64,000 nt of DNA from Haliotis asinina (lineage: Eukaryota > Mollusca > Gastropoda > Lepetellida > Haliotidae), in NCBI RefSeq assembly GCF_037392515.1, contig NC_090280.1, positions 28,711,118-28,775,117 of the forward strand, given 5' to 3'. Below are positions 1 through 64,000 of this stretch, in pieces. A program made the translations under genes and the position numbers. Position 1 is the first letter of the stretch; each line of letters begins with the position of its first letter. The notes beneath the pieces are model-generated. The model was not told the DNA's origin, did not search any database, and saw only the letters and a list, made by a program, of their open reading frames with translations.

Positions 1-2
1 AT

Positions 3-767
3 GTTGATACTTATATTCCTAACCCGTTGAGATGTTTCAAATGCCAAAGGTATGGTCATGGTGTTACGAACTGCACAAATGCTATTGCATGCGTTCACTG
101 CAGCGAAAAAACTCATGTTACTGAAGACTGTGACAGCAACTTTAAAAAATGCACCAACTGCTCTGGAACACATTCATCTTTTTCAAAAGAATGTCCGATC
201 TGCAAACAACAAATGGAAATTAATAAAATCAAATTCACAAGGAATCTTAGTTTTGCTGATGCAAAGAAACGTGTTGTTCACACATCAGAACCAAACGAAT
301 CCTATGCTTCAGTTGCGAGAACATCAACAAATCAAACTGTAACTTTAACAGTGTTCACTTCATCAACGCAATGCCAAACTAATTTGACATGGGTTGACAC
401 TGTTGCACCCGAAATCTACTGTCCTGACCAGTCAACGCAAACTGTTGTATCTACATCAACAACTGTTAGAGAAGAAGTTCAGTCTCGGCCATCTTCCCAG
501 GAACAATCATCATCACAGCCCATTTCCCAACCTTCCTCTGGGCATAATGGGCAGCAACTACCAAAACAAAAAATCAAACCAATAAATGAGTCTGCAAAAA
601 AATACCATAAGGCCAGAACCTCAAAAGCTGCAGAAAATACAATCCAAATTTATAATAAGTTTGGATCTTTTGAAGATATGGATGTTTCTGACAACATCCT
701 GTGTAGAGCTCGTAGCTTGTCACCCACAAAAAAGACAAGGGGTAGATCCCCAATCAATCCCCCATAG
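3..767 (+). CDS. LINE ORF1, zinc-knuckle RNA-binding protein, C-terminal part
   Basis: The frame is open from the first bases of the window, so the N-terminus lies upstream. Three cysteine-histidine knuckles follow in series: CFKCQRYGHGVTNC, CVHCSEKTHVTEDC and a third C-x2-C-x3-H-x6-C. This is the nucleic-acid-binding part of ORF1 proteins of I-type and Jockey-type LINEs, which coat the element RNA. The remainder is a Ser/Gln/Thr-rich tail ending in a basic SPTKKTRGRSP stretch. The stop at 765-767 overlaps the open frame of ORF2, which begins at 746 without a clear in-frame ATG, so ORF2 may rely on reinitiation or recoding. The part visible here has no break. Confidence 0.8.
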   Translation, partial: VDTYIPNPLRCFKCQRYGHGVTNCTNAIACVHCSEKTHVTEDCDSNFKKCTNCSGTHSSFSKECPICKQQMEINKIKFTRNLSFADAKKRVVHTSEPNESYASVARTSTNQTVTLTVFTSSTQCQTNLTWVDTVAPEIYCPDQSTQTVVSTSTTVREEVQSRPSSQEQSSSQPISQPSSGHNGQQLPKQKIKPINESAKKYHKARTSKAAENTIQIYNKFGSFEDMDVSDNILCRARSLSPTKKTRGRSPINPP

Positions 768-1753
768 AAACAGTTTCTCCATGTATTGTCCAGTGGAACT
801 GTAGAGGACTAAAAACCAACTTTAATGAATTACAGTTGTTGATTCAGGATTTACAACCATCAGCTTTCTGCTTACAGGAAACTTACCTGAAGCAGGCAGA
901 CAATTTTAACTTACGTCAGTTCATTGGATATCATTCTCTTTCTCCTCCAGGTGATAGGGCCACTGGAGGATCTTCAATCCTTGTACATCAGAATGTTATA
1001 CACAGCCCTGTCTCACTTACAACTAATCTTCAAGCCGTTGCAGTGAGACTTACTCTTCATGTTGCCTTCACTGTATGCTCGTTGTATATTCCGCCTTCTT
1101 CAACACTTCAACTGTCTGATTTGCAAGCTCTCTGTGACCAACTTCCAAAACCCTGTATAATAATGGGTGATCTCAATGGTCATAATCCACTGTGGGGTGG
1201 TACAAATATAAACACTAAAGGTAAAACACTGGAAGATTTTATTTTCAATACTGATTTGTGCATATGTAATGATGATTCGAGCACGTATCTGCATCCTGCA
1301 ACAGGCACCTACTCTTCTCTGGATCTGTCTCTTGCAGACTCTAATCTACTTAATGAATTTGAATGGTCAGTCCACGATGACCTCTGTGGAAGTGACCAGT
1401 TTCCTACTATACTGAAATCTGTCACGCCATCTGCTGTTCCTTCATCATCAAGGCGGAATGTTAAAAAAGCTAACTGGGCTTTATATGAAACACTGTGTGA
1501 TGAAAAACTTAAACCTGAACGTTTTATTGACGTTCCCGATGCTATTAAATGCTTTTCTGATGAATTGAACTCCATAGCTGATGAGTGTATTCCAAAGTCC
1601 TCTGCAGTTCCACACATAAGAAAACCATGGTTCAACGATGAATACAAACTAACTAGAAAGGCAAGGAAAAAAGCAGAACATTATTTCCGTCGCCATCCTA
1701 TGGTGCATAATTTAAATAAATTTAAAATTTTAAACGCTAAAGCGTATTTTTAA
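746..1753 (+). pseudogene. LINE ORF2, endonuclease domain
   Basis: The frame opens after a stop at 743-745 and reads VQWNCRGLKTNFNELQ, then a catalytic-type LQETY, the GDLNGHNPLWG motif and SDQFP near the end of the nuclease. These are the landmarks of the APE-like endonuclease that nicks target DNA for target-primed reverse transcription. The frame overlaps the last 20 bases of ORF1. It ends at 1753 in a stop where an intact ORF2 would run on to the reverse transcriptase, so a frameshift or stop has separated the domains. Confidence 0.85.
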
Positions 1754-1799
1754 ACAGAACAAACGCCAGTCTTGGCAAAATTATGTATCTAAAATAAAC

Positions 1800-3061
1800 T
1801 CTTGGACACCCATGTCCAAGGTATGGAACATGGTCCAGAGAATTAAGGGTAAAGGTACTAAATCTACTATCCATCATCTTAAACATGGAGATCAATTACT
1901 TCCTGATAAATCAGATATTGCAAATAAACTGGGCGAAACTCTCGCTAAACATTCTTCCTCTTTTTTAATTATATACCTAAATTTCAGCAGTATCAAAAGC
2001 AACAAGAAAAGAAAACTATTAATTTCAATTCTGATAATGGGGAAGACTATAATGAAACGCTTTCCATTCATGAACTCCATACTGCTCTTGATCAAGCTCA
2101 TGACACTGCTACTGGAGCTGATAACATACATTATCAACTCCTGAAGCATTTACCAGAATCCTGTTTAGAGACGCTCTTATCAATTTTTGATGATATTTGG
2201 ACTTCCGGGAAATTTCCTTCTTCAAGGCATGACGCTATAGTAGTACCAATACCTAAACCTGGACGTGATCATATGGATCCATTCAATTATTGTCCGATTT
2301 CGTTAATTAGCAGTGTTTGCAAGACCATGGAACGCATGATAAATAATCGACTTGTTTGGTACTTGGAAACTAATAATCTCATCACAGATACACAATGTGG
2401 TTTCCGTAAAAATAGAAGTACTGTCGATCACTTAGTGCGTTTAGAATCATTTGTTAAAAACGCACTAATTCATACACAACATGCTGTGTCTATCTTTTTT
2501 GATCCCGAAAAAGCATATGACACAACCTGGAAATATGGCATTTTGAGAGATTAACATGATTTCTGTTTGCGAGGTCGTTTGCCTGAATTCATAGCAAACT
2601 TTTGAAATGACAGACAATTTCAAGTCCGCGTGGGTTCTACCCTGTCTGATCATTACAATCAGGATCAGGGTGTTCCACAAGGCAGTATTTTGTCAGTCAC
2701 ACTTTTTAGTATCAAAATAAATAGTTTGTCAAAAGTTTTAAACGATTCAATTGATGGATCGTTATTTGTGGATGATTTTAATATTTCTTGTCGTGGTAAA
2801 AACATGCATACTATTGAACGGCAACTGCAGCTGTGCTTAAATAAAATAAATAAATGGTGTCTTGAAGACGGCTTTAAATTTTCTAAATCCAAAACTAATT
2901 GTATACCCTTTTGTAGAAAATATAAACCGCATAAAGATCCTGAACTGTTTCTAAATGGATCTCCCATAAAGGTTGTAAAGGAGGCCAAGTTCTTGGGAAT
3001 AATTTTTGACTCGCATTTAACGTTTCTACCACATATCAAATCCCTCAAACTAAATGCCTGA
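1800..3061 (+). pseudogene. LINE ORF2, reverse transcriptase domain
   Basis: The linker reads in one frame (SKVWNMVQRIKGKG) and the core in another from about 1965. Visible RT landmarks are ATGADNIHYQLLKHLP, VVPIPKPGRD, PFNYCPISLISSVCKTMER, CGFRKNRSTVDHL, SIFFDPEKAYDTTW, DQGVPQGSILS and the active-site FVDDF. Two in-frame stops interrupt the core between the DPEKAYD and GVPQGS motifs (one at 2552-2554), and the frame shifts near 3050. The usual YxDD aspartates are kept as FVDD. Confidence 0.85.
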
Positions 3062-4554
3062 AGGCACTTGACTTGTTGAAAGTCGTTTCAAATTCTAAGT
3101 GGGGAGAGGGTCAAGCTACCCTCCTGCAGCTCTATCGATCACTGATCCGGTCAAAACTTGATTATGGCTCCATTGTATATTGTGGAGCCTGTAAAAGCAA
3201 CCTAAAACTTTTAGATTCTGTTCACCACCAAGGTCTTAGACTTTGTCTTGGCTCATTTCGAACTTCACCTGTTGACAGCCTGTACGTTGAGGCTGATGAG
3301 CCATCTCTTGAGCAGCGACGTATAAAACTAGCTTTACAGTATGTAACAAAATTATATTCCAGTGAGTCAAACCCTGCATATAACTGTGTTTTCTGTTCTC
3401 TGTATGTTGAGGCTGATGAGCCATCTCTTGAGCAGCGACGTGTAAAACTAGCTTTACAGTATGTAACAAAATTATATTCCAGTGAGTCAAACCCTGCATA
3501 TAACTGTGTTTTCAGTTCTCTGTATGAGGATGTATACAAAAAGAAATCTTCTCTTGTTCCGCCTCATGGTTTAAGAATTAAACCATTTCTTTCTTCAGCC
3601 GGCATTGAGCTGGAGTGCATAGCTCCTTCCCGTCTTCTTTCTTCTCCTCCTTGGCAATTGGTTAGGCCACAGGTTGACCTAACATTAACTACATTTAAAA
3701 AATCAGAAACCAATGAATTACAGTATAAACAAGAATATAATCAATTGAAACATAAATATAACAACTGTAAATCCTTATTTACAGATGGGTCCAAGGACGG
3801 TGGCGCAGTGGCTTGTGCTACTGTCATTGGATCCAGAACAATATCTTCTATATTACCAGATAACAGTTCTATTTTTACAGCAGAAGCTAACGCCATATTA
3901 ACAGCTCTTAAATATATTCAAAGGCACCCTAAACGTAAACAATATATAATCTATTCAGACTCTTTCTTGTCTTCAGGCGATTAAAAATTTATCATGTAAA
4001 CATCCACTTTTAATTGACATTATTGAATTGTAGAATAATCTTGCTACTGGCCAATACGACATCGTCTTCTGTTGGTTACCTAGCCATGTAGGCATTTCAG
4101 GGAACACAATGGCCGATTTTGCTGCCAAGGCAGCACTCAACAAATCTGTGACACCACTTCTTATTCCATACTCAGATTACAAAGCGAACATTAGAACTTA
4201 TATACGTGATCTGATGCAAAAGAAGTGGGACACCCAAGTAGGTATAAATAACTTACATGAAATAAAACCGTATATTGGTTACACCTACTTGGGCTGTCAG
4301 TCCAGATTTGAAGAGGTCATTATGCGACGACCAGATATACGCATAAATACCTTTTGAAAGGTGAGGATCCTCCATTTTGTATCCCTTGTGATGAAAGAAT
4401 CACGGTCAAACATGTCTTGCTTGACTGCGTGGAATATTCCATCACAAGGGATACCTATTTTAAATCACGTAGTATGAAGGACCTTTTTACTAATATCAGT
4501 TCTCATTTAATTATTGGATTTTTAAAAGAATTAGATTTATTAAATGAATTGTAA
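3062..4554 (+). pseudogene. LINE ORF2, RNase H and C-terminal zinc region
   Basis: After the RT comes a thumb/linker region, then an RNase H domain with the three acidic positions in FTDGSKDGG, TAEANAILTAL and YSDS. After a shift near 3963 a fourth motif, WLPSHVGISGN, is seen. The last part holds a zinc-type cluster, CIPCDERITVKHVLLDC, typical of the C-terminus of I-clade ORF2. Another shift lies near 4355. The linker carries a near-perfect 120-base tandem duplication (3281-3520), adding 40 residues. The RNase H places the element with I/Nimb rather than CR1 or Jockey elements lacking it. Confidence 0.8.
3281..3520 (+). repeat. 120-bp tandem duplication inside LINE ORF2
   Basis: Two head-to-tail 120-base copies each encode 40 residues beginning SLYVEADEPSLEQRR. 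They differ at only a few positions, so the duplication is recent compared with the decay of the rest. It keeps frame. Confidence 0.95.
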
Positions 4555-4557
4555 ATA

Positions 4558-5090
4558 GATAATTTTTTATTAGCGGAAGTTTAAATTGGTAACTGTGCTT
4601 GTTAGTGGCTGTATCCTCAAGGGGGTTGAAGTACTGTAACACTATTGTCCTCCTGAGAGGGTACGTAAGTCCACAAACATTCAAAGTAAATTCAAACTCT
4701 CCATGTTTTTAATCGTAGAATAAGTGTCTTTTTACTGAATGGCTAGCTTTCCCGAATTGCTGACGCCTGAGGGGATGATGTAAATCCATCTAGGGTCCAT
4801 GCAGGTAGCCAAGGTACTGTAAGTCCCCATGGTCCCTAGTATGGTGATCTACCTTCAGATGTTAGCAATCTATAGCCCATTTTTATCTTGTATTGTCCTC
4901 TATAGATAAATTGTTTTAGGTATAGTTACTAGTTTTATATTCTACTCTGTGATATTCTAGTTGTTTTACTGTCCTTCGTTGACAGGTTTTATAATAGGCA
5001 TATTTTTCATTTCAGAATAAAATGTTCTCGTCACGATATGACTGAGATACTGCCGATGTGACGTTAAATGTTAACTCACTCACTAAAACT
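4558..5090 (+). other. LINE 3' UTR and tail
   Basis: Non-coding 3' region of the LINE. AATAAA is at 5016-5021. The terminal 45 bases read TACTGCCGATGTGACG, then TTAAATGTTAAC and CACTCACT repeats. This resembles the ends of both SINE families in the window. Confidence 0.7.
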
Positions 5091-5170
5091 ATCACCTGCA
5101 AACACGTATCAGCTAAAGGTATATTTCCCTTCTGAAAATTAAACGAATGCATGAAAGACGTCTTTAGAAT

Positions 5171-5359
5171 TTAGTCTTCCTTCGCTACCGAGAAATGAAG
5201 CCAGTGAGCTATAACATGCCGTCTTGAAAACTTTGCCACTAATCTACTGTTACAATGTTGACACTTATAACAATTATTTGACTTAATATGAACTGACAGA
5301 ATAGATAACTTATCTTCCATTTGTAGGTTTTTAGATATCGCAACACTCAGCGAATGCAA
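5171..5359 (-). CDS. Short ORF with one C2H2-like zinc-finger pattern
   Basis: A 62-codon frame contains YKCQHC followed by eleven residues and HVIAH, a C-x2-C-x11-H-x3-H spacing close to a C2H2 finger (usual spacing x12). No splice sites, promoter or second finger support it, and it abuts the LINE 3' end. It may be an eroded exon or chance. Not recognised. Confidence 0.15.
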   Translation of the reverse strand: MHSLSVAISKNLQMEDKLSILSVHIKSNNCYKCQHCNSRLVAKFSRRHVIAHWLHFSVAKED

Positions 5360-5649
5360 TCAGCAATTGAAAATACGCCTGGCGCAATCAAAACTGAGCT
5401 ACCGCCATATTGGCGAACAGGGGTTATTCGAGGAGTGACCATTCGCCATGTTAAGATTTCCCAGTACAACTCAGCGGGAAAACCTGTTGTTTCTTTTTCA
5501 TGTCAAATCAAGATCGCCACCTTTTGAAAGTCAGTCAACACCTGTAAACGAAACAATTTAAATACCATTGCTCGAAGCAATAGCCGTCCTCGCCGCCACT
5601 GATTAGGAGTCGCAGAACGCTGCCAAAATCCTAAGTCGTGATGATTCTT

Positions 5650-6420
5650 GACATTGTCCCCCAACAAAACAGTTGCGAGAAGATGTAATCAATGCCAGAA
5701 ACGCATAGGTGAGTATGGGAATGCGAGACTCACGTAGCTGCGGGAAAAGCAACACAAGTATACTACTTCATTCGAAATCGTCACTTCCATCGACACAGTC
5801 GCTTGCAGTGGTGTCGTTGAGTCCGGGCTTGGAACCCTAGAAACTGGAGGCGACTGTGGTTCAGTCACGAGATAGACAGCGTGTGTACCGTGGAAGAAAT
5901 GAACGTTTAGCTTTTGTTTGCAGTCAACAGCACGAAACATCTGAATTCATGGTTCCGGAGACAGCAAAGTGGTACATCAGCGAAGTCCTTGCACGTCACT
6001 TGCTTCCGATCATGGACCAGTAGAGGAAGTTTCTTCAACATGACAACGGAACTTCACGTACAGAACGCTTCACGTCTCGCTACCTTGCCAAATCTAACGT
6101 CAGTAGCTCGACATGATCTTCGGGATCTCAGATCTAAACCAGACAGAACACCAATGCGAACTCAACTTCTAGACACGCCTAAGACACTTTCACATTTTGC
6201 AAGAGGGATTTCGTCGACTTGTCCATTCTGTACCGAGCAGTAGTTGCTGCCAATGGTACCCACACAAAGCACTGACTTTGACGCCGTCTTGTGGACTCAA
6301 GTAAACAGAACAATAAATGCTGCTGTTGTGTTTGCCAACCCTTTGTCTATAGACGTGTGGATTTTCACCTCTTTACCATTGAAATTACATGGAATAACTG
6401 CTCTTAAACAAACGCAATAA
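5650..6420 (+). pseudogene. Tc1/mariner-type transposase fossil (catalytic half)
   Basis: Read across three frames, the plus strand gives a Tc1-like transposase in order: HRHSRLQWCR with NPRNWRRLWFSHE (5780-5870), QRVYRGRNERLAF (5877-5916), ETAKWYISEVLARH, KFLQHDNGTSRTERFTSRYL (6025-6090) and ISDLNQTEHQCEL (6120-6165). The last two match the Tc1 patterns around FLQQDNARPH and SPDLNPIEHLWD. The aspartate of the HDN motif survives. At least three frameshifts and several stops show an old copy. Clean terminal inverted repeats were not found. Sources: frames read by eye; family assignment from recalled Tc1 consensus. Confidence 0.75.
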
Positions 6421-6429
6421 AGTCTTCTA

Positions 6430-7860
6430 AAAATCACAGACTGGTATTCTGTGTGAAACCCATTTCCTATAATCTTCAGTTTGGAGAAGACATAATTTCA
6501 TCACAGAAAACAATGTCAATATTCACGAGAGTATCTCAACACCTTGTCCGTATTAGACAGGGCGTAGTTTACAGCGCTTTATGAGAGTACCATGAACTAT
6601 ACTCACGTTGCTCCGGCGAAGGGCGTTCGAATCCATAACTGTTATCAATCTGGATGAGCAGAATGCAAATGATGATGATGTTACTTATTCGTCTCAAGGC
6701 CTGTGCGCTCATTTTAGTCATCAAACACGATCCACTTGATGGTATCGAGATATGTCAATGTTTACAACTGTCGTGATGGGAATAAAATGGAAGTTGTCTG
6801 AATGAATATGAAGACGTCATAAATGGCCACTGTCTGAATAAATATTAACCAATTATAAACAGCAGGACGTACCAGTATGTAATCGGCTCCAGTCCGGAGA
6901 CAGCTGCTGCGATAACTGGCATTCAAACAGTCGGTCCAGTAGGACGTGTACATTGGTTGGTCTTTACGTCCATTTCGCTTACACGTCAAGACGGCAACCT
7001 GGGGCATTGTATCAGTGATGAAATCCACCACCAGCTTTACCATATTGGAAAACAAATTAGGCATTCAAGATCCAATAATTTCCCATGTGTGACTGGTCTT
7101 TAAGCTGAGAAAATTATAAAGTTTCGTCAGTCCCAGCAATCACTACCATCTCTTTCAGACCAACATCACTACTGAACCTTGTGGACACATTGATGTCATA
7201 GAGTAAAGTCACGGGACTGAGCTGCATAACGTATTATCCAATTATGTGTCTGATGTAGGCTTAAAGGAACACTTTTCCACAGTATTATCCAATCATAGCT
7301 GCAAGCCTCTTTGGACCACACTTCATCTTGTGTAGCCTCTTTAATCCTCTCAATGCTACTGGCGAACTCATTCGACAGGAGTGCAAGATAATGACATCTC
7401 CAAATAAAACTTGCAATAATTATTCAACGAGTCGGATTCACGTGTCATATGGATTGTGTATGGAATGTACTAATTCTCTGCTTTATAAATATATAATCTT
7501 CAATACCTTAAAACGAAATGCCTGCGAATTAGAATGTGATCGCCAAATTTCTCGACACGCAGTCGAAAATAACGGCCATTGTTGACTTCAAGCACACCAC
7601 GTCAAGTGGTACCAGTCTAATATTTTCTTCATAATGAAATATTTTTTGACAGTATAATCAGTATTATGTTCTTTGAAGAAGAGCAAGCTCATAAGTTTCC
7701 CATTTTTTAAAAAAATGGTAACTTTCGGGTTAAACAATTATAAACAAAACCAATCTCAATTTACATCATCGATTAGACGAACAGGAACGATCACGGCAAC
7801 GGCGGTAAACAAACAAGTTCACATACATCGCGATGCCGATGAAACCGGAAGCACGTACAC
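6430..7860. other. Intergenic, no gene seen
   Basis: AT-rich sequence with only short unsupported frames. The end of this stretch may hold the 5' UTR and promoter of the small candidate gene starting at 7864. Confidence 0.5.
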
Positions 7861-7863
7861 GGC

Positions 7864-7878
7864 ATGGCACTCGTGGAG
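7864..7878 (+). CDS. Candidate small gene, exon 1
   Basis: Five codons from ATG, ending in phase 0 before GTAAAAT. Too short to judge alone. Confidence 0.35.
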
Positions 7879-8358
7879 GTAAAATATATACGAACTGGAC
7901 AACGACCATTGATAGATTTTCTAAATTGATTCAAATTCCCATATACACCAGATCCATACTATACAGTAGAATTACCTTTCAGTCATCTTCAATTGTTTAC
8001 TGTTAGTTGTGTTCAATAGCAATTGTCATTTTTTGCTTGTGTTGTAGTATTTTTCCTCCTCAGGTTAGCCGCCGATGCATTGACCTTTACTTTAGTAAAT
8101 CCGAAGTCGAAGATTTTCTCGGTCGAGTTTTCCTGACACGGTGAGATTCATAAATTATCAGTTCTCCATAACAATAACATTATATTGTTCTGTGTATATG
8201 GTCACAAGAAGTACAACTTTGATGATTGACGATGTCATGAATGAAATCTTGCTTCCTTTCGCAGAAACGAACGAAACCGGAGCTACTATGAGAATGTAAT
8301 GACAATGATAACATTTTCTGATAAATATACTGTTACTGCAACAACGGGGGCATGGTGA
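7864..8358 (+). CDS. Candidate three-exon small protein, unrecognised
   Basis: Three short open stretches join cleanly at consensus splice sites. Exon 1 is 7864-7878 (MALVE, donor GTAAAA). Exon 2 is 8064-8140 (acceptor TTTTCCTCCTCAG, donor GTGAGA, reading VSRRCIDLYFSKSEVEDFLG and then RVFLT). Exon 3 starts at 8265 (acceptor CTTCCTTTCGCAG) and completes the split arginine codon before reading NERNRSYYEN. The predicted product is 61 residues, with introns of 185 and 124 bases and matching phases (0, then 2). No signal peptide or membrane segment is seen. The last 20 codons approach a SINE that starts near 8343, so the true 3' end may differ; GTAATG at 8296 or GTGAGC at 8355 could be further donors. 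I do not recognise the family. The case is inference from splice sites and phase only. Confidence 0.4.
8064..8140 (+). CDS. Candidate small gene, exon 2
   Basis: Seventy-seven bases between a pyrimidine-rich acceptor and a GTGAGA donor, open throughout, phase 0 in and phase 2 out. Confidence 0.45.
8265..8358 (+). CDS. Candidate small gene, exon 3 (end uncertain)
   Basis: Follows CTTCCTTTCGCAG and completes the split arginine codon. It is read here to TGA at 8356-8358, which falls at the edge of a SINE. Confidence 0.35.
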
Positions 8359-8720
8359 GCGAGCTGACTAAGGCGCTAGGCTAGTGATCCAGCGAGGTTG
8401 AGGTTTCGGGATCGTGTGACCGTGTGTAAAAACCTTGGAGTCAACTTTGTGTGCAGACTCTTTCAGTGTTGTCACAACCCCTGGTGTACAGTACACATTC
8501 CTGTGCACTTAAAAGAGCCCACGATTCCGTTGGTATGTGACCAGATGGTGGCCACAGGAACACGTGCATACACCTAGTTGCGGGTACAGCAACGTTCATC
8601 ACCCATTTGTATTTGATGTACATTTTAGCAAGATATTTAAAGAAATAAAACGCACAACACAATATGAAAAATCTATTTATGTATTTTATGGTATACATGT
8701 AGTTGTATTGAGTAAAACTG
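8343..8720 (+). mobile_element. tRNA-derived SINE, third family (SINE-C)
   Basis: Starts GGGGGCATGGTGAGCGAGCT with a degenerate B box GGTTTCGGGATCG about 55 bases later. Its body (GTGCACTTAAAAGAGCCCACG) differs from the two common families here. It ends near an A-rich AGAAATAAAA stretch. Confidence 0.5.
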
Positions 8721-9450
8721 TGTAAGAATTGTGTAAAATTGTCAGTTGTACACATCACTGAAAGACATTAATTAAAATTCGGTTATTTACACGTTGCCAA
8801 TGCATTGACAGATCCTGAGTGTTTTTGCCCATAACTATTTGGGAGAGACAGTTGTAAGTTGTTGAAAGTTGTAACCCGCTATGAAACATAAAGCATTGAC
8901 AAATCAATCATAATTATTCAGCAAGAACGTTAATTTATTGTATAAATTACGAATGTAATTCAACTTGTTCTGAAGTGAGACATATAAATTTTGCATACAT
9001 GTAATATGAACGCGATATGTATTAAACCATCCCCGATTTCATTTGAAACTATCACTGAAAATATATTTTAGTTTATAAAACATTATCTTACAGTTGCTAC
9101 GACACTGCATCGTCACAAAAAGAAAAGCATTTGCTATCTTTATATTCAGTGGACAATAAAGTAATGTGCCTAATATGAACAAAACTTCAAATAAAAGATA
9201 CTGAAAAACTTGCATCTGTAGTGTTGATCGACTACTGTTTCCGTGTCAGGGGAGCATTCAAGGTCAATCTGGTTCGTCTATATGCGAATTATGTAGACAA
9301 AAATACACCAAGAAATTGCTATGAGCTCTGATTATTCATTTTAAACAGTCATTTGTGCTCAATTGGGGTTTTGTCAGACGAAATAACTCCAATTCTGTTA
9401 ATATTCAATAGCGAATGAATTTCATCAGACAATCCCTGTCTGTGACGTCA
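8721..9450. other. Intergenic, no gene seen
   Basis: AT-rich single-copy-looking DNA. A CRE-like TGACGTCA lies at 9443-9450 just outside the next transposon. Confidence 0.5.
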
Positions 9451-10287
9451 TACCCAGCTAACACGCGACGTTCCCACAACGTTATGTTTACGTCAGGGTT
9501 TGGTTGCGTCGGGAAATGACGTAACTAGGACGTTATTAGAACGTCCTAGGATAACGTCATATCACAACCTTGCCACAACGTTACACATTACGTTCTCTCT
9601 ACGTCCTTGCAACGTATTTTTCATACTTTGGTGTAACGTACTTGTAACGTTGTCAGGACGTTCGTTTCATATATTTTGTTTACTTGACCTGTTAGAAGGT
9701 GTTTGTATTTGCAGTTGACCATCTAATTATTTATCAAGACGATATCGAATCTAGAACAACTTTTGAATAAATTTGTTTTGTTTGCTTTGTTAAATGCGTT
9801 CAACTGAAGCAAATAGATAACTTCACGTTTGAAGGTTATAAGAATGTCATTTACAGACGTTGTCACAACGTTACGGTTTACGTAACCAGGACGTCGTAAC
9901 AGCGTGTATTTCAGACCAAGGTGCAACGTTCGCATAACGTTGGGAGGACGTTCTGTCCACGGCTTGCCAGCACTGACCCGTTGGAACATCGTTACATCTT
10001 ATTCTCCTCATCCCGGAGTTTACTTGATGGAATATCATATTTAACAGGATCGAAGCATGTGATATTTTCTATTTAAATTACCATATAGATCTATCTCTTC
10101 AGTATATAATGAAGTTTATTCATAGTATTTACCTTATTTTTGTTGCATACAATTTATTATTATATTATACACTTGTTGTTGTGCTCTTGACTTCACTCAT
10201 TTCAGGGAAGTTATGAAACATGTCTCCTTCTAGATCTTTTAACCCACAAGATCCAGATTGAGGCACATTACACATGACTTCTTCATG

Positions 10288-10295
10288 TGACGTCA
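10288..10295. promoter_or_regulatory. CRE-like palindrome TGACGTCA
   Basis: Perfect 8-base CREB/ATF-type site in a locally CpG-rich stretch inside the ACGTT element, about 120 bases before a splice donor. No TATA box stands out nearby. Regulatory activity is inferred. Confidence 0.35.
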
Positions 10296-12243
10296 TTGCC
10301 TGTGCGAGCACTTTCCCGCTCGCTGACATCACACTTCTCGCGCGGCTGCCAGTCCTACGTGTACAGGGTTCTGTGTCTGTTCCTCACTTTTAAAACGGGC
10401 TCATCGCCATAACAGTGAGTATTTTGTTTATTGTTTTGTTTAGATTAGTAAATTATATGTATTAATTCAGAATGTACTCATTAAGAATAATGAAACTGAC
10501 TCTTGATTAGATCTAATTACTTGTCCTACTTTTTACACATCCGAAATTCACAGTGTCATTTGATATATTTTTTTAACTGTAAAAATCGGATAATTACTCG
10601 GAGCTCTGAATTTCTAAATAACATATTAATGATCACTGACATCAATTTTGCATGGAATCATCAATGATAATTCTGAAACTTTGCCGATGAACCTAGAATC
10701 GGCTGGGATGTTTTCAAAAATACATGCTAACAGTAAGTGCGTGTAAAAGTTCCGCCATTTTGGATACTGAGTAGTGTTTACATACCATATCGTACGTTGA
10801 TTCAGGGTAAGCGATTTTATTCTTGAGTGTTTCTCTTTGTCTGAATAATATTTACATAAATATAGTCATATTGAGTGTAGTATACCACATCTGAAACCGT
10901 TAGTTGTTACACAAGTGTTATTAAACGTAGGCATAACTGTCGCATGCTCCAAGGCGGTACGGAGGCCCATGGCTAGGCCCATGGATGTAATTCTATCCTT
11001 CAAAGAGGCAAATCTAGATAAGAGGACATTTCTGCCGTGTGAAATACCATTCCCCTCCCTCAACCCACCCACGTGGTTATCTTTTTGAAATGAAAAAAAT
11101 CCGATTTTACACCACGTAGCATTTTCGGAAATTTTCAGACATCTAGCCGTCTAATCATTGCTTACAGTGGCTCAATACGCTTTGAATATTCAGAGGCAGA
11201 GTATCGTAGCAGGAAATAGAAAATTAAAAATAGATACGATGCAATCATTTGATCATTCATAAAAAAAAAACTGTCGAGTAAGTGCAGCGTGACACCATGA
11301 CTGACGCAAAATCACGCAGAACGACAGCAGTAATTATCGGCATTTCTGGCTTCTTCTGTCATTTACAATGCAAACGATAAATACATATAAATACACAGAG
11401 AGTCAGAATAATTCTGATTACTTACATCTCACTTTCATGTACAAAACATCCCTAAATCAAGGAAACTGCTCGCAAAATCCTGTGTACCCATGTCAGCGAG
11501 GCCGCTATTTTGAAAGAAATCGGCCCTCGATAGTGATGTCACACGTAAACATCGTTGCACATGTTAGGCAATTTCTTGGAGGTGAAGCTCAGTTGAACAA
11601 GAGCAAACACAATGGCCATATCATTCCGACTGCACTTTCAGCATTGTGATTTATATTTTTCGTTCAGATACTTTTTCATGAAACTAATGTCAGTATCTTG
11701 ATATATCCTTGTTCATCATCATCATATCATATGTGGATATAGGGTATGCGTTTTCATTCATTGAAAGCTTTTCATTGTTTGAATATTTACACGGGAAATT
11801 GACTCAGTAGTGTACTATAGGATCTATCACAGTTAAAGCCTCTACACAACTGTTAGAGGATCACACGTAGCCATTACTGCAACATGTGCTTCAGTTCCTG
11901 TGATGTACAATATTCAGTATGCTGGGACACACATTGCAGTTTCATATGAACAGGCTAATAAACAGCAATTTAATTCAAAGTTATAAGTAAAACTGATAAT
12001 ATTGATGAACATGATTTGTACATTTTCTGTGTAATTTTATAGCTGTATGCAGACAACAACAAAAAAACCTCGGCATTCAGGGTGTTAAAAATGTAACGGC
12101 ATGTTCTAATCGTGTGCTTTTGAATAACATTTAGTCTTAAAGCTAAACTATTCTTTTTTCAGATGCACGCTGCCGCTGGGAAAGATGAGGAAGTGCAAGT
12201 CTAGAGTGAAACGTTTCTAAGCAATGTATTATACTGGAATAAA
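10296..12243 (+). other. Possible two-exon transcription unit inside the ACGTT element
   Basis: A CpG-rich leader ends at 10414 with a strong donor (ACA|GTGAGT). At 12163 a strong acceptor (CTTTTTTCAG) is followed at once by ATG and a 13-codon frame, MHAAAGKDEEVQV, stopping at 12204. AATAAA lies at 12238-12243. Joined, this would be a short spliced transcript with a tiny or no protein. In another phase the last exon reads CTLPLGKMRKCKSRVKRF, so a coding upstream exon is also possible. Purely inferred from signals. Confidence 0.3.
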
Positions 12244-12809
12244 TGGTTCAGTGTAAACAAAAGAAGAATCTCTGTTATTTGTTACCAGGGCTCAAAGTAG
12301 ACAGTTTCGAAAAATGCAAACCACACATTCATAATTGCTGAAATGAGTTTTCGAACTGTTGATCACTTTACCTTTTTTCAGCATTCGTAATTTAAATCTA
12401 ACAAAAACAACGGAAACTATGACTTTTAGCCCTGGATATTGTTATGATCATGGTGACAACAACCCAGAAACCTAATACAAATATTTATCCTCAGACTACT
12501 GTACGTTCTGAGTACGTATATACCCAAAACAACTATAAATAACGTTGTTACAACGTTATGTTTATGACGTCACGAGGACGTTATTTTTGGGTCGTATGAA
12601 CGTAGAAAATAACGTTGTGACAACGTTATGTTTATAACGTCGCGGGGACGTTATTTTTGGGTCGTATGAACGTAGAAAATAACGTTGTGAGGACGTGTTT
12701 TCGACTCCACAAAAAAGACGTAAGTGGGACGTTATATGCTGACGTTCTGGGGACGTAAACGTAACGTTGAGACAACGTCCTCAAAACGTACTTTTGTTAG
12801 CTGGGTATG

Positions 12810-13865
12810 CCTTTGCACTTACTAGAAAGCAAGTTAGATTTCACGATCTTAATTTTCCTCTGTCTCTCGTCATACTAAACGGAAAAGGATAAATGAAACC
12901 CTTATAGAATGAGAAATTCTCCCTCCCCATGTCTTACACAGAAGAGTTCTGTAAACTTTCTTCTAACCACAAATAGCTATATTTTATGTAGGAGTTGGAC
13001 GAAGCGCGTAATGTTTGTTTTTCGTACGTGTAACACGATCTAACACCGTCTTTTTGCTGGTTTGTGCAAAAATTAATGAACCATAACACTTGAAATTAGA
13101 ACTCCTGAATGTTTACAAATTATGTATTTTATCCTGCTATTTTCATGACATGACATGTTTAAATAAATGTATTAGTGCCATTTCAGTAAGACCTGTGATG
13201 ACATCGAAAATAGGATTTGTTTACGACGAACATCTTCGATTATTTTTTTCAGAATTAATTTTTAATTTTTCGTCACGCGGACATTTGCCGATACAAATAT
13301 ACGAAATTAAAGTCAGATACTTATGAAATATCAGTAATAAGAATACTGAAATCGGTTTGCGCTAATTGAGCAAGCTATTCTGTTCCTAATATAAAACGCA
13401 TCCAGTCGACAATCGAGTAAATTCAGGTAAATTCAGAACAATTTACTTTATTCATGTTTGTTTTTTAATTAAACTTTGCACGTTTGAAATTACCTGGCTA
13501 TTTTTTTTATAATGATGTTGATTTTTATATTTAGTACTAATGAGCCAAATATTTTTTTCAATTGTTCCTTATTTAATGACACAACGACTGTTTGAAATCA
13601 CCCATCCTCGTATCAACGCCTTATGCTGAAATTAATTCAACTAAAGGTTAAAACGTTCATAAAATATACAGACAGCATCTTCAACATTAGAACAGTCAGT
13701 AAACAGTGACACCCAATCAGTACTGCTAACAAGTGCGTTCAGTTTTTCATGTTAGGTTCATACACCGGCCTATCGTATAAAGAAACGTTATACGTTGTGA
13801 AGCATCACGAGGTGAATAAGTGTGCTTATACTTCCTGTGTTAGGTCTATACCACTAGTCAGAGTT
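12810..13865. other. Intergenic, no gene seen
   Basis: Very AT-rich, with short frames only and no splice-supported exon. Confidence 0.5.
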
Positions 13866-13869
13866 ATAA

Positions 13870-14760
13870 ACCTGTAAGCTGTTGTTATATGTCTTTGCAG
13901 CTGTCTAATCTATTTTCTTCCGTGTAAACAGTTCTTATCTCCTTCATGCTAACCAACCTGATCTGATTATCTCCGCTATAAAACACACAGAGAAACTTTG
14001 TTATGTAACATAAGGAATATTTTACAAAATAGATAAATATCTTACTTTATATGGCAATGCAGACCTTTCAACTGAAGAAGCACTGAATATTGCCAAACAT
14101 GTCCATCACTACATCAATCAAACAAAACGACTCTAATGTTCATCCCAATCTGTTAAATTCTCAAACTCTCTCATGCATATAGCCATTGAAATATGTTGAG
14201 ATAAATACGGTTAAATCTTCTCTGTATAATTGTTGTAAATATTGGGAGATGGCTTCGTTAAGTTGGATAACGTAAGCCCAGTCCTTTTCTTAAACGAAGA
14301 AATATATTTGAATAAGAATCAACCAGATCTTTGTAATCTTTTGTTATCCCTCTGTCTGGTCTAACTTTTAGTTTTTCTGGCCTTATCACTGTAACCTGTT
14401 CTTAACTCTTTCAGACTTTCTAACCCTATTTTATTTCTCTGAACTATTTTATACTGTTGCGTCAGTCTGTCTAACCATACTTTGTCCGTATGAAGAGGTC
14501 TTATATCCTGGTGCTAACCAACCTGAACTTATCCTTGTAATCTGTTTTAGCTCTTTGCCTGGTCAATCTCTTAGTTTGTCTAGCCTAATCACTGTCACCT
14601 GTTCTTAGCTATTATAGGTTGTCTAACTCATTTTACCTCTTGAAACTGTTGTTATATCCTTTGGTGCTGTCTAACCTTGTTTTATCTCTGGAAACCTTTT
14701 TCACCTCCTTGACGCTATGTAACCTTATTTATCTCAACATATTTCAATGGCTATCTGTAA
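13870..14760. repeat. Imperfect minisatellite, CTAACC/TTATCTC-type unit of about 55-70 bases
   Basis: Diverged tandem units contain a CTGTCTAACC-like start, a TTTATCTCT middle and a CTGTTCTTATCTCC-like end. An inverted pair of a 26-base sequence flanks the inner part (14180-14206 and 14729-14754). Confidence 0.6.
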
Positions 14761-15187
14761 CACAATGCCTTTAGACATGGTGCACAGAGATCAGTAGTAA
14801 CCTATTATATTGCAGCTGTTGCATCTGAGTCTTACATCACAGCAAGCAGGGCGGGTATATGGATGCAGATGACATCTTGTTAGTGAGACAGGTGCTAGTC
14901 TTATCTCACCTCTTCCATACCTTCTCGCTTGTGTTCCAGACCCTGTCTTTATGTGTGCTTCTGTCTTGTTGTGTCTCTGTTTCACAGTATGTGTCAGTCT
15001 CTTAGTGTCCCTGCCTGTGTTGTCTCTGTCGTTCTCAGTCTTAGTTTATTTTCCCTGTGTGTGAGAATCGACATGTCCCTTTCTCTCTGTCTTTCAGTGT
15101 GTCAGTGTCTCTCTGCATCTTTGACTGTCAGTGTGCCCCAGTTTCTCTCTGCGTGCCAGTCTCTTTCTGTGTCTCTCTCTGCGCATG
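14761..15187. other. Intergenic, low-complexity CT/TG-rich flank
   Basis: Pyrimidine and TGTCTCTG-rich sequence leading into a microsatellite. Frames here are by-products of low complexity. Confidence 0.5.
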
Positions 15188-15189
15188 TG

Positions 15190-15257
15190 GGTATGTATGT
15201 ATGTATGTATGTATGTATGTATGTATGTATGTATGTATGTATGTATGTATGTATGTA

Positions 15258-15316
<59 letters not shown>
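15190..15316. repeat. Compound microsatellite (GTAT)n(GT)n
   Basis: About 18 GTAT units to 15262, then about 26 GT dinucleotides. Confidence 0.98.
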
Positions 15317-15858
15317 ATGTATGTACGGATGGATGATGGATGGGTGTGTATTGATGGATGGATGCATGCATACATTTGTGTACGTGTTCATCTGTTTGCC
15401 TGTCTGTCTGTCAGACTTCATTATCTACTAGTTGACGTCACAGAGAGGAGGAGTATCTGGATATAGTGTGCCATGTCAAATAGTAACATAGGTCAGAAAA
15501 CACGCGAGACCGACAACACAACAGTACCTGAATTTTGTTGTATCTATTGGTACTCTCGTTTATTGTTGTTCATTGTCACTACTTTCCTCCCCACCACACA
15601 CACAGAGCAGACAGCTTTATATAGGACTTTCGTGTGGTCACAATACCGTCACCATGGGGAAAGGTGTTGGTCGCAATGCACGCACATGATCGATTTGACC
15701 CACTTATGGCTGAATGTCAATAGCCCCTTATTTCCGATTCAATTGCACACAATGTACCGCTGTAGTAGTAGCTCCATTCTGAGAATACAGGGACACAAGT
15801 GTTCAGAGAGTACAAGTATTAGCTTCGAGTAATCTACGGTGATCGGAGTGAACACACA

Positions 15859-15975
15859 ATGTGTTACTTACAGACACAGTGTGGTGTAGACGGTCGATAC
15901 ACAGGGATATGTTCACCGACACGCCTGGATGCCCTGAAGCGTTCGCAACAACCCATGGAGGACGACAAATACACC
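15859..15975 (+). CDS. Candidate membrane-protein gene, possible exon 1
   Basis: ATG-started open stretch ending in phase 0 at GTGAGTAGT. TTACTTACAG inside it (to 15874) could also act as an acceptor, so this could be an internal exon. Its link to the downstream exons is a guess. Confidence 0.3.
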
Positions 15976-18900
15976 GTGAGTAGTTCCTATTCCCTTATCA
16001 CCTGCAGTTAAACTGATAGGAGTATGGATATGAGAACCAGATAGGCCCCAGCAGTATTTGTGTACCTTTCACTATTACATCACCTGTCACCCGTGAAGAT
16101 CCAGGTTAGGGAGGTCTGGCTCGTTGACTTGATTGACACATGTTATCTGTTCCCGCCCCAGACCATACAACCCCGTGTATGACTTGATAGACAGAGAGAG
16201 AAAGCAAGGAATTCCACATCTGTTTTGAACCTGCCAATGTTGTTGGTCAGAATTTAAAATATAAGGTTAGTTTTGTTGATGGTGACGTACTGCTGTGAGA
16301 TATAGCAAATTAGTAAACCAGGTCAAGTCATTCACCAAATGTGCTCAGAGTCGGTTATATGTGGTGGAACCGTCTGACAAATTATTACAAGGTGTGTACA
16401 TGCAATGAGTGGAACAGAATGGCAATGCAACCTACTTCTGGGTGAAGCTGACTGGTCTTAAAAGTGAAAAAAGGGGCTTTTGCTACTCAGGACCAGCCTA
16501 CTCGCAATTGCCAAAATATGATTCTCAAAGAAAATATCAATATAGAAATATCAACTTTGCAATGAAGTTGTAGAGACTCACGAACACCTCATCAGCGGAT
16601 GCCGTTTCTTAAATGCTCGCTGCTTTTACTACCGTCACAGACGAGGTCCATCTATGGTACGACCCTGACCATGTCAAGGGAGTCATGGAAAGTGATAATT
16701 TTAAACCTATTTGGAATAGACCTATATGCAGCCTAAGAAGAACAAACAACAAGCTTTAGCTTGTGATGAGCTAAATTTTACGCTATTGAATTTTCTGAAG
16801 TCTCTTTTGACTGCATTGTGACTGACAAGATTGCGGAAGTCGCCTTTTAGAAAAGTCTCGTTTGTACACTGTCGTTAGGCAGTGCAGTATTTTTTGCAAA
16901 AATATATTACATGCATGATGCACAATTTACAAATATGATCTGCACTGTGCCTCACAGTTTGAGTGTTACGAAGTAAATTGTAATATAGACTTCAATTGTA
17001 ATACTTGCAGAAAACTGTGATAACCCTTTATGTAAATTGTAATTAAAACGTAAATTAAAGCAAAAACCGATGTAACGTGTAGTATAAACGTAAATTGTAA
17101 TAAACATTGACGTAAATTGTGATAATCTAGTTGCGGTAAAATGTAATAACTATTTACGTAAATCGTAATAACATTTTATCAGTCGTAAATACGCTTGTGT
17201 GCGTTTTTCGTTGCATTGCATACATCATATACGCTTAAGCTTGTTCGAGCGATAAGTCAACAACAACAAGAACGACAACAAAAGAAATAATTGATTTTGT
17301 TCAAATTTGGTAAGAAAGTTTCGTCGCGAGATTCGGTTACACCAGTTGAGAGATTCGCCTACATCAGTTGAATGTTGTGACCTTGAAAGGTAACAGCAAA
17401 ATTCTGAGGATTTGCTAGCGTGATAAACCTAATAAAAATAACAGATTTTGATCCAATTTTACACCAAAGTGTATCGGCAGGAATTTCCCTACACAAGTCG
17501 ATTGGGGAACTTGTGCTCATTTTGAGTTGTACTGTTTGGCACGTGTTCAACTCTTTAGTGCGAGTACACAAGAAAGAATTAATATATTCTGCTTAAACGT
17601 AGCATCAAAATGTTCTGGGCGGATCGTCTCCTGCCAGTCTAATTCACTGATCTTTCGATAATTTTCAAGGTCACAGCATGTAGTCTTCCGATATCCCTCC
17701 AAACTAATGGATGGAATTTGTTTCACCGCATCCGGTGACAGTTTTCGTAACGTTTATGTAATTTGCAAGGCCACACAGAGCATTATTAAGATATTCCGAT
17801 ATTGAGTGTAATAGCTGCACACGTGTTTCTGACAAAAAAACTGTCATTAGTGATTTTCAAAATTTTCTTAGCAATTGGTTTCCATAATTCCACGTTGTGA
17901 AATTACTCGTCATACGTCTTAAACTACAAGATATTTTTTTGTGTTTGTTTTTGAAAATTAAGCTACATGAAATTGTTTTTAATTATGAAGGTATTCTCAC
18001 AGTTGAAGCAAGAGCATATTTTACGAGCAATAGCTTTCAATATTTTCATGTTATTTCTATTGCATTTTGAAGGTGTTCATGACGTATGCTTGTTTGTGAA
18101 TAGAACAGTAGGTTTATTCTTCTTCACGTTGGAAATCGTTTCGATGTTGACGCAAGGACATATCTGAAGTTAATTTGATGTTTCTATTGTGTGTGATATA
18201 TTTGGATTTATGTTTGGATACCGCTTTACCTGGTTCGCATTTTGTCTTCATCATATTACTACATATTACTAAAATTATATGAGGGGAAATTTATGTTATA
18301 TTTGCTAAAGATACAATGAATCGCTGGCGCCTGGTTATTCCAAGCCACAGTCACTCTGTCTACTTGTTTGTTGTATTTGGTTGATGCATTTTAAAATATA
18401 ATGTAGAAATGCTATTGTATTATACCAAGTTGTTTCAAGGAATCGATTATATGTGTTCGTTATCAAAGTAAAGTCAAACTGTAAGGTACTAAATGTTTGC
18501 TGACCCTTAATTGTAATGGGAATACTAAGGAAAACATAAGTCTCATAGCACAAAATTATGGAATCCGAGAAGGGACATTGTCGCGTTGTCGCCCTCTCAA
18601 AAACAAGCAAAATGAGGTGAAAATTAACCAAAGCGCGACAATGTGACAATGCGACAACGCGACATTTCGCCTATTTGTCGCATTGTCGTGATGTCGCATG
18701 TCGCGTTTCGAAAAACATTTTCTCTGTTCCTCCAAAGTGCGACACGCGACATAGCGACATTTTTCAAGGTCAAAATATGTCGCGTTGTCGCATTGTCGCC
18801 CTATCTAACATATGTAAGAATTCACTAAAACGCAACACGCGACAATGCGACAACTGTTGCGCTGTCGCGTCTCGCGCTTTATTAAAATATTGACCATAGT

Positions 18901-21900
18901 ATGCATTTAACAAATTGACTAAAACGTGACACGCGACAATGCGACAAATCATATGTCGCACTGTCGCGTTGTCGCCCTTTTCTGTTACCGGTGCGCATGT
19001 GTAGTCAATTAATCTACGCATGCGCAGCAAATATTATACTCTATTCCAGACTTCACCGGTCTTTCGTTACCTTCAATGGTTTTCAAAATGAAGTAGTGCT
19101 CGAAATGGCAATAGGCCTTCGCTTCTTGAACTTAATGCAAATCTTTCTTTGTTGCTTTATTGTTTTACGTATTGCAAATCTATTTGGCCAGTCAAGTGTG
19201 TACCAGCAACAAAACGAATTATTCATTGTAATCACAGCACACTGTGCCCCTGTCATTCAAGGCGGGGCAATTTGCTGTTCAGAGCTAGTGTCTTAATCAC
19301 TCCATATAGCTATTATCATAAATTCAAATCCCAGCAAAATACACATTAATCACTTTGGACATTTCGATGACAGGTTGTGATGACAAGTTGTGATGACAGG
19401 TTGTGAGAAACTGAAATATTGTTAAAATTCAAGCCACAGCGACAGAAACATCAGGTGATGTCCTCGAATGGATCACTATGTTCCATAATGTGGCTCTTGA
19501 CAGTTTCATGGTACAATCCTGTCCGACGCTGATGAATTTGTTCGAAATCTGCTTCTGTTCAGCCAGCAGTGGATGGATACCAAATAGAATGAATCACTGA
19601 ATCACTTAACCATCCGGCACCTCAATGACACTTTAGGTCGGCTTTGAACGTGATAATTGGAAAACGTCTTACAAATGGACTGCTAGCGGTAGGATATTAG
19701 AAACAATTACATCACTTGGTAGAGTTGCGTACACTTGCAGTGTCAGAAACCAGCTTAAACTACCTTACTCCTCTCACTCCGCGACGCTCCACTACTCTCC
19801 ACCCCACTCCGCTCCTCTCACTCTTCCGCCGCTCACTCCACTCGCCCAAGGTGTATTGGTAAATAGGAAGGTATTTCAATACAATACTGTATTGTGATGC
19901 CCGTTTTCATTTCTGTTTGAATCCTATATTATTGATCCTGCACATAGTCTGATTCACAGTATACGTAATTTTGTCATACGTATACTATATCCAGTCATAC
20001 ACATGTACTTCTATCGCTTAAAACCTACGGCTGCTATATCAGAATAATTTTCAACAAAATGGTCAGCCTGAATAGAACCATCCCGTTAAGCAACAACACT
20101 CAACCACTCTGGACTTCACGGCTATATGAACGTTCATTCATTATTGTTCTGATTTCGATCCCTGGGTGTCTGAACCCTTCAAAAATATCGAAAAATAATC
20201 ATGGTTGTGATAGTTTTACCTTCCGCCGTGACTAATAAAATTTTGATGAAATGTCGCGTTGTCGCATTGTTGCGTGTCGCATGTCGCGTGTCGCGTTTTA
20301 GTCATTAAGCTACAATACATACATTGGTCAATATTTTACCAAAGCGCGACACACGACAATGCGACAACGCGACATTTCGTCAAAATGTCGCGTTGTCGCA
20401 TTGTCCCGTGTCGCGTTTTATTAGTTACGACGGAATCTAAAAAGTGTCACAAACATGATTGTTTTTATATGTTTTTAAGAGCTGAGATACCCGTGAATGG
20501 AACTCAGAACAATGATAAATGAACGTCCATGTTGCCGTGTAGTGTGTGGGTTAAGAGTGCGTGGTTAATGGAATGGCGTGTTCAAACTGTCCATTTTGCT
20601 GAAGAATATTATGATTGAGTACGTGCATGTCTGAAACGATACAAGTATATACGTATCGCTGGATATAGTATCCATGTGAGAAAAGTATGAGATATACTGT
20701 GAATCTTCTCATGTGCAGGGTTAACCAGAGTGAGTGAGTTTGGTTTTACGCCGCTTTTAACAATATTCCAGCGATATCACGGCGGAGGACAACAGGAAAT
20801 TGGCCTCACACATTGTACCCATGTGGGGAATCGAACCCGGGTCTTCGACGTGACGAGCGAACGCTTTAACCACTAGGTTACCCCACCGCCCAAGGGTTAA
20901 TAAGACAGGATTCACCAAGAACTAAAAACAGACGTCGCAACGCATTATTGGCATGAAATACCTCGCTAATTTCCGAAGCTTCCTAAACCTTGAGAAAGCG
21001 GAGCGAAGCGGAGAGGAGACGGCTAGAGTGGAGTGGAGTAGAACGGAGCGACGGAAGGAGTGAAGGGGAAGGAGGGGAGAGGAGAGGTGTGGTGTGGTGT
21101 GGTGTGGTGTGGTGTGGTGTGGTGTGGTGTGGAGCGTCGCAGAGTAGGAGGGAGGGAGAGTTGGTGTCTGGCACTTCAAGGGTACGCAACACTACCAAGC
21201 GATTTCATCGTTTCTAATAAACCATCCCTCCAGAAGAAACGCATAGGCGATTTGTATTTTAACAACTCTAGTAATTACCTATTGTGTTCACACAATCGTC
21301 AAAATATGTAACAAAAGTGTTGAAAACATGATTTTACACAATTTACTTACTGGCAATAAAAATCCGAAATTGGCATTCGTTTTGAAGGCGTGTCAAGGTC
21401 AAATCACTCGACACGACACGGAACATCGCCATTGAGAGATGCTGGAGATTACCAATCTTCTGTTGCCAGGCGTCTATACGTTAGTCTGATCAAGATATAA
21501 TGACTTGCAGCTCGTTGCAGCCAAACAGGTATAAGAAATCACCGGCCCCGTGCAGGCAGACCTCGAGTTACCACTGCGGCTCAAGATCGGTACATAAGGT
21601 ATTACAGTTGAGTAATCGTACTCCCATGGGTGAGAGCACAACAGCCAGGGCACCTGGACTTCAGAGGATGTCAGGTCAAACTTACGGGACAGGTTGAAAG
21701 AGATTCGTTTGAGAGACAGAAAACCCGACGTCAGGGTCGTGCTACGTCGCCATCATCGTGCTCAACGTCTTCGCTATCAAGATGTATAATATTTGTTTTA
21801 TAGACATTGCCTTCCTCTAAGCTCATGCAGTCATTACTCATGTAAAATTTCATGCTCTAAAGTCTATGTATGGACGAGTTATACATGTTTGAAAATTTTC

Positions 21901-24900
21901 GCCAAATATTTCTCGTCTATGCGTTTATTTATTGGGATAGTATATCACAATGATAACAGTCCATTTATATGACGTTTTCCCATTATCACGTTCAAAGCCG
22001 ACCTAAAGTGTCTTTGAGGTGTCGGGTGGTTAAGTGATATCTCATTCTACTTGGTATCCATCCACTGCTGGCTGAACAGAGGCAGATTTCGAACAAATTC
22101 ATCAGCGTCGGATAGGACTGTCAGGAGCCTCTCTATGGAAAATAGTGATCCATTCGATGACATCACCTGATGTTTCTGTCGCTGTGGCTTGAATTTTAAC
22201 AATATTTCAGTTTCTCACAACCTGTCATCTTGATATTGGCGAAATGTCCAAAGTGATTAATGTGTATTTTGCTGGGATTCGAAGTTATGATAATAGGTAT
22301 CTGGTGTGGCTAAGAGGCTAACTCTACACAGCAAATTGCCCCGCCTTGAATGACAGGGCAACCGTGTGCCGTGATTACAATGGAAAGTTGAGCAAATAAT
22401 TGTCTTGCTGCTAAAACACACTTGATTGGTTAAATACACTCATACATAAAATAGTTTGCAAACCAACAATGAAGATTTGCATTGAGTTCAAGAAAAGCAG
22501 CCCAACTGCCATTTCGGGCACTACTTCATTTTAAAAACCATTGGAAGTGGCAAAAAGACCAGTGAAGTATGAAATAGAGTTTGACTTTTCCTGCGCATGC
22601 GTACTACAATTGACTTTCTACGCATGCGCACCGGTAATCGAAAAGGGCGACAACGCGACATTTCAATATGTCGCATTGTCGCGTGTGGCGTTTTAGTAAA
22701 TGATTAGTTTTTTCTTTACACATCTTAGATAGGGCGACAACGCGACATATTTTGACCTTGAAAAGTGTCGCTATGTCGCGTGTCGCACTTTGGAGGAACA
22801 GAGAAAATGTTATTCAAAACGCGACACGCGACACGCGACACGCGACATCACGACAATGCGAAAAATGGGCGAAATGAAACGCCCCGTGCAAACCCTCAGA
22901 TTTTTGCTGTGACCTTGCAAATTATCTCATGGTGAATCTCACCAAGACACCTTGATTCCAAAAATGTGAACACAATCCATCATTTCTTTTTCCTTTCCCG
23001 CCCTAAAACGCGTGTATGATGTACGAAATGCAGCGAAAAATGACCACTCGCGTATTTTCTAAACCTTTAAACTGTTATTACAATTACCGTAAGTAGTTAT
23101 TATATTTCATCACAAGTTAAATTATTACAATTTAAGTTTTTATTATAACTTACGTCAAGGGCTATTATGGTTTGCAGCAGGCATTACAGTTTACATTTTA
23201 GTACAAGTTACGTCGAAACAAAATATAGTCATTGTTGCAAATATAGCCATTGTTACACATGGCGGTATAGTGTTCTTTGATAATGTCGGCTGTGGACAAA
23301 GCAGTCAACACTTCTATACCTTATTGCAAGCCAGAGTTACTACATTAAATATTTCATCCAGTGGGGTTGGGCACAACCCGTGAAGATACAGGTTGGAATT
23401 GGTCTTCAGCAAACCCATACTTGTCGTATGAGGCGACACTCAGGGTTTGTGGTCAGACTGGTTGATATTCCTAACCAAATTTCAACGCATGCCAACTCAA
23501 AATAGTTCATCATGATCCCAGTCACTGGATTGTCTGATCCAAACTCGACTTTCATAGTCTTGCATTTGCTGAGCCTGCGTTTAAAACACGCAGGCAGGTA
23601 CCTAAGTGGATAGGTGCTCTCATCTCACCTTTTGCATCATAATAAGTCCATAGAAATGTTTCCTTCCTTCCTCAATGACGGAGGTACATAACGTAGATAC
23701 CCTTGGGAGGCTTGGACGTGCACTCCTTCGTCTGCGGTGAACCCAGTCTCTTTCTATCACTGAATAAATCTTAGAACTGTTATCTCGGTGGCATCAAAAG
23801 GCGTTGGCAGCAGTTTGGTATGTTGACCCAACCTGCTCCGTCTCAATTGGTCTTTTTCTTTCTCTTCAGCTTTTAATCGTACTTGTTAATCGCACTTGTT
23901 AATCGTACTTGTTAATCATACTTGTTAATCATACTAGATAATCATACTTGTTAATCGCACTTGTTAATCAGACTTGTTAATCATACTTGTTAATCATACT
24001 TGTTAATCATACTTGTTAATCATACTTGTTAATCATACTAGATAATCATACTTGTTAATCGCACTTGTTAATCATACTTGTTAATCATACTTGTTAATCA
24101 GACTTGTTAATCGTACTTGTTAATCATACTAGTTAATCATACTTGTTAATCATACTTGTTAATCATACTTGTTAATCGTACTTGTTAATCATATCAAGCA
24201 TGACAGTCTTTCTTTATACCCATATACTCATTCTACACGTGCAAATACTGCTTGAATATTGCTACATTTTTGATACTTTTGATGCGGAATGATGCTGCTG
24301 TGTGTAAACAGAGTGGAAAAATGTTACTGTGCAAGCAATTATGAATGTTAACAAAGATATACTGAAATGTTCCCGACACTACACAATATCAAAGACACGT
24401 TTTAATTGTGTTCACTAATGCAGATCAGCAGAAAATGTTTTAATAAACTGAAATCATAGAAATGATTCTTTTACAACACTACGACTGTTGTGTTCTTGTT
24501 TTAGTAGTTGAAAATGGTGATTTAAATGGCTTATCATTGTCTCAAAGCAGAAGTACATTTCAATCCTTTTTTTGACATATACTAGTTTATTTCGGCATGG
24601 TATAAAATGGGACGATTTAACTATTCTGAAAAAGATGCATTTCGCCTAAATGTGAATACATTTGAGAATTCGTTTTCGTGATTTGATTTAAGTTGCTTTG
24701 TTCAGCTCTCTTGTCAACTAATGCTTTCTAACATGTCTTTGATAGTTCAGTAATTCAAAAGGGTAGGAGGGTAACGCCTTTAGTGTGTATAGAGTCGTCA
24801 TTTTTAAGTCATGTAGACGACCAGGTGTATGCCATCAAAGAAAGGAACATTAACATCATCCCTCTCTAACCAGCAAATTTGGTAAACAATACAGTTAAGA

Positions 24901-25511
24901 AGATCTGAAGTCAACATCACGCTGACGCCTCTATCGATTCTCATATGACTGATAGATACGACCGATAGTAGTCTCGCCATCATATAGATCAAGCTGGCTG
25001 TAATGAACAGATATCGAAACACTGTATCTCATTAAATGCACAGCTGCTCCAGGTTAATACAAGCATGGACACCATGCTGTCAACATGCGTGGTACAGTTA
25101 CAGGTGTGCAAGGTGAGCTGGTATGGTAGTATGCAATATTGCAGAAATGTTATTGGGTGGTCAATTTTGTGGAAGAGGGAAGAGAGTCAGAGGGGTATGG
25201 GAATATGGGAACATTGATCAAGTAAATCATCTATGTTGCAGAAGCAGGAAATCACTCTGCTGACGAAGGACATATCGCCGATCCTGGACCAATGTATAAG
25301 GGAGGTAATTCTCCTTTTTCTCCGTCTACTGACCGTTATTATTGGGTTCTTCATCGTGTTGTTTCTATTAGACATACTGCTAACACTGAAGTACGTCTTG
25401 GATGTGTTCGTGATGGAGTTGCATAGAAGTCCAGCTCTCCAAGACGTCCGACCACCTCCAATGTTTCCAACACTGAGGATAATCACAGCATACATTAGTG
25501 ACGTGCTATGA
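15859..25511 (+). CDS. Candidate three-exon gene for a small membrane protein, unrecognised
   Basis: Three phase-0 stretches with consensus splice sites could form one gene. Exon 1 (15859-15975) runs from ATG to a GTGAGT donor: 39 codons including CGVDGRYTGICSPTRLDALK. Exon 2 (25053-25112) follows CTGCTCCAG, reads VNTSMDTMLSTCVVQLQVCK and ends at a GTGAGC donor. Exon 3 (25242-25511) follows CTATGTTGCAG and encodes 89 residues plus stop. It holds a strongly hydrophobic stretch of roughly 28 residues (about 25314-25400), with charged segments before it and a proline-rich PPPMF tail after it. The predicted protein is about 148 residues with one or two membrane passes. The first intron would be 9 kb and contains the whole long-inverted-repeat element. 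Exons 2 and 3 are separated by only 129 bases and are the better-supported pair; translation could begin at 25065 or 25074 instead. Function unknown. Confidence 0.35.
16085..16165 (+). mobile_element. SINE-B fragment
   Basis: Matches the head of the SINE-B family (GTGAAGATCCAGGTTAGG, then GACTTGATTGACACATGTTA) with an internal deletion. Confidence 0.55.
16430..16740 (+). pseudogene. LINE fossil, C-terminal region of a reverse-transcriptase polyprotein
   Basis: Short stretches in shifting frames recall the C-terminus of a metazoan RT family. GLKSEKRG and FATQDQPTRN are followed by VETHEHLISGCRFLNARC plus FYYRH (16553-16635), then WYDPDHVKGVMESDNFKPIW (16653-16713). The order and spacing fit the recalled family pattern (AAQDQ, ETxxHLxSGC, RHN, W-Y, V-x-E-x-D, ILWD). 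Several frameshifts show age. It is a different family from the LINE at 1-5090. Confidence 0.6.
16966..17437 (+). repeat. Left outer arm of the inverted-repeat element
   Basis: Contains repeated ACGTAAATTGTAATAA-like words (to about 17180), then GCATACATCATATACGC and AAAGAAATAATTGATTTTGT. All have inverted counterparts at 22877-23215. Confidence 0.65.
18655..19690 (+). repeat. Left inner arm of the inverted-repeat element
   Basis: About 1 kb. Begins with clustered GTCGC boxes and includes TTTCTCTGTTCCTCCAAAGT, GCATGCGC pairs and CATCAGGTGATGTC. Closely matches the inverse of 21955-22877. Confidence 0.8.
20245..20425. repeat. Internal GTCGC-box palindromic unit
   Basis: GTCGCGTTGTCGCATTG and relatives face their inverse (GCGACAATGCGACAACGCG) across about 60 bases, then recur. 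It is the same building block as in the arms. Confidence 0.8.
20728..20893 (-). mobile_element. SINE-A copy
   Basis: tRNA-like head at the right (inverted B box GGGAATCGAACCC) and CACTCACT tail at the left (TGAGTGAGT). It lies in the spacer of the inverted-repeat element, so it inserted later. Confidence 0.9.
21086..21132. repeat. Pentamer microsatellite (GGTGT)n
   Basis: About nine GTGTG-type pentamers within a purine-rich stretch. Confidence 0.95.
21410..21790 (+). pseudogene. Tc1-like transposase fossil, N-terminal (HTH) half
   Basis: Broken frames read RDAGDYQSSVARRL, NHRPRAGRPRVTTAAQDRYI and later RLKEIRLRDRKPDV with RRHHRAQRLRYQD. These follow the Tc1 order of helix-turn-helix, GRPR hinge, DRYIR and the segment before the DDE core. 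It stops near 21790 with no catalytic part. Several frameshifts and stops. It lies in the spacer of the inverted-repeat element. Confidence 0.75.
21955..22877 (-). repeat. Right inner arm of the inverted-repeat element
   Basis: Inverse of the left inner arm, with only a few differences over long stretches near the box clusters. Slightly shorter. Confidence 0.8.
22877..23215 (-). repeat. Right outer arm of the inverted-repeat element
   Basis: Inverse of 16966-17437, including GCGTGTATGATGTACGAAAT and TTACAATTTAAG/TTACGTC words. Shorter than the left arm. Confidence 0.65.
23240..23875. other. Intergenic, no gene seen
   Basis: Holds an eroded SINE-B (23350-23565) and AT-rich flank. Confidence 0.5.
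23350..23565 (+). mobile_element. SINE-B copy, eroded
   Basis: CCGTGAAGATACAGG, GGTCTTCAGCAAACCCATAC and CACTGGATTGTCTGATCC are recognisable; the 3' tail is lost. Confidence 0.6.
23877..24191. repeat. 13-bp minisatellite, unit ATACTTGTTAATC
   Basis: About 24 head-to-tail units with variants GCACTTGTTAATC, AGACTTGTTAATC and ATACTAGATAATC. Confidence 0.97.
24192..25052. other. AT-rich stretch, no supported gene
   Basis: A 72-codon minus-strand frame at 24804-25022 (MFRYLFITASLIYMM at its start) has hydrophobic character but no splice or homology support. Confidence 0.4.
25053..25112 (+). CDS. Candidate membrane-protein gene, exon 2
   Basis: Twenty codons between a weak acceptor (CAGCTGCTCCAG) and a good donor (AAG|GTGAGC), phase 0 both sides. 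Two methionines at 25065 and 25074. Confidence 0.35.
25242..25511 (+). CDS. Candidate membrane-protein gene, terminal exon
   Basis: Eighty-nine codons and a stop. Contains ILLFLRLLTVIIGFFIVLFL as a membrane segment. Also open on its own from ATG at 25233. The opposite strand is open here too, which weakens the case slightly. Confidence 0.45.
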   Translation, partial: KQEITLLTKDISPILDQCIREVILLFLRLLTVIIGFFIVLFLLDILLTLKYVLDVFVMELHRSPALQDVRPPPMFPTLRIITAYISDVL

Positions 25512-25544
25512 CCAGCCATGGTAAAAAGCATGTTAATGAACCCC

Positions 25545-25880
25545 TAGCTAGATGAGATGTGAAACGTTGAAGAAGCAACACATTTCAACATACGGGAAGC
25601 ATGCCTAATGATACGTAGTACATATAACTCAAGTTCACATTCATGACACCTAGCTACATCCGATGTCAAACTTGGAACGTACAGCTCATTTCGACATACG
25701 TGAAGCACGCCAACATGACATGTGAAACGTGGGCATATATCGCCTTTCCACATTCGTGAAACCTAGCTACATGAGGTGTGAAACGTGGAACGTGGAACTC
25801 ATATTTCCACATAAGTGTAACACGAGACATAACATATGGCACGTGGAACGTATACCTCATTTCCACATACGTGAAAAATC
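25545..25880. repeat. Imperfect minisatellite of about 65 bases
   Basis: Repeats of GTGAAACGTGGAACGTATA, then CTCATTTCCACATACGTGA and CACCTAGCTACATG-like segments directly after the candidate membrane-protein exon. Frames on the minus strand here are repeat by-products. Confidence 0.75.
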
Positions 25881-26069
25881 AGAATATTAAGCAATAAGCA
25901 AGAACATGTTGACGTATGTCAGCATAGCATTGGACACATGCTGATTTACTGCTGTCATATTCCATTGGAAATCACTGGATCCATGCGTGTAAGCTTTTTG
26001 CAGTTATGAGCACACATTGTGAACATGAATCTTTCGGACGGATGATAGATACCGTGGTACAGCAATAGG

Positions 26070-26250
26070 TCTTCAGTAACCCATGCTTGTTGAAAGAAGT
26101 GACTAACTTGACCGATGGTGGTTGACTCGTCACTATTACGTAGAAAGACGCTCATGCTGTTGATCAATGGATTGCCTGGTCCGAACTACAGGTCGCCGTT
26201 ATACATCTCGAATATTACTGAGTGCGACGTTAAATAACAACCAAACCTAA
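26070..26250 (+). mobile_element. SINE-B copy
   Basis: GGTCTTCAGTAACCCATGCT to TATTACTGAGTGCGACG followed by TTAAATAACAACC. The end is especially like the LINE tail. Confidence 0.75.
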
Positions 26251-26414
26251 AACAATAACATTTACTGAAGGAAAATAACTTAGATGTCAAAGTCAAAGTG
26301 CTTGGAGGAATAATCAGCATATGAACAACTTAGGGTAGCCAAAGACAACCGTGACAAATCTCACTGATATTGTTCTAAGCAATACATTGCATGTATGGCA
26401 AGCAGTTATCATAT

Positions 26415-26845
26415 CCATTATGAATTTAAAGATATCATTAGCTGTTTTAAAAATATCTGCATCCTATTTAAATGGAGCAATAATGTCTTAACCATATCAA
26501 TATATAAATGAGGATATCTTTTATTAATTTCCCATATCCAAATAGATTTATTGATATCTCAAAATCTTTTAGAGATATCACGATATGTGTACATGTGTTT
26601 AAGATATCAGTAAAACAATTAGGTATTGTGTACACAACTGTATTCGAAAAATTCAATTTAATTCATGATGTCAGCAGTGTTTTCTAGGATAACATTAATA
26701 TATTCATCATGTCCTCATTTCGAGATACCATGAATTTTATTGCAGATATTTATAATTGCCTCAGTGCAATACATTTTAAATTCAGTTCAAGTTATCTTCA
26801 ATTCAGTTCAAGATATCTCCATTTTCATTCACGATATCTTTAAAA
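26415..26845. repeat. GATATC-word array
   Basis: Seven exact GATATC palindromes (26430, 26513, 26553, 26574, 26603, 26813, 26833) plus many near-matches in about 430 AT-rich bases, in both flanking contexts (AAGATATC, GATATCTT). No tandem unit of fixed length. Confidence 0.6.
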
Positions 26846-26859
26846 CAATTTACGACTCG

Positions 26860-27365
26860 AGTACTTCTTTGTAAATGTGAAAACGGTTTGTCATATGAAC
26901 GTGCCGCCAAAGCACTGTTTGCAGCGCCATAAAATACCACACGGTGTACAGTGTACGATGTACGGTGTGCCCTCTCGGGGACTTAATCCTAACACACATG
27001 TTCAAAAATATTACGTAATGCTACATTCTATTTTGGTTACTAAATATTATATGTGACTAACAGTTTTTTTTCTGTTTTCAATTGTGATCATATTGGGCGT
27101 TTCAAATTGTTGGCTGGAATCTATGTCGGTAATTCGTGAGGTTGGTGAATGTTATCAATGTCGTGGAGGGGTTGAGTGACAATGATACGAATAAATAACT
27201 TCATACAAATGAACCATGTGGAATACTACAGCTTTGCGTTATGTTTCTTTGTGCATCCGCAAGTAAATTCAAGGCGGGTGCACCCAAAAGTTACCTAAAC
27301 GGACAGGATTAGCTAAATTTCTTCTTTGTGTTGCTGACTGCCGTTTTTCTCATCCATCACTTATC
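26860..27365. other. Intergenic, no gene seen
   Basis: AT-rich, no supported frame. Confidence 0.5.
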
Positions 27366-27369
27366 AAAA

Positions 27370-27535
27370 GATGGGCGGTGGAGTAGCCTAGTGGCGTTCA
27401 CTCGTCACGCCGAAAACCCGGTTTCGATCCCCAAAATGGGTGCATATGTGAAACCCATTTCCAGCGTCCCTCGCTTTAATATTGATGTAATATTTCTAAA
27501 AGCGGCGTACAACCACACATACTCACTCACTAACT
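27370..27535 (+). mobile_element. SINE-A copy
   Basis: GGGCGGTGGAGTAGCCTAGT head, degenerate B box GGTTTCGATCCCC, end AGCGGCGTACAACC with CACTCACT. Confidence 0.85.
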
Positions 27536-27599
27536 AACCAAAAGACCTTAAATACATAACATGGCAACACTGACACTGGGAGGAATGTGTCAGATCCCA

Positions 27600-27825
27600 C
27601 AACGTGATATCATCCGTGAAGATCAGGGTTAGAACTTATCTTCAGCAACCCATGCTTAAATAGCTTGTCTTAGGAAATGAAAGGGATCGGATGGTCAAGT
27701 TTACTGAACTGTCATAATCCAATGGATCGATGCTCATGCTGTTCACTGGATTGTCTGGTCCAGACTAGATTATTTACAGACCGGCTTCATATACCTTGAG
27801 TATTGCTGAATAAGGCATAAATTAA
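27600..27825 (+). mobile_element. SINE-B copy
   Basis: CCGTGAAGATCAGGGTTAGA to CACTGGATTGTCTGGTCC and TTGAGTATTGCTGAATAAGG; tail worn. Confidence 0.75.
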
Positions 27826-27839
27826 ATATATAAATGGAT

Positions 27840-28430
27840 ATTAGTCCTTTATCTTCACAGTCTATGATGTTGATTGTATAGTGCCGTGATGCACAATTGT
27901 ATTAAGTCAAGACCTACCACAGATTGCAACACTATTAAATACAAGAACAGGAGAAAGAACACAGTATCATGGTTTTGAATCAAACATGGTCAGATTTCAA
28001 TGCACAATGATTGGGAACAACGTAACGTTGACGGTTGCAATATACCATGTTCAGTACCACTCTTTGAAAATAGATGACAATCAGAGGAGACGTTTACATA
28101 GTAACGTAAAGAAACAATAACGCGTATTTCTGTTAAACAACAACCGACGTCAAGATGCTGAAGCCTCTGAACAATACCATGCTTCTTAAAAAAAATAAAG
28201 CTTTCGTCTATTTACAACTTGGCGTTCATTATCCTTGCATTCAAACGTTGTCTTCGCGAAAGCTCTTTAATCACAAGGGAGATAACTCGGTTAGGCGACA
28301 CCCAAAATCAAGGCCTAGCCGTGCAATTCCGGGTCCGTCTTCTTAGATTTCGGAAGGAGGAGGTTAGATTCGACAAAATGTATCATGAGGACGGTCGAAG
28401 CATTGTTGGTTGATTTCGTTCGAGAGATAT
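27840..28430. other. Downstream flank of the tetraspanin gene
   Basis: No gene seen. This should hold the minus-strand 3' UTR of the tetraspanin; a clear AATAAA on that strand was not identified. Confidence 0.4.
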
Positions 28431-28431
28431 T

Positions 28432-28500
28432 TTAAACAGGGGAGATTTTCTTGTCTCCTATGTCCTTTGTCAACACGATCGCTAATATCACCTGCACAAT
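28432..28500 (-). CDS. Tetraspanin exon 7, terminal
   Basis: Acceptor TTTGTTTTCAG, then 22 codons and stop: IVQVILAIVL completes TM4 and TKDIGDKKISPV is the short cytoplasmic tail. Phase and hydrophobicity fit exactly with exon 6. Confidence 0.8.
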   Translation of the reverse strand: MVQVILAIVLTKDIGDKKISPV

Positions 28501-31500
28501 CTGAAAACAAATTAGGTACACATATTGGACAAAACAGAGTAAAATTACAACACGTGCATTGTTTTAGTGCACATAGTTTCTGTAACAATGCATTGATCAC
28601 CAACTACTGCCACGATGCCCGAAGCTACTGTCACGGTGCACGAAGCTAGCTAGTGTGAGGGAGCACGGAGTTGCTTTCACTGTCCAAAGAGCTAATGTCA
28701 CGGTGCTCAGAGCTAATGTCACGGTGATCAGGGCTAGTGTCAAGGTGCATGGAGCTTCTGTCACGAAGCAGACAAGTACTGTCACGGTGCACAGAGCTAC
28801 AGTCACGGTGCACAAAGCTACTGCCTTGGTGCACACAGCTGCTGTCACGGTGCAAAGAGCTACATTGCCATGGTGCACAGAGTTACTGTCACGGTGCACA
28901 GAGCTACTGTCACGGTGCATGCAGCTAATGTCACGGTGTACAGACCTAATGTCACGGCATACAGAGCTAATGTCACGATGTACAGAGATAATGTCACGCA
29001 GTAAGTACTTTCACGTTTTCCTGTCCTGGGTGAGGTGTATTTACCTACCAGCAGCAGGACAACCCCCACCAGACCCAGGATCGTCCAGGGTTGCTGTTCG
29101 TTGATTAAGTTCAGCAGCTTCTTGTAGCAGCCCTGAAACAGAGGAACGATATAGACACATTTGGAAACAAAAACTGCCAGCCTAGTAGCAACTGGCATGA
29201 CGTTCACGTCGTGGGCTACCTTGCCATTATGGGTAGTCTAGTTTTTAAAGAGTTCACTCGTCACACCTATGATCCGGGTTCGAGTCCAAACATGGGTACA
29301 ATGTGTGAAGCCCATTTCTTGTGTACCCCGCCGTGATTTTGCGGGGATATTGTTAAAATCGGCATTAAGCCATACTCAGTCACCCCCTTTATCGTTAGCT
29401 CGACTTCGCTAATGTTCTGCAAAACCTGTGCGACGTTAAACCCTGAACCTATTGAGCACATGATGAAATGGGGGGATGGGGGGTGGGGGGTGGTGGTGGG
29501 GGGGGGGGTGGGGGGGGGTGGGGGCTCGCTCGTCTTGACGAAGACATGGGTTCGATTCCCTACGAACGTACAACGCATGAATCCCATATCTGGTGTCCCC
29601 TGACGTAATGACGTAAGATTAAATCGCATTGACAAGTTCGTGCGCTGACCCAACTATGTCTGCTGCATCTCAACCCACGTGTGAGTGAGTAAGTGAGTGA
29701 ATGAGTATTGTTTTAAGCCACTTTTTAGCAATATTCAAGTGATCTCAAGGTACGAGATTCCAGAAATGCACTTGACACATTGTACCCATGTGGGGAATGG
29801 AACTAGGCTCTTCGGTGTGACGAGTAAACGCTGCAACCACTAGACTACCCTACCGCCCCCTTAAACGTATGAGTAATGCAAATAAACACTTAACACAGAT
29901 GCGCAATCAAGCTTAAGGTTGTATTGCATATTAACGCATAGTAGAGTGACACTATTAACTGCTTGAGGGTATGTGCTCAATGAGAGAGTGGGAGTGAACG
30001 AGTTGGGATATGTGTCGCTTTGAGCAATATTCCAGTAATATCACGGCGAACATTGTACGTTGTACCCACGTGGGGTATCGAACCCGGGTCTTGTGACGGG
30101 TAAACACTTTTGACACTGGGTTACCCCACCGTCATTATATGTAGGGGAGTTATAGCTACTTTGGTGATGGTTAAATATTATTACGCAAATATAAATATCT
30201 GAAGCCCCATAATTCCCGGCACTGCCAAGGATGATCTGACCTCTGTATGTATTCTGTTGGAGGTGAATGGTCGTTGAGTGCACTCGTCCAACCTCTGGTC
30301 CTTTAGATAGTCGTCTGTGCAACAAGCAGGGGAGGCCTGCAGGGTGAAGGTGTTACCTTCATAGGTGTACTTGGTCCATGGTGCGCTGTCGTTGAAGTCG
30401 TCTGGGCCACCCATCGCACAGCACTGCATCTGAAGATGCAACGGGCAGCTAGCAGAGTAGGCACAGTTATAGTGGCAGTATCTATACATAAAGTTGGTTA
30501 TGTTGTTTAACTGCGGACTCAGCAATATCCCAGCTTCGTGGCGGCTGTCTGTAAATATTCGGACTGACTGATTTTGTGATATGTTCTCCAGAGTTGAGCA
30601 AGCTTGACTGATTGTATGGTATGTTCTCTAGAGCTGTGCAAGCTTGACTGATTATGTAATATGTTCTCCAGATCTGCACAAGCTAAATCGATTGTGTGAT
30701 ATGTTCTGTAGAGCTGTGCAAGTTTGATTGATTGTGTAAGGTGCTCTCCAGAGCTGTGCAAGTTTGACTGATCATGTGCTCTCCGGAGCTGTAAAGACTA
30801 ATTATGTAATATCTTCTCCTGGTCTATGTAAGGTGCTCATGATGTAAGCTCTACTGATTATTTAGTATACACTCAGGACGTGCAAGCTTGACTGCCTGTG
30901 TATTGCGCTCATCGGATCTGTGCAAGCTCGACTGATCATGTAATGTTCTCTTAGGGGCTTTGCAAACTTGACTGAGGGTGCAATATGTTCTCCAGAGCCG
31001 TGCAAGTTTGATTCATTTTGTGATATGTTCTCCAGACCTGTGCAAGATTGTCTGATTGTGTAATGTGTTATCTGGTGTTGTTTAAGTGTTACTGATTGTG
31101 TAATACGAACGTCTCGAGAGCTGTGTAAGTTTGATTGATTGTATAATATCGACGATGCTGTGCAAGGTGTATTGATGAAGTAATATGTTCTCCAGAATGG
31201 TGCAAGCTTGACTGAGCATGCATGTAGTTAGATTGATTATGTAATATGCGCACCGGAGCTGTGCAAACTGTAAATTGATTATGTAAAATTCTCTCCATGC
31301 AAGCTTGTGTGGTTATGTAATATTTCAACTCTGTGACAAATTAATGCACTTTCTCTTCAAGAATCATCCACTTGCTTCAACTTAACAAGCTCTAACACTT
31401 GTGTTGGTTCTGATGGGGATATTTCAAATATTATTTTTCTTCTAGATTTATGTGGACTTTTCTGTAAAGTAGTTTCAATAGTTTGGATTCTGATAAAGTA

Positions 31501-34500
31501 TAATGACTATTCGGAATATTTCCCGTTGTGGTATTTACAGAATGTGAATTTAAAAAGAAAGCAGCAGAATTTTGAATAAATTCTGAAAAAACTAACGGTA
31601 TCGTTTCTGTCTACGAGTACCTTGGCGCAAGACACTAGTATGATGCAATTTGTCAGGTTAAAAGAGAACAATATCATTAATATATACCTCAACTACATGA
31701 AGATTTGCTTAACAATCCTAAACATTTTGGGGAAGTGATACACAACTCATAATCGAATTTTACAGAGAGCTCTATTCCAAAACTTTCGAATGAGTTCACA
31801 ATTTCACTGTTTGAAATACGAGAAAACATACAACATCTGATGAATGACAAATCCGCGGGAATAGACAATATTATTATTCTCTTTCAAGAATGCATGTAGT
31901 ATCTAGCATTATACATGTACTAGCAAAGCAACCCTTCTACATGCGTGGGATACCCGTATCAGCATTCCGCTGTTTAAGGGATTGGATCGATATATTAGCA
32001 AATAATTACAGGGCTATTTCATTACTTGGTATTTTCAGTAAGGTTTTCGGGCATGTCACTATTAATAAACTAGATTCCAAAACATATATAACAAAATACA
32101 TAAATTCACGAATCACAAGCAGGCAGATGATATTTTCATTTTTCAAAGCCTTGCACAACGTGATAGGTCACGTAAAGGGGGTAGATTTTCTACTTTGTTT
32201 GTAGTTGGCCAAGGCATTCGATTCAGCTGATAGGAGTAAATCGTTGGAGCTTTTCACAAAGTACGTCTTGAGTAGAACTGCGATAAACCTAGTACAGAAC
32301 TTATAACAATGTGAAAGTATGTCAAATTAGCATTTGATTGTAAGATTGGCCTACGCCAGGGTTGTATACTAACATCATGTTTGTTCATGTTCTTTATAAA
32401 TACAGTAGTGACAGCTGTGTGGAGATTGTACAGATCAAAATTGTAAAGATGTATTACGTTCTTGTAAAGCCAGTGCCTTGAACATGAACTTAATGTAAGA
32501 ACTGAAAGAAAGTTGCTGTTCATAAAAATGGCGGTAAACTGTCAAATTAGAAACGGTGCTGTTTAACAGAGAAAACTTGGAAGATGTACAAGGTAACCTT
32601 GGTGTGTATATTGGCAACATGTTTTCATGGTATGAGAGGGGGAGGGGGGGGGAAGAACGCACGCGTACATACATACAACAAACACTTTACATCCATACAC
32701 ACACGCATGTACACACAAATAACACGAACTGACACACACACAGACATGCTACCACGTACAAATACATGCACACGCGCACACACACACCCACACACACCCA
32801 CACACACACCACAATGCATACCTATACTCACATGCGCGATACACAAACACGATACTCACACACATAGATATACACAAACACGATACTCACACACATAGAA
32901 ATACACATGCACGATACTCACGCACATAGAAATACACATGCACGATACTCACACACATAGAAATACACATGCACGATACTCACGCACATAGAAATACACA
33001 TGCACGATACTCACGCACATAGAAATACACAAACACGATACTCACACACATAGAAATACACATGCACGATACTCACACACATAGATATACACATGCACGA
33101 TACTCACACACATAGAAATACACATGCACGATACTCACACACATAGATATACACAAACACGATACTCACACACATAGAAATACACATGCACGATACTCAC
33201 ACACATAGATATACACAAACACGATACTCACACACATAGATATACACAAACACGATACTCACGCACATAGAAATACACATGCACGATACTCACACACATA
33301 GATATACACAAACACGATACTCACACACATAGAAATACACAAACACGATACTCACACACATAGATATACACAAACACGATACTCACGCACATAGAAATAC
33401 ACATGCACGATACTCACACACATAGATATACACAAACACGATACTCACACACATAGAAATACACATGCACGATACTCACACACATAGAAATACACATGCA
33501 CGATACTCACACACATAGAAATACACATGCACGATACTCACACACATAGAAATACACATGCACGATACTCACACACATAGATATACACATGCACGATACT
33601 CACACACATAGAAATACACATGCACGATACTCACGCACATAGAAATACACATGCACGATACTCACACACATACATATACACAAACACGATACTCACACAC
33701 ATAGAAATACACATGCACGATACTCACACACATAGAAATACACATGCACGATACTCACACACATAGAAATACACATGCACGATACTCACACACATAGAAA
33801 TACACATGCACGATACTCACACACATAGAAATACACATGCACGATACTCACACACATAGAAATACACAAACACGATACTCACACACTTTCACTCGTAATG
33901 TATGAACTACTCACTGAGTACGAGAGAATGTTGATGGCGAGGGTGAAGATGTCACTGCTGTCTGGGCCCTTGTAGTCGTCGTGGACACGTTGCTGCAGCT
34001 GCTCCTTGATACTGGCATGCAACTGAAATGAGTGAATGGGTGAGTGAGTGAGTGAGTGAGTGAGTGAGTGAGTGAGTGAGTGAGTGAGTGAGTGAGTGAG
34101 TGAGTGAGTGAGTGAGTGAGTTTTAACGATGAGTCATGGAGCTGAAGTCAACGTGTTTGTACTATGTCTAAAATAATTATTCCTCAACACACTCGCATGA
34201 CAGGGTATTGCATTAGTCCTTAGACTAAGAGTGTAATCGCACAAAATAAATATATGTGAAGAGTGTTGAGTCTCCAGTTAATTCATTCCACAGCCATCTA
34301 TCACTCCAATATTGCACGCAGACTTACACCATGGTTTGAACAGTAGGGAGGCTTAGCGATCATGTTACAGTCGTCGCTGTCAGTGGTAGTAAGTAAACAA
34401 GATGACAATACCGCCAAACCCTGTATATACCTGCGTAAGTTTGACGAACAGACGCCAAGACGTCAAGGGGCGTGCAAATATTGAATGGCTGTTAATAGCT

Positions 34501-37500
34501 GTTCACAATCTGGGAACCACTTACACGCAAACAACTGCAGCGAAATTGTGCTTAGTATGGGGAATATGTTTTGCATTCATTGCACTGAATATCTCGCAAT
34601 AAATAGATAAATGAAATATGTAGCATCCTAGACGATGTTATCGTGGACCAACACGCTTCTTGCTGTAGCTATATACAAGCACAGGTAATAATTATACAGT
34701 GGTCTATGCGAGAAACGAATATTGAGAATGGACACGTTTTCCAGGGAGATGCAGCGACACGCGTACCTGTAACGCATCAAAAGTAGTCATCTATGTTCAT
34801 CATTTCACTCATCAGTCACGACCACTATATACACGAGGACTGATTCATTCCAGGATCTGAGGTAACTATCCGAACATAGACCATGTGTATACTTATACAG
34901 TACCCACAGTTCTTTTAAATCAGTTAAATTGATTTGTTCCGTGTAGTGGGATAAAAACACTAAGTTAAGATAAGTTAGATAAAAACAGTTGGCATAATTT
35001 CAAGGATCATGGCTGTTTTAAAACAGTTTTGTTAAATATGTACGGTAAATAAATAAATAAATAAATAAACCTTTTTGTTCGTTAGCGTCACGATGAGCAA
35101 TAGTTTATATCCCGCTGCGCACCATGACATACACAGCATCATGTGCACGGCACAGCGCGACCACCTACTCGAGGAAAGGACCACCTCCCCAGGTACAGGG
35201 CCACCTACCTGTGAGTCTGTGGCAAGGAACAGTCCACCTACAGTCGCCACAGCCAGGATCAACAGGATCATGCAGATACAGTACTGTGGACAGAGCACAT
35301 ACATCATACATTCCAGTTGACACACCTTGTTTGCATATTGCAGGGATATGAAGCATTGCACTGAGAACAGTGCATGTTACATAGCATAGCGTGTATGTTG
35401 CACTGAGAACAGTGCATGTTACGTGTCATAACATGTATATTGCACTGAGAATAGCATAACTTACATAGCACAACGTGTACGTTGCACTGCGAACAGTGTA
35501 TGTTACACATCATGGCATGTATATTGCACTAAGGGCAGCATATCTTACATAGCATAACATATATTGCATTGAGAATAGCTGTATATTGCAATGGATCCAA
35601 TGTATGTTACATAGCATAAGGTGTATATTGCACTCTAAACGGTGTATGCAACATAGCACAACGTGTTTATTAAACTAGAACGGTGTATATTACATAGCAT
35701 AGAGAGTATATTTTATTAGATCAGCGTACGTTGCAGTGGATAAATGTGTCTATTGCATTCACTAAGGTTTGTATTGCACAGGATAGATTGTATGTTCCAC
35801 ACAATAAAATAGTTGCACGGGGTACAATACATATCACACAGGATGAAGTGAATATTGAAGTGACATGTATCTATATCATGTGCATGTATAGTAGAATAGA
35901 ATGCATATTGGATGGGGTGCACTCTATGTTACATTGCATAAAGTTTTTATTGAATTGGATAGTTTATATTCCTTTGCACGGTGTGTATATTGCATTCTAT
36001 ACAAGTGTACATTGTATTTAATACAGTGTACATTGCTGGAGAGTGGACTCCACCTAAACCGACATTGCTCGGACTAGTGAAGACTATCGGTTTAGGGGGA
36101 TGTCAGTTTAGCGGGAAATATTAGAAACTCAAAATAAAACCAAAAATATGTGTGTAAATATCTGCATTGAAATGGACACAGTGTATATTGCTTTGTATAA
36201 AAGTGCATATTGAATTCGCTACGTTTGTATTACATAGACAAAAATGCATATTGTAAAGGTTACTGTGTATAATATTGATAGTTATTCGGTACATATTGCG
36301 TGTATTGCAAATGATACAGTTTTGTGAGGTATTTTGTATTATCTGTACAGTGTATATTTGTGAGCTAGTTCTGTGTTATCATGAAATGCTCATTACTTTA
36401 TATTACTATCATTATTTTGTAAATAGTTTATAAAAATAAACTTCAGAAAAATATCTTATTGTTGTGCTAGTCTTGTCTTTTACGATGAGTGAGTGAGTTT
36501 AGTTTTTCGCCGCCCTCAGCAATATTGCAGCCATATTGCGGTTTTCTGTAAATAATTGAGTCTGGAGCAGACGAACCAGTGATCAACAATATGAGCATCG
36601 ATCTGCAAAACTGGGAACCGATGACATGTGTCAACAACGTCAGCGAGCCTGACCACTCGATCCCGTTACTTGCCTCTTACGACGAGCATAGTCACCTTTT
36701 ATGGCAATCATGGGTCGATGAAGGCGTATTCTCCCCGGACCTCCACAGGTCTTAAGGGCACAGGCGGTTAATTACCGGTGGTATCAATGTACGGCAACTT
36801 ACAAAGATGAGGAAGAGTCTCCATCTGCAACAGGCTCCACAACAAGCCAGGAAACACAGGCAGAACAACGTCGCGCCTATTATGATCAGAGCGAGGCCGA
36901 TTTCATCTACCAACGGTACAATGTCAAGGTCATTTGATCCGGTCGGAAGTGTAAACGGTACAGTTGCTTTCAAACCTTCAAACAGGAACTTCATAAACGT
37001 CCCTGGAAAGAACTTCAAGATGACACCAGCAACGATCAGTACCAAGGATATCAACTGAAAGAAGAAACAGGAATGTTATCTTATTGGATGATGACGTCAA
37101 ATGGTATTGTTCTCTACTATAAAAATAGGGCACTATGCCGCCATCTTTTTTTGTCATTGTCAAAACGTTACCAATATGTCTACCCGGTAGGGGGCGGTGG
37201 GGTAGACTTATGTTTAAAGTGTCCACTCGGACCGGGTTCGATTCCCCTCATGGGTACAATGTGTGAGGCACATTTTCTGGTGTTTCCCGTCGTGATATTG
37301 ATGGAATATTGTTAAAAGCTGCATAAAACCATATTCACTCTACCCGATAGATAACACTCTGTCACAGACCCGTGAAGGTCCCGGGGTAGAATAGGCCTTC
37401 AGCAACCCATGCTTGCCATAAAAGGTGACTATGCTTGTCGTAAGAGGCGACTAACGGGATCGAGTGGTCAGACTAGCTGACTTGGTTGACACATGTCATC

Positions 37501-39210
37501 GGTTCCCCATTGCGCAGATCGATGCTCATGTTGTTGATCACTGGATTGTCTGCTCCAGACTCGATTATTTACAGACCGTCGCCATATAGCTGGAATATTG
37601 CTAAGTGCGACGTAAAACTAACCTCACTCACTCACTCACTCACTCACTCACACTCTGTCACTATTAATTACTCTATCCACATCGTTAGAGCATGCCGTGA
37701 CTCGTCACCGTGACAGCTTACGGGTATACAAGAGTATATATCGCATATCAGCTCAATACCCGTTTCATAATAGCCACATGTTTTCGTTATGACATGCAAG
37801 TGACGTTGGTAAATAGGCCCGATTTCTGTTTACCCATTTCCTGTTTCTCTTCTTGTCTTTACGTGACTGCTTTCAAATCCAAGACGCATAATTTCTTCAC
37901 ATCTATTGTATATCACTACATTTGAGAGATGTATATTTAGCTTTGATCTGACCTGGGAAATGCGAAAATGATCATTGAATCCACAGATATAATGATTTCC
38001 GATTTCTCAATGGCTCGGCGAGAATGTGAGAAGCTCGAAGCAGTCTCCAACATGGCAAGGTGGGCTATCAATGCTGGGAATCAAAACCCCAAAGATCTGC
38101 CTACTCAGTGTGCACGGTGACCACCACCCGAATACCAAAATCACTTCACGGCCAGAAAGCGATTTTATTTCAGTGTTTTGTTTGTTTGAAGGACAAAGTC
38201 TTACACTTATATTATCCTGCTGCGTTAACGCATGTTTTGTACGCAACAAACATGCCAATAATGTGAAAACGTGCAATTTCCACGCGACTCGTTATTATGC
38301 TTAATCCGTTGGGGTACAATTCATCCTTGAACGGTATTCTGAAGTGATACATACACTTGAGAATTTATGGATGTCAGCAATATGTTAAAGACGTAACAAA
38401 TGGTAAATACATTCACTACTGGCTCTAACTTTGATGTGTCGAACATATGGTTGTCTCGAAGAAATACCATGATCAATGATTATTCCTTCTGTAGTCATCC
38501 TTTGCGGTTGTGTCGACGTTCGGCAGTTTTCGCAGTACTATTGTGAGCTGAGTGAGTGAGTTTAGTTTAGTTTTATGCCGCACACAGCAGCTATATGCCG
38601 ACGATCTGTAAATCATCGAGTCTAAACCAGACACTCCGGTGATCAAGAGCATGAGCATCGATCTAGGCGACTGTGACCATCCGTTCCCGTTAGTAGCCCT
38701 GAACGCCACGCATGGGTCACTGAGGATAAATTCTAACTCGGATCTTCACGGGTCCGTAGCATAATCAATGATGTTTAAGTGTATTTGTTTACACAGCTCA
38801 TTATGCTACACAAGGTACTGTTCTCTCTCTATATGTCTAACCTATAATGTCTATTCACATACACACAGAAATATTTTCAAAATAGACAGCATACTGACAA
38901 TACTATAACTTTTTACGGGCTTACCTGTTCATGTCTGTAATATTTGTCACGGTGTCGTTCAGTGTAACAGATGTGCGATTTCCAGCCTTGATAACACCGA
39001 CACACACAAGACTATTCAAGAGATAGTACTAGCTCCGTTTTAGCTGGCAACATATTTCAGGTCGATACAATTTCAAATTCTAAATAATAAATAAAATAAT
39101 CGCTGAAACTTTTCGATTCTTATGTGTTCGCAATATGAAACTCCACTCACCAGAAAGACGACATTCAGAAGTACAAGAATGCACTGTCCGAAGCTGGCGC
39201 AAAATCCCAT
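28432..39210 (-). CDS. Tetraspanin family membrane protein, seven coding exons
   Basis: A tetraspanin organises partner receptors and adhesion proteins in membrane microdomains. Coding exons in order: 39210-39151, 37054-36803, 35283-35209, 34022-33915, 30510-30241, 29132-29049, 28500-28432. All six introns are in phase 0 with GT-AG sites, giving 305 residues. TM1 (about 9-31) has the family asparagine in LLNVVFL. TM2 (about 70-92) ends in the family-like ACCGACCRW with clustered cysteines likely to be palmitoylated. TM3 is about 96-125 and TM4 about 270-294. The large loop has paired cysteines at 195-196 (QCCAMGG), PACC at 228-229 and GC at 256-257, plus C177, C181, C187 and C242. The usual CCG reads CCA here. 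The start codon is the first ATG of exon 1 (MGFCASFGQC), placing the membrane segment early as expected. Subfamily not assigned. Confidence 0.88.
28607..28998. repeat. 21-bp minisatellite in tetraspanin last intron
   Basis: About 18 units like AGAGCTACTGTCACGGTGCAC. The unit length is a multiple of three, so long frames open on both strands; they are not genes. Confidence 0.95.
29049..29132 (-). CDS. Tetraspanin exon 6
   Basis: Acceptor CTCTGTTTCAG, donor GTAGGT; 28 codons with the last loop cysteine (GCYKKLLN) and the first half of TM4 (WTILGLVGVVLLL). Confidence 0.88.
29228..29395 (+). mobile_element. SINE-A copy in tetraspanin intron
   Basis: Head GGGTAGTCTAGTTTTTAAAG, B box GGGTTCGAGTCC, body GGGTACAATGTGTGAAGCCC. 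Confidence 0.85.
29467..29523. repeat. G-rich tract
   Basis: Over 50 bases of GGTGGGGGG-type sequence; multiple G runs could form quadruplexes. Confidence 0.9.
29520..29640 (+). mobile_element. SINE-A fragment in tetraspanin intron
   Basis: CTCGCTCGTCTTGACGAAGA, B box GGGTTCGATTCCC; 5' part replaced by the G tract. Confidence 0.75.
29683..29858 (-). mobile_element. SINE-A copy in tetraspanin intron
   Basis: TGAGTGAGTAAGTGAGTG tail at left, CCATGTGGGGAATGGAAC and CCACTAGACTACCCTACCGC head at right. Confidence 0.9.
29975..30133 (-). mobile_element. SINE-A copy in tetraspanin intron
   Basis: AGCAATATTCCAGTAATATC body and inverted B box GGTATCGAACCCGGGTC. Confidence 0.88.
30241..30510 (-). CDS. 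Tetraspanin exon 5, large-loop core
   Basis: Acceptor GAGTCCGCAG, donor GTCAGA; 90 codons with QCCAMGGPDDFND and PACCTDDYL, the cysteine motifs that define the large extracellular loop. Confidence 0.9.
30555..31330. repeat. Imperfect minisatellite, about 60-bp unit, in tetraspanin intron 4
   Basis: Units carry ATATGTTCTCCAGAGCTGTG, then CAAGCTTGACTGATTGTG with variable divergence; about 13 units. Confidence 0.85.
31740..32450 (+). pseudogene. LINE reverse-transcriptase fossil in tetraspanin intron 4
   Basis: Shifting frames show FEIRENIQHLMNDKSAGIDN (31810-31870), NNYRAISLLGIFSKVF (32005-32053), LAKAFDSADRSKSLELF (32205-32255) and GLRQGCILTSCLFMFFIN (32348-32402). These are RT motifs 1 to 4 in order. 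The catalytic aspartate of AFDS is kept; the YxDD motif is not seen. Multiple frameshifts. It lies antisense to the host gene. Confidence 0.75.
32830..33893. repeat. 31-bp satellite array in tetraspanin intron 4
   Basis: About 34 units of ACACATAGAAATACACATGC plus ACGATACTCAC, with two recurrent variant sites (GAAAT/GATAT and CATGCACG/CAAACACG) that appear in mixed order. It ends about 20 bases from the exon 4 donor. Confidence 0.97.
33915..34022 (-). CDS. Tetraspanin exon 4
   Basis: Acceptor CATTTCAG, donor GTGAGT; 36 codons opening the large loop (LHASIKEQLQQRVHDDYKG). The intron beyond the donor begins with a long satellite. Confidence 0.85.
34036..34122. repeat. (AGTG)n microsatellite in tetraspanin intron 3
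   Basis: About 20 uninterrupted GAGT units followed by TTTTAACG, resembling an expanded SINE tail. Confidence 0.95.
35041..35068. repeat. (AAAT)n microsatellite
   Basis: Six AAAT units in tetraspanin intron 3. Confidence 0.9.
35209..35283 (-). CDS. Tetraspanin exon 3
   Basis: Acceptor TGTCCACAG, donor GTAGGT; 25 codons of TM3 (YCICMILLILAVATVGGLFL). Confidence 0.88.
35340..36360. repeat. Diverged minisatellite in tetraspanin intron 2
   Basis: Repeats of GTGTATATTGCACTGAGAAC and AGTGCATGTTACATAGCATA with unit near 55 bases, well kept to 35,720 and increasingly worn after. Confidence 0.8.
36486..36755 (-). mobile_element. SINE-B copy in tetraspanin intron 2
   Basis: TGAGTGAGTGAGTTTAG tail at left; GAGTCTGGAGCAGACGAACC, GATCCCGTTACTTGCCTC and CTCCACAGGTCTTAAGGG at the right. 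Its head ends about 50 bases from exon 2. Confidence 0.9.
36803..37054 (-). CDS. Tetraspanin exon 2
   Basis: Acceptor CTTCTTTCAG, donor GTAAGT. Encodes the rest of TM1, the small outer loop and TM2 with ACCGACCRWRLFLIF. Confidence 0.9.
37190..37340 (+). mobile_element. SINE-A copy in tetraspanin intron 1
   Basis: GGGCGGTGGGGTAGACTTAT head, B box GGGTTCGATTCCC, GGGTACAATGTGTGAGGC. Confidence 0.92.
37360..37650 (+). mobile_element. SINE-B copy with 12-bp target duplication
   Basis: Near-full copy from CCCGTGAAGGTCCCGGGG to GTGCGACGTAAAACTAACC plus CACT repeats. The 12 bases ACACTCTGTCAC flank it on both sides (about 37354 and 37648), showing LINE-type insertion. Confidence 0.95.
38548..38758 (-). 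mobile_element. SINE-B copy in tetraspanin intron 1
   Basis: TGAGTGAGTGAGTTTAG tail, TAAACCAGACACTCCGGTG, head ending ATCTTCACGGGTCCG. Confidence 0.9.
39151..39210 (-). CDS. Tetraspanin exon 1
   Basis: ATG to donor GTGAGT; encodes MGFCASFGQCILVLLNVVFL, the first half of TM1. Confidence 0.8.
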
Positions 39211-40015
39211 TGTCTCAGGTTAAATGTGCTACGGAGTACAAGATAAATAATCACACAGTAATTTCAGGACACCTTGCTCCTGTGGGTGGTGCCTCACCGT
39301 TCCCCATGCTGATCTAACTGCTGGGGTAGACACGCACACCATGGCGACGACCGTGACAACATGTGCTACAGATCGACCACATGCGACACGGCTAGGAACA
39401 ATGGATTAGAACATAAATTAGTCCCGTGACCCATTTCAACAGGTCTGCATGTCCATTTCGCGACACAGCTGGCTACTTTCATTATTATGATCATTATTAT
39501 CGTTATTATCATTATTTATTTTCGTGTTGTCCCTTTAAGACGGACATTTACAATCAATGCTACTATTATGGTATAATAATATATGTTATGTGGTATAGTA
39601 TTTAATTATTATTACCGGTATTTATAGTTATTCTTACCGGTATGTTGTTAGTATAAAATTGCATCATAACCACCGTCCATTGCAGTTATTGCTTACTGCA
39701 TTGTGTATATGGTATCTGTAGGATATTTTTTGTAGTTCCAGCTTTTAGGATTAAATATTGGTGGAAAACATGTACATAAATATTAATTCATTTCTATACA
39801 GTTATCATTGTTGACGGTTTTTTGGTTTTGTTGTGTTTGTTGTCGATATGATTATTTTCGTTATGTGAGAAAGGAAAGTGTACTACTCCCATGATGTAGC
39901 AGAGCAGCTGCAAATAGTCGAAATAAGTACATTGTTTAGATAACCTACATCTGGACTCCGGTTTCGGGAAGGTCGTGAAGGCAAAATAGAGCTCGCAGAA
40001 CCTGGATTTTATTTT
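39211..40015. other. Upstream region of the tetraspanin gene
   Basis: Expected minus-strand promoter and 5' UTR. No TATA box or CpG island stands out. AT-rich from 39480, no gene. Confidence 0.4.
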
Positions 40016-40019
40016 CAGA

Positions 40020-40615
40020 TAAGCATTATCAGGATGGCGGCAGTAATCAGGTCACGTTGTGGCGTTACTCTGGTGTTACTGTAGTCTTCTGGCACGTCGT
40101 TGTGTTACGGTAGTGATCGGGCACTTTGCGGTGTTACAGTAGTGATCGGACTCATTGTTGTGTTACTGTAGTGGTCGGGCACGTTTTAGTGTTACAGAAA
40201 TGATCGGGCACGTTTTAGTGTTACTGTAGTGATCGGGCACGTTTTAGTGTTACTGTAGTGGTCGGGCACGTTTTAGTGTTACAGTAGTGATCGGGCACAT
40301 TGTAGTGGTACTGTAGTGTTCGGACACGTTGTTGTGTTACTGTAGTGTTCTGGGACGTTGTTGTGTTACTGTAGAGCTCTGGCGCGTTATTGTGCTAGTG
40401 TAGTGATCGGGCACTTTGCAGAGTTACTGTAGTGTTCGGACACGTTGTTGTGTTACTGTAGTGATCGGACACGTTGTTGTGTTGCTGTAGTGATCGGACA
40501 CGATATTGTGTTGCTGTAGTATCCAGAAACATTGCCGTGTTACCGAAGTGTTCGCGAATGTTGTAAAGTGTTAATGTTGTATCCGGCCACGTTTTAGTGT
40601 CACTGTAACCTTTTA
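40020..40615. repeat. 29-bp minisatellite
   Basis: About 20 units of GTGATCGGGCACGTTTTAGT plus GTTACTGTA with variants (GTTGTTGTGTTACTGTAG). Confidence 0.93.
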
Positions 40616-41160
40616 GTTTATTCGTCCATTATTCGGCAAGCCCCGCCCACTCCACAGAAACAAGTTGTAATTTAAAAGCAATATTGTAATTATCTATCCC
40701 TTCACCATCGCATTGTGAATGTCTGAGTACATTGTCGTAAGTTACGCTAGCGTGATACAGCTGATCCCTGATACCCATGCATTTCTTCTATACACAGGTT
40801 TGTAGACAAAAACACAATGTGGGTGCAGACACCTATGGTGTTATTAAGTCGAAAAGGTCAACTTGATCATAATAAGACTTAACAACACACATCTAATGAC
40901 ACTATCTTTTATTAAAACACGCCATCAATGCTTATTTACATTAAAACATTATGAAATACGATACATTCAGACATAAGCAAAGAGGGGTTGACGTTTGGAA
41001 ACATCTTCTCCGGCCCAACCCGAGTTCCATATCGGCGTAGATGGCACGCTACATATAACGAAACATCCTCATACCGACATGGGCCTAACGATGACATCTC
41101 TAATTCAGGTTGGCATATTTAACCTCACCATTTTGTTAATCAGTATGAGGTGACTCACTA
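40616..41160. other. Intergenic, no gene seen
   Basis: No supported frame or clear repeat. Confidence 0.5.
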
Positions 41161-41162
41161 CG

Positions 41163-41308
41163 GGTAGTGAGTTATCATGGTTTTAAGCCGCTTTTTAGCT
41201 ATTGCTTTTAGCATTACTTCACGGCGAGAAATGGACGTAATACATTGTACATAGAGTAATCAAAACCACGTCTTCCGCGAGACGCGCTTTAACCATTAGG
41301 CTACGCTA
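41163..41308 (-). mobile_element. SINE-A copy, worn
   Basis: TAGTGAGTTATCATGG tail, TTAAGCCGCTTTTTAGC, head CTTTAACCATTAGGCTACGC. Confidence 0.8.
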
Positions 41309-41514
41309 ACTTCAATGCTTGGACTGTCTCGGACAGTGATACACCCACCACTGTCTGAAAGGTGTAAAGTTCGAAACCCCTCTAGAACAAGACTGACAGC
41401 AAGTTACAGACGAATCCAGCACACACAGCACTTCGTGAAACATTAACCGTCCGATGGCTGAAGGGTGCTCCAGTTCACAGTGCCCAGCTTCACAAAGCTT
41501 TCAAACCATAAGGG

Positions 41515-41700
41515 TGTCGTAAATCAAAGTTAAAGCAAAGGAGGTGTGACAGTCGTAGTGACACGATCGCCTTGTGACACAGGGTCAATGGTCCCAATCG
41601 ACAAAGCTATCGAAGCGCTACGATATTCGTAAGCATATGGTAAACTGTAAAGTTACGACAGGTCGTAAAGTTAGGAACGGCCTGTGGATCGGCACCCTGG
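41515..41700. mobile_element. MITE-like palindrome-rich element
   Basis: CGACAGGTCGTAAAG, CACGATCGCCTTGTGAC and GAAGCGCTACGATATTCG resemble the MITE at 41986. Ends are unclear. Confidence 0.4.
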
Positions 41701-41985
41701 CCACGGCATCATAAAATGTTTTAAGCTCATATTTTGTCTTAGTTGTTCACATTTCAACTTAAGACTAAATCGTGTCCTTATCGGGGATCACGAAGTTCGA
41801 TATTTTTACAAAATCTACGTCCTTAGATTGTCCCTGAGTAGACTTATGACAAATTTCGTGATAAGCAATTTTCAGACTTAAGATACTTCCATGATCCCGG
41901 GGCCAGAGCGTGACCACATTCTCGACAGCAATATGGTAAATAAATAAGTAATACTTGTGTAATCAGAGCAATAATGGAACAGACC

Positions 41986-42091
41986 TGGGTCCCTTTTACC
42001 AAGCGATCGGAGCACTAAGGTGAACTAGTCCCATACTTTAACATAGACTTACGACAGTCGTAGCACTACGATCGCTTCGTGAACGGGCCCC
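41986..42091. mobile_element. MITE, about 105 bp, GGGnCC ends with CGATCG core
   Basis: Left GGGTCCCTTTTACCAAGCG and right inverse CGCTTCGTGAACGGGCCC pair over about 30 bases; an internal TTACGACAGTCGTAG palindrome is present. Confidence 0.65.
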
Positions 42092-43239
42092 TGGTTTGCA
42101 AGAATGATAAGTACAATGATCCATGATAAGTAAAACAAGCTGTGATCCATGCTTGACAGCACTATCTAATAGTACTAATACTTATAGCGTTAATGAACAT
42201 CATAAGAAAGGTTGCGTTCATCGTGGTATTGTGAGTTGGCGATGACACCAACGGTGACATGTCCAAGACGTCGCACAAAACACCTACGTCCACTGGACTG
42301 CGCTCACGATACAAAATATACGTTTGTGTACGCATAAATAAGGTACGCTCAAATAAGGTACAATTACTGGACTCACACTGAATCGGACGACGCACAAACA
42401 TCATGTTGTCACTAGGAATGTATGTCAGGATAGTACAGGGAGACTCTCTTACCGTCGATTATTTTTGGGTATCACTTTTTCAGGTTAAAATATTCACAAT
42501 AATACCGAGATGCAAAATTGAGCAAGAATTTTATAAAAATGAGCAATGGTATAAGAATCCGTACCGAAACGTGGCATCATATATAATAAAGACGTTGTTA
42601 TCTATAAAGAATCTTATTACTCGCCAACTTCAAATGAAAATCAAACAGATCAAACAGATCAAAACTGAGCAATGATTTTGATCTGGTCTTCAAGAAAGGC
42701 CATGTTTCAAGCTGAGCAGGTGTTTGTTTGAGCACCATTAAACACGATCGCTAAAAGTTAATATTTTGTGCACGTATATAGAAGGATGGTCGACATTTCC
42801 TGAGCGCTCAAAGTAATTAGAGTAAGGCGGAGTTACAACTGGCTCCTGATGTTTGGTTTTCATAAGAAATGTTTCCACAAACTATATTCAAATACAGAAA
42901 CTTCTTTCACGATATTGATTATATAAAGCATAAGCATTATTGACAGTTAACAAGAATCTGTAACAAAACGTACCAATTTCGGAATAAAAGAAGTTGTTCG
43001 TCACTATTGTACTTCCCAACTTCTAAAATGCCGCTCAAAGACGTTGTCATGGTGTTTTGAAACCCTATTTAATAGTGAAGATATCAGCTGTCCGAAAAAT
43101 AGTGAGCATGCGCCGTATTTGTGGCACTTGTCATAAACACATGTACAGATGTTAATTATGTTAATTATTCACACATTATGCTGAACCCTGATGCAGGTAC
43201 TCACTTTTAAGGTAATTACATTATAGCAGGTTCCCATGT
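42092..43239. other. Intergenic, no gene seen
   Basis: Short frames only, AT-rich. Confidence 0.5.
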
Positions 43240-43470
43240 GGGTGAGTGAATTTTGTTTTACGCCACAGTCAATAATATTCCAGCTATATGTTGGCGGACT
43301 CTAAATAATCGAGTCTGGACCAGACAATCCAGGGATCAATAGTATGAGCATCAATCTAGGCAGTTGAGATACGATGTCATGTGTCAGCGAGCCTGACTTC
43401 CTGATCCCGCTTGTAGCCATGGCTTACTGAGGATCAATTTCTATGCCTGATCTTGACGGATACTATTGGT
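43240..43470 (-). mobile_element. SINE-B copy
   Basis: GGGTGAGTGAATTTTGTTTT tail, GAGTCTGGACCAGACAATCC, TCTTGACGGATA head. Confidence 0.9.
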
Positions 43471-44215
43471 TTGAATCACCAGGATTAGAAATTCCCACAC
43501 GTCGATGACCCTCCAGCCGTGGTTCGCGGATCAAATATTACTGCCAAACACCGTTATGACAAACACATCTATGGAAAAAAAAACACCGTTGTGCCAAACG
43601 CGTACCTACGATTGTATTTCCCACTATTCTATGTTCGTTACAACGGGGAAAGGAGCACTATACTGAACAGCAAAAGAAACGCACGTTTCGAAAAAAATAA
43701 AATCTCATTTAAGCATTTAAGCATTTAAAAACGTGACAAAAGCCAGGATTGCGTTCCTTTTGCTGATAAGTATGTAAATCTTAAACTTCGAGGTAGCCGT
43801 GAGTTCTGCACATCAGTGTTCGACACAACATTTGAGAGACCATCATTTAAGGTCTTGGACCATGTGGTATAACAGTTATCTCTGTAGAAGACCTTTTTCC
43901 TGAGACAGATTGTGATATACCTGTGTTGGAGTAGCGTGACTGGTCAGTCGCTGGCTGTCATAGAAACAAGGGATACAGAATCACAGACATTAATGTAAGC
44001 ATGGTAGACTATGGGAAACAAAGGGTATCAGCTGAAAGTCAACAGAAACATAAAGTGGACGTTGAGATTTGAGGATTTGAGGATTCACATTTGGTACATC
44101 TGAGCTAAGAAACACATAGCTGAGATGAAGACACCGGGTTGCTATCGGACCCACGGAGCTGTAACATGAAGCGTGGATTACGCTCGGAAATACAGACTTC
44201 CAACAGAAACACTCG
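43471..44215. other. Intergenic, no gene seen
   Basis: No supported frame. Confidence 0.5.
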
Positions 44216-44219
44216 CTGT

Positions 44220-44715
44220 AATCAGACATATATGGGCTATAGTCAGACAAAGGTTTTAATCAAACACCTAGGCTATAATCAAACGAATGGGCCATAACCG
44301 GTTTTAATCAAACACATGGGATACATTCCTACGCATGGGCTATGAACCGATACATGGGTCAGGATCAGACACGTGGCTATGATGAGACAAATGGGTCATA
44401 ATCAGGTATGAACTATAGTCAGACAAATGGGCTATTATCAGACAAAGGTTTTAATCAAACACATAGACAAAAATCAGACACATGATCTACATTCAGACAC
44501 GTGGGCAATAATAAGACACATGATTATAATTAGACACTAGGGTTTTTAATCAAACACATGGGTCATAATCAGACACCTGAGCTATGTTCAGACACGTGAG
44601 CCTTAATCAGACGCATGAGCTATAGCCAGACACGTGGGCTATAATAAAACACATGAGCTATAATCAGACACACGGGTTATTATCGGACACATGGGTTCAT
44701 TATCAAACACGTAAT
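44220..44715. repeat. Minisatellite of about 21 bp, unit like CACATGGGCTATAATCAGA
   Basis: Over 20 variable units (TCAGACACATGGGCTATAA and similar). Confidence 0.9.
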
Positions 44716-45475
44716 CTATATTCAAACAGAACTACAATCATCTACAGGATCTACAGACAGAGTTATAATGGGATATTATATAATCGGGAACACAGGATTA
44801 TCAGTTATTTATATCAACAGTATCGACAAAAACATTTTCCACAAGAGAAACAATGACAGTTCACATAGTCTTCTCTGTACGTTCATATCACACGTCAGAT
44901 ACAGCAAAAAAACATCCAACATACAGGCAGCTGAGACAGACGTAGTGTTTCTGAAACATTACAGGTACTGGTGACGTCATAGCTGATTTCGTCAACTCGA
45001 TAAACAGCTCCCAATTGAACTCTTGGTTCTTCATTCACACACTGTCTCCCTGTGTGCTCTATGTTAAACGATCTATCACGGGAATATGACGAGAGGTGAG
45101 TTAGTGAATCCAACATTTAAAATACAACAATTCTGCAGCCAAAGGAAGACTGCACAAACACGAATGAAGCGATCAGGATCTTGAAGTAACCGAGAAGCCA
45201 CATGCCACTGGGCTGACCTGAGCCAGACAGGGTTCGCTCAGAAGCAACGGGCACTTAGATTGAGACATAGTTCCGTCACCGTCACTCCATCCGTCGTCAA
45301 CACTCACGATGTATCAACGAACAAATGTGTGTGAATATTGAGGTAGACACATATGTGTAGATGTTCGTGGGGGGTATATATCTCGCCTCACAACAAACTC
45401 TGTACTCTGACTCAAAGAAACCTATGCCGCTTCATGCTGAAGATAATCTTTCTTGAGTAACCTCAACATGGATAT
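44716..45475. other. Downstream flank of the MCT gene
   Basis: No gene seen. It may hold the MCT 3' UTR; no clear polyadenylation signal was identified. Confidence 0.4.
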
Positions 45476-45477
45476 AA

Positions 45478-45643
45478 TGAGTGAGTGAACATAGCTTTAC
45501 GTCGCTTTTAGCAACTTTCCCAGCAATATCACGAAAGGAGACCCCAGAAATGGGACACCATTGTTCCCCATATGAGTAATCGAGCTCGGATATTCGACGT
45601 GACGACTGAATGCTTTAACCACTCGGCTACCCCAGCGCCCCCA
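45478..45643 (-). mobile_element. SINE-A copy in MCT 3' flank
   Basis: GAGTGAGTGAACATAGC tail, AGCAACTTTCCCAGCAATATC body, CTTTAACCACTCGGCTACCC head. It lies 90 bases past the MCT stop, probably within the 3' UTR. Confidence 0.88.
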
Positions 45644-45732
45644 ACAACATGGCAAAATGTAGTGCTTGGATTCGCTCGCAATTCCAGTACGACTGCTCGC
45701 CAGTTTGCCGTTCCTCGATCCATACTGTCGCT

Positions 45733-46013
45733 TTAGTTGTCCTTCTCTTTGTCACTGGAACTGTCAATGACAATTTCCGGTACTTTTGAAGCTGAAGGAG
45801 GGGAGGCAACTTCAACTTCTGATCTGACTTCTTCCATGTGAATCGTTGACTCAGGGACATCATCCGCCAAACCGATCTCCACAACTCGGCTTTTAGCTGA
45901 CGACTTCAGACAAGGAGTGCTGAGCAGGAAGTGGCAGAGGGCGCCAGCTATCACCAAAGCGCCACCTAGGAAGAACGAGGTATCGTACGAATCGTTGAGG
46001 TCATACACGGCAC
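45733..46013 (-). CDS. MCT exon 6, terminal
   Basis: Acceptor TGTAATTTCAG. Last helix ([18 protein letters not shown]) and a 64-residue cytoplasmic tail. Confidence 0.92.
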
Positions 46014-49000
46014 CTGAAATTACAAATTGCGTACAAAGTTAATCTTGTTATTAATTTTCAGCCGCAAGATGCAAGATGTTTTATCCTCCATCTTCATTAA
46101 TCCTAAACGTAATGCTTTGGAATTCACACTCAGAGTAGGCAAACGCTTCCGTCTCATTTCAAATCAGCCTCAACACTTGCTTTTGGGGAGAGCAAACAGG
46201 CAAAACATGCCGATGGCAGTCGAGTGTTTGTGACTACAGTACGACCATTGTATGTGACTCCAGGATGGTTGATCACGATGTAACCGAGTGTTTCTGAACG
46301 TACGCACCTGCGAGGGGTGGGCCGGCTGTAGATGATATTCCACGTGCCAAGGTGAGCAGGCCAAAGGCATTGGTCAGATTCTCCAGACCCAGTAGGTCAC
46401 AGATGATGATGGATGTGAGGGAGATGTAGGCAGCTGGAGATTGACATTCATATATATGCAGAATATTATGCATTCATTTCAACAAAACCTGCCCATATTT
46501 TCATATTTCACATGTTAAGGAATTCTGGCAAATGTTCCTATGGAGGTTTGTTTGTTGTTTAACAGAGCACTCCTTATGTAAGACGGTGATTGATACAATC
46601 GCGTCGAAACTAGACAATCCAGTCTTTGAACTGGAACAAACACAAATGGAAAATGGAAAACGATGACATGTGTCAACAAGTCAGTGAGCCTCCTATCCCA
46701 TTACACGTACTCCCTTCTTACAGCGGGCTGTAAAATACCTATTGTGGTCCTAATTATCAAGGGGAGTAATATTATCGCGTAAATAAATGGGTTTATCCAA
46801 CGTCAGTTTGGATAGTTATGTCACACCGTATTACAGGTTGACGAAGACATAGTGGGAACGGTCATAGATGTTTACTGAAGTGGACATAATGCCGCCATAC
46901 TAATAGAAGTGAATATAGACGAAATGATACCGAGGCCATAAGGGAGATAACTCGTCATGATGTAAACGTAAGGTCGACTTACCGACACATAGACCAAAGA
47001 CTGCGGCGAATGTACACAACAAGGCGTAGGTGGTACAGAATGGGGCCAACATCGTTGCTATCCCCAGTAGCAGCATCGCGACGTTGTTGATGATGAGACT
47101 GTCGATCTTCCGGAGATCAGCCAAGAAACCGGCAAGGACACGGCCTATAGTGTTGGTAATTCCTGAAACACAATGAGCGAGTGCGCAGGTATGTGCGTGC
47201 GTACGTGAGAGAGAGTGGGACCCTGACATACAGACCCTGAAACAAATACAGTGAAGATTATGTGGTAAACGCAGATTTCCACATATTCAGAAAATGAAGA
47301 AAGTCACGGGCTTCTTTCATTATATCTCAGATTTTTATTGTGAACTCTCTTTTCGTAAAATAAGTTCGTTTCATAGACACGTTGTTAGTCTTAGTGAGTG
47401 AGTAACTGCGTGAGTGAGTGAATGGATGGGTGCGACAGTGCGTTCGTACTTGAATGAGCGAAGGACGCGGTCTTGATCAGCATACCAAGTCAATCTGGGA
47501 GGGAAACCCGAAGTGGTGTAAGACGGATACAAGTCTTGTCACCGGATCACGGTGCTTCTGAGGGCCACAGCTCTAAATCAGACTATCATTAAATCAGTTT
47601 TGTTTTGTTTTTTAAAAACAATCATCTACATGGCTGCCATGTACACGAATTTACAGGTGTTTACAACACTTGTTGCAATTTGGAAGTATAATTACTACAC
47701 ATTAATCCTACCATCGTAAAAAGAGAAACTTTTCATTCTTGGAATCAAGGAAGTATTTCAAATCTCACGTTCATGTTAGGTTCACAATCACCAAATCACA
47801 CTCTTCCTATCAGTGCTTGTTTATACTGGCTTCCAGCTTTCGTTAATTCATTCCACTTGTTACTTTGTTATTGTTTTACCTGTACATATAAATATAGCCC
47901 TGTACCCCATTCGCATTCACCTGATGAAGGAGTAAGCATTAACTCCGAAACGTTGTGTTCTCATAATAAAGAAGTTGATATCCATAAAAATCTTCATCCC
48001 TATGTATTTCACTTCTAAATGCGCTTCAAAGACTTAAATCACACTCAGTTGTTCAATAGGTTTCAAGTAACTTTTATTGGTTGGAGTTGGAACTAACGTT
48101 ATCAGATTCAGACACCTCTTTGGATGCAAAGTCAGCCGTCTAATCCACTCGGCTGACCTTGTGTTATAATCATTTACTGATATGCTTGCTGACAGAAATT
48201 CTTTATCTGTGCTTGGAGGATATTGTGTTAGATTAAACTGAGTTTTAAATTGTTCACGCCGTTGATGGAATTTTGCTAAAGGCGACTTAAAATCATGCTC
48301 ACTCACTGACCAAAGTGTCAGACCACCCAGCAATTACATCTGACTGTGATTTGTAGTGATTCGTGTTACTATTTTATTTCTTTCAGACCGATGATCTAAG
48401 ATGATCATAGATATTTCTAGGTAACGTTGGCTGCAAATTTGCACTTATTTTTGTTCTGCTTCTTGTGATCTGAAAATGAGCCTCCCAAGTGGGTAAAATG
48501 TGTGATTTTATTGCAAGATTAAGATGAGTCGCTGCATACATGTACACGGATTGGTTTTCGTTGAATAAGTAGTTGTTTGAGTGAACAAATACGCACCGAA
48601 ACTTGAGGTTAAGGGGAGGCAACTCTTGTGGGACTATTTTACAAAGTAACTCCACTGTCGCTGATCAACAACCTAAGGCTGCTGTGATCTGTTTGTTTGT
48701 TTGTTTTGTTGTTTAACGGTAAGCAATAGTCCAGATATGTGGCGTCGATCTGTTAACAATCGAGTCTATACCACACAATCCAGAGATCAACAGCATGAAC
48801 AAGCGTCAATCTAATCGGCCTGAGCCTGACCACTCGACCCCATACGTGGATTGCTAACCTGTATCTTGACTGCTGTGGATGTGTTTTTGACAGTTGGAAG
48901 TGTGGCCCGCCCTGATACAGTTTGGGCATGCTCCCTACCGGTTCCAGTCAGGGGGCGGATTACAAAATGAATATGTCTGAATTGGATAGGTATGGTTTGA

Positions 49001-52000
49001 ACGTTGCCCTATCAAAGTGCAGCATCAACAACGAATACATAAACTCTACTGACATGAGTGAGTGAACCACAGATGACATAAACTCACAGTCACTTACAAC
49101 AGAAATATAAAAAAATACAATCATCCTTTGTGCAAGATATGTCTTCTTTCACTGGCACTGGGGAGATAATAAATCAGTACACTTTTATGGATATACCTCT
49201 TTATTATGTTTATACCCGTTCAGGTCCGGGGTAGAATACGTCTTCTTATGCTTGCCATAAAAGGCGACTATGCCTATCGCAAGAGGCGACTAACGGGATC
49301 GGGTGGTCAGGCTCACTGACGTGCTTGACACATATCATCGATTCCTAGCTGCGCGGATCGATGCTCATACTGTTGATCATTGGATTGTCTGGACCACATT
49401 CGATTATTTACAGATCGCCACCATATAGTCGGAATATTGCTGAGTGCGGCGTATTATTGATAGGCGAAGTTTCGACATAGATTCGAAAATGTCGTTGTGA
49501 ATCTATGTCGAAACGTCACCTATACAGAATAATGAAGTTGCATGTTCATAAAATTGTTCTCATTAATCATTTAAGCTGTGTTCGTTCAACAGATACATCT
49601 TAATGTTTAAGGAAAGTCAGTTGAGTGGTAGTCTTAAAGTTACGACAGTCAACGGTGTATAGTGCGTACTGCTACTTTGAAAGTCATATACTACTACAGC
49701 AGAAACTAGTTACGACAGTCGTAAGTGTACTGAAACTGTGCAGTAATTTACGACAGTCGTGGTGGAACCCATAGCCCTGTGCAATAGAGTAAGGTGAGGT
49801 GCGTACTGATACTTCGACAGTTATAACCCTCTAAAAGTTACGACAGCTGTAAGCCTAGACTGTAGTACTAAAGAACTATAGTTGTAAGTCTCCGAAAAAC
49901 CATGTCACCCTTTAAGGGATATCATTCTGCCATTTTTTCAGTGAGTGAGTTTAGTTAGTTTAGCAATAGTCCAGCAATGTCACGGCGGGGGACACCAGAA
50001 AATGGGCTTCACACATAGTACGTATGTGGGGAATCGAACCATAGTACTTATGTGACGAGCGAACGCTTTAACCACTGGGCTATCCCTTCCCCCCCCCCCC
50101 CCCCCCATCTTATCAGACTTACCTATGATAGACAGAAGGAAGGCTGCCTTTCCCTCATCAATGTTTAGCGAGATAGCACGGTCCACGAGGTAGACGAAAG
50201 GCACGTAGAAGCCCAACATTGCCAGGATGTTGCCGAAGCAGATGAGGAGGAAAGTAGGGTTCTTCAGGAGACTGACGTCAAGCATCTCCGACAGCGTGTC
50301 GCGTGCAGGTTTGGGTATCCACTCGCACGTGAAGCACGTCTTCTCCATGTGCACGCTGGGTATGCTCGTGACGCTGCGGATGTAGTCTTTCATATCCGGC
50401 TGAGACTTGAACTGTTGGATGTTCATGATGCTGCCACTGTAGAAGATGTCCTTTCGGTACATCGGGCGAGACAGGTCGCCTTTAATCTTATTTAAGTTGG
50501 CCTCTGATATAAATGTCAGGTCGTGCGCACGACGAGGGCTGCTGTGCTGGATCCTGTCCTCCACGTCCAAAAATCTCATCTTGTGGACAAGAGGTTCCAC
50601 TTCCGCTTTGTCCAAATTGTCATCAGGAATGGCTCCAATGTATTTGGAAGCATCAACAGGCTTGTCCCTACTCTTTGATGGCACCTTGTCGTCTGTGCTA
50701 GTTGAACGCATTACCATATTTGGAACTGAGGAGTAAGCAGCGCCACCTGTTGGTTTGTCCAAAACTAAGAATTTATTTTTTACTATTGGTTTTGATTTGG
50801 AAATCATATCAGTCACGTTGTCTTTCTTTGGTTTCTTCTTGCCTGGCGCAGACAGGGGTCGCATGAGCATCCCACACACCATTCCGTTAAATACAATTCC
50901 TGATAGGATTAGAAGTGCGCTCTTCCACTCAAAGGCGTCGAGTAGGAAGCGCGAGAATGGGGCGAATATGAACATGCCTACTCCGGATCCGCACACCCCG
51001 ATCCCGGTGGCGATGGCGCGTTTCTTCTCAAAGTAGAAGCCTACGCTAACGATGGCGGGCAGGTACATCATGCCGAAACCGAAGCCTGAAACGACACAGA
51101 CCGAGATAACGTAACTGTGGGAAGCTGCGAAACTAAAAACATCAGAGGTGATATATTTTACCCGGATAAATAAACTTCCACATCAAAACTAGGGACAGGG
51201 CATAAGATGGATATATCTACTCTCTGTATATAGATTCAGAGGTGGACACTGTTTTCTGGGAAGGGTGTTTGTGTGTGTGTTGGGGAGGGGGGATGCAGAG
51301 TTCAGAAGGGTAGGGTGTGTTCGTCTCTCTCTTCCCCTAACAACACACACACACACACACACACATACACACACACACATCACCCCACACTTCCCTCCCC
51401 TCCCGCCTACGAGATTCCAGTCTGCAAAAGTATCACTGAATTAAACAAACATGACGTCATCTGTAATGTCATCACAGACAATCTTAATTACGGCATTTGC
51501 TCCTTCTTGCTGAACTGAGCACATATCTTCAGCACATTGCTGTAGAATACGATCACACCTACCTCCGATGACGCCATATGTGAGAATCAGTATCTCAACA
51601 TTTGGAGAGAACGTGCTGACAACAAATCCTATGGTTGCAACGAGACTGCCGGCCATGCACACGGGGCGACATCCGAACTTGTTTGTAAGGGCGCTAACGA
51701 TTGGCCCTAGAACGAAAACGAAGCACATAACAGCTCAATGTTTTTCAATATGTGGTTAACAGTATTTATGTTATTAAAACAGAACTCGAACGTCAAGCGA
51801 AATCTAATTGGTCAGCCTCTTTAAATCTGACCTGTTTAAGGCCTTGTGCTATGGAGAGGCGATGCGATGCTCATTTTGTGGCGTATAATGACAGATCTAC
51901 ATTGGTTGGTTTCCTATTTAACGCCACACGCAGCAATATTCAGGCTATTTGGCGGTGGTCTGATAGCAGTCGAGCCTGGACCAGACAATCCAGTTCTCAA

Positions 52001-52572
52001 CAACATGAGCAAGAATCTACGCAATTGGGATATGTTGACACATGTCAACCATATCAGCGAACCTGACCACCTGATCCCGTTATTCGCCTCTTACGACAAA
52101 GTTGGGTTGCTGAACACCAGTTCTAACCCAGATCCCACACCTGTCAACATCATATCTTTCGGGAAATCGTAACAGTTGCTGCATTTACTGTCTCCGGCGA
52201 TTTCCCATGACGTCACCTCTCGGCACTAACCCGTTCCTTAGAAATAAATCCAGGGTCATAAAAGAAACAATTTGTTGAGAGGAAGATGACCGTTTACTAA
52301 CCTACACACAGGTATGTCCCAACCTGGACAGATCCTACCAAAGCGACTTTACTCTTGGACTCTTTGAAGTAGCTTGTGAATTCCAATAGGAATATACCAA
52401 AGGTGTACCCGATACCGTCCACGATGATGTTGCAGACGAGAGACGCAGCCACGATTACCCAGCCCCATCCTCCATCCGGTGGCGTCGGAATGTACGCATC
52501 GACGTCGTTAATTGAAGCTAAGTGTTCATCTTGGCCATTTTGTAGCCCGTTCTTTTTGTCTTTGCTTGACAT
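45733..52572 (-). CDS. Monocarboxylate transporter (SLC16/MCT family), six coding exons
   Basis: A 12-helix major-facilitator protein expected to move monocarboxylates or related acids across the plasma membrane. Coding exons: 52572-52302, 51706-51563, 51085-50123, 47162-46983, 46433-46308, 46013-45733. All five introns are phase 1 with GT-AG sites, giving 654 residues. The TM1 signature is [12 protein letters not shown], followed by [20 protein letters not shown] (TM2-3), [20 protein letters not shown] (TM4) and [20 protein letters not shown] (TM5). A central cytoplasmic loop of about 190 residues carries the [10 protein letters not shown] block seen in invertebrate MCTs. The second half has [30 protein letters not shown] (TM8 Arg) and [11 protein letters not shown] (TM11), then an acidic Ser-rich tail ending SSSDKEKDN. 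It resembles the MCT9/12/14 side of the family, but the substrate cannot be told. ATG at 52572 is the first in frame in its exon. Confidence 0.92.
46308..46433 (-). CDS. MCT exon 5
   Basis: Acceptor AATCTCCAG, donor [26 protein letters not shown] and the [14 protein letters not shown] motif. Confidence 0.9.
46545..46735 (-). mobile_element. SINE-B copy in MCT intron, worn
   Basis: GTTTGTTTGTTGTTTAACAG at the left, ACTAGACAATCCAGTC and CGATGACATGTGTCAACAAG inside. Head degraded. Confidence 0.7.
46983..47162 (-). CDS. MCT exon 4
   Basis: Acceptor TGTGTTTCAG, donor [26 protein letters not shown] then two hydrophobic segments. Confidence 0.9.
48690..48865 (-). mobile_element. SINE-B copy in MCT intron 3
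   Basis: TTTGTTGTTTAACGGTAAGC, ATCGAGTCTATACCACACAA, GCCTGACCACTCGACCCC. Confidence 0.78.
49205..49455 (+). mobile_element. SINE-B copy in MCT intron 3
   Basis: CCGTTCAGGTCCGGGGTAG to CGGAATATTGCTGAGTGCGG; its end abuts a hairpin at 49460. Confidence 0.9.
49460..49523. repeat. 25-bp hairpin
   Basis: ATAGGCGAAGTTTCGACATA plus GATTC pairs with its inverse (23 of 25) over a 13-base loop. Confidence 0.85.
49620..49870. mobile_element. MITE-like region with TTACGACAGTCGTAAG palindromes
   Basis: Several AGTTACGACAGTCGTAA-type palindromes in MCT intron 3, related to the 41.5-42.1 kb MITEs. Ends unclear. Confidence 0.45.
49937..50100 (-). mobile_element. SINE-A copy beside MCT exon 3
   Basis: AGTGAGTGAGTTTAG tail, head CTTTAACCACTGGGCTATCC followed by a 17-base C run 20 bases from the exon 3 donor. 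Confidence 0.9.
50123..51085 (-). CDS. MCT exon 3 (TM4-TM7 and central loop)
   Basis: Acceptor GTCGTTTCAG, donor GTAAGT. Large 963-base exon with four helices, the long basic/serine-rich loop and CFTCEW cysteine pair. A SINE lies right behind its donor. Confidence 0.92.
51341..51380. repeat. (AC)n microsatellite in MCT intron 2
   Basis: About 18 CA repeats with a TACA break. Confidence 0.95.
51563..51706 (-). CDS. MCT exon 2
   Basis: Acceptor TCGTTCTAG, donor GTAGGT. Encodes TM2 and TM3 ([20 protein letters not shown]). Confidence 0.9.
51900..52140 (-). mobile_element. SINE-B copy in MCT intron 1
   Basis: TTTAACGCCACACGCAGCAA, GAGCCTGGACCAGACAATCC, GTTGCTGAACACCAGTTCTA. Confidence 0.88.
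52302..52572 (-). CDS. MCT exon 1 (coding part)
   Basis: [13 protein letters not shown] start, the DGGWGW signature and TM1, then QVGTYLCVG. The donor GTTAGT is chosen over GTAGGT five bases earlier because only it keeps frame and yields the family-like CVGPIVSAL join. Confidence 0.9.
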
Positions 52573-52772
52573 ATTGTCTCTTTGGGTTGTGTCTCTATAT
52601 AATCTCAACGAGATTCACGTTCACATGGAACAATTGTTGATTAAAAGGACTCAAATCTCATTTAAACGAGATTTCGAACGGCAAAAACTGAAATCTCGTT
52701 CAAACGAGATTTGCAGGTGCAGTCATCCAAACGTCATGTCCTTTTCGGAGTCGTGATGGCGTAGACAGTTTT
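52573..52772 (-). other. MCT 5' UTR part of first coding exon
   Basis: An acceptor CTTCTTTTGCAG at 52773-52784 sets the exon start, so at least one non-coding exon lies further right and was not located. The leader has palindromes and upstream ATGs. Confidence 0.6.
52601..52712 (-). promoter_or_regulatory. Three AATCTC...GAGATT palindromes in the MCT leader
   Basis: Hairpin-forming repeats at 52601-52615, 52653-52674 and 52691-52712. The last two are 22-base near-perfect palindromes. Also present are an ATG-TGA start-stop at 52626-52621 and a five-codon uORF from 52737. Likely translational control, inferred. Confidence 0.5.
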
Positions 52773-52979
52773 CTGCAAAAGAAGATGGATAAATATTGTA
52801 GCAATATATCACCATGTCACGTGCTGTCTTTGAGGGTCAAGCCCTAACGTTAAGTCCTAGTGACAAAGGTCAAGAGTGGACGCACTGGATTAATCCGATA
52901 TTCCAAACATTCACACTCGCTGGCTTGGTGTACCCCGACTACGCAGTGACTATTTTTCAGAATGTCAAATATTTTTATG

Positions 52980-53122
52980 AATGTGTGTGTGTGCATGTGA
53001 GTGTGTGTGCATGTGTGTGCATGTGTGTGTGTGTGCATGTGTGTGTGTGCATGTGAGTGTGTGCATGTGAGTGTGTGTGCATGTGTGTGAGTGTGTGTGT
53101 GTTTATATGGGGGGGGGGGGGG
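52980..53122. repeat. (GTGTGCAT)n microsatellite and G run
   Basis: TGTGTGCATGTGAGTG repeats, then 14 G. Confidence 0.95.
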
Positions 53123-53144
53123 TAGTGGAGGTGGGTGAGACAAA

Positions 53145-53300
53145 TGGTTGAAAAGTCTGCTCGTCACACCGAAGACCCGGGTTCGAATCCCCACATGGAT
53201 ACAATGTGTTATGTCCATTTCAAGTGACCCCAGCCGGGATAATGCAGTAACATTGCTAAAAGCGGCGTAACTCACACAACTACAACCCTCAAACCACTCA
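53145..53300 (+). mobile_element. SINE-A copy
   Basis: CTGCTCGTCACACCGAAGAC, B box GGGTTCGAATCCCC, end AAAGCGGCGTAACTCAC with CACTCACT. Confidence 0.9.
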
Positions 53301-53305
53301 CTCAC

Positions 53306-54030
53306 TTTACATGCGGCATCTACAAAACTACCAACTGAATGGAGATGACAAAATGAGGACTATTTCAGACCGTGACCTTCAACGTCATCATAAACTTGTG
53401 GCAGAACTTGACGTGCGGTACATCAGAATGCGATTCAGCTGTCTTTTCTGTGATACAGCTAGGGGTCGGGGTAGATGGAGGAGAACCTAAAGCTGGTTAT
53501 GTCATTGTAGGCTGATCGTCTGGAAGGTATTTTCAATGTGAAGGTGGAGCGTAATCTGACAGGTTCACGAAGCATGTACGTTGCCCTTGCCGAACTGTGC
53601 GAAGACAATGGGGGAATCTGTTACGAGTGTCTACTTCAAACTGCACGTGCTTCAAACTGAAATATGACTGATTGTGTGAGATACTTATTATCACGTGATC
53701 TATCCGCACCTGTCTCAGGTGAAGTCCCACAGGCAGGTAACAATTACACTGTATATCTCAAAAGGTCAAGGTCGTAACTCAAGGTGGCCAATTCAGCTCA
53801 CAAAGACATGAATATATTATCATAAATGTCGAGCAAAAATCGCCTTGAACACATGTTGTACTGTACAAACTGGTGGTTCACATCGATATGAAAAAGACAA
53901 AATGATTTTATTGGAACATACACAGCAGATGATAAGCTTGTACTCATTCGCTGCATGTAACCACTTCTACCTTTTGCTGCACTATTGATGGAACAACTTT
54001 CATCTTTCTCAGATTCACGCTGTCACACAC
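53306..54030. other. Intergenic, upstream of MCT, no gene seen
   Basis: Could hold a non-coding MCT first exon; none identified. Confidence 0.4.
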
Positions 54031-54031
54031 T

Positions 54032-54032
54032 A

Positions 54033-54072
<40 letters not shown>

Positions 54073-54123
54073 TAACTCCCACACTCAGACATCCTCTCAA
54101 TCTTTGTCTCTCTCTCTCTCTCT
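54032..54123. repeat. (AC)n and (TC)n microsatellites
   Basis: ACAC run at 54032-54070 and TCTC run at 54103-54123. Confidence 0.95.
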
Positions 54124-54905
54124 CCCCCCTCCCCCAGAAGAGCCCTTAACTTGTAATTATAATGTAAAAACTTTCCTTTCATTGCCCATTCTCCGCGAAG
54201 CCCAAAAGTCCTGTCGTGCGCAAAGCCCATGGTTTCCATCTCTCCCACCTTTTGTCTCTAAAATAGTCGCACCTAGGAAAGCCATCTGCCGTGTGAACCT
54301 CTCATTGATTAGTCACGACTAGTCATTTGCTTGTGTCATCCCTGTTGTAATACCCAACTCGCATATGTGAGTTGGTCACACCTCTCCAACAATACATTCA
54401 CGTCACGTCTCACTTGACAATACACTTGACAATACCACAAACTGCTGAGTCGGCAGATAATGCATGACCTACAAGCCACAGCTTACGTTATGGATTGTAC
54501 TCGTACTCCTATACAGCTCCCGATAACGCATAACAAGTCCCAATATTCTGAGAATGCCACAAGTCTCCCATTGAATAGAGTTATTAAGATTGTTGCATCG
54601 ACTGATCTCATGTTAAAACGGTGATCTTATGCAATACAGATTGGTGCTATGTCGCATAAATAGATGTATTACTGAACAATTGTCGCATTAGAAAGGTTCA
54701 ACGAACTATATTTGTTTACATAAGTACTATCACAAACTCGATAGCTTGTAAGACAGGTAGATTACTTATTATTCACTGGTAGGAGTCCCTCAACATAGGC
54801 TGATGTCTCATTAAACAGGCAGCGGTCTTTCTTAGATGTCTTGTTACATAGGTTAACAGGTGATGTCTGATTACACAGCTAGATGTCGTGTTTCACAGGT
54901 ATGTA
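54124..54905. other. Intergenic, no gene seen
   Basis: Weak repeats of TGATGTCTCATTAAACAGG-like sequence at 54795-54900. Confidence 0.45.
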
Positions 54906-54906
54906 A

Positions 54907-54980
54907 GTACACACACGCACATGCACACACACACGCACACGCACACGCACACGCACACACACACGCACATACACACACAA
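54907..54980. repeat. (ACACGC)n microsatellite
   Basis: CACACGCACATGCACAC-type repeats. Confidence 0.95.
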
Positions 54981-55530
54981 CCCGTATGAGGAATTAACTG
55001 ATTGAAAATTCTCTTTGTTTCAGCAACAACTCGGCTTTGGGACTCGTTGCACTCACATGGTGAATGAACCCAGATAGGGATTAAAACAGAGCTTAACCAG
55101 GATACCCCTCGCCTTCATATACCATCCATCAAACGTGAAGGCACTCTCTGTATGGTTAGATCAAAGACGAATTTCTCCACTACCTTGGGGGAGACAACTG
55201 CAAACCTTATACAGATGAACTGCACGAGGATCATGCATTAAATTGCCGAAAAGCATGTACAAATATCATGTGTTGTGGTGTAAGGATTAGCCTTTTCACT
55301 GAGTTTCATCATTTATTGAAGTCATGACAATAATCTTCTCAATTACAAATTTGTTCTAGAATACTTCAGTTCATGTGTAAACAACACCTTTAAGGAGGAT
55401 GGAACATTTTGCAAAACCTAGTTTACAACAGTTGACTGAAGTAAGTGAGTACATTTAAAGTAGAGAGTCAAACCTTTCTATGGATGGTAGAGTACAGAGT
55501 TACTCGTAGGCAGGGAGACGCATAACATTC
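54981..55530. other. Intergenic, no gene seen
   Basis: No supported frame. Confidence 0.5.
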
Positions 55531-55700
55531 AGTAAGTGAGTGAGTTTAGATTTACGCCGCTTTTAGAAATATTCCAGCAGTTCAACGACGGTGGGGTGGG
55601 AAGGAGGAGGGACACCAGAAATACGCTTCAGATATCGAACCTGGGTATTCGGCTGTGTGACGGGCGAACGCTTTAACTGTTAGCCTACCCCTCCGTCACG
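55531..55700 (-). mobile_element. SINE-A copy
   Basis: TAAGTGAGTGAGTTTAG tail, TTTACGCCGCTTTTAG, CTTTAACTGTTAGCCTACCC head. Confidence 0.88.
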
Positions 55701-56361
55701 TCAAATTCTGAATGTGAAACAGGAATAGAGACGAGGGAGTGTGGTGTTCAAATTGCCGTCAAGAGTTGATGGTTTACACTTTTGATAAGTTTTAAAAAAA
55801 TATTGTATATTCTACTGCGACACCTCGGGACTGTACTTCGAGTGTCCCCAGTTTCAGTCTAATCACGTTCATATCAGGATGCGACCCGACAGCTGATGGA
55901 CAGGTGTTGCAGATAGCAATGTCACGTGACAAGAATCGGCACGTGCTCCAAGTGTCGTAACAATTTTGGTCTTCACGTATGTAATACTGAACGTGTAGAT
56001 TGCATTATAAAGAGCATACTGTTGTAACATCCAGGATTTGAGTTTGTCAAGCATCGCTTTCAGACGTATTCGGCAGTATAACTGCACAGATGTTTATTAC
56101 TCATTTTTAATGATTCAGATTGTAACATCTACAGAATTTAGCAAAATAAAAGGATATATATTAAGGACAAGTTTTTTTTCAGAAGGAATTTGCCTAATGC
56201 AGACTGGCAAAACGATTCACAGGCCTAGACAGTGCGCTGTAGACATCGAGGGTAGAAGCCTTGACCGGGTGCTAGGTTCGCTAGGTATAAGGTTGAAGAC
56301 AGATGGTGCTGCAGACGATCGGCATAGACCCACAGAATGGCGTTGTAAATGTCGCTTGTGT
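55701..56361. other. Intergenic, no gene seen
   Basis: No supported frame. Confidence 0.5.
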
Positions 56362-56525
56362 CGTGAGTGAGTGAGTGGTTATAGTTCTATGCTGCTTTTA
56401 GCAATAGTCCAGCAGTAACACTGCGGTGGACTCCAGAAACGGCCGTCACACATTGTACCCATGTGGGGAATCAAACTCGGGTTTTCGTCGTGACGAGCGA
56501 ACGCGTTATCCACAAAACTACCCTT
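56362..56525 (-). mobile_element. SINE-A copy
   Basis: GTGAGTGAGTGAGTGG tail, CCATGTGGGGAATCAAACTC, GACGAGCGAACGCGTTATCC. Confidence 0.9.
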
Positions 56526-56945
56526 TCGTCGAATGAGTGTAGACGACTTCAGATGGCGGCTATAGCAGACAAGAGAGGCTGCTTCAGATGTGAGATAGAT
56601 ACGGGGGTAGATAAGGGTGGAATGTATTATCAGTCCCAGAAACCGCACAAGGTTACATGTAGTCTGCCAGATGTCACATAGACATAAACTGGACTAGTTG
56701 CTATCACAATGTTATGTCACAGTGTTGCTACGCTGATAGAACATTGCCCGGTCGCTGTACTATTGCTGGTTGCACATGTTCACATATTCACTCACGACAC
56801 TACCCTCACAAACAATGAATAACAACAAACAAACGACAAACACTGGTCATTACTCAATACACAGCATGGTTTCATGGTTAATGCATTTTCTTTGAAAATT
56901 CGGTTTTCAGGGAACGGAAACGCGATGCTATGTCGCTCTCTACGA
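56526..56945. other. Intergenic, no gene seen
   Basis: No supported frame. Confidence 0.5.
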
Positions 56946-56947
56946 GT

Positions 56948-57190
56948 GTGAGTGAGTGGGTTTAGTTTTAAGCCGTACTTAGCATTATTAGAACTATATG
57001 GCGGCGATCTGTAAATAATCTGGGACAGACAATCCAGTGATCAACAGCATGAGCATTGATTTGCGCAAATGGAAACCGATGACATGTGTTAACCAAGTTA
57101 GCGAGCCCGACCAATACGATCCGGTTAGTCGCCTCATACGACAAGCATGAGTTACTGAAGACCAATTCTAACTCGGATCTTCACTGGTCT
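56948..57190 (-). mobile_element. SINE-B copy
   Basis: TGAGTGAGTGGGTTTAG tail, GGCGGCGATCTGTAAATAAT, CTCGGATCTTCACTGGTC head. Confidence 0.92.
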
Positions 57191-57855
57191 ACCAGATAGA
57201 TACTAGAAGGGACACGCAGTTGCATACTGCTGGCGCAGCAACCGGTATTTGTAGAACAAAAATCGTCACGCTACTGCAATGAATGGGTACACGGTATGCT
57301 GTTCTAATCCTGCCGGGTACCCAGTCATTGCAGTATGATGGTCTATTGGAGTACCAGCAGGGTCTGCGAATGTTGAACATGCAAGGGAACATAACTAGAG
57401 CGATATAGGAACTTGAGCCCACATCACTGAATCCTGACACAAATAAGGGAAACAACTCGTCACTAGGAGTAGGCGATTACGACAATATAATGTATTCAGA
57501 CATAACTTCAGCAACAAGGATGTACATCTACTTGAAATAATGGCCAAGTGTGTCCCTCCAATTCACTTTAGACGACTGCCGCTGCAAGTGTGGACGCTGG
57601 CATTTACTTAACCAAAACTATCACAGTAAGTGTCCAAAGTTCGCCTTGCAGATCAAGGTGACCTCTTGTGCCCCGGTAAATCCTTTGGGTCATTGGTTTA
57701 CACTTTGAGTTCACATGATTCACAGAGTGCATTGGCACACCTCGTCACAATGTAAATGAAAAAAAGACCTACCCATCCAAATTCCCTTCACCAGAACCTG
57801 AGGCCGAGCCTCATCTCAAACCTAACGCTGTGTGACACAAGTTCGACCTGATCGA
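57191..57855. other. Intergenic, no gene seen
   Basis: No supported frame; a short inverted pair CATTGCAGTA/TACTGCAATG lies near 57270-57335. Confidence 0.45.
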
Positions 57856-57857
57856 GT

Positions 57858-57996
57858 GAGTGATTTTGATTCAGTACCGCTTTTAAGCAATATTCCAGCA
57901 ATATCACAGCAGGGGGCACCAGAAATGGCCTCCACACGCTGTACCCATGTGACGTGACGAGTGAAAGCCTTAACCACTAGGCTACCTGTCCGCCCC
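57858..57996 (-). mobile_element. SINE-A copy
   Basis: GAGTGAGTGATTTTG tail, AGCAATATTCCAGCAATATC, CCTTAACCACTAGGCTACC head. Confidence 0.9.
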
Positions 57997-58231
57997 TTGG
58001 TCTGATCGAGGTGACTGGAACGACGCGGTCATATGGACACAGTTGATATCTGCCTACCTGGTGGTTGGGACAAACATCTTTGAGATTTGGCCATGTGGTG
58101 GTTGGGACATTGTTGAAATAGGGGCATGTGGTGGTTTGGGCATCGTTGAAATTGGGGCCTCTGGTGGTTGGGACATGGTAGAGATTGGGCCACGTGGTGG
58201 TTGGGACTTAGTTGAAATTGAGATACTTTCT

Positions 58232-58959
58232 CAGGCCTACCATACAAACGGTGAACAAATCATCAAAACTGAAACCTTATGAACCAAAACAGAACAAAAA
58301 CACCAAAACAGGAAAATAAACTTCTAAAACTGCATCTAAAACCGATAAAACGCTTTATAACGGAAAGCTAGTCGTTTGAAATTGAGACAAATCTCTCGTA
58401 TCAGCCAGAACAGCGCCCGAGAACTGTCACCACGCGTACAAAACGGCAGTCATAGCATCCAAAAAAGACAACCATAGCATCTCGAAACGGCATAAACATC
58501 GTCAAAGATGGCGGCGAGGGGAGAACAGACTTTGGTCAATAATAGTTTTCGTCACCACGAGTCTAATCTTGAAAATTTTATATCGGGATGAAGCGCATCA
58601 AACCCCTATTGTATTACGCTTCAAGCATAATGTTCATACGTCTCAGCTTCTGGCATGCGATTCTACATAGTTTGGTCCCTTTTAGCAGGATTGCATGTTA
58701 AGCACCATTTACTGGCATATGTATGAACAGTATTGAGAGTCATTTGAAGAGCTTTCGGTGAAGTACTAACAAGTGTTGTGTCGTCAGCAAGCAATATTGT
58801 CGGAACACTCAGACCATACACACTTATTATGAGCGTTTGTTTCGGTTGTAGAGGAGGTTGCAGTTTTACGAGGTTATCTTCTTATTTTGGTCATTTTTCT
58901 GTTTTGGTGTATTTGCGTTCAGTTTTGATTATCTGTTCACCGTTTGTATGGCAGGCCTG
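58232..58959. mobile_element. 728-bp DNA element with about 110-bp terminal inverted repeats
   Basis: The left end CAGGCCTACCATACAAACGG is the inverse of the right end with one change, and similarity continues inward for about 110 bases through CACCAAAACAG. The interior carries a LINE RT fragment. No target duplication was found. Non-autonomous. Confidence 0.75.
58600..58830 (-). pseudogene. LINE reverse-transcriptase fragment (ADD motif)
   Basis: One open stretch reads GLSVPTILLADDTTLVSTSP and then KALQMTLNTVHTYASKWCLT and CNPAKRDQ. This is the RT active-site segment (LxADDxxLxS) with the following W-L-N-P pattern. It stops soon after and lies inside the 728-bp TIR element. Confidence 0.75.
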
Positions 58960-59089
58960 TTAATGGTTGGGGTGTGGTGGTCGGGACATGGTTGAGACTG
59001 AGGCACTTAATGGCTGGGACGTGGTTAAGCTTGAGACATGTGGTGGTTAGGACACAGCTGAGATTGGACCAGTGTATTTCCGACATCGT

Positions 59090-59780
59090 TGACACTAGGC
59101 AACGGATTATGGTTGCGCGGAGATAAAACTGTGAGTTCGATTTTAAGGAATTAAGGGCAATGTTGCTATACGCCGCAGTGAAACATATTCAATCAAAGCA
59201 TAGCTGCCGAGAAGATAGTGACAAACCAGAGGCAAAAAGCATGTGTATCGTCCCATATAATGTGTGAGCTGTATTAGCCTCACATTGGGTCCCCAAACAC
59301 ACATGAAATAAGCCAGGGAATGTTCCACAGAGCCACCGTAACGCAATGGCGATGATGCTCCCATGAGGGTAACAGCCAACTCGCACTCAGATCGTCTTAT
59401 GGGACGGAGCCCATGTACAAATCCACAGTAACATTACAGTGTCACCGGAGGTCCTTACCTGGAGGTGATTCAAGGGCAGTATCAGAATGCAACGTATGGA
59501 TGTCCAGGGTTATCTCCTCTGATGGTCACCTGTGACGGACGATGTTTTACTATGCATAGTACAAGTAGTGTGTAAATGCTCAGCTCAGCTGATAGTCACG
59601 TGTTAACCATGTGATGTTCTCACTTAATATTTCCGGGTAGGCCCGGCTTCTTGCTATTCATTGTGAACGGATAGCTACCGGCTACGGGCCAAGGTCTACT
59701 ACCTCGGATGACGCATGGGGACAGCTACCGTGTCTCTGCTTCTCGCACAATGCAGACCACCGACAGCTCACACACTTTGT
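59090..59780. other. Intergenic, no gene seen
   Basis: No supported frame. Confidence 0.5.
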
Positions 59781-59782
59781 CA

Positions 59783-59965
59783 TAGCATTGCTGACATCGA
59801 GTTTCAAGTACTATACTTCTCACATTCTTGACATCAAGGCAAACAGTCTCACATTATACAGGTCTCGCATTAGTGACATCAAGGTAGAGATGTTCAGATA
59901 CTACACTTCTCACATACCTGACATCAAGGTACACAGTCCCACATTAGGACCTCAGACATTCAGGT
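59783..59965. repeat. Imperfect minisatellite of about 40-45 bp
   Basis: CTTCTCACATTCTTGACATC, AAGGTANACAGTCTCACATT-like units, about four. Confidence 0.7.
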
Positions 59966-60251
59966 ATGGCTGACATGAAGACCCGGTGGTGAATATGATA
60001 GCCTGCACCATTTCGACCCTTGTTCCCATTATATAAAGTGTCTGAACGCCATTTGTCGCTATTACCAGATAATTACACTGCTGACGTCATACTCCAGGGC
60101 TTTGCAACTCTCAGTGCACAACAACGTGTACTGTCTCCCAGTCCCCGGACCACTCTAGGATCTCATTTGCCTACCTCTCTCTCTCATGCATAAGCCACAA
60201 ATAAAGGACTTTTGGGGGTTTTTTTTAATAAGGTTCAGTATCTCGTCTCAC

Positions 60252-60452
60252 AGACGGGGCAGTTGGGTATCGAGTAGTTAAAGCGTCCGCTCATCATGTC
60301 GAAGATCCGGTTCGATTCCCCACATGGGTACATTGTTTGTTGTTGTTTTTTTTGTTGTTGTTTGTTTTTTTGGGTTATTTTGTGTGAAACCCAATTCCAA
60401 TGCCATGGTATTGTTGACATACTGCGGCGTAAAGCCATACTCACGGACTCAT
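60252..60452 (+). mobile_element. SINE-A copy with internal (TTG)n/T-rich insert
   Basis: GTATCGAGTAGTTAAAGCG head and B box GGTTCGATTCCCC. About 50 T/G-rich bases interrupt it after GGGTACATTG before GTGTGAAACCC. Confidence 0.88.
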
Positions 60453-60806
60453 ATATCTCGGTGGCATTCTTTTTCAATATTTAGTTGCTAGTTTCAAAGC
60501 TAGACATTTTCACACTAAGTGTTAGCCCAAAGCGCCAACTCAAACATGCTTGGGTGAATAGCTATTGAAACACGTTGAGATACAACGCTGAGTAAAACTG
60601 CAAAACAAGTGACCCTATGCACAACAGCTGCAGAACATTCAAGGTCAAGGCTGGTACAGTTAAAATTGAAACGTAAGAGGTAAAGTACGTTACCAAGGAG
60701 CACAAGATGTCAAATTACATCTGACGATACCAGGTATGATTGCTGGCTGGTAGGGATGCAGGAATGCATGACTTTTATAGTAAACCTAATCTTTTGTTGA
60801 CTTGAC

Positions 60807-60925
60807 GGTGCGGTAGCCCAGTCGTACAAATATTCGTTCGCCTTGCCGAAGACCAAGGTTCAAATCCCCACATGAGTTCAATTTTATAAACCCTTTTTTG
60901 GTGTCCCTGAATGTCTTACTGCATG
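60807..60925 (+). mobile_element. SINE-A head, truncated
   Basis: GGTGCGGTAGCCCAGTCG to TGGTGTCCCTGAATGTC, joined directly to a second copy. Confidence 0.8.
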
Positions 60926-61075
60926 GGGCAGTCGGTTACGCTTTCGCTTGACACGCCGAAGACCGGGGGTTCCATTCCTCCACATGGGTGCAATGTGCGA
61001 AGTCCTAGCTTGTGTCCCCAGAATTTGCTGGAATATAGCTAGATATGACGTAATACTAAACTCAACACTTTAAAC
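60926..61075 (+). mobile_element. SINE-A copy in tandem
   Basis: GGGGCAGTCGGTTACGC head, GAAGACCGGGGGTTCCATTC, end ATATGACGTAATACTAAACT. Confidence 0.85.
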
Positions 61076-61354
61076 AACTAACAGCTTTATCTACTTACGC
61101 AAGCGTGTCCTGAATTCCAGTCGAATTCCATTTTTATTTACACCACAATTTCCTTTTCACCCCTGTCATATATTGAATATTTAGTGAATACTGCGAACAG
61201 CGGCGTCAAACTATAATCACTCACTCAACAAGACTTCAAACATAGTACAGAGACATGACTTGTTCTAGACAAGAACAGGTGCAGGCTAATAAGCCAGGGT
61301 TATGTTTTATAATCAGAGCGGAACAGTATCAACAACAACAACCCTAAGCTTGTA

Positions 61355-61665
61355 GCACCGTGAAGATTCGGTTTAGAACTGGGCCTATACTTTTTTCGAA
61401 GCTCTCCTAGCGCTAAGTTAAGCTTAGCGCTAAGTCACTTAGCACTAAGCTTCGAAAATCCAGGCCCTGATCTCCAGCAACCCATGCTTGTCGTAAGAGG
61501 CAGGATCGGCGGTCAGGCTCGCCGACTTGGATGACGCATGTCGTCGTATCCCAATTGCGTTGATCGATGCTCATGCTGTCGATCACTGGATTGTCAGTCT
61601 AGGCTAGATTATTTACAGATCGCCGCAATATAGCTGGGATATTGCCGAGTGCGGCATTACACAAC
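61355..61665 (+). mobile_element. SINE-B copy carrying a nested MITE
   Basis: GCACCGTGAAGATTCGG head is split by the 61379-61465 element, then CCAGCAACCCATGCTTGTCG to GCCGAGTGCGGC. Confidence 0.9.
61379..61465. mobile_element. Small MITE nested in SINE-B
   Basis: GGGCCTATACTTTTTTCGAAG faces CTTCGAAAATCCAGGCCC; AGCGCTAAG palindromes between. Possible 2-base (CT) duplication. Confidence 0.7.
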
Positions 61666-61713
61666 AACTCAACTTGTCGCACAGATCATTTGTCAGTGGG
61701 GAGCAACAAAGCA

Positions 61714-61774
61714 TATATATACATATATATACATACATATACATATACATATATATATATATGTGTGTGTGTGT
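61714..61774. repeat. (AT)n/(GT)n microsatellite
   Basis: ATATATACATAC-type then TGTGTG. Confidence 0.95.
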
Positions 61775-61894
61775 TATCAGAAGGGGATGGCACTTAGTGT
61801 CTGGTGGCAGATGTAATATTTTATAACTGTTTGCTACCACCTCGCATCAATGCCATTTGAAAGTGATTAAAAGCATCTGTATATGGACTCGAAC

Positions 61895-62045
61895 CTTGGA
61901 CCATACATCCAGTTAAAGTTTTCGCTCGTCACGCGAAAGACAGGGGTTCCATTCCCCACATGGGTACAATGTGTGAAGCCAATTGCTTGTGTTCCCTGTG
62001 GTGATATTGAGGGAATACTGCTAAAAGCGGCGTCCAGTCAACACA
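61895..62045 (+). mobile_element. SINE-A copy
   Basis: TTTTCGCTCGTCACGCGAAA, GGGTACAATGTGTGAAGCC, end AAAAGCGGCGTCCAGTC. Confidence 0.88.
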
Positions 62046-62089
62046 GCAAATGTATGCCCTCATATCGTGCCAGACAGGCAGACTGAATA

Positions 62090-62235
62090 AGGTTCTACGC
62101 CGCCTTTAGCAGTGTTTCCGCAATATCAAGGCCGGGACACCAGTGATGGACCACACACATTGTACACATAAGGGAAATCGAACACGCTTCTTCGGCGGGA
62201 TGGGCGAACACATTAAGCACACGGCTACCCCACAC
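62090..62235 (-). mobile_element. SINE-A copy, tail-to-tail with the previous one
   Basis: TTCTACGCCGCCTTTAGC at left, GGGAAATCGAACACG and CACGGCTACCCCAC head at right. Confidence 0.85.
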
Positions 62236-62539
62236 ACTGTTTACTACAGAGACGGCCATGTGGTGGTGAAACTGTCACGGTGTTACAACGGCAAGGATGT
62301 GTGGAATCACGGCCAAAACAAGAACAGCTGGCATCGCATCACTGATCCTGCAACAAGCTATGTTAGCACTGTAGTCGGTATGGTGCCAGCGGCAGTATAC
62401 TACCTCTATACTACCTCTCGTCCCTGGGTATTGGTACCCTCCAAAAATATTGCTATTTTGCCAGGGTACTGCCATGACACATGTTCTGACCAGTATGGCC
62501 TTCTGGCAAAGTAACTTCTCTTCAGGTGAGCTCTGAGAG

Positions 62540-62780
62540 CTAAGAGTGGTGGGTTTGGTTTCATGCCGTACTCAGCAATATTCGAACTATATGGGGAAGT
62601 CTGTTAATAATCGAGTCTCGACAAGACAATCCAGTGATCAACAGCATGAGCATCGATCTGTGGAACTGGTAACCGATGACACGTGTCAAGCAAGTCAAGC
62701 CTGACCACCCGACCCAATTAGTCTTACGACAAGCATGGGTTACTGAATGCCTATATTATAACCCGAACCTTCATGGGTTT
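62540..62780 (-). mobile_element. SINE-B copy
   Basis: TTTCATGCCGTACTCAGCAA, CAAGACAATCCAGTGATCAA, CCCGAACCTTCATGGGTT head. Confidence 0.9.
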
Positions 62781-63145
62781 AGAAGGTATGGAAGCTTCAT
62801 GTTCATCGAGCTAGGTATCTTGTGACGGGTATACTCAAGAGGCAATAAAGCAATGGTAATAATAATGTTAATTATAAGCGCCCATATCCAGGCACCCCTG
62901 CATGCTCATGCCACCCCTACATTGCTATCCCCGGCCGCAGGGTACTATCATATTTTCCTATACTTTTTCAACTCCATGAGGATCATACAGTCATGTTGCC
63001 TTTTGGGCACAATAAACTAAATACACATAGCCAATCCATCCTCACGGGTACCTTTTCCACAGCTGTGTGAATTGAGACAAAGTGGGTTTAAAAAATATCT
63101 TGACTATCAAGTATACTACGCAAATGTGTCCACCTCGGGGCTCGC
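62781..63145. other. Intergenic, no gene seen
   Basis: No supported frame. Confidence 0.5.
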
Positions 63146-63149
63146 TAAA

Positions 63150-63226
63150 TAGGTGTCTCCACCGGGGATCGAACCCAGACCTGCAGCGTGATAAGCAGAC
63201 GCCTCACCACTGCACTACTGCCCTAC
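63150..63226 (-). mobile_element. tRNA-derived SINE head, fourth type
   Basis: Inverse reads GGGCAGTAGTGCAGTGGTGA with B box GGGTTCGATCCCC 50 bases on, a tRNA-like promoter. Not folded as a real tRNA; body not recognised. Confidence 0.5.
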
Positions 63227-63599
63227 AAGATACGCACCATGGGCTATAAAACTACGATGAAAATATATTCAGAAGGCAGTGAAACTTCTCTCAGTGCTCT
63301 TAGTGCAATGAAATTATTATGCCTTGACGGCTGCAAAACCCCATCTGTATAATATGTTTTAGGGTAATAAAACGACACTGAAGGTGTGCTTTGGGGACAG
63401 TGGAACACCTCAGATGGTATGCAGTGGATCTGCAAACAATCCAGCACTAATTGTGACGACACTGTCACATACCCGCCTTGTCGGTGGAGGCATCTATGAT
63501 TGTAACGACACAATGACACTTACCTGTAACTTAATTCCCGAGATGTGAGGCCTGTTTAGCAGGTACTTACAGCCTAGTACAATCAGTGAGCTCGAGGTG

Positions 63600-64000
63600 A
63601 CCCGGGAGCCTTGACATACAAGTGTACGATACCCGTCAGCTGGCTATCAGCTGGGACAGCGCACGTGGTTTCAGATATTACCTACATCAGCTGGACGGGG
63701 AGGGGTGAGGGGCAAGCTGCACATGCGCTGTGGGTAGGGAGGAGGGTGGGTGATGACGTATCCTTACCGTCCGGCTGTATCTGGTCACTGACTGGGTGTA
63801 GAAATGGGAGGAGTGGGGACAAGCTGTAGATGATAGGGACAGGCAATGTTGATAACATACAGTCCGGTTGTATCTGGTCACTGAACCGTGGGTAGTGAGG
63901 CGGTATGAGAGGCAACATACTGTCCGTCTACAGTACTGACACTTGTCACTGACAGGGTGTAGAAAGGGGACAAGCTGTAGACAAGCAAGGGTGGACTTGT
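63600..64000. repeat. Imperfect tandem repeat of about 100 bp running off the window
   Basis: GTATCTGGTCACTGACTGGG, TGTAGAAATGGGAGGAG and GGGACAAGCTGTAGA recur at about 63775, 63870 and 63950. Confidence 0.65.

Follow-up and report, generated by a model that had tools for sequence, protein, structure and literature searches.

Two nested elements

The region from position 16964 to position 23220 of the window (the whole stretch of 64,000 nucleotides of Haliotis asinina DNA that was analysed, from contig NC_090280.1) consists of two unrelated families of DNA transposon, one nested within the other, and both having inverted ends. The explanation that best accounts for all of the observations together, and in which we have considerable confidence, is that the inner element of these nested families is a non-autonomous foldback whose arms had diverged before the family spread, and that its right end was lost at a later time. 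The features of the region are listed in Table 1.

Table 1. Features of the outer and inner elements (positions in the window)
Feature	Positions	Strand	Remarks
Outer element	16964-18556 plus ~22884-23220		Old family
Outer left terminal inverted repeat	16964-17437	+	Starts TGTTACGAAGTAAATTGTAATA; degenerate subrepeats of ~22 bp to ~17178, then more arm sequence
Outer internal part	17438-18556	+	Other copies ~62-82% alike
Inner foldback element	18557-22876	+	Lies within the outer element; ends IS3EU-like; no gene recognised; lacks right end
Intact left terminus, TATGGAATCCGAGAAGGGACATTGTCGC	18557-18584	+	194 exact genome copies, own included; control 0
Left array of GCGACA/TGTCGC heptamer-type repeats	18557-18980	+	22 hexamer cores in its 424 bases
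Left arm body	18981-19690	+	Pairs with 21942-22640
Inner palindromic part	19691-20724	+	19695-19939 pairs with 20893-21219; 19932-20724 self-inverted
Heptamer array at centre of palindromic part	20240-20420
SINE-like insertion	20728-20891	+	22 more matches elsewhere in the window
Asymmetric segment, right half	21220-21941	+	Same place in other copies
Right arm with heptamer array (22641-22876)	21942-22876	-	Partner of 18557-18662 (106 bases) and right terminus absent
Junction of inner truncation and outer right arm	22877-22888	.	Bases of ambiguous origin, judged by eye
Outer right terminal inverted repeat	22884-23220	-	Ends in CGTCGAAACA at 23220

An earlier reading of this DNA, made from the sequence only, had described an outer and an inner pair of inverted repeats, and alignment confirms that both pairs exist. 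Neither of the two conditions that it had named as refuting applies, as divergence along the arms is uneven and as both kinds of arm recur in pairs elsewhere, the outer ones in L101 and L102 and the inner ones in six other copies. Its suggestion that a younger foldback was inserted in an older one also proved right, since six other loci of the outer family extend to 18532-18556, i.e., to within 24 bases of 18556, all of them without the inner end, and since copies of the inner family at other places have ends of their own and 6-bp target duplications. No similarity of at least 60 bases was found between representatives of the inner (L056) and outer (L101) families at an E value of 1e-3, and a search of Rfam over 16500-23800 at gathering scores gave no match.

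The ends of the outer element were set at 16964 and 23220 by the terminus of its family, TGTTACGACGTAAATTGTAATA, which occurs at 53 places with at most one mismatch (control 0). Its arms share 67.3% identity over 251 columns (16993-17234 with 23252-23010; E value 3e-24), and by alignment the match can be traced inward to ~17430 and ~22884. No clear target duplication was seen by eye next to the TGTTACG..CGTAACA ends in the window, L101, L102, L097/L098, or L099/L100. L101 itself sits within a SINE, where ATGG-like bases flank both sides with an offset of 1-3 bases.

The inner arms have 80.6% identity over 794 columns (18914-19685 with 22701-21954) and 78.4% identity between 18663-18880 and 22876-22642, while laxer scoring gives 77.0% for 18778-19697 with 22840-21942. 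They are thus closer than the outer arms, as the sequence-only reading had stated, but at 77-81% they fall well short of its description of them as far closer to identical. That reading placed the left start of the inner element at 18655, about 100 bases late. It had also overlooked the continuation of the element to its centre, as well as the SINE-like repeat in one half. Towards the centre, identity is 76% between 19695-19815 and 21219-21106, and 69.6% within the palindrome. The SINE-like insertion is present at the same site in L049 and absent from that site in L051, L052, L055, and L056. The asymmetric segment was considered as a later insertion into the right arm, and this was rejected because it has the same location in other copies; within it, 21270-21448 is missing from many of 40 scored copies, and a weak relic of a Tc3-type helix-turn-helix lies at 21634-21786.

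The inner family in the genome

The 194 exact matches to the 28-base inner end comprise 103 in forward and 91 in reverse orientation, and the reversed control gave none. A perfect 6-bp target duplication flanks 17 of 23 copies with both ends, as against a mean of 0.75 and a maximum of 6 in 500 shuffles; a further two agree at 5 of 6 positions, and four have no direct duplication. A perfect duplication of 2-5 or 7-11 bp was found in none of the 23. These measurements were made on other copies, the window copy having no right end. A further copy of 14.9 kb carries CTAATG on both sides. The full copies L049 and L052 have the ends TATGG..CCATA, and L051 has TACGG..CCATA; in a set of 20 pairs, TATGG..CCATA is present by choice, since the exact 28-base end served to select them.

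The main parts of the element occur in the same order in L049, L051, and L052, and the family has the structure of a foldback, i.e., long inverted repeats with internal subrepeats around a variable middle. The youngest form seen measures 7.3 kb, with arms of 2.1-2.5 kb containing GCGACA/TGTCGC arrays and a centre of 2.6 kb that includes no recognised gene. Of 21 scored places, twelve, among them that of the query itself, match this 2601-bp centre in full or with a single base lacking, at 95-100% identity. In an ORF screen, the longer copies L059 and L060 were seen to hold extra inserts.

Superfamily assignment

The sequence-only reading had been unable to name a known family, which was too pessimistic, as the ends and the target duplication of the inner element fit IS3EU. 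Judged by these two characters, it would belong to the IS3EU/GingerRoot superfamily, with which it shares TA..TA ends (here TATGG..CCATA), a 6-bp target duplication, and terminal repeats of more than 30 bp. It differs from IS3EU/GingerRoot in its arms, which reach 1-2 kb and more and contain heptamer arrays, in the 7.3-kb form without a recognised gene, and in that no transposase has been seen. A table of PMC8268682 lists two satellites of the Pacific oyster, also a mollusc, as IS3EU-like. In the literature searched here, a single paper brings IS3EU and foldbacks together, and it does no more than cite a foldback paper.

Among other superfamilies, Dada-like elements also make 6-bp duplications. 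Polinton does so as well (PMC10045372). Since the assignment was made from ends and target length, the inner element might belong to one of these or to an undescribed superfamily, its TATGG ends being a coincidence. We consider this unlikely, given that TATGG..CCATA fits the TAYGG..CCRTA ends reported for IS3EU in fungi; against it we also set the centre of the 7.3-kb copy, where Pfam recognised no gene in six frames.

Somewhat less likely again is a Mutator (MULE) foldback, the kind to which most foldbacks seem to belong (PMC4079207), or one of the P superfamily such as Galileo. Arms that are long and made up of subrepeats, together with a middle that varies and is non-coding, are typical of such elements. 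Because the target duplications of IS256/MuDR together range from 4 to 10 bp (PMC10045372), a length of 6 bp does not by itself exclude Mutator. Tetris of Drosophila virilis (PMC4079207) likewise has long terminal inverted repeats with tandem subrepeats, a variable non-coding middle, derived tandem arrays, and no autonomous copy found. However, Tetris is assigned to Mutator and makes duplications of 8-10 bp, whereas the inner family has other ends, which fit IS3EU, and duplications of 6 bp, with none perfect at 7-11 bp. Galileo of Drosophila differs in belonging to the P superfamily (PMC4079207); the heptamer arrays found here are putative binding sites.

Search for a transposase

In six frames, the centre of the 7.3-kb copy (L056) has no match to Pfam at an E value of 0.1, and the 7.3-kb class was accordingly rejected as the autonomous partner. 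Weak matches of single ORFs were set aside because none reached the curated cut-off; they were Cas9_Topo (E value 0.008) in L056, and bHLH_PER (E value 0.055) and DUF2555 (E value 0.16) in the window. The rve_3 domain has 109 matches in the genome, and among the 10 of these that were inspected there was no IS3EU-like transposase, nine being pol-like frames of LTR-retrotransposons by eye and one (L106) having no frame of 200 amino acids. The 14.9-kb pair on C6 was likewise rejected as an autonomous element, being a foldback copy into which other sequences have inserted, among them relics of a LINE-type endonuclease, reverse transcriptase, and RNase H; no IS3EU transposase was found in the part translated (all but the last 2.2 kb). 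An autonomous copy could be located among the terminus places beyond the 100 of 194 listed.

Divergence of the arms

Seven copies, i.e., the window copy together with L021, L049, L051, L052, L055, and L056, were compared arm by arm. Left and right inner arms of the same copy are 83.5-87.3% identical in all seven. Between copies, mean identity is 92.5% for left with left and 92.6% for right with right, but 84.0% for left with right; L055 and L056, for example, have arms 99.0% and 98.8% alike between the two copies and 84.9% and 84.6% alike within each. The arm tree unites all seven right arms in one clade, with a support of 1.000. Moreover, identity between arms is ~84-85% both where private change amounts to 0.3-1% (L055 and L056) and where it reaches 5.7% (the window copy).

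The equal identity within all seven copies and the clade of right arms indicate that the difference between the arms was inherited, that it does not act as a clock, and that conversion is not needed to explain it. As the arms differed before the family spread, their similarity says nothing on age. The dating by two age classes in the sequence-only reading was therefore mistaken, and the identity between the arms of a foldback is unusable as an age measure.

That reading had alternatively proposed gene conversion or hairpin repair. A single giant hairpin, in which gene conversion or hairpin-primed repair preserved the similarity of the inner arms, would account for inner arms more alike than the outer ones in the window and for a divergence that is uneven along them (59-96% identity across bins of 75 bases). 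This is very improbable, however, because the inner and outer elements are separate families with different ends, the arms group by side and not by copy, and no arm shows the state of the other at more than 3 of 44 diagnostic positions (range 0-3). The patchiness, too, is partly common to the family, the ten-bin identity profile of the window copy having a rank correlation of 0.49-0.87 with those of the six others. Equally improbable is a dispersed or satellite-like repeat inverted here by chance: an arm does occur in a head-to-tail array on C10 (four units, 1709-bp spacing), but both arms are in inverted order in the six other inner copies, and inverted termini are found repeatedly as pairs between 6-bp duplications.

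Proposed mechanism

We propose that the inner element depends on a transposase gene located elsewhere, the product of which would recognise the 28-base end, mobilise the element, and insert it by a 6-bp staggered cut; ends and target duplication suggest that this enzyme belongs to the IS3EU/GingerRoot superfamily. The 7.3-kb form is the probable mother element, from which shorter forms, including that of ~4.3 kb in the window, may have arisen by deletion between arrays. Left and right arms diverged before the family spread and have aged in parallel from then on. The window copy landed in an older element of the other family and then lost its right end, probably by a deletion at 22876/22877.

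More tentatively, the inner family may combine IS3EU membership with a foldback structure, which has been described chiefly among Mutator and P elements, and its GCGACA heptamer arrays would be both repeated transposase-binding sites and recombination points. Such arrays might turn a gene-less 7.3-kb mother into foldbacks of smaller size (the shortest 162 bp) and 1.7-kb head-to-tail arrays, the left and right arms staying distinct. This genome contains a large family with IS3EU-type ends that has apparently been active recently, and that includes near-identical 7.3-kb copies.

Nesting of two transposon families

Two transposon families are nested in this region, and the nesting is well resolved. 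Self-comparison of the window recovered both inverted pairs of what the sequence-only reading had described as a giant inverted-repeat element of two age classes, with 67% identity over 251 columns for the outer arms and 77–81% for the inner arms. The inner pair itself stood but its extent did not, as it reaches 18557 on the left, beyond the earlier limit, and is followed inward by two further inverted pairs and a palindromic centre.

The genome (1.14 Gb; the window is part of contig C1) was searched by part. Matches to the outer arms and 17438–18556 at other loci are mostly 65–84% identical. The match set switches at 18549–18557, where a second set starts that is 94–100% identical over its first 44–52 bases. 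The left end of the inner family is TATGGAATCCGAGAAGGGACATTGTCGC, and the flank before it differs from copy to copy. Six outer-family loci (L041, L042, L045, L046, L047 and L048) can be aligned to window 18532–18556, and the inner terminus was not found in them with up to five mismatches allowed. This switch and these six loci show that the inner family inserted into the outer element. An inner copy (L056) and an outer copy (L101) share no similar stretch of at least 60 bases at E 1e-3. The proposal of a nested foldback is thus borne out.

In contrast, four short matches (39–45 bases, three on contig C26) to the outer right arm at about 22889–22933 reach 93–97% identity, so a younger related sequence does exist. 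The three C26 places (62479–62751, 167045–167317 and 246849–247121), whose match to the outer right arm is 97% identical for 39 bases and 72% identical beyond, perhaps represent a younger outer-family relative.

The inner right arm ends at 22876, the partner of 18663, and the partner of 18557–18662, right end included, is absent from the window copy. By eye, outer right-arm sequence is back within about 12 bases. In one outer copy (C1, L007 and L046), about 2.2 kb separate the counterpart of 18556 from the other terminal arm, and so a deletion probably took away some of the outer interior together with the right end of the inner element.

Features of the nested region (window positions)
Feature	Position	Remarks
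Outer element	16964–18556 and about 22884–23220	paired-arm transposon
Inner element	18557–22876	foldback; right end missing
Inner arm bodies	18981–19690 / 21942–22640	left / right
Palindromic centre	19932–20724	self-comparison
SINE-like repeat, starts GTGAGTGAGTTTGGTTTTACGCCGC	20728–20891	in inner element; abundant, with 22 further matches at 27360–62233 (self-comparison)
Tc3-type transposase helix-turn-helix, weak relic	21634–21786	in inner element; Pfam E 0.0019, below curated cut-off
Tandem repeat, 13-bp unit TTAATCATACTTG	23873–24193	24.7 copies, 90%; just outside outer element

The inner family

The inner element, a giant foldback, is non-autonomous and carries ends of IS3EU type. Its 28-base end has 194 exact genome matches (103 forward, 91 reverse; control 0), and among the 100 listed there are at least 23 neighbouring inverted pairs, spaced 162 bp to 9.5 kb, with a spacing of 7.3–8.0 kb in at least seven. 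Target duplication was assessed in 23 copies, i.e., 20 of the 23 listed pairs (including L055–L058) together with L049, L051 and L052. The six bases adjoining each end are identical in 17 of the 23; shuffled pairing gave 0.75 perfect 6-bp matches on average and six at most. L056 and L058 match at five of six bases, L049 carries the repeat GACTTGT displaced by one or two bases, and L071, L075 and L091 match at one to three of six. Perfect flank duplications of 2–5 or 7–11 bases were found in none of the 23. L057 (C2:24924816–24924977) is a 162-bp miniature of the inner family; both its 28-base ends are exact, and CTTAAC flanks it as a perfect 6-bp duplication.

These ends, terminal repeats and 6-bp duplications agree with the features published for IS3EU. 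In one account, TA..TA ends are universal and 6-bp duplications usual among complete families (PMC10045372); another describes a set of fungal elements with 6-bp duplications, ends of the form TAYGG..CCRTA and terminal repeats longer than 30 bp (PMC12730594). Because the IS3EU-defining transposase was not found for the inner family, we refer to the element as "IS3EU-like by ends and target", a label that does not claim proven membership. It structurally resembles Tetris, likewise a foldback; according to a further report (PMC4079207), the majority of foldbacks are apparently Mutator elements. A limited literature search on IS3EU and foldbacks found a paper that does no more than cite Tetris, and one on foldbacks in abalone found nothing; the combination may still be published.

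The main parts of L049, L051 and L052 have the same order as the window copy. Two 7.3-kb copies in opposite orientations, L055 and L056, are 96–98% alike in three blocks spanning their full length. Of 21 places scored for their 2.6-kb centre, 12 (the query's own included) match it at 95–100% identity along its full length or with a single base missing; Pfam matched none of its six frames. GCGACA/TGTCGC cores cluster in arrays, which lie at either end and beside the centre. As the window copy has no 2.6-kb centre between these arrays, the centre was probably lost by deletion between them. Copies 98–100% identical suggest that relatives of the inner element were recently active.

On contig C10 (6091895–6097718; L013, L014, L016 and L017) the inner arm is repeated head to tail in four near-identical units at 1709-bp spacing, a transposon-derived array. 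The repeat within the inner element that was classed by eye as SINE-like marks a subfamily, and the transposase relic is possibly a captured Tc1-like fragment.

Divergence of the inner arms

Arm bodies (18980–19690 and partners) were aligned in 33 rows, matches below 600 query bases being dropped; four rows duplicate loci, leaving 29 distinct arms, four of them from one tandem array. Both arms were available in seven copies. Identity, calculated from ungapped columns and so above BLAST identity, is 83.5–87.3% within a copy, and between copies averages 92.5% (left-left), 92.6% (right-right) and 84.0% (left-right). All seven right arms form a single clade (support 1.000). The private branch lengths of a copy's two arms differ by at most 0.005 in six of seven copies (window 0.057/0.057, L049 0.036/0.037, L051 0.029/0.028, L052 0.026/0.031, L055 0.005/0.003, L056 0.006/0.010; L021, less even, 0.020/0.037), left arms being more densely sampled and their branches hence shortened. 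At 44 diagnostic columns, defined by agreement of at least five of seven on each side, each arm has the other's state at 0–3.

The clade, the within-copy identities, the paired branch lengths and the few switched columns show that left and right arms diverged before the family spread and age independently at similar rates. The alternative, in which conversion keeps two age classes alike, finds no support in the right-arm clade or the diagnostic columns, and no sign of homogenisation was seen in the tree, identities or columns of the seven copies. The 84% arm identity of the window copy is uninformative on its age; by branch length (0.057) it is among the older sampled, followed by L025 (0.056) and L020 (0.049).

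The outer family

With up to one mismatch allowed, the outer terminus, TGTTACGACGTAAATTGTAATA, matches at 53 places, among them that of the window, against none for the control. Because both ends are present and inverted in L101 (6.3 kb) and L102 (1.6 kb), this too is a paired-arm family. Their best terminal segments are 70–74% (L101) and 71% (L102) alike by BLAST, and in one joint alignment arm identity within a copy is 73.9% (window), 56.9% (L101) and 71.5% (L102). No target duplication was recognised for the outer family. L101 (C9:15606150–15612600) sits within a SINE-like repeat, and by eye some of its frames look like the terminal part of a LINE reverse transcriptase.
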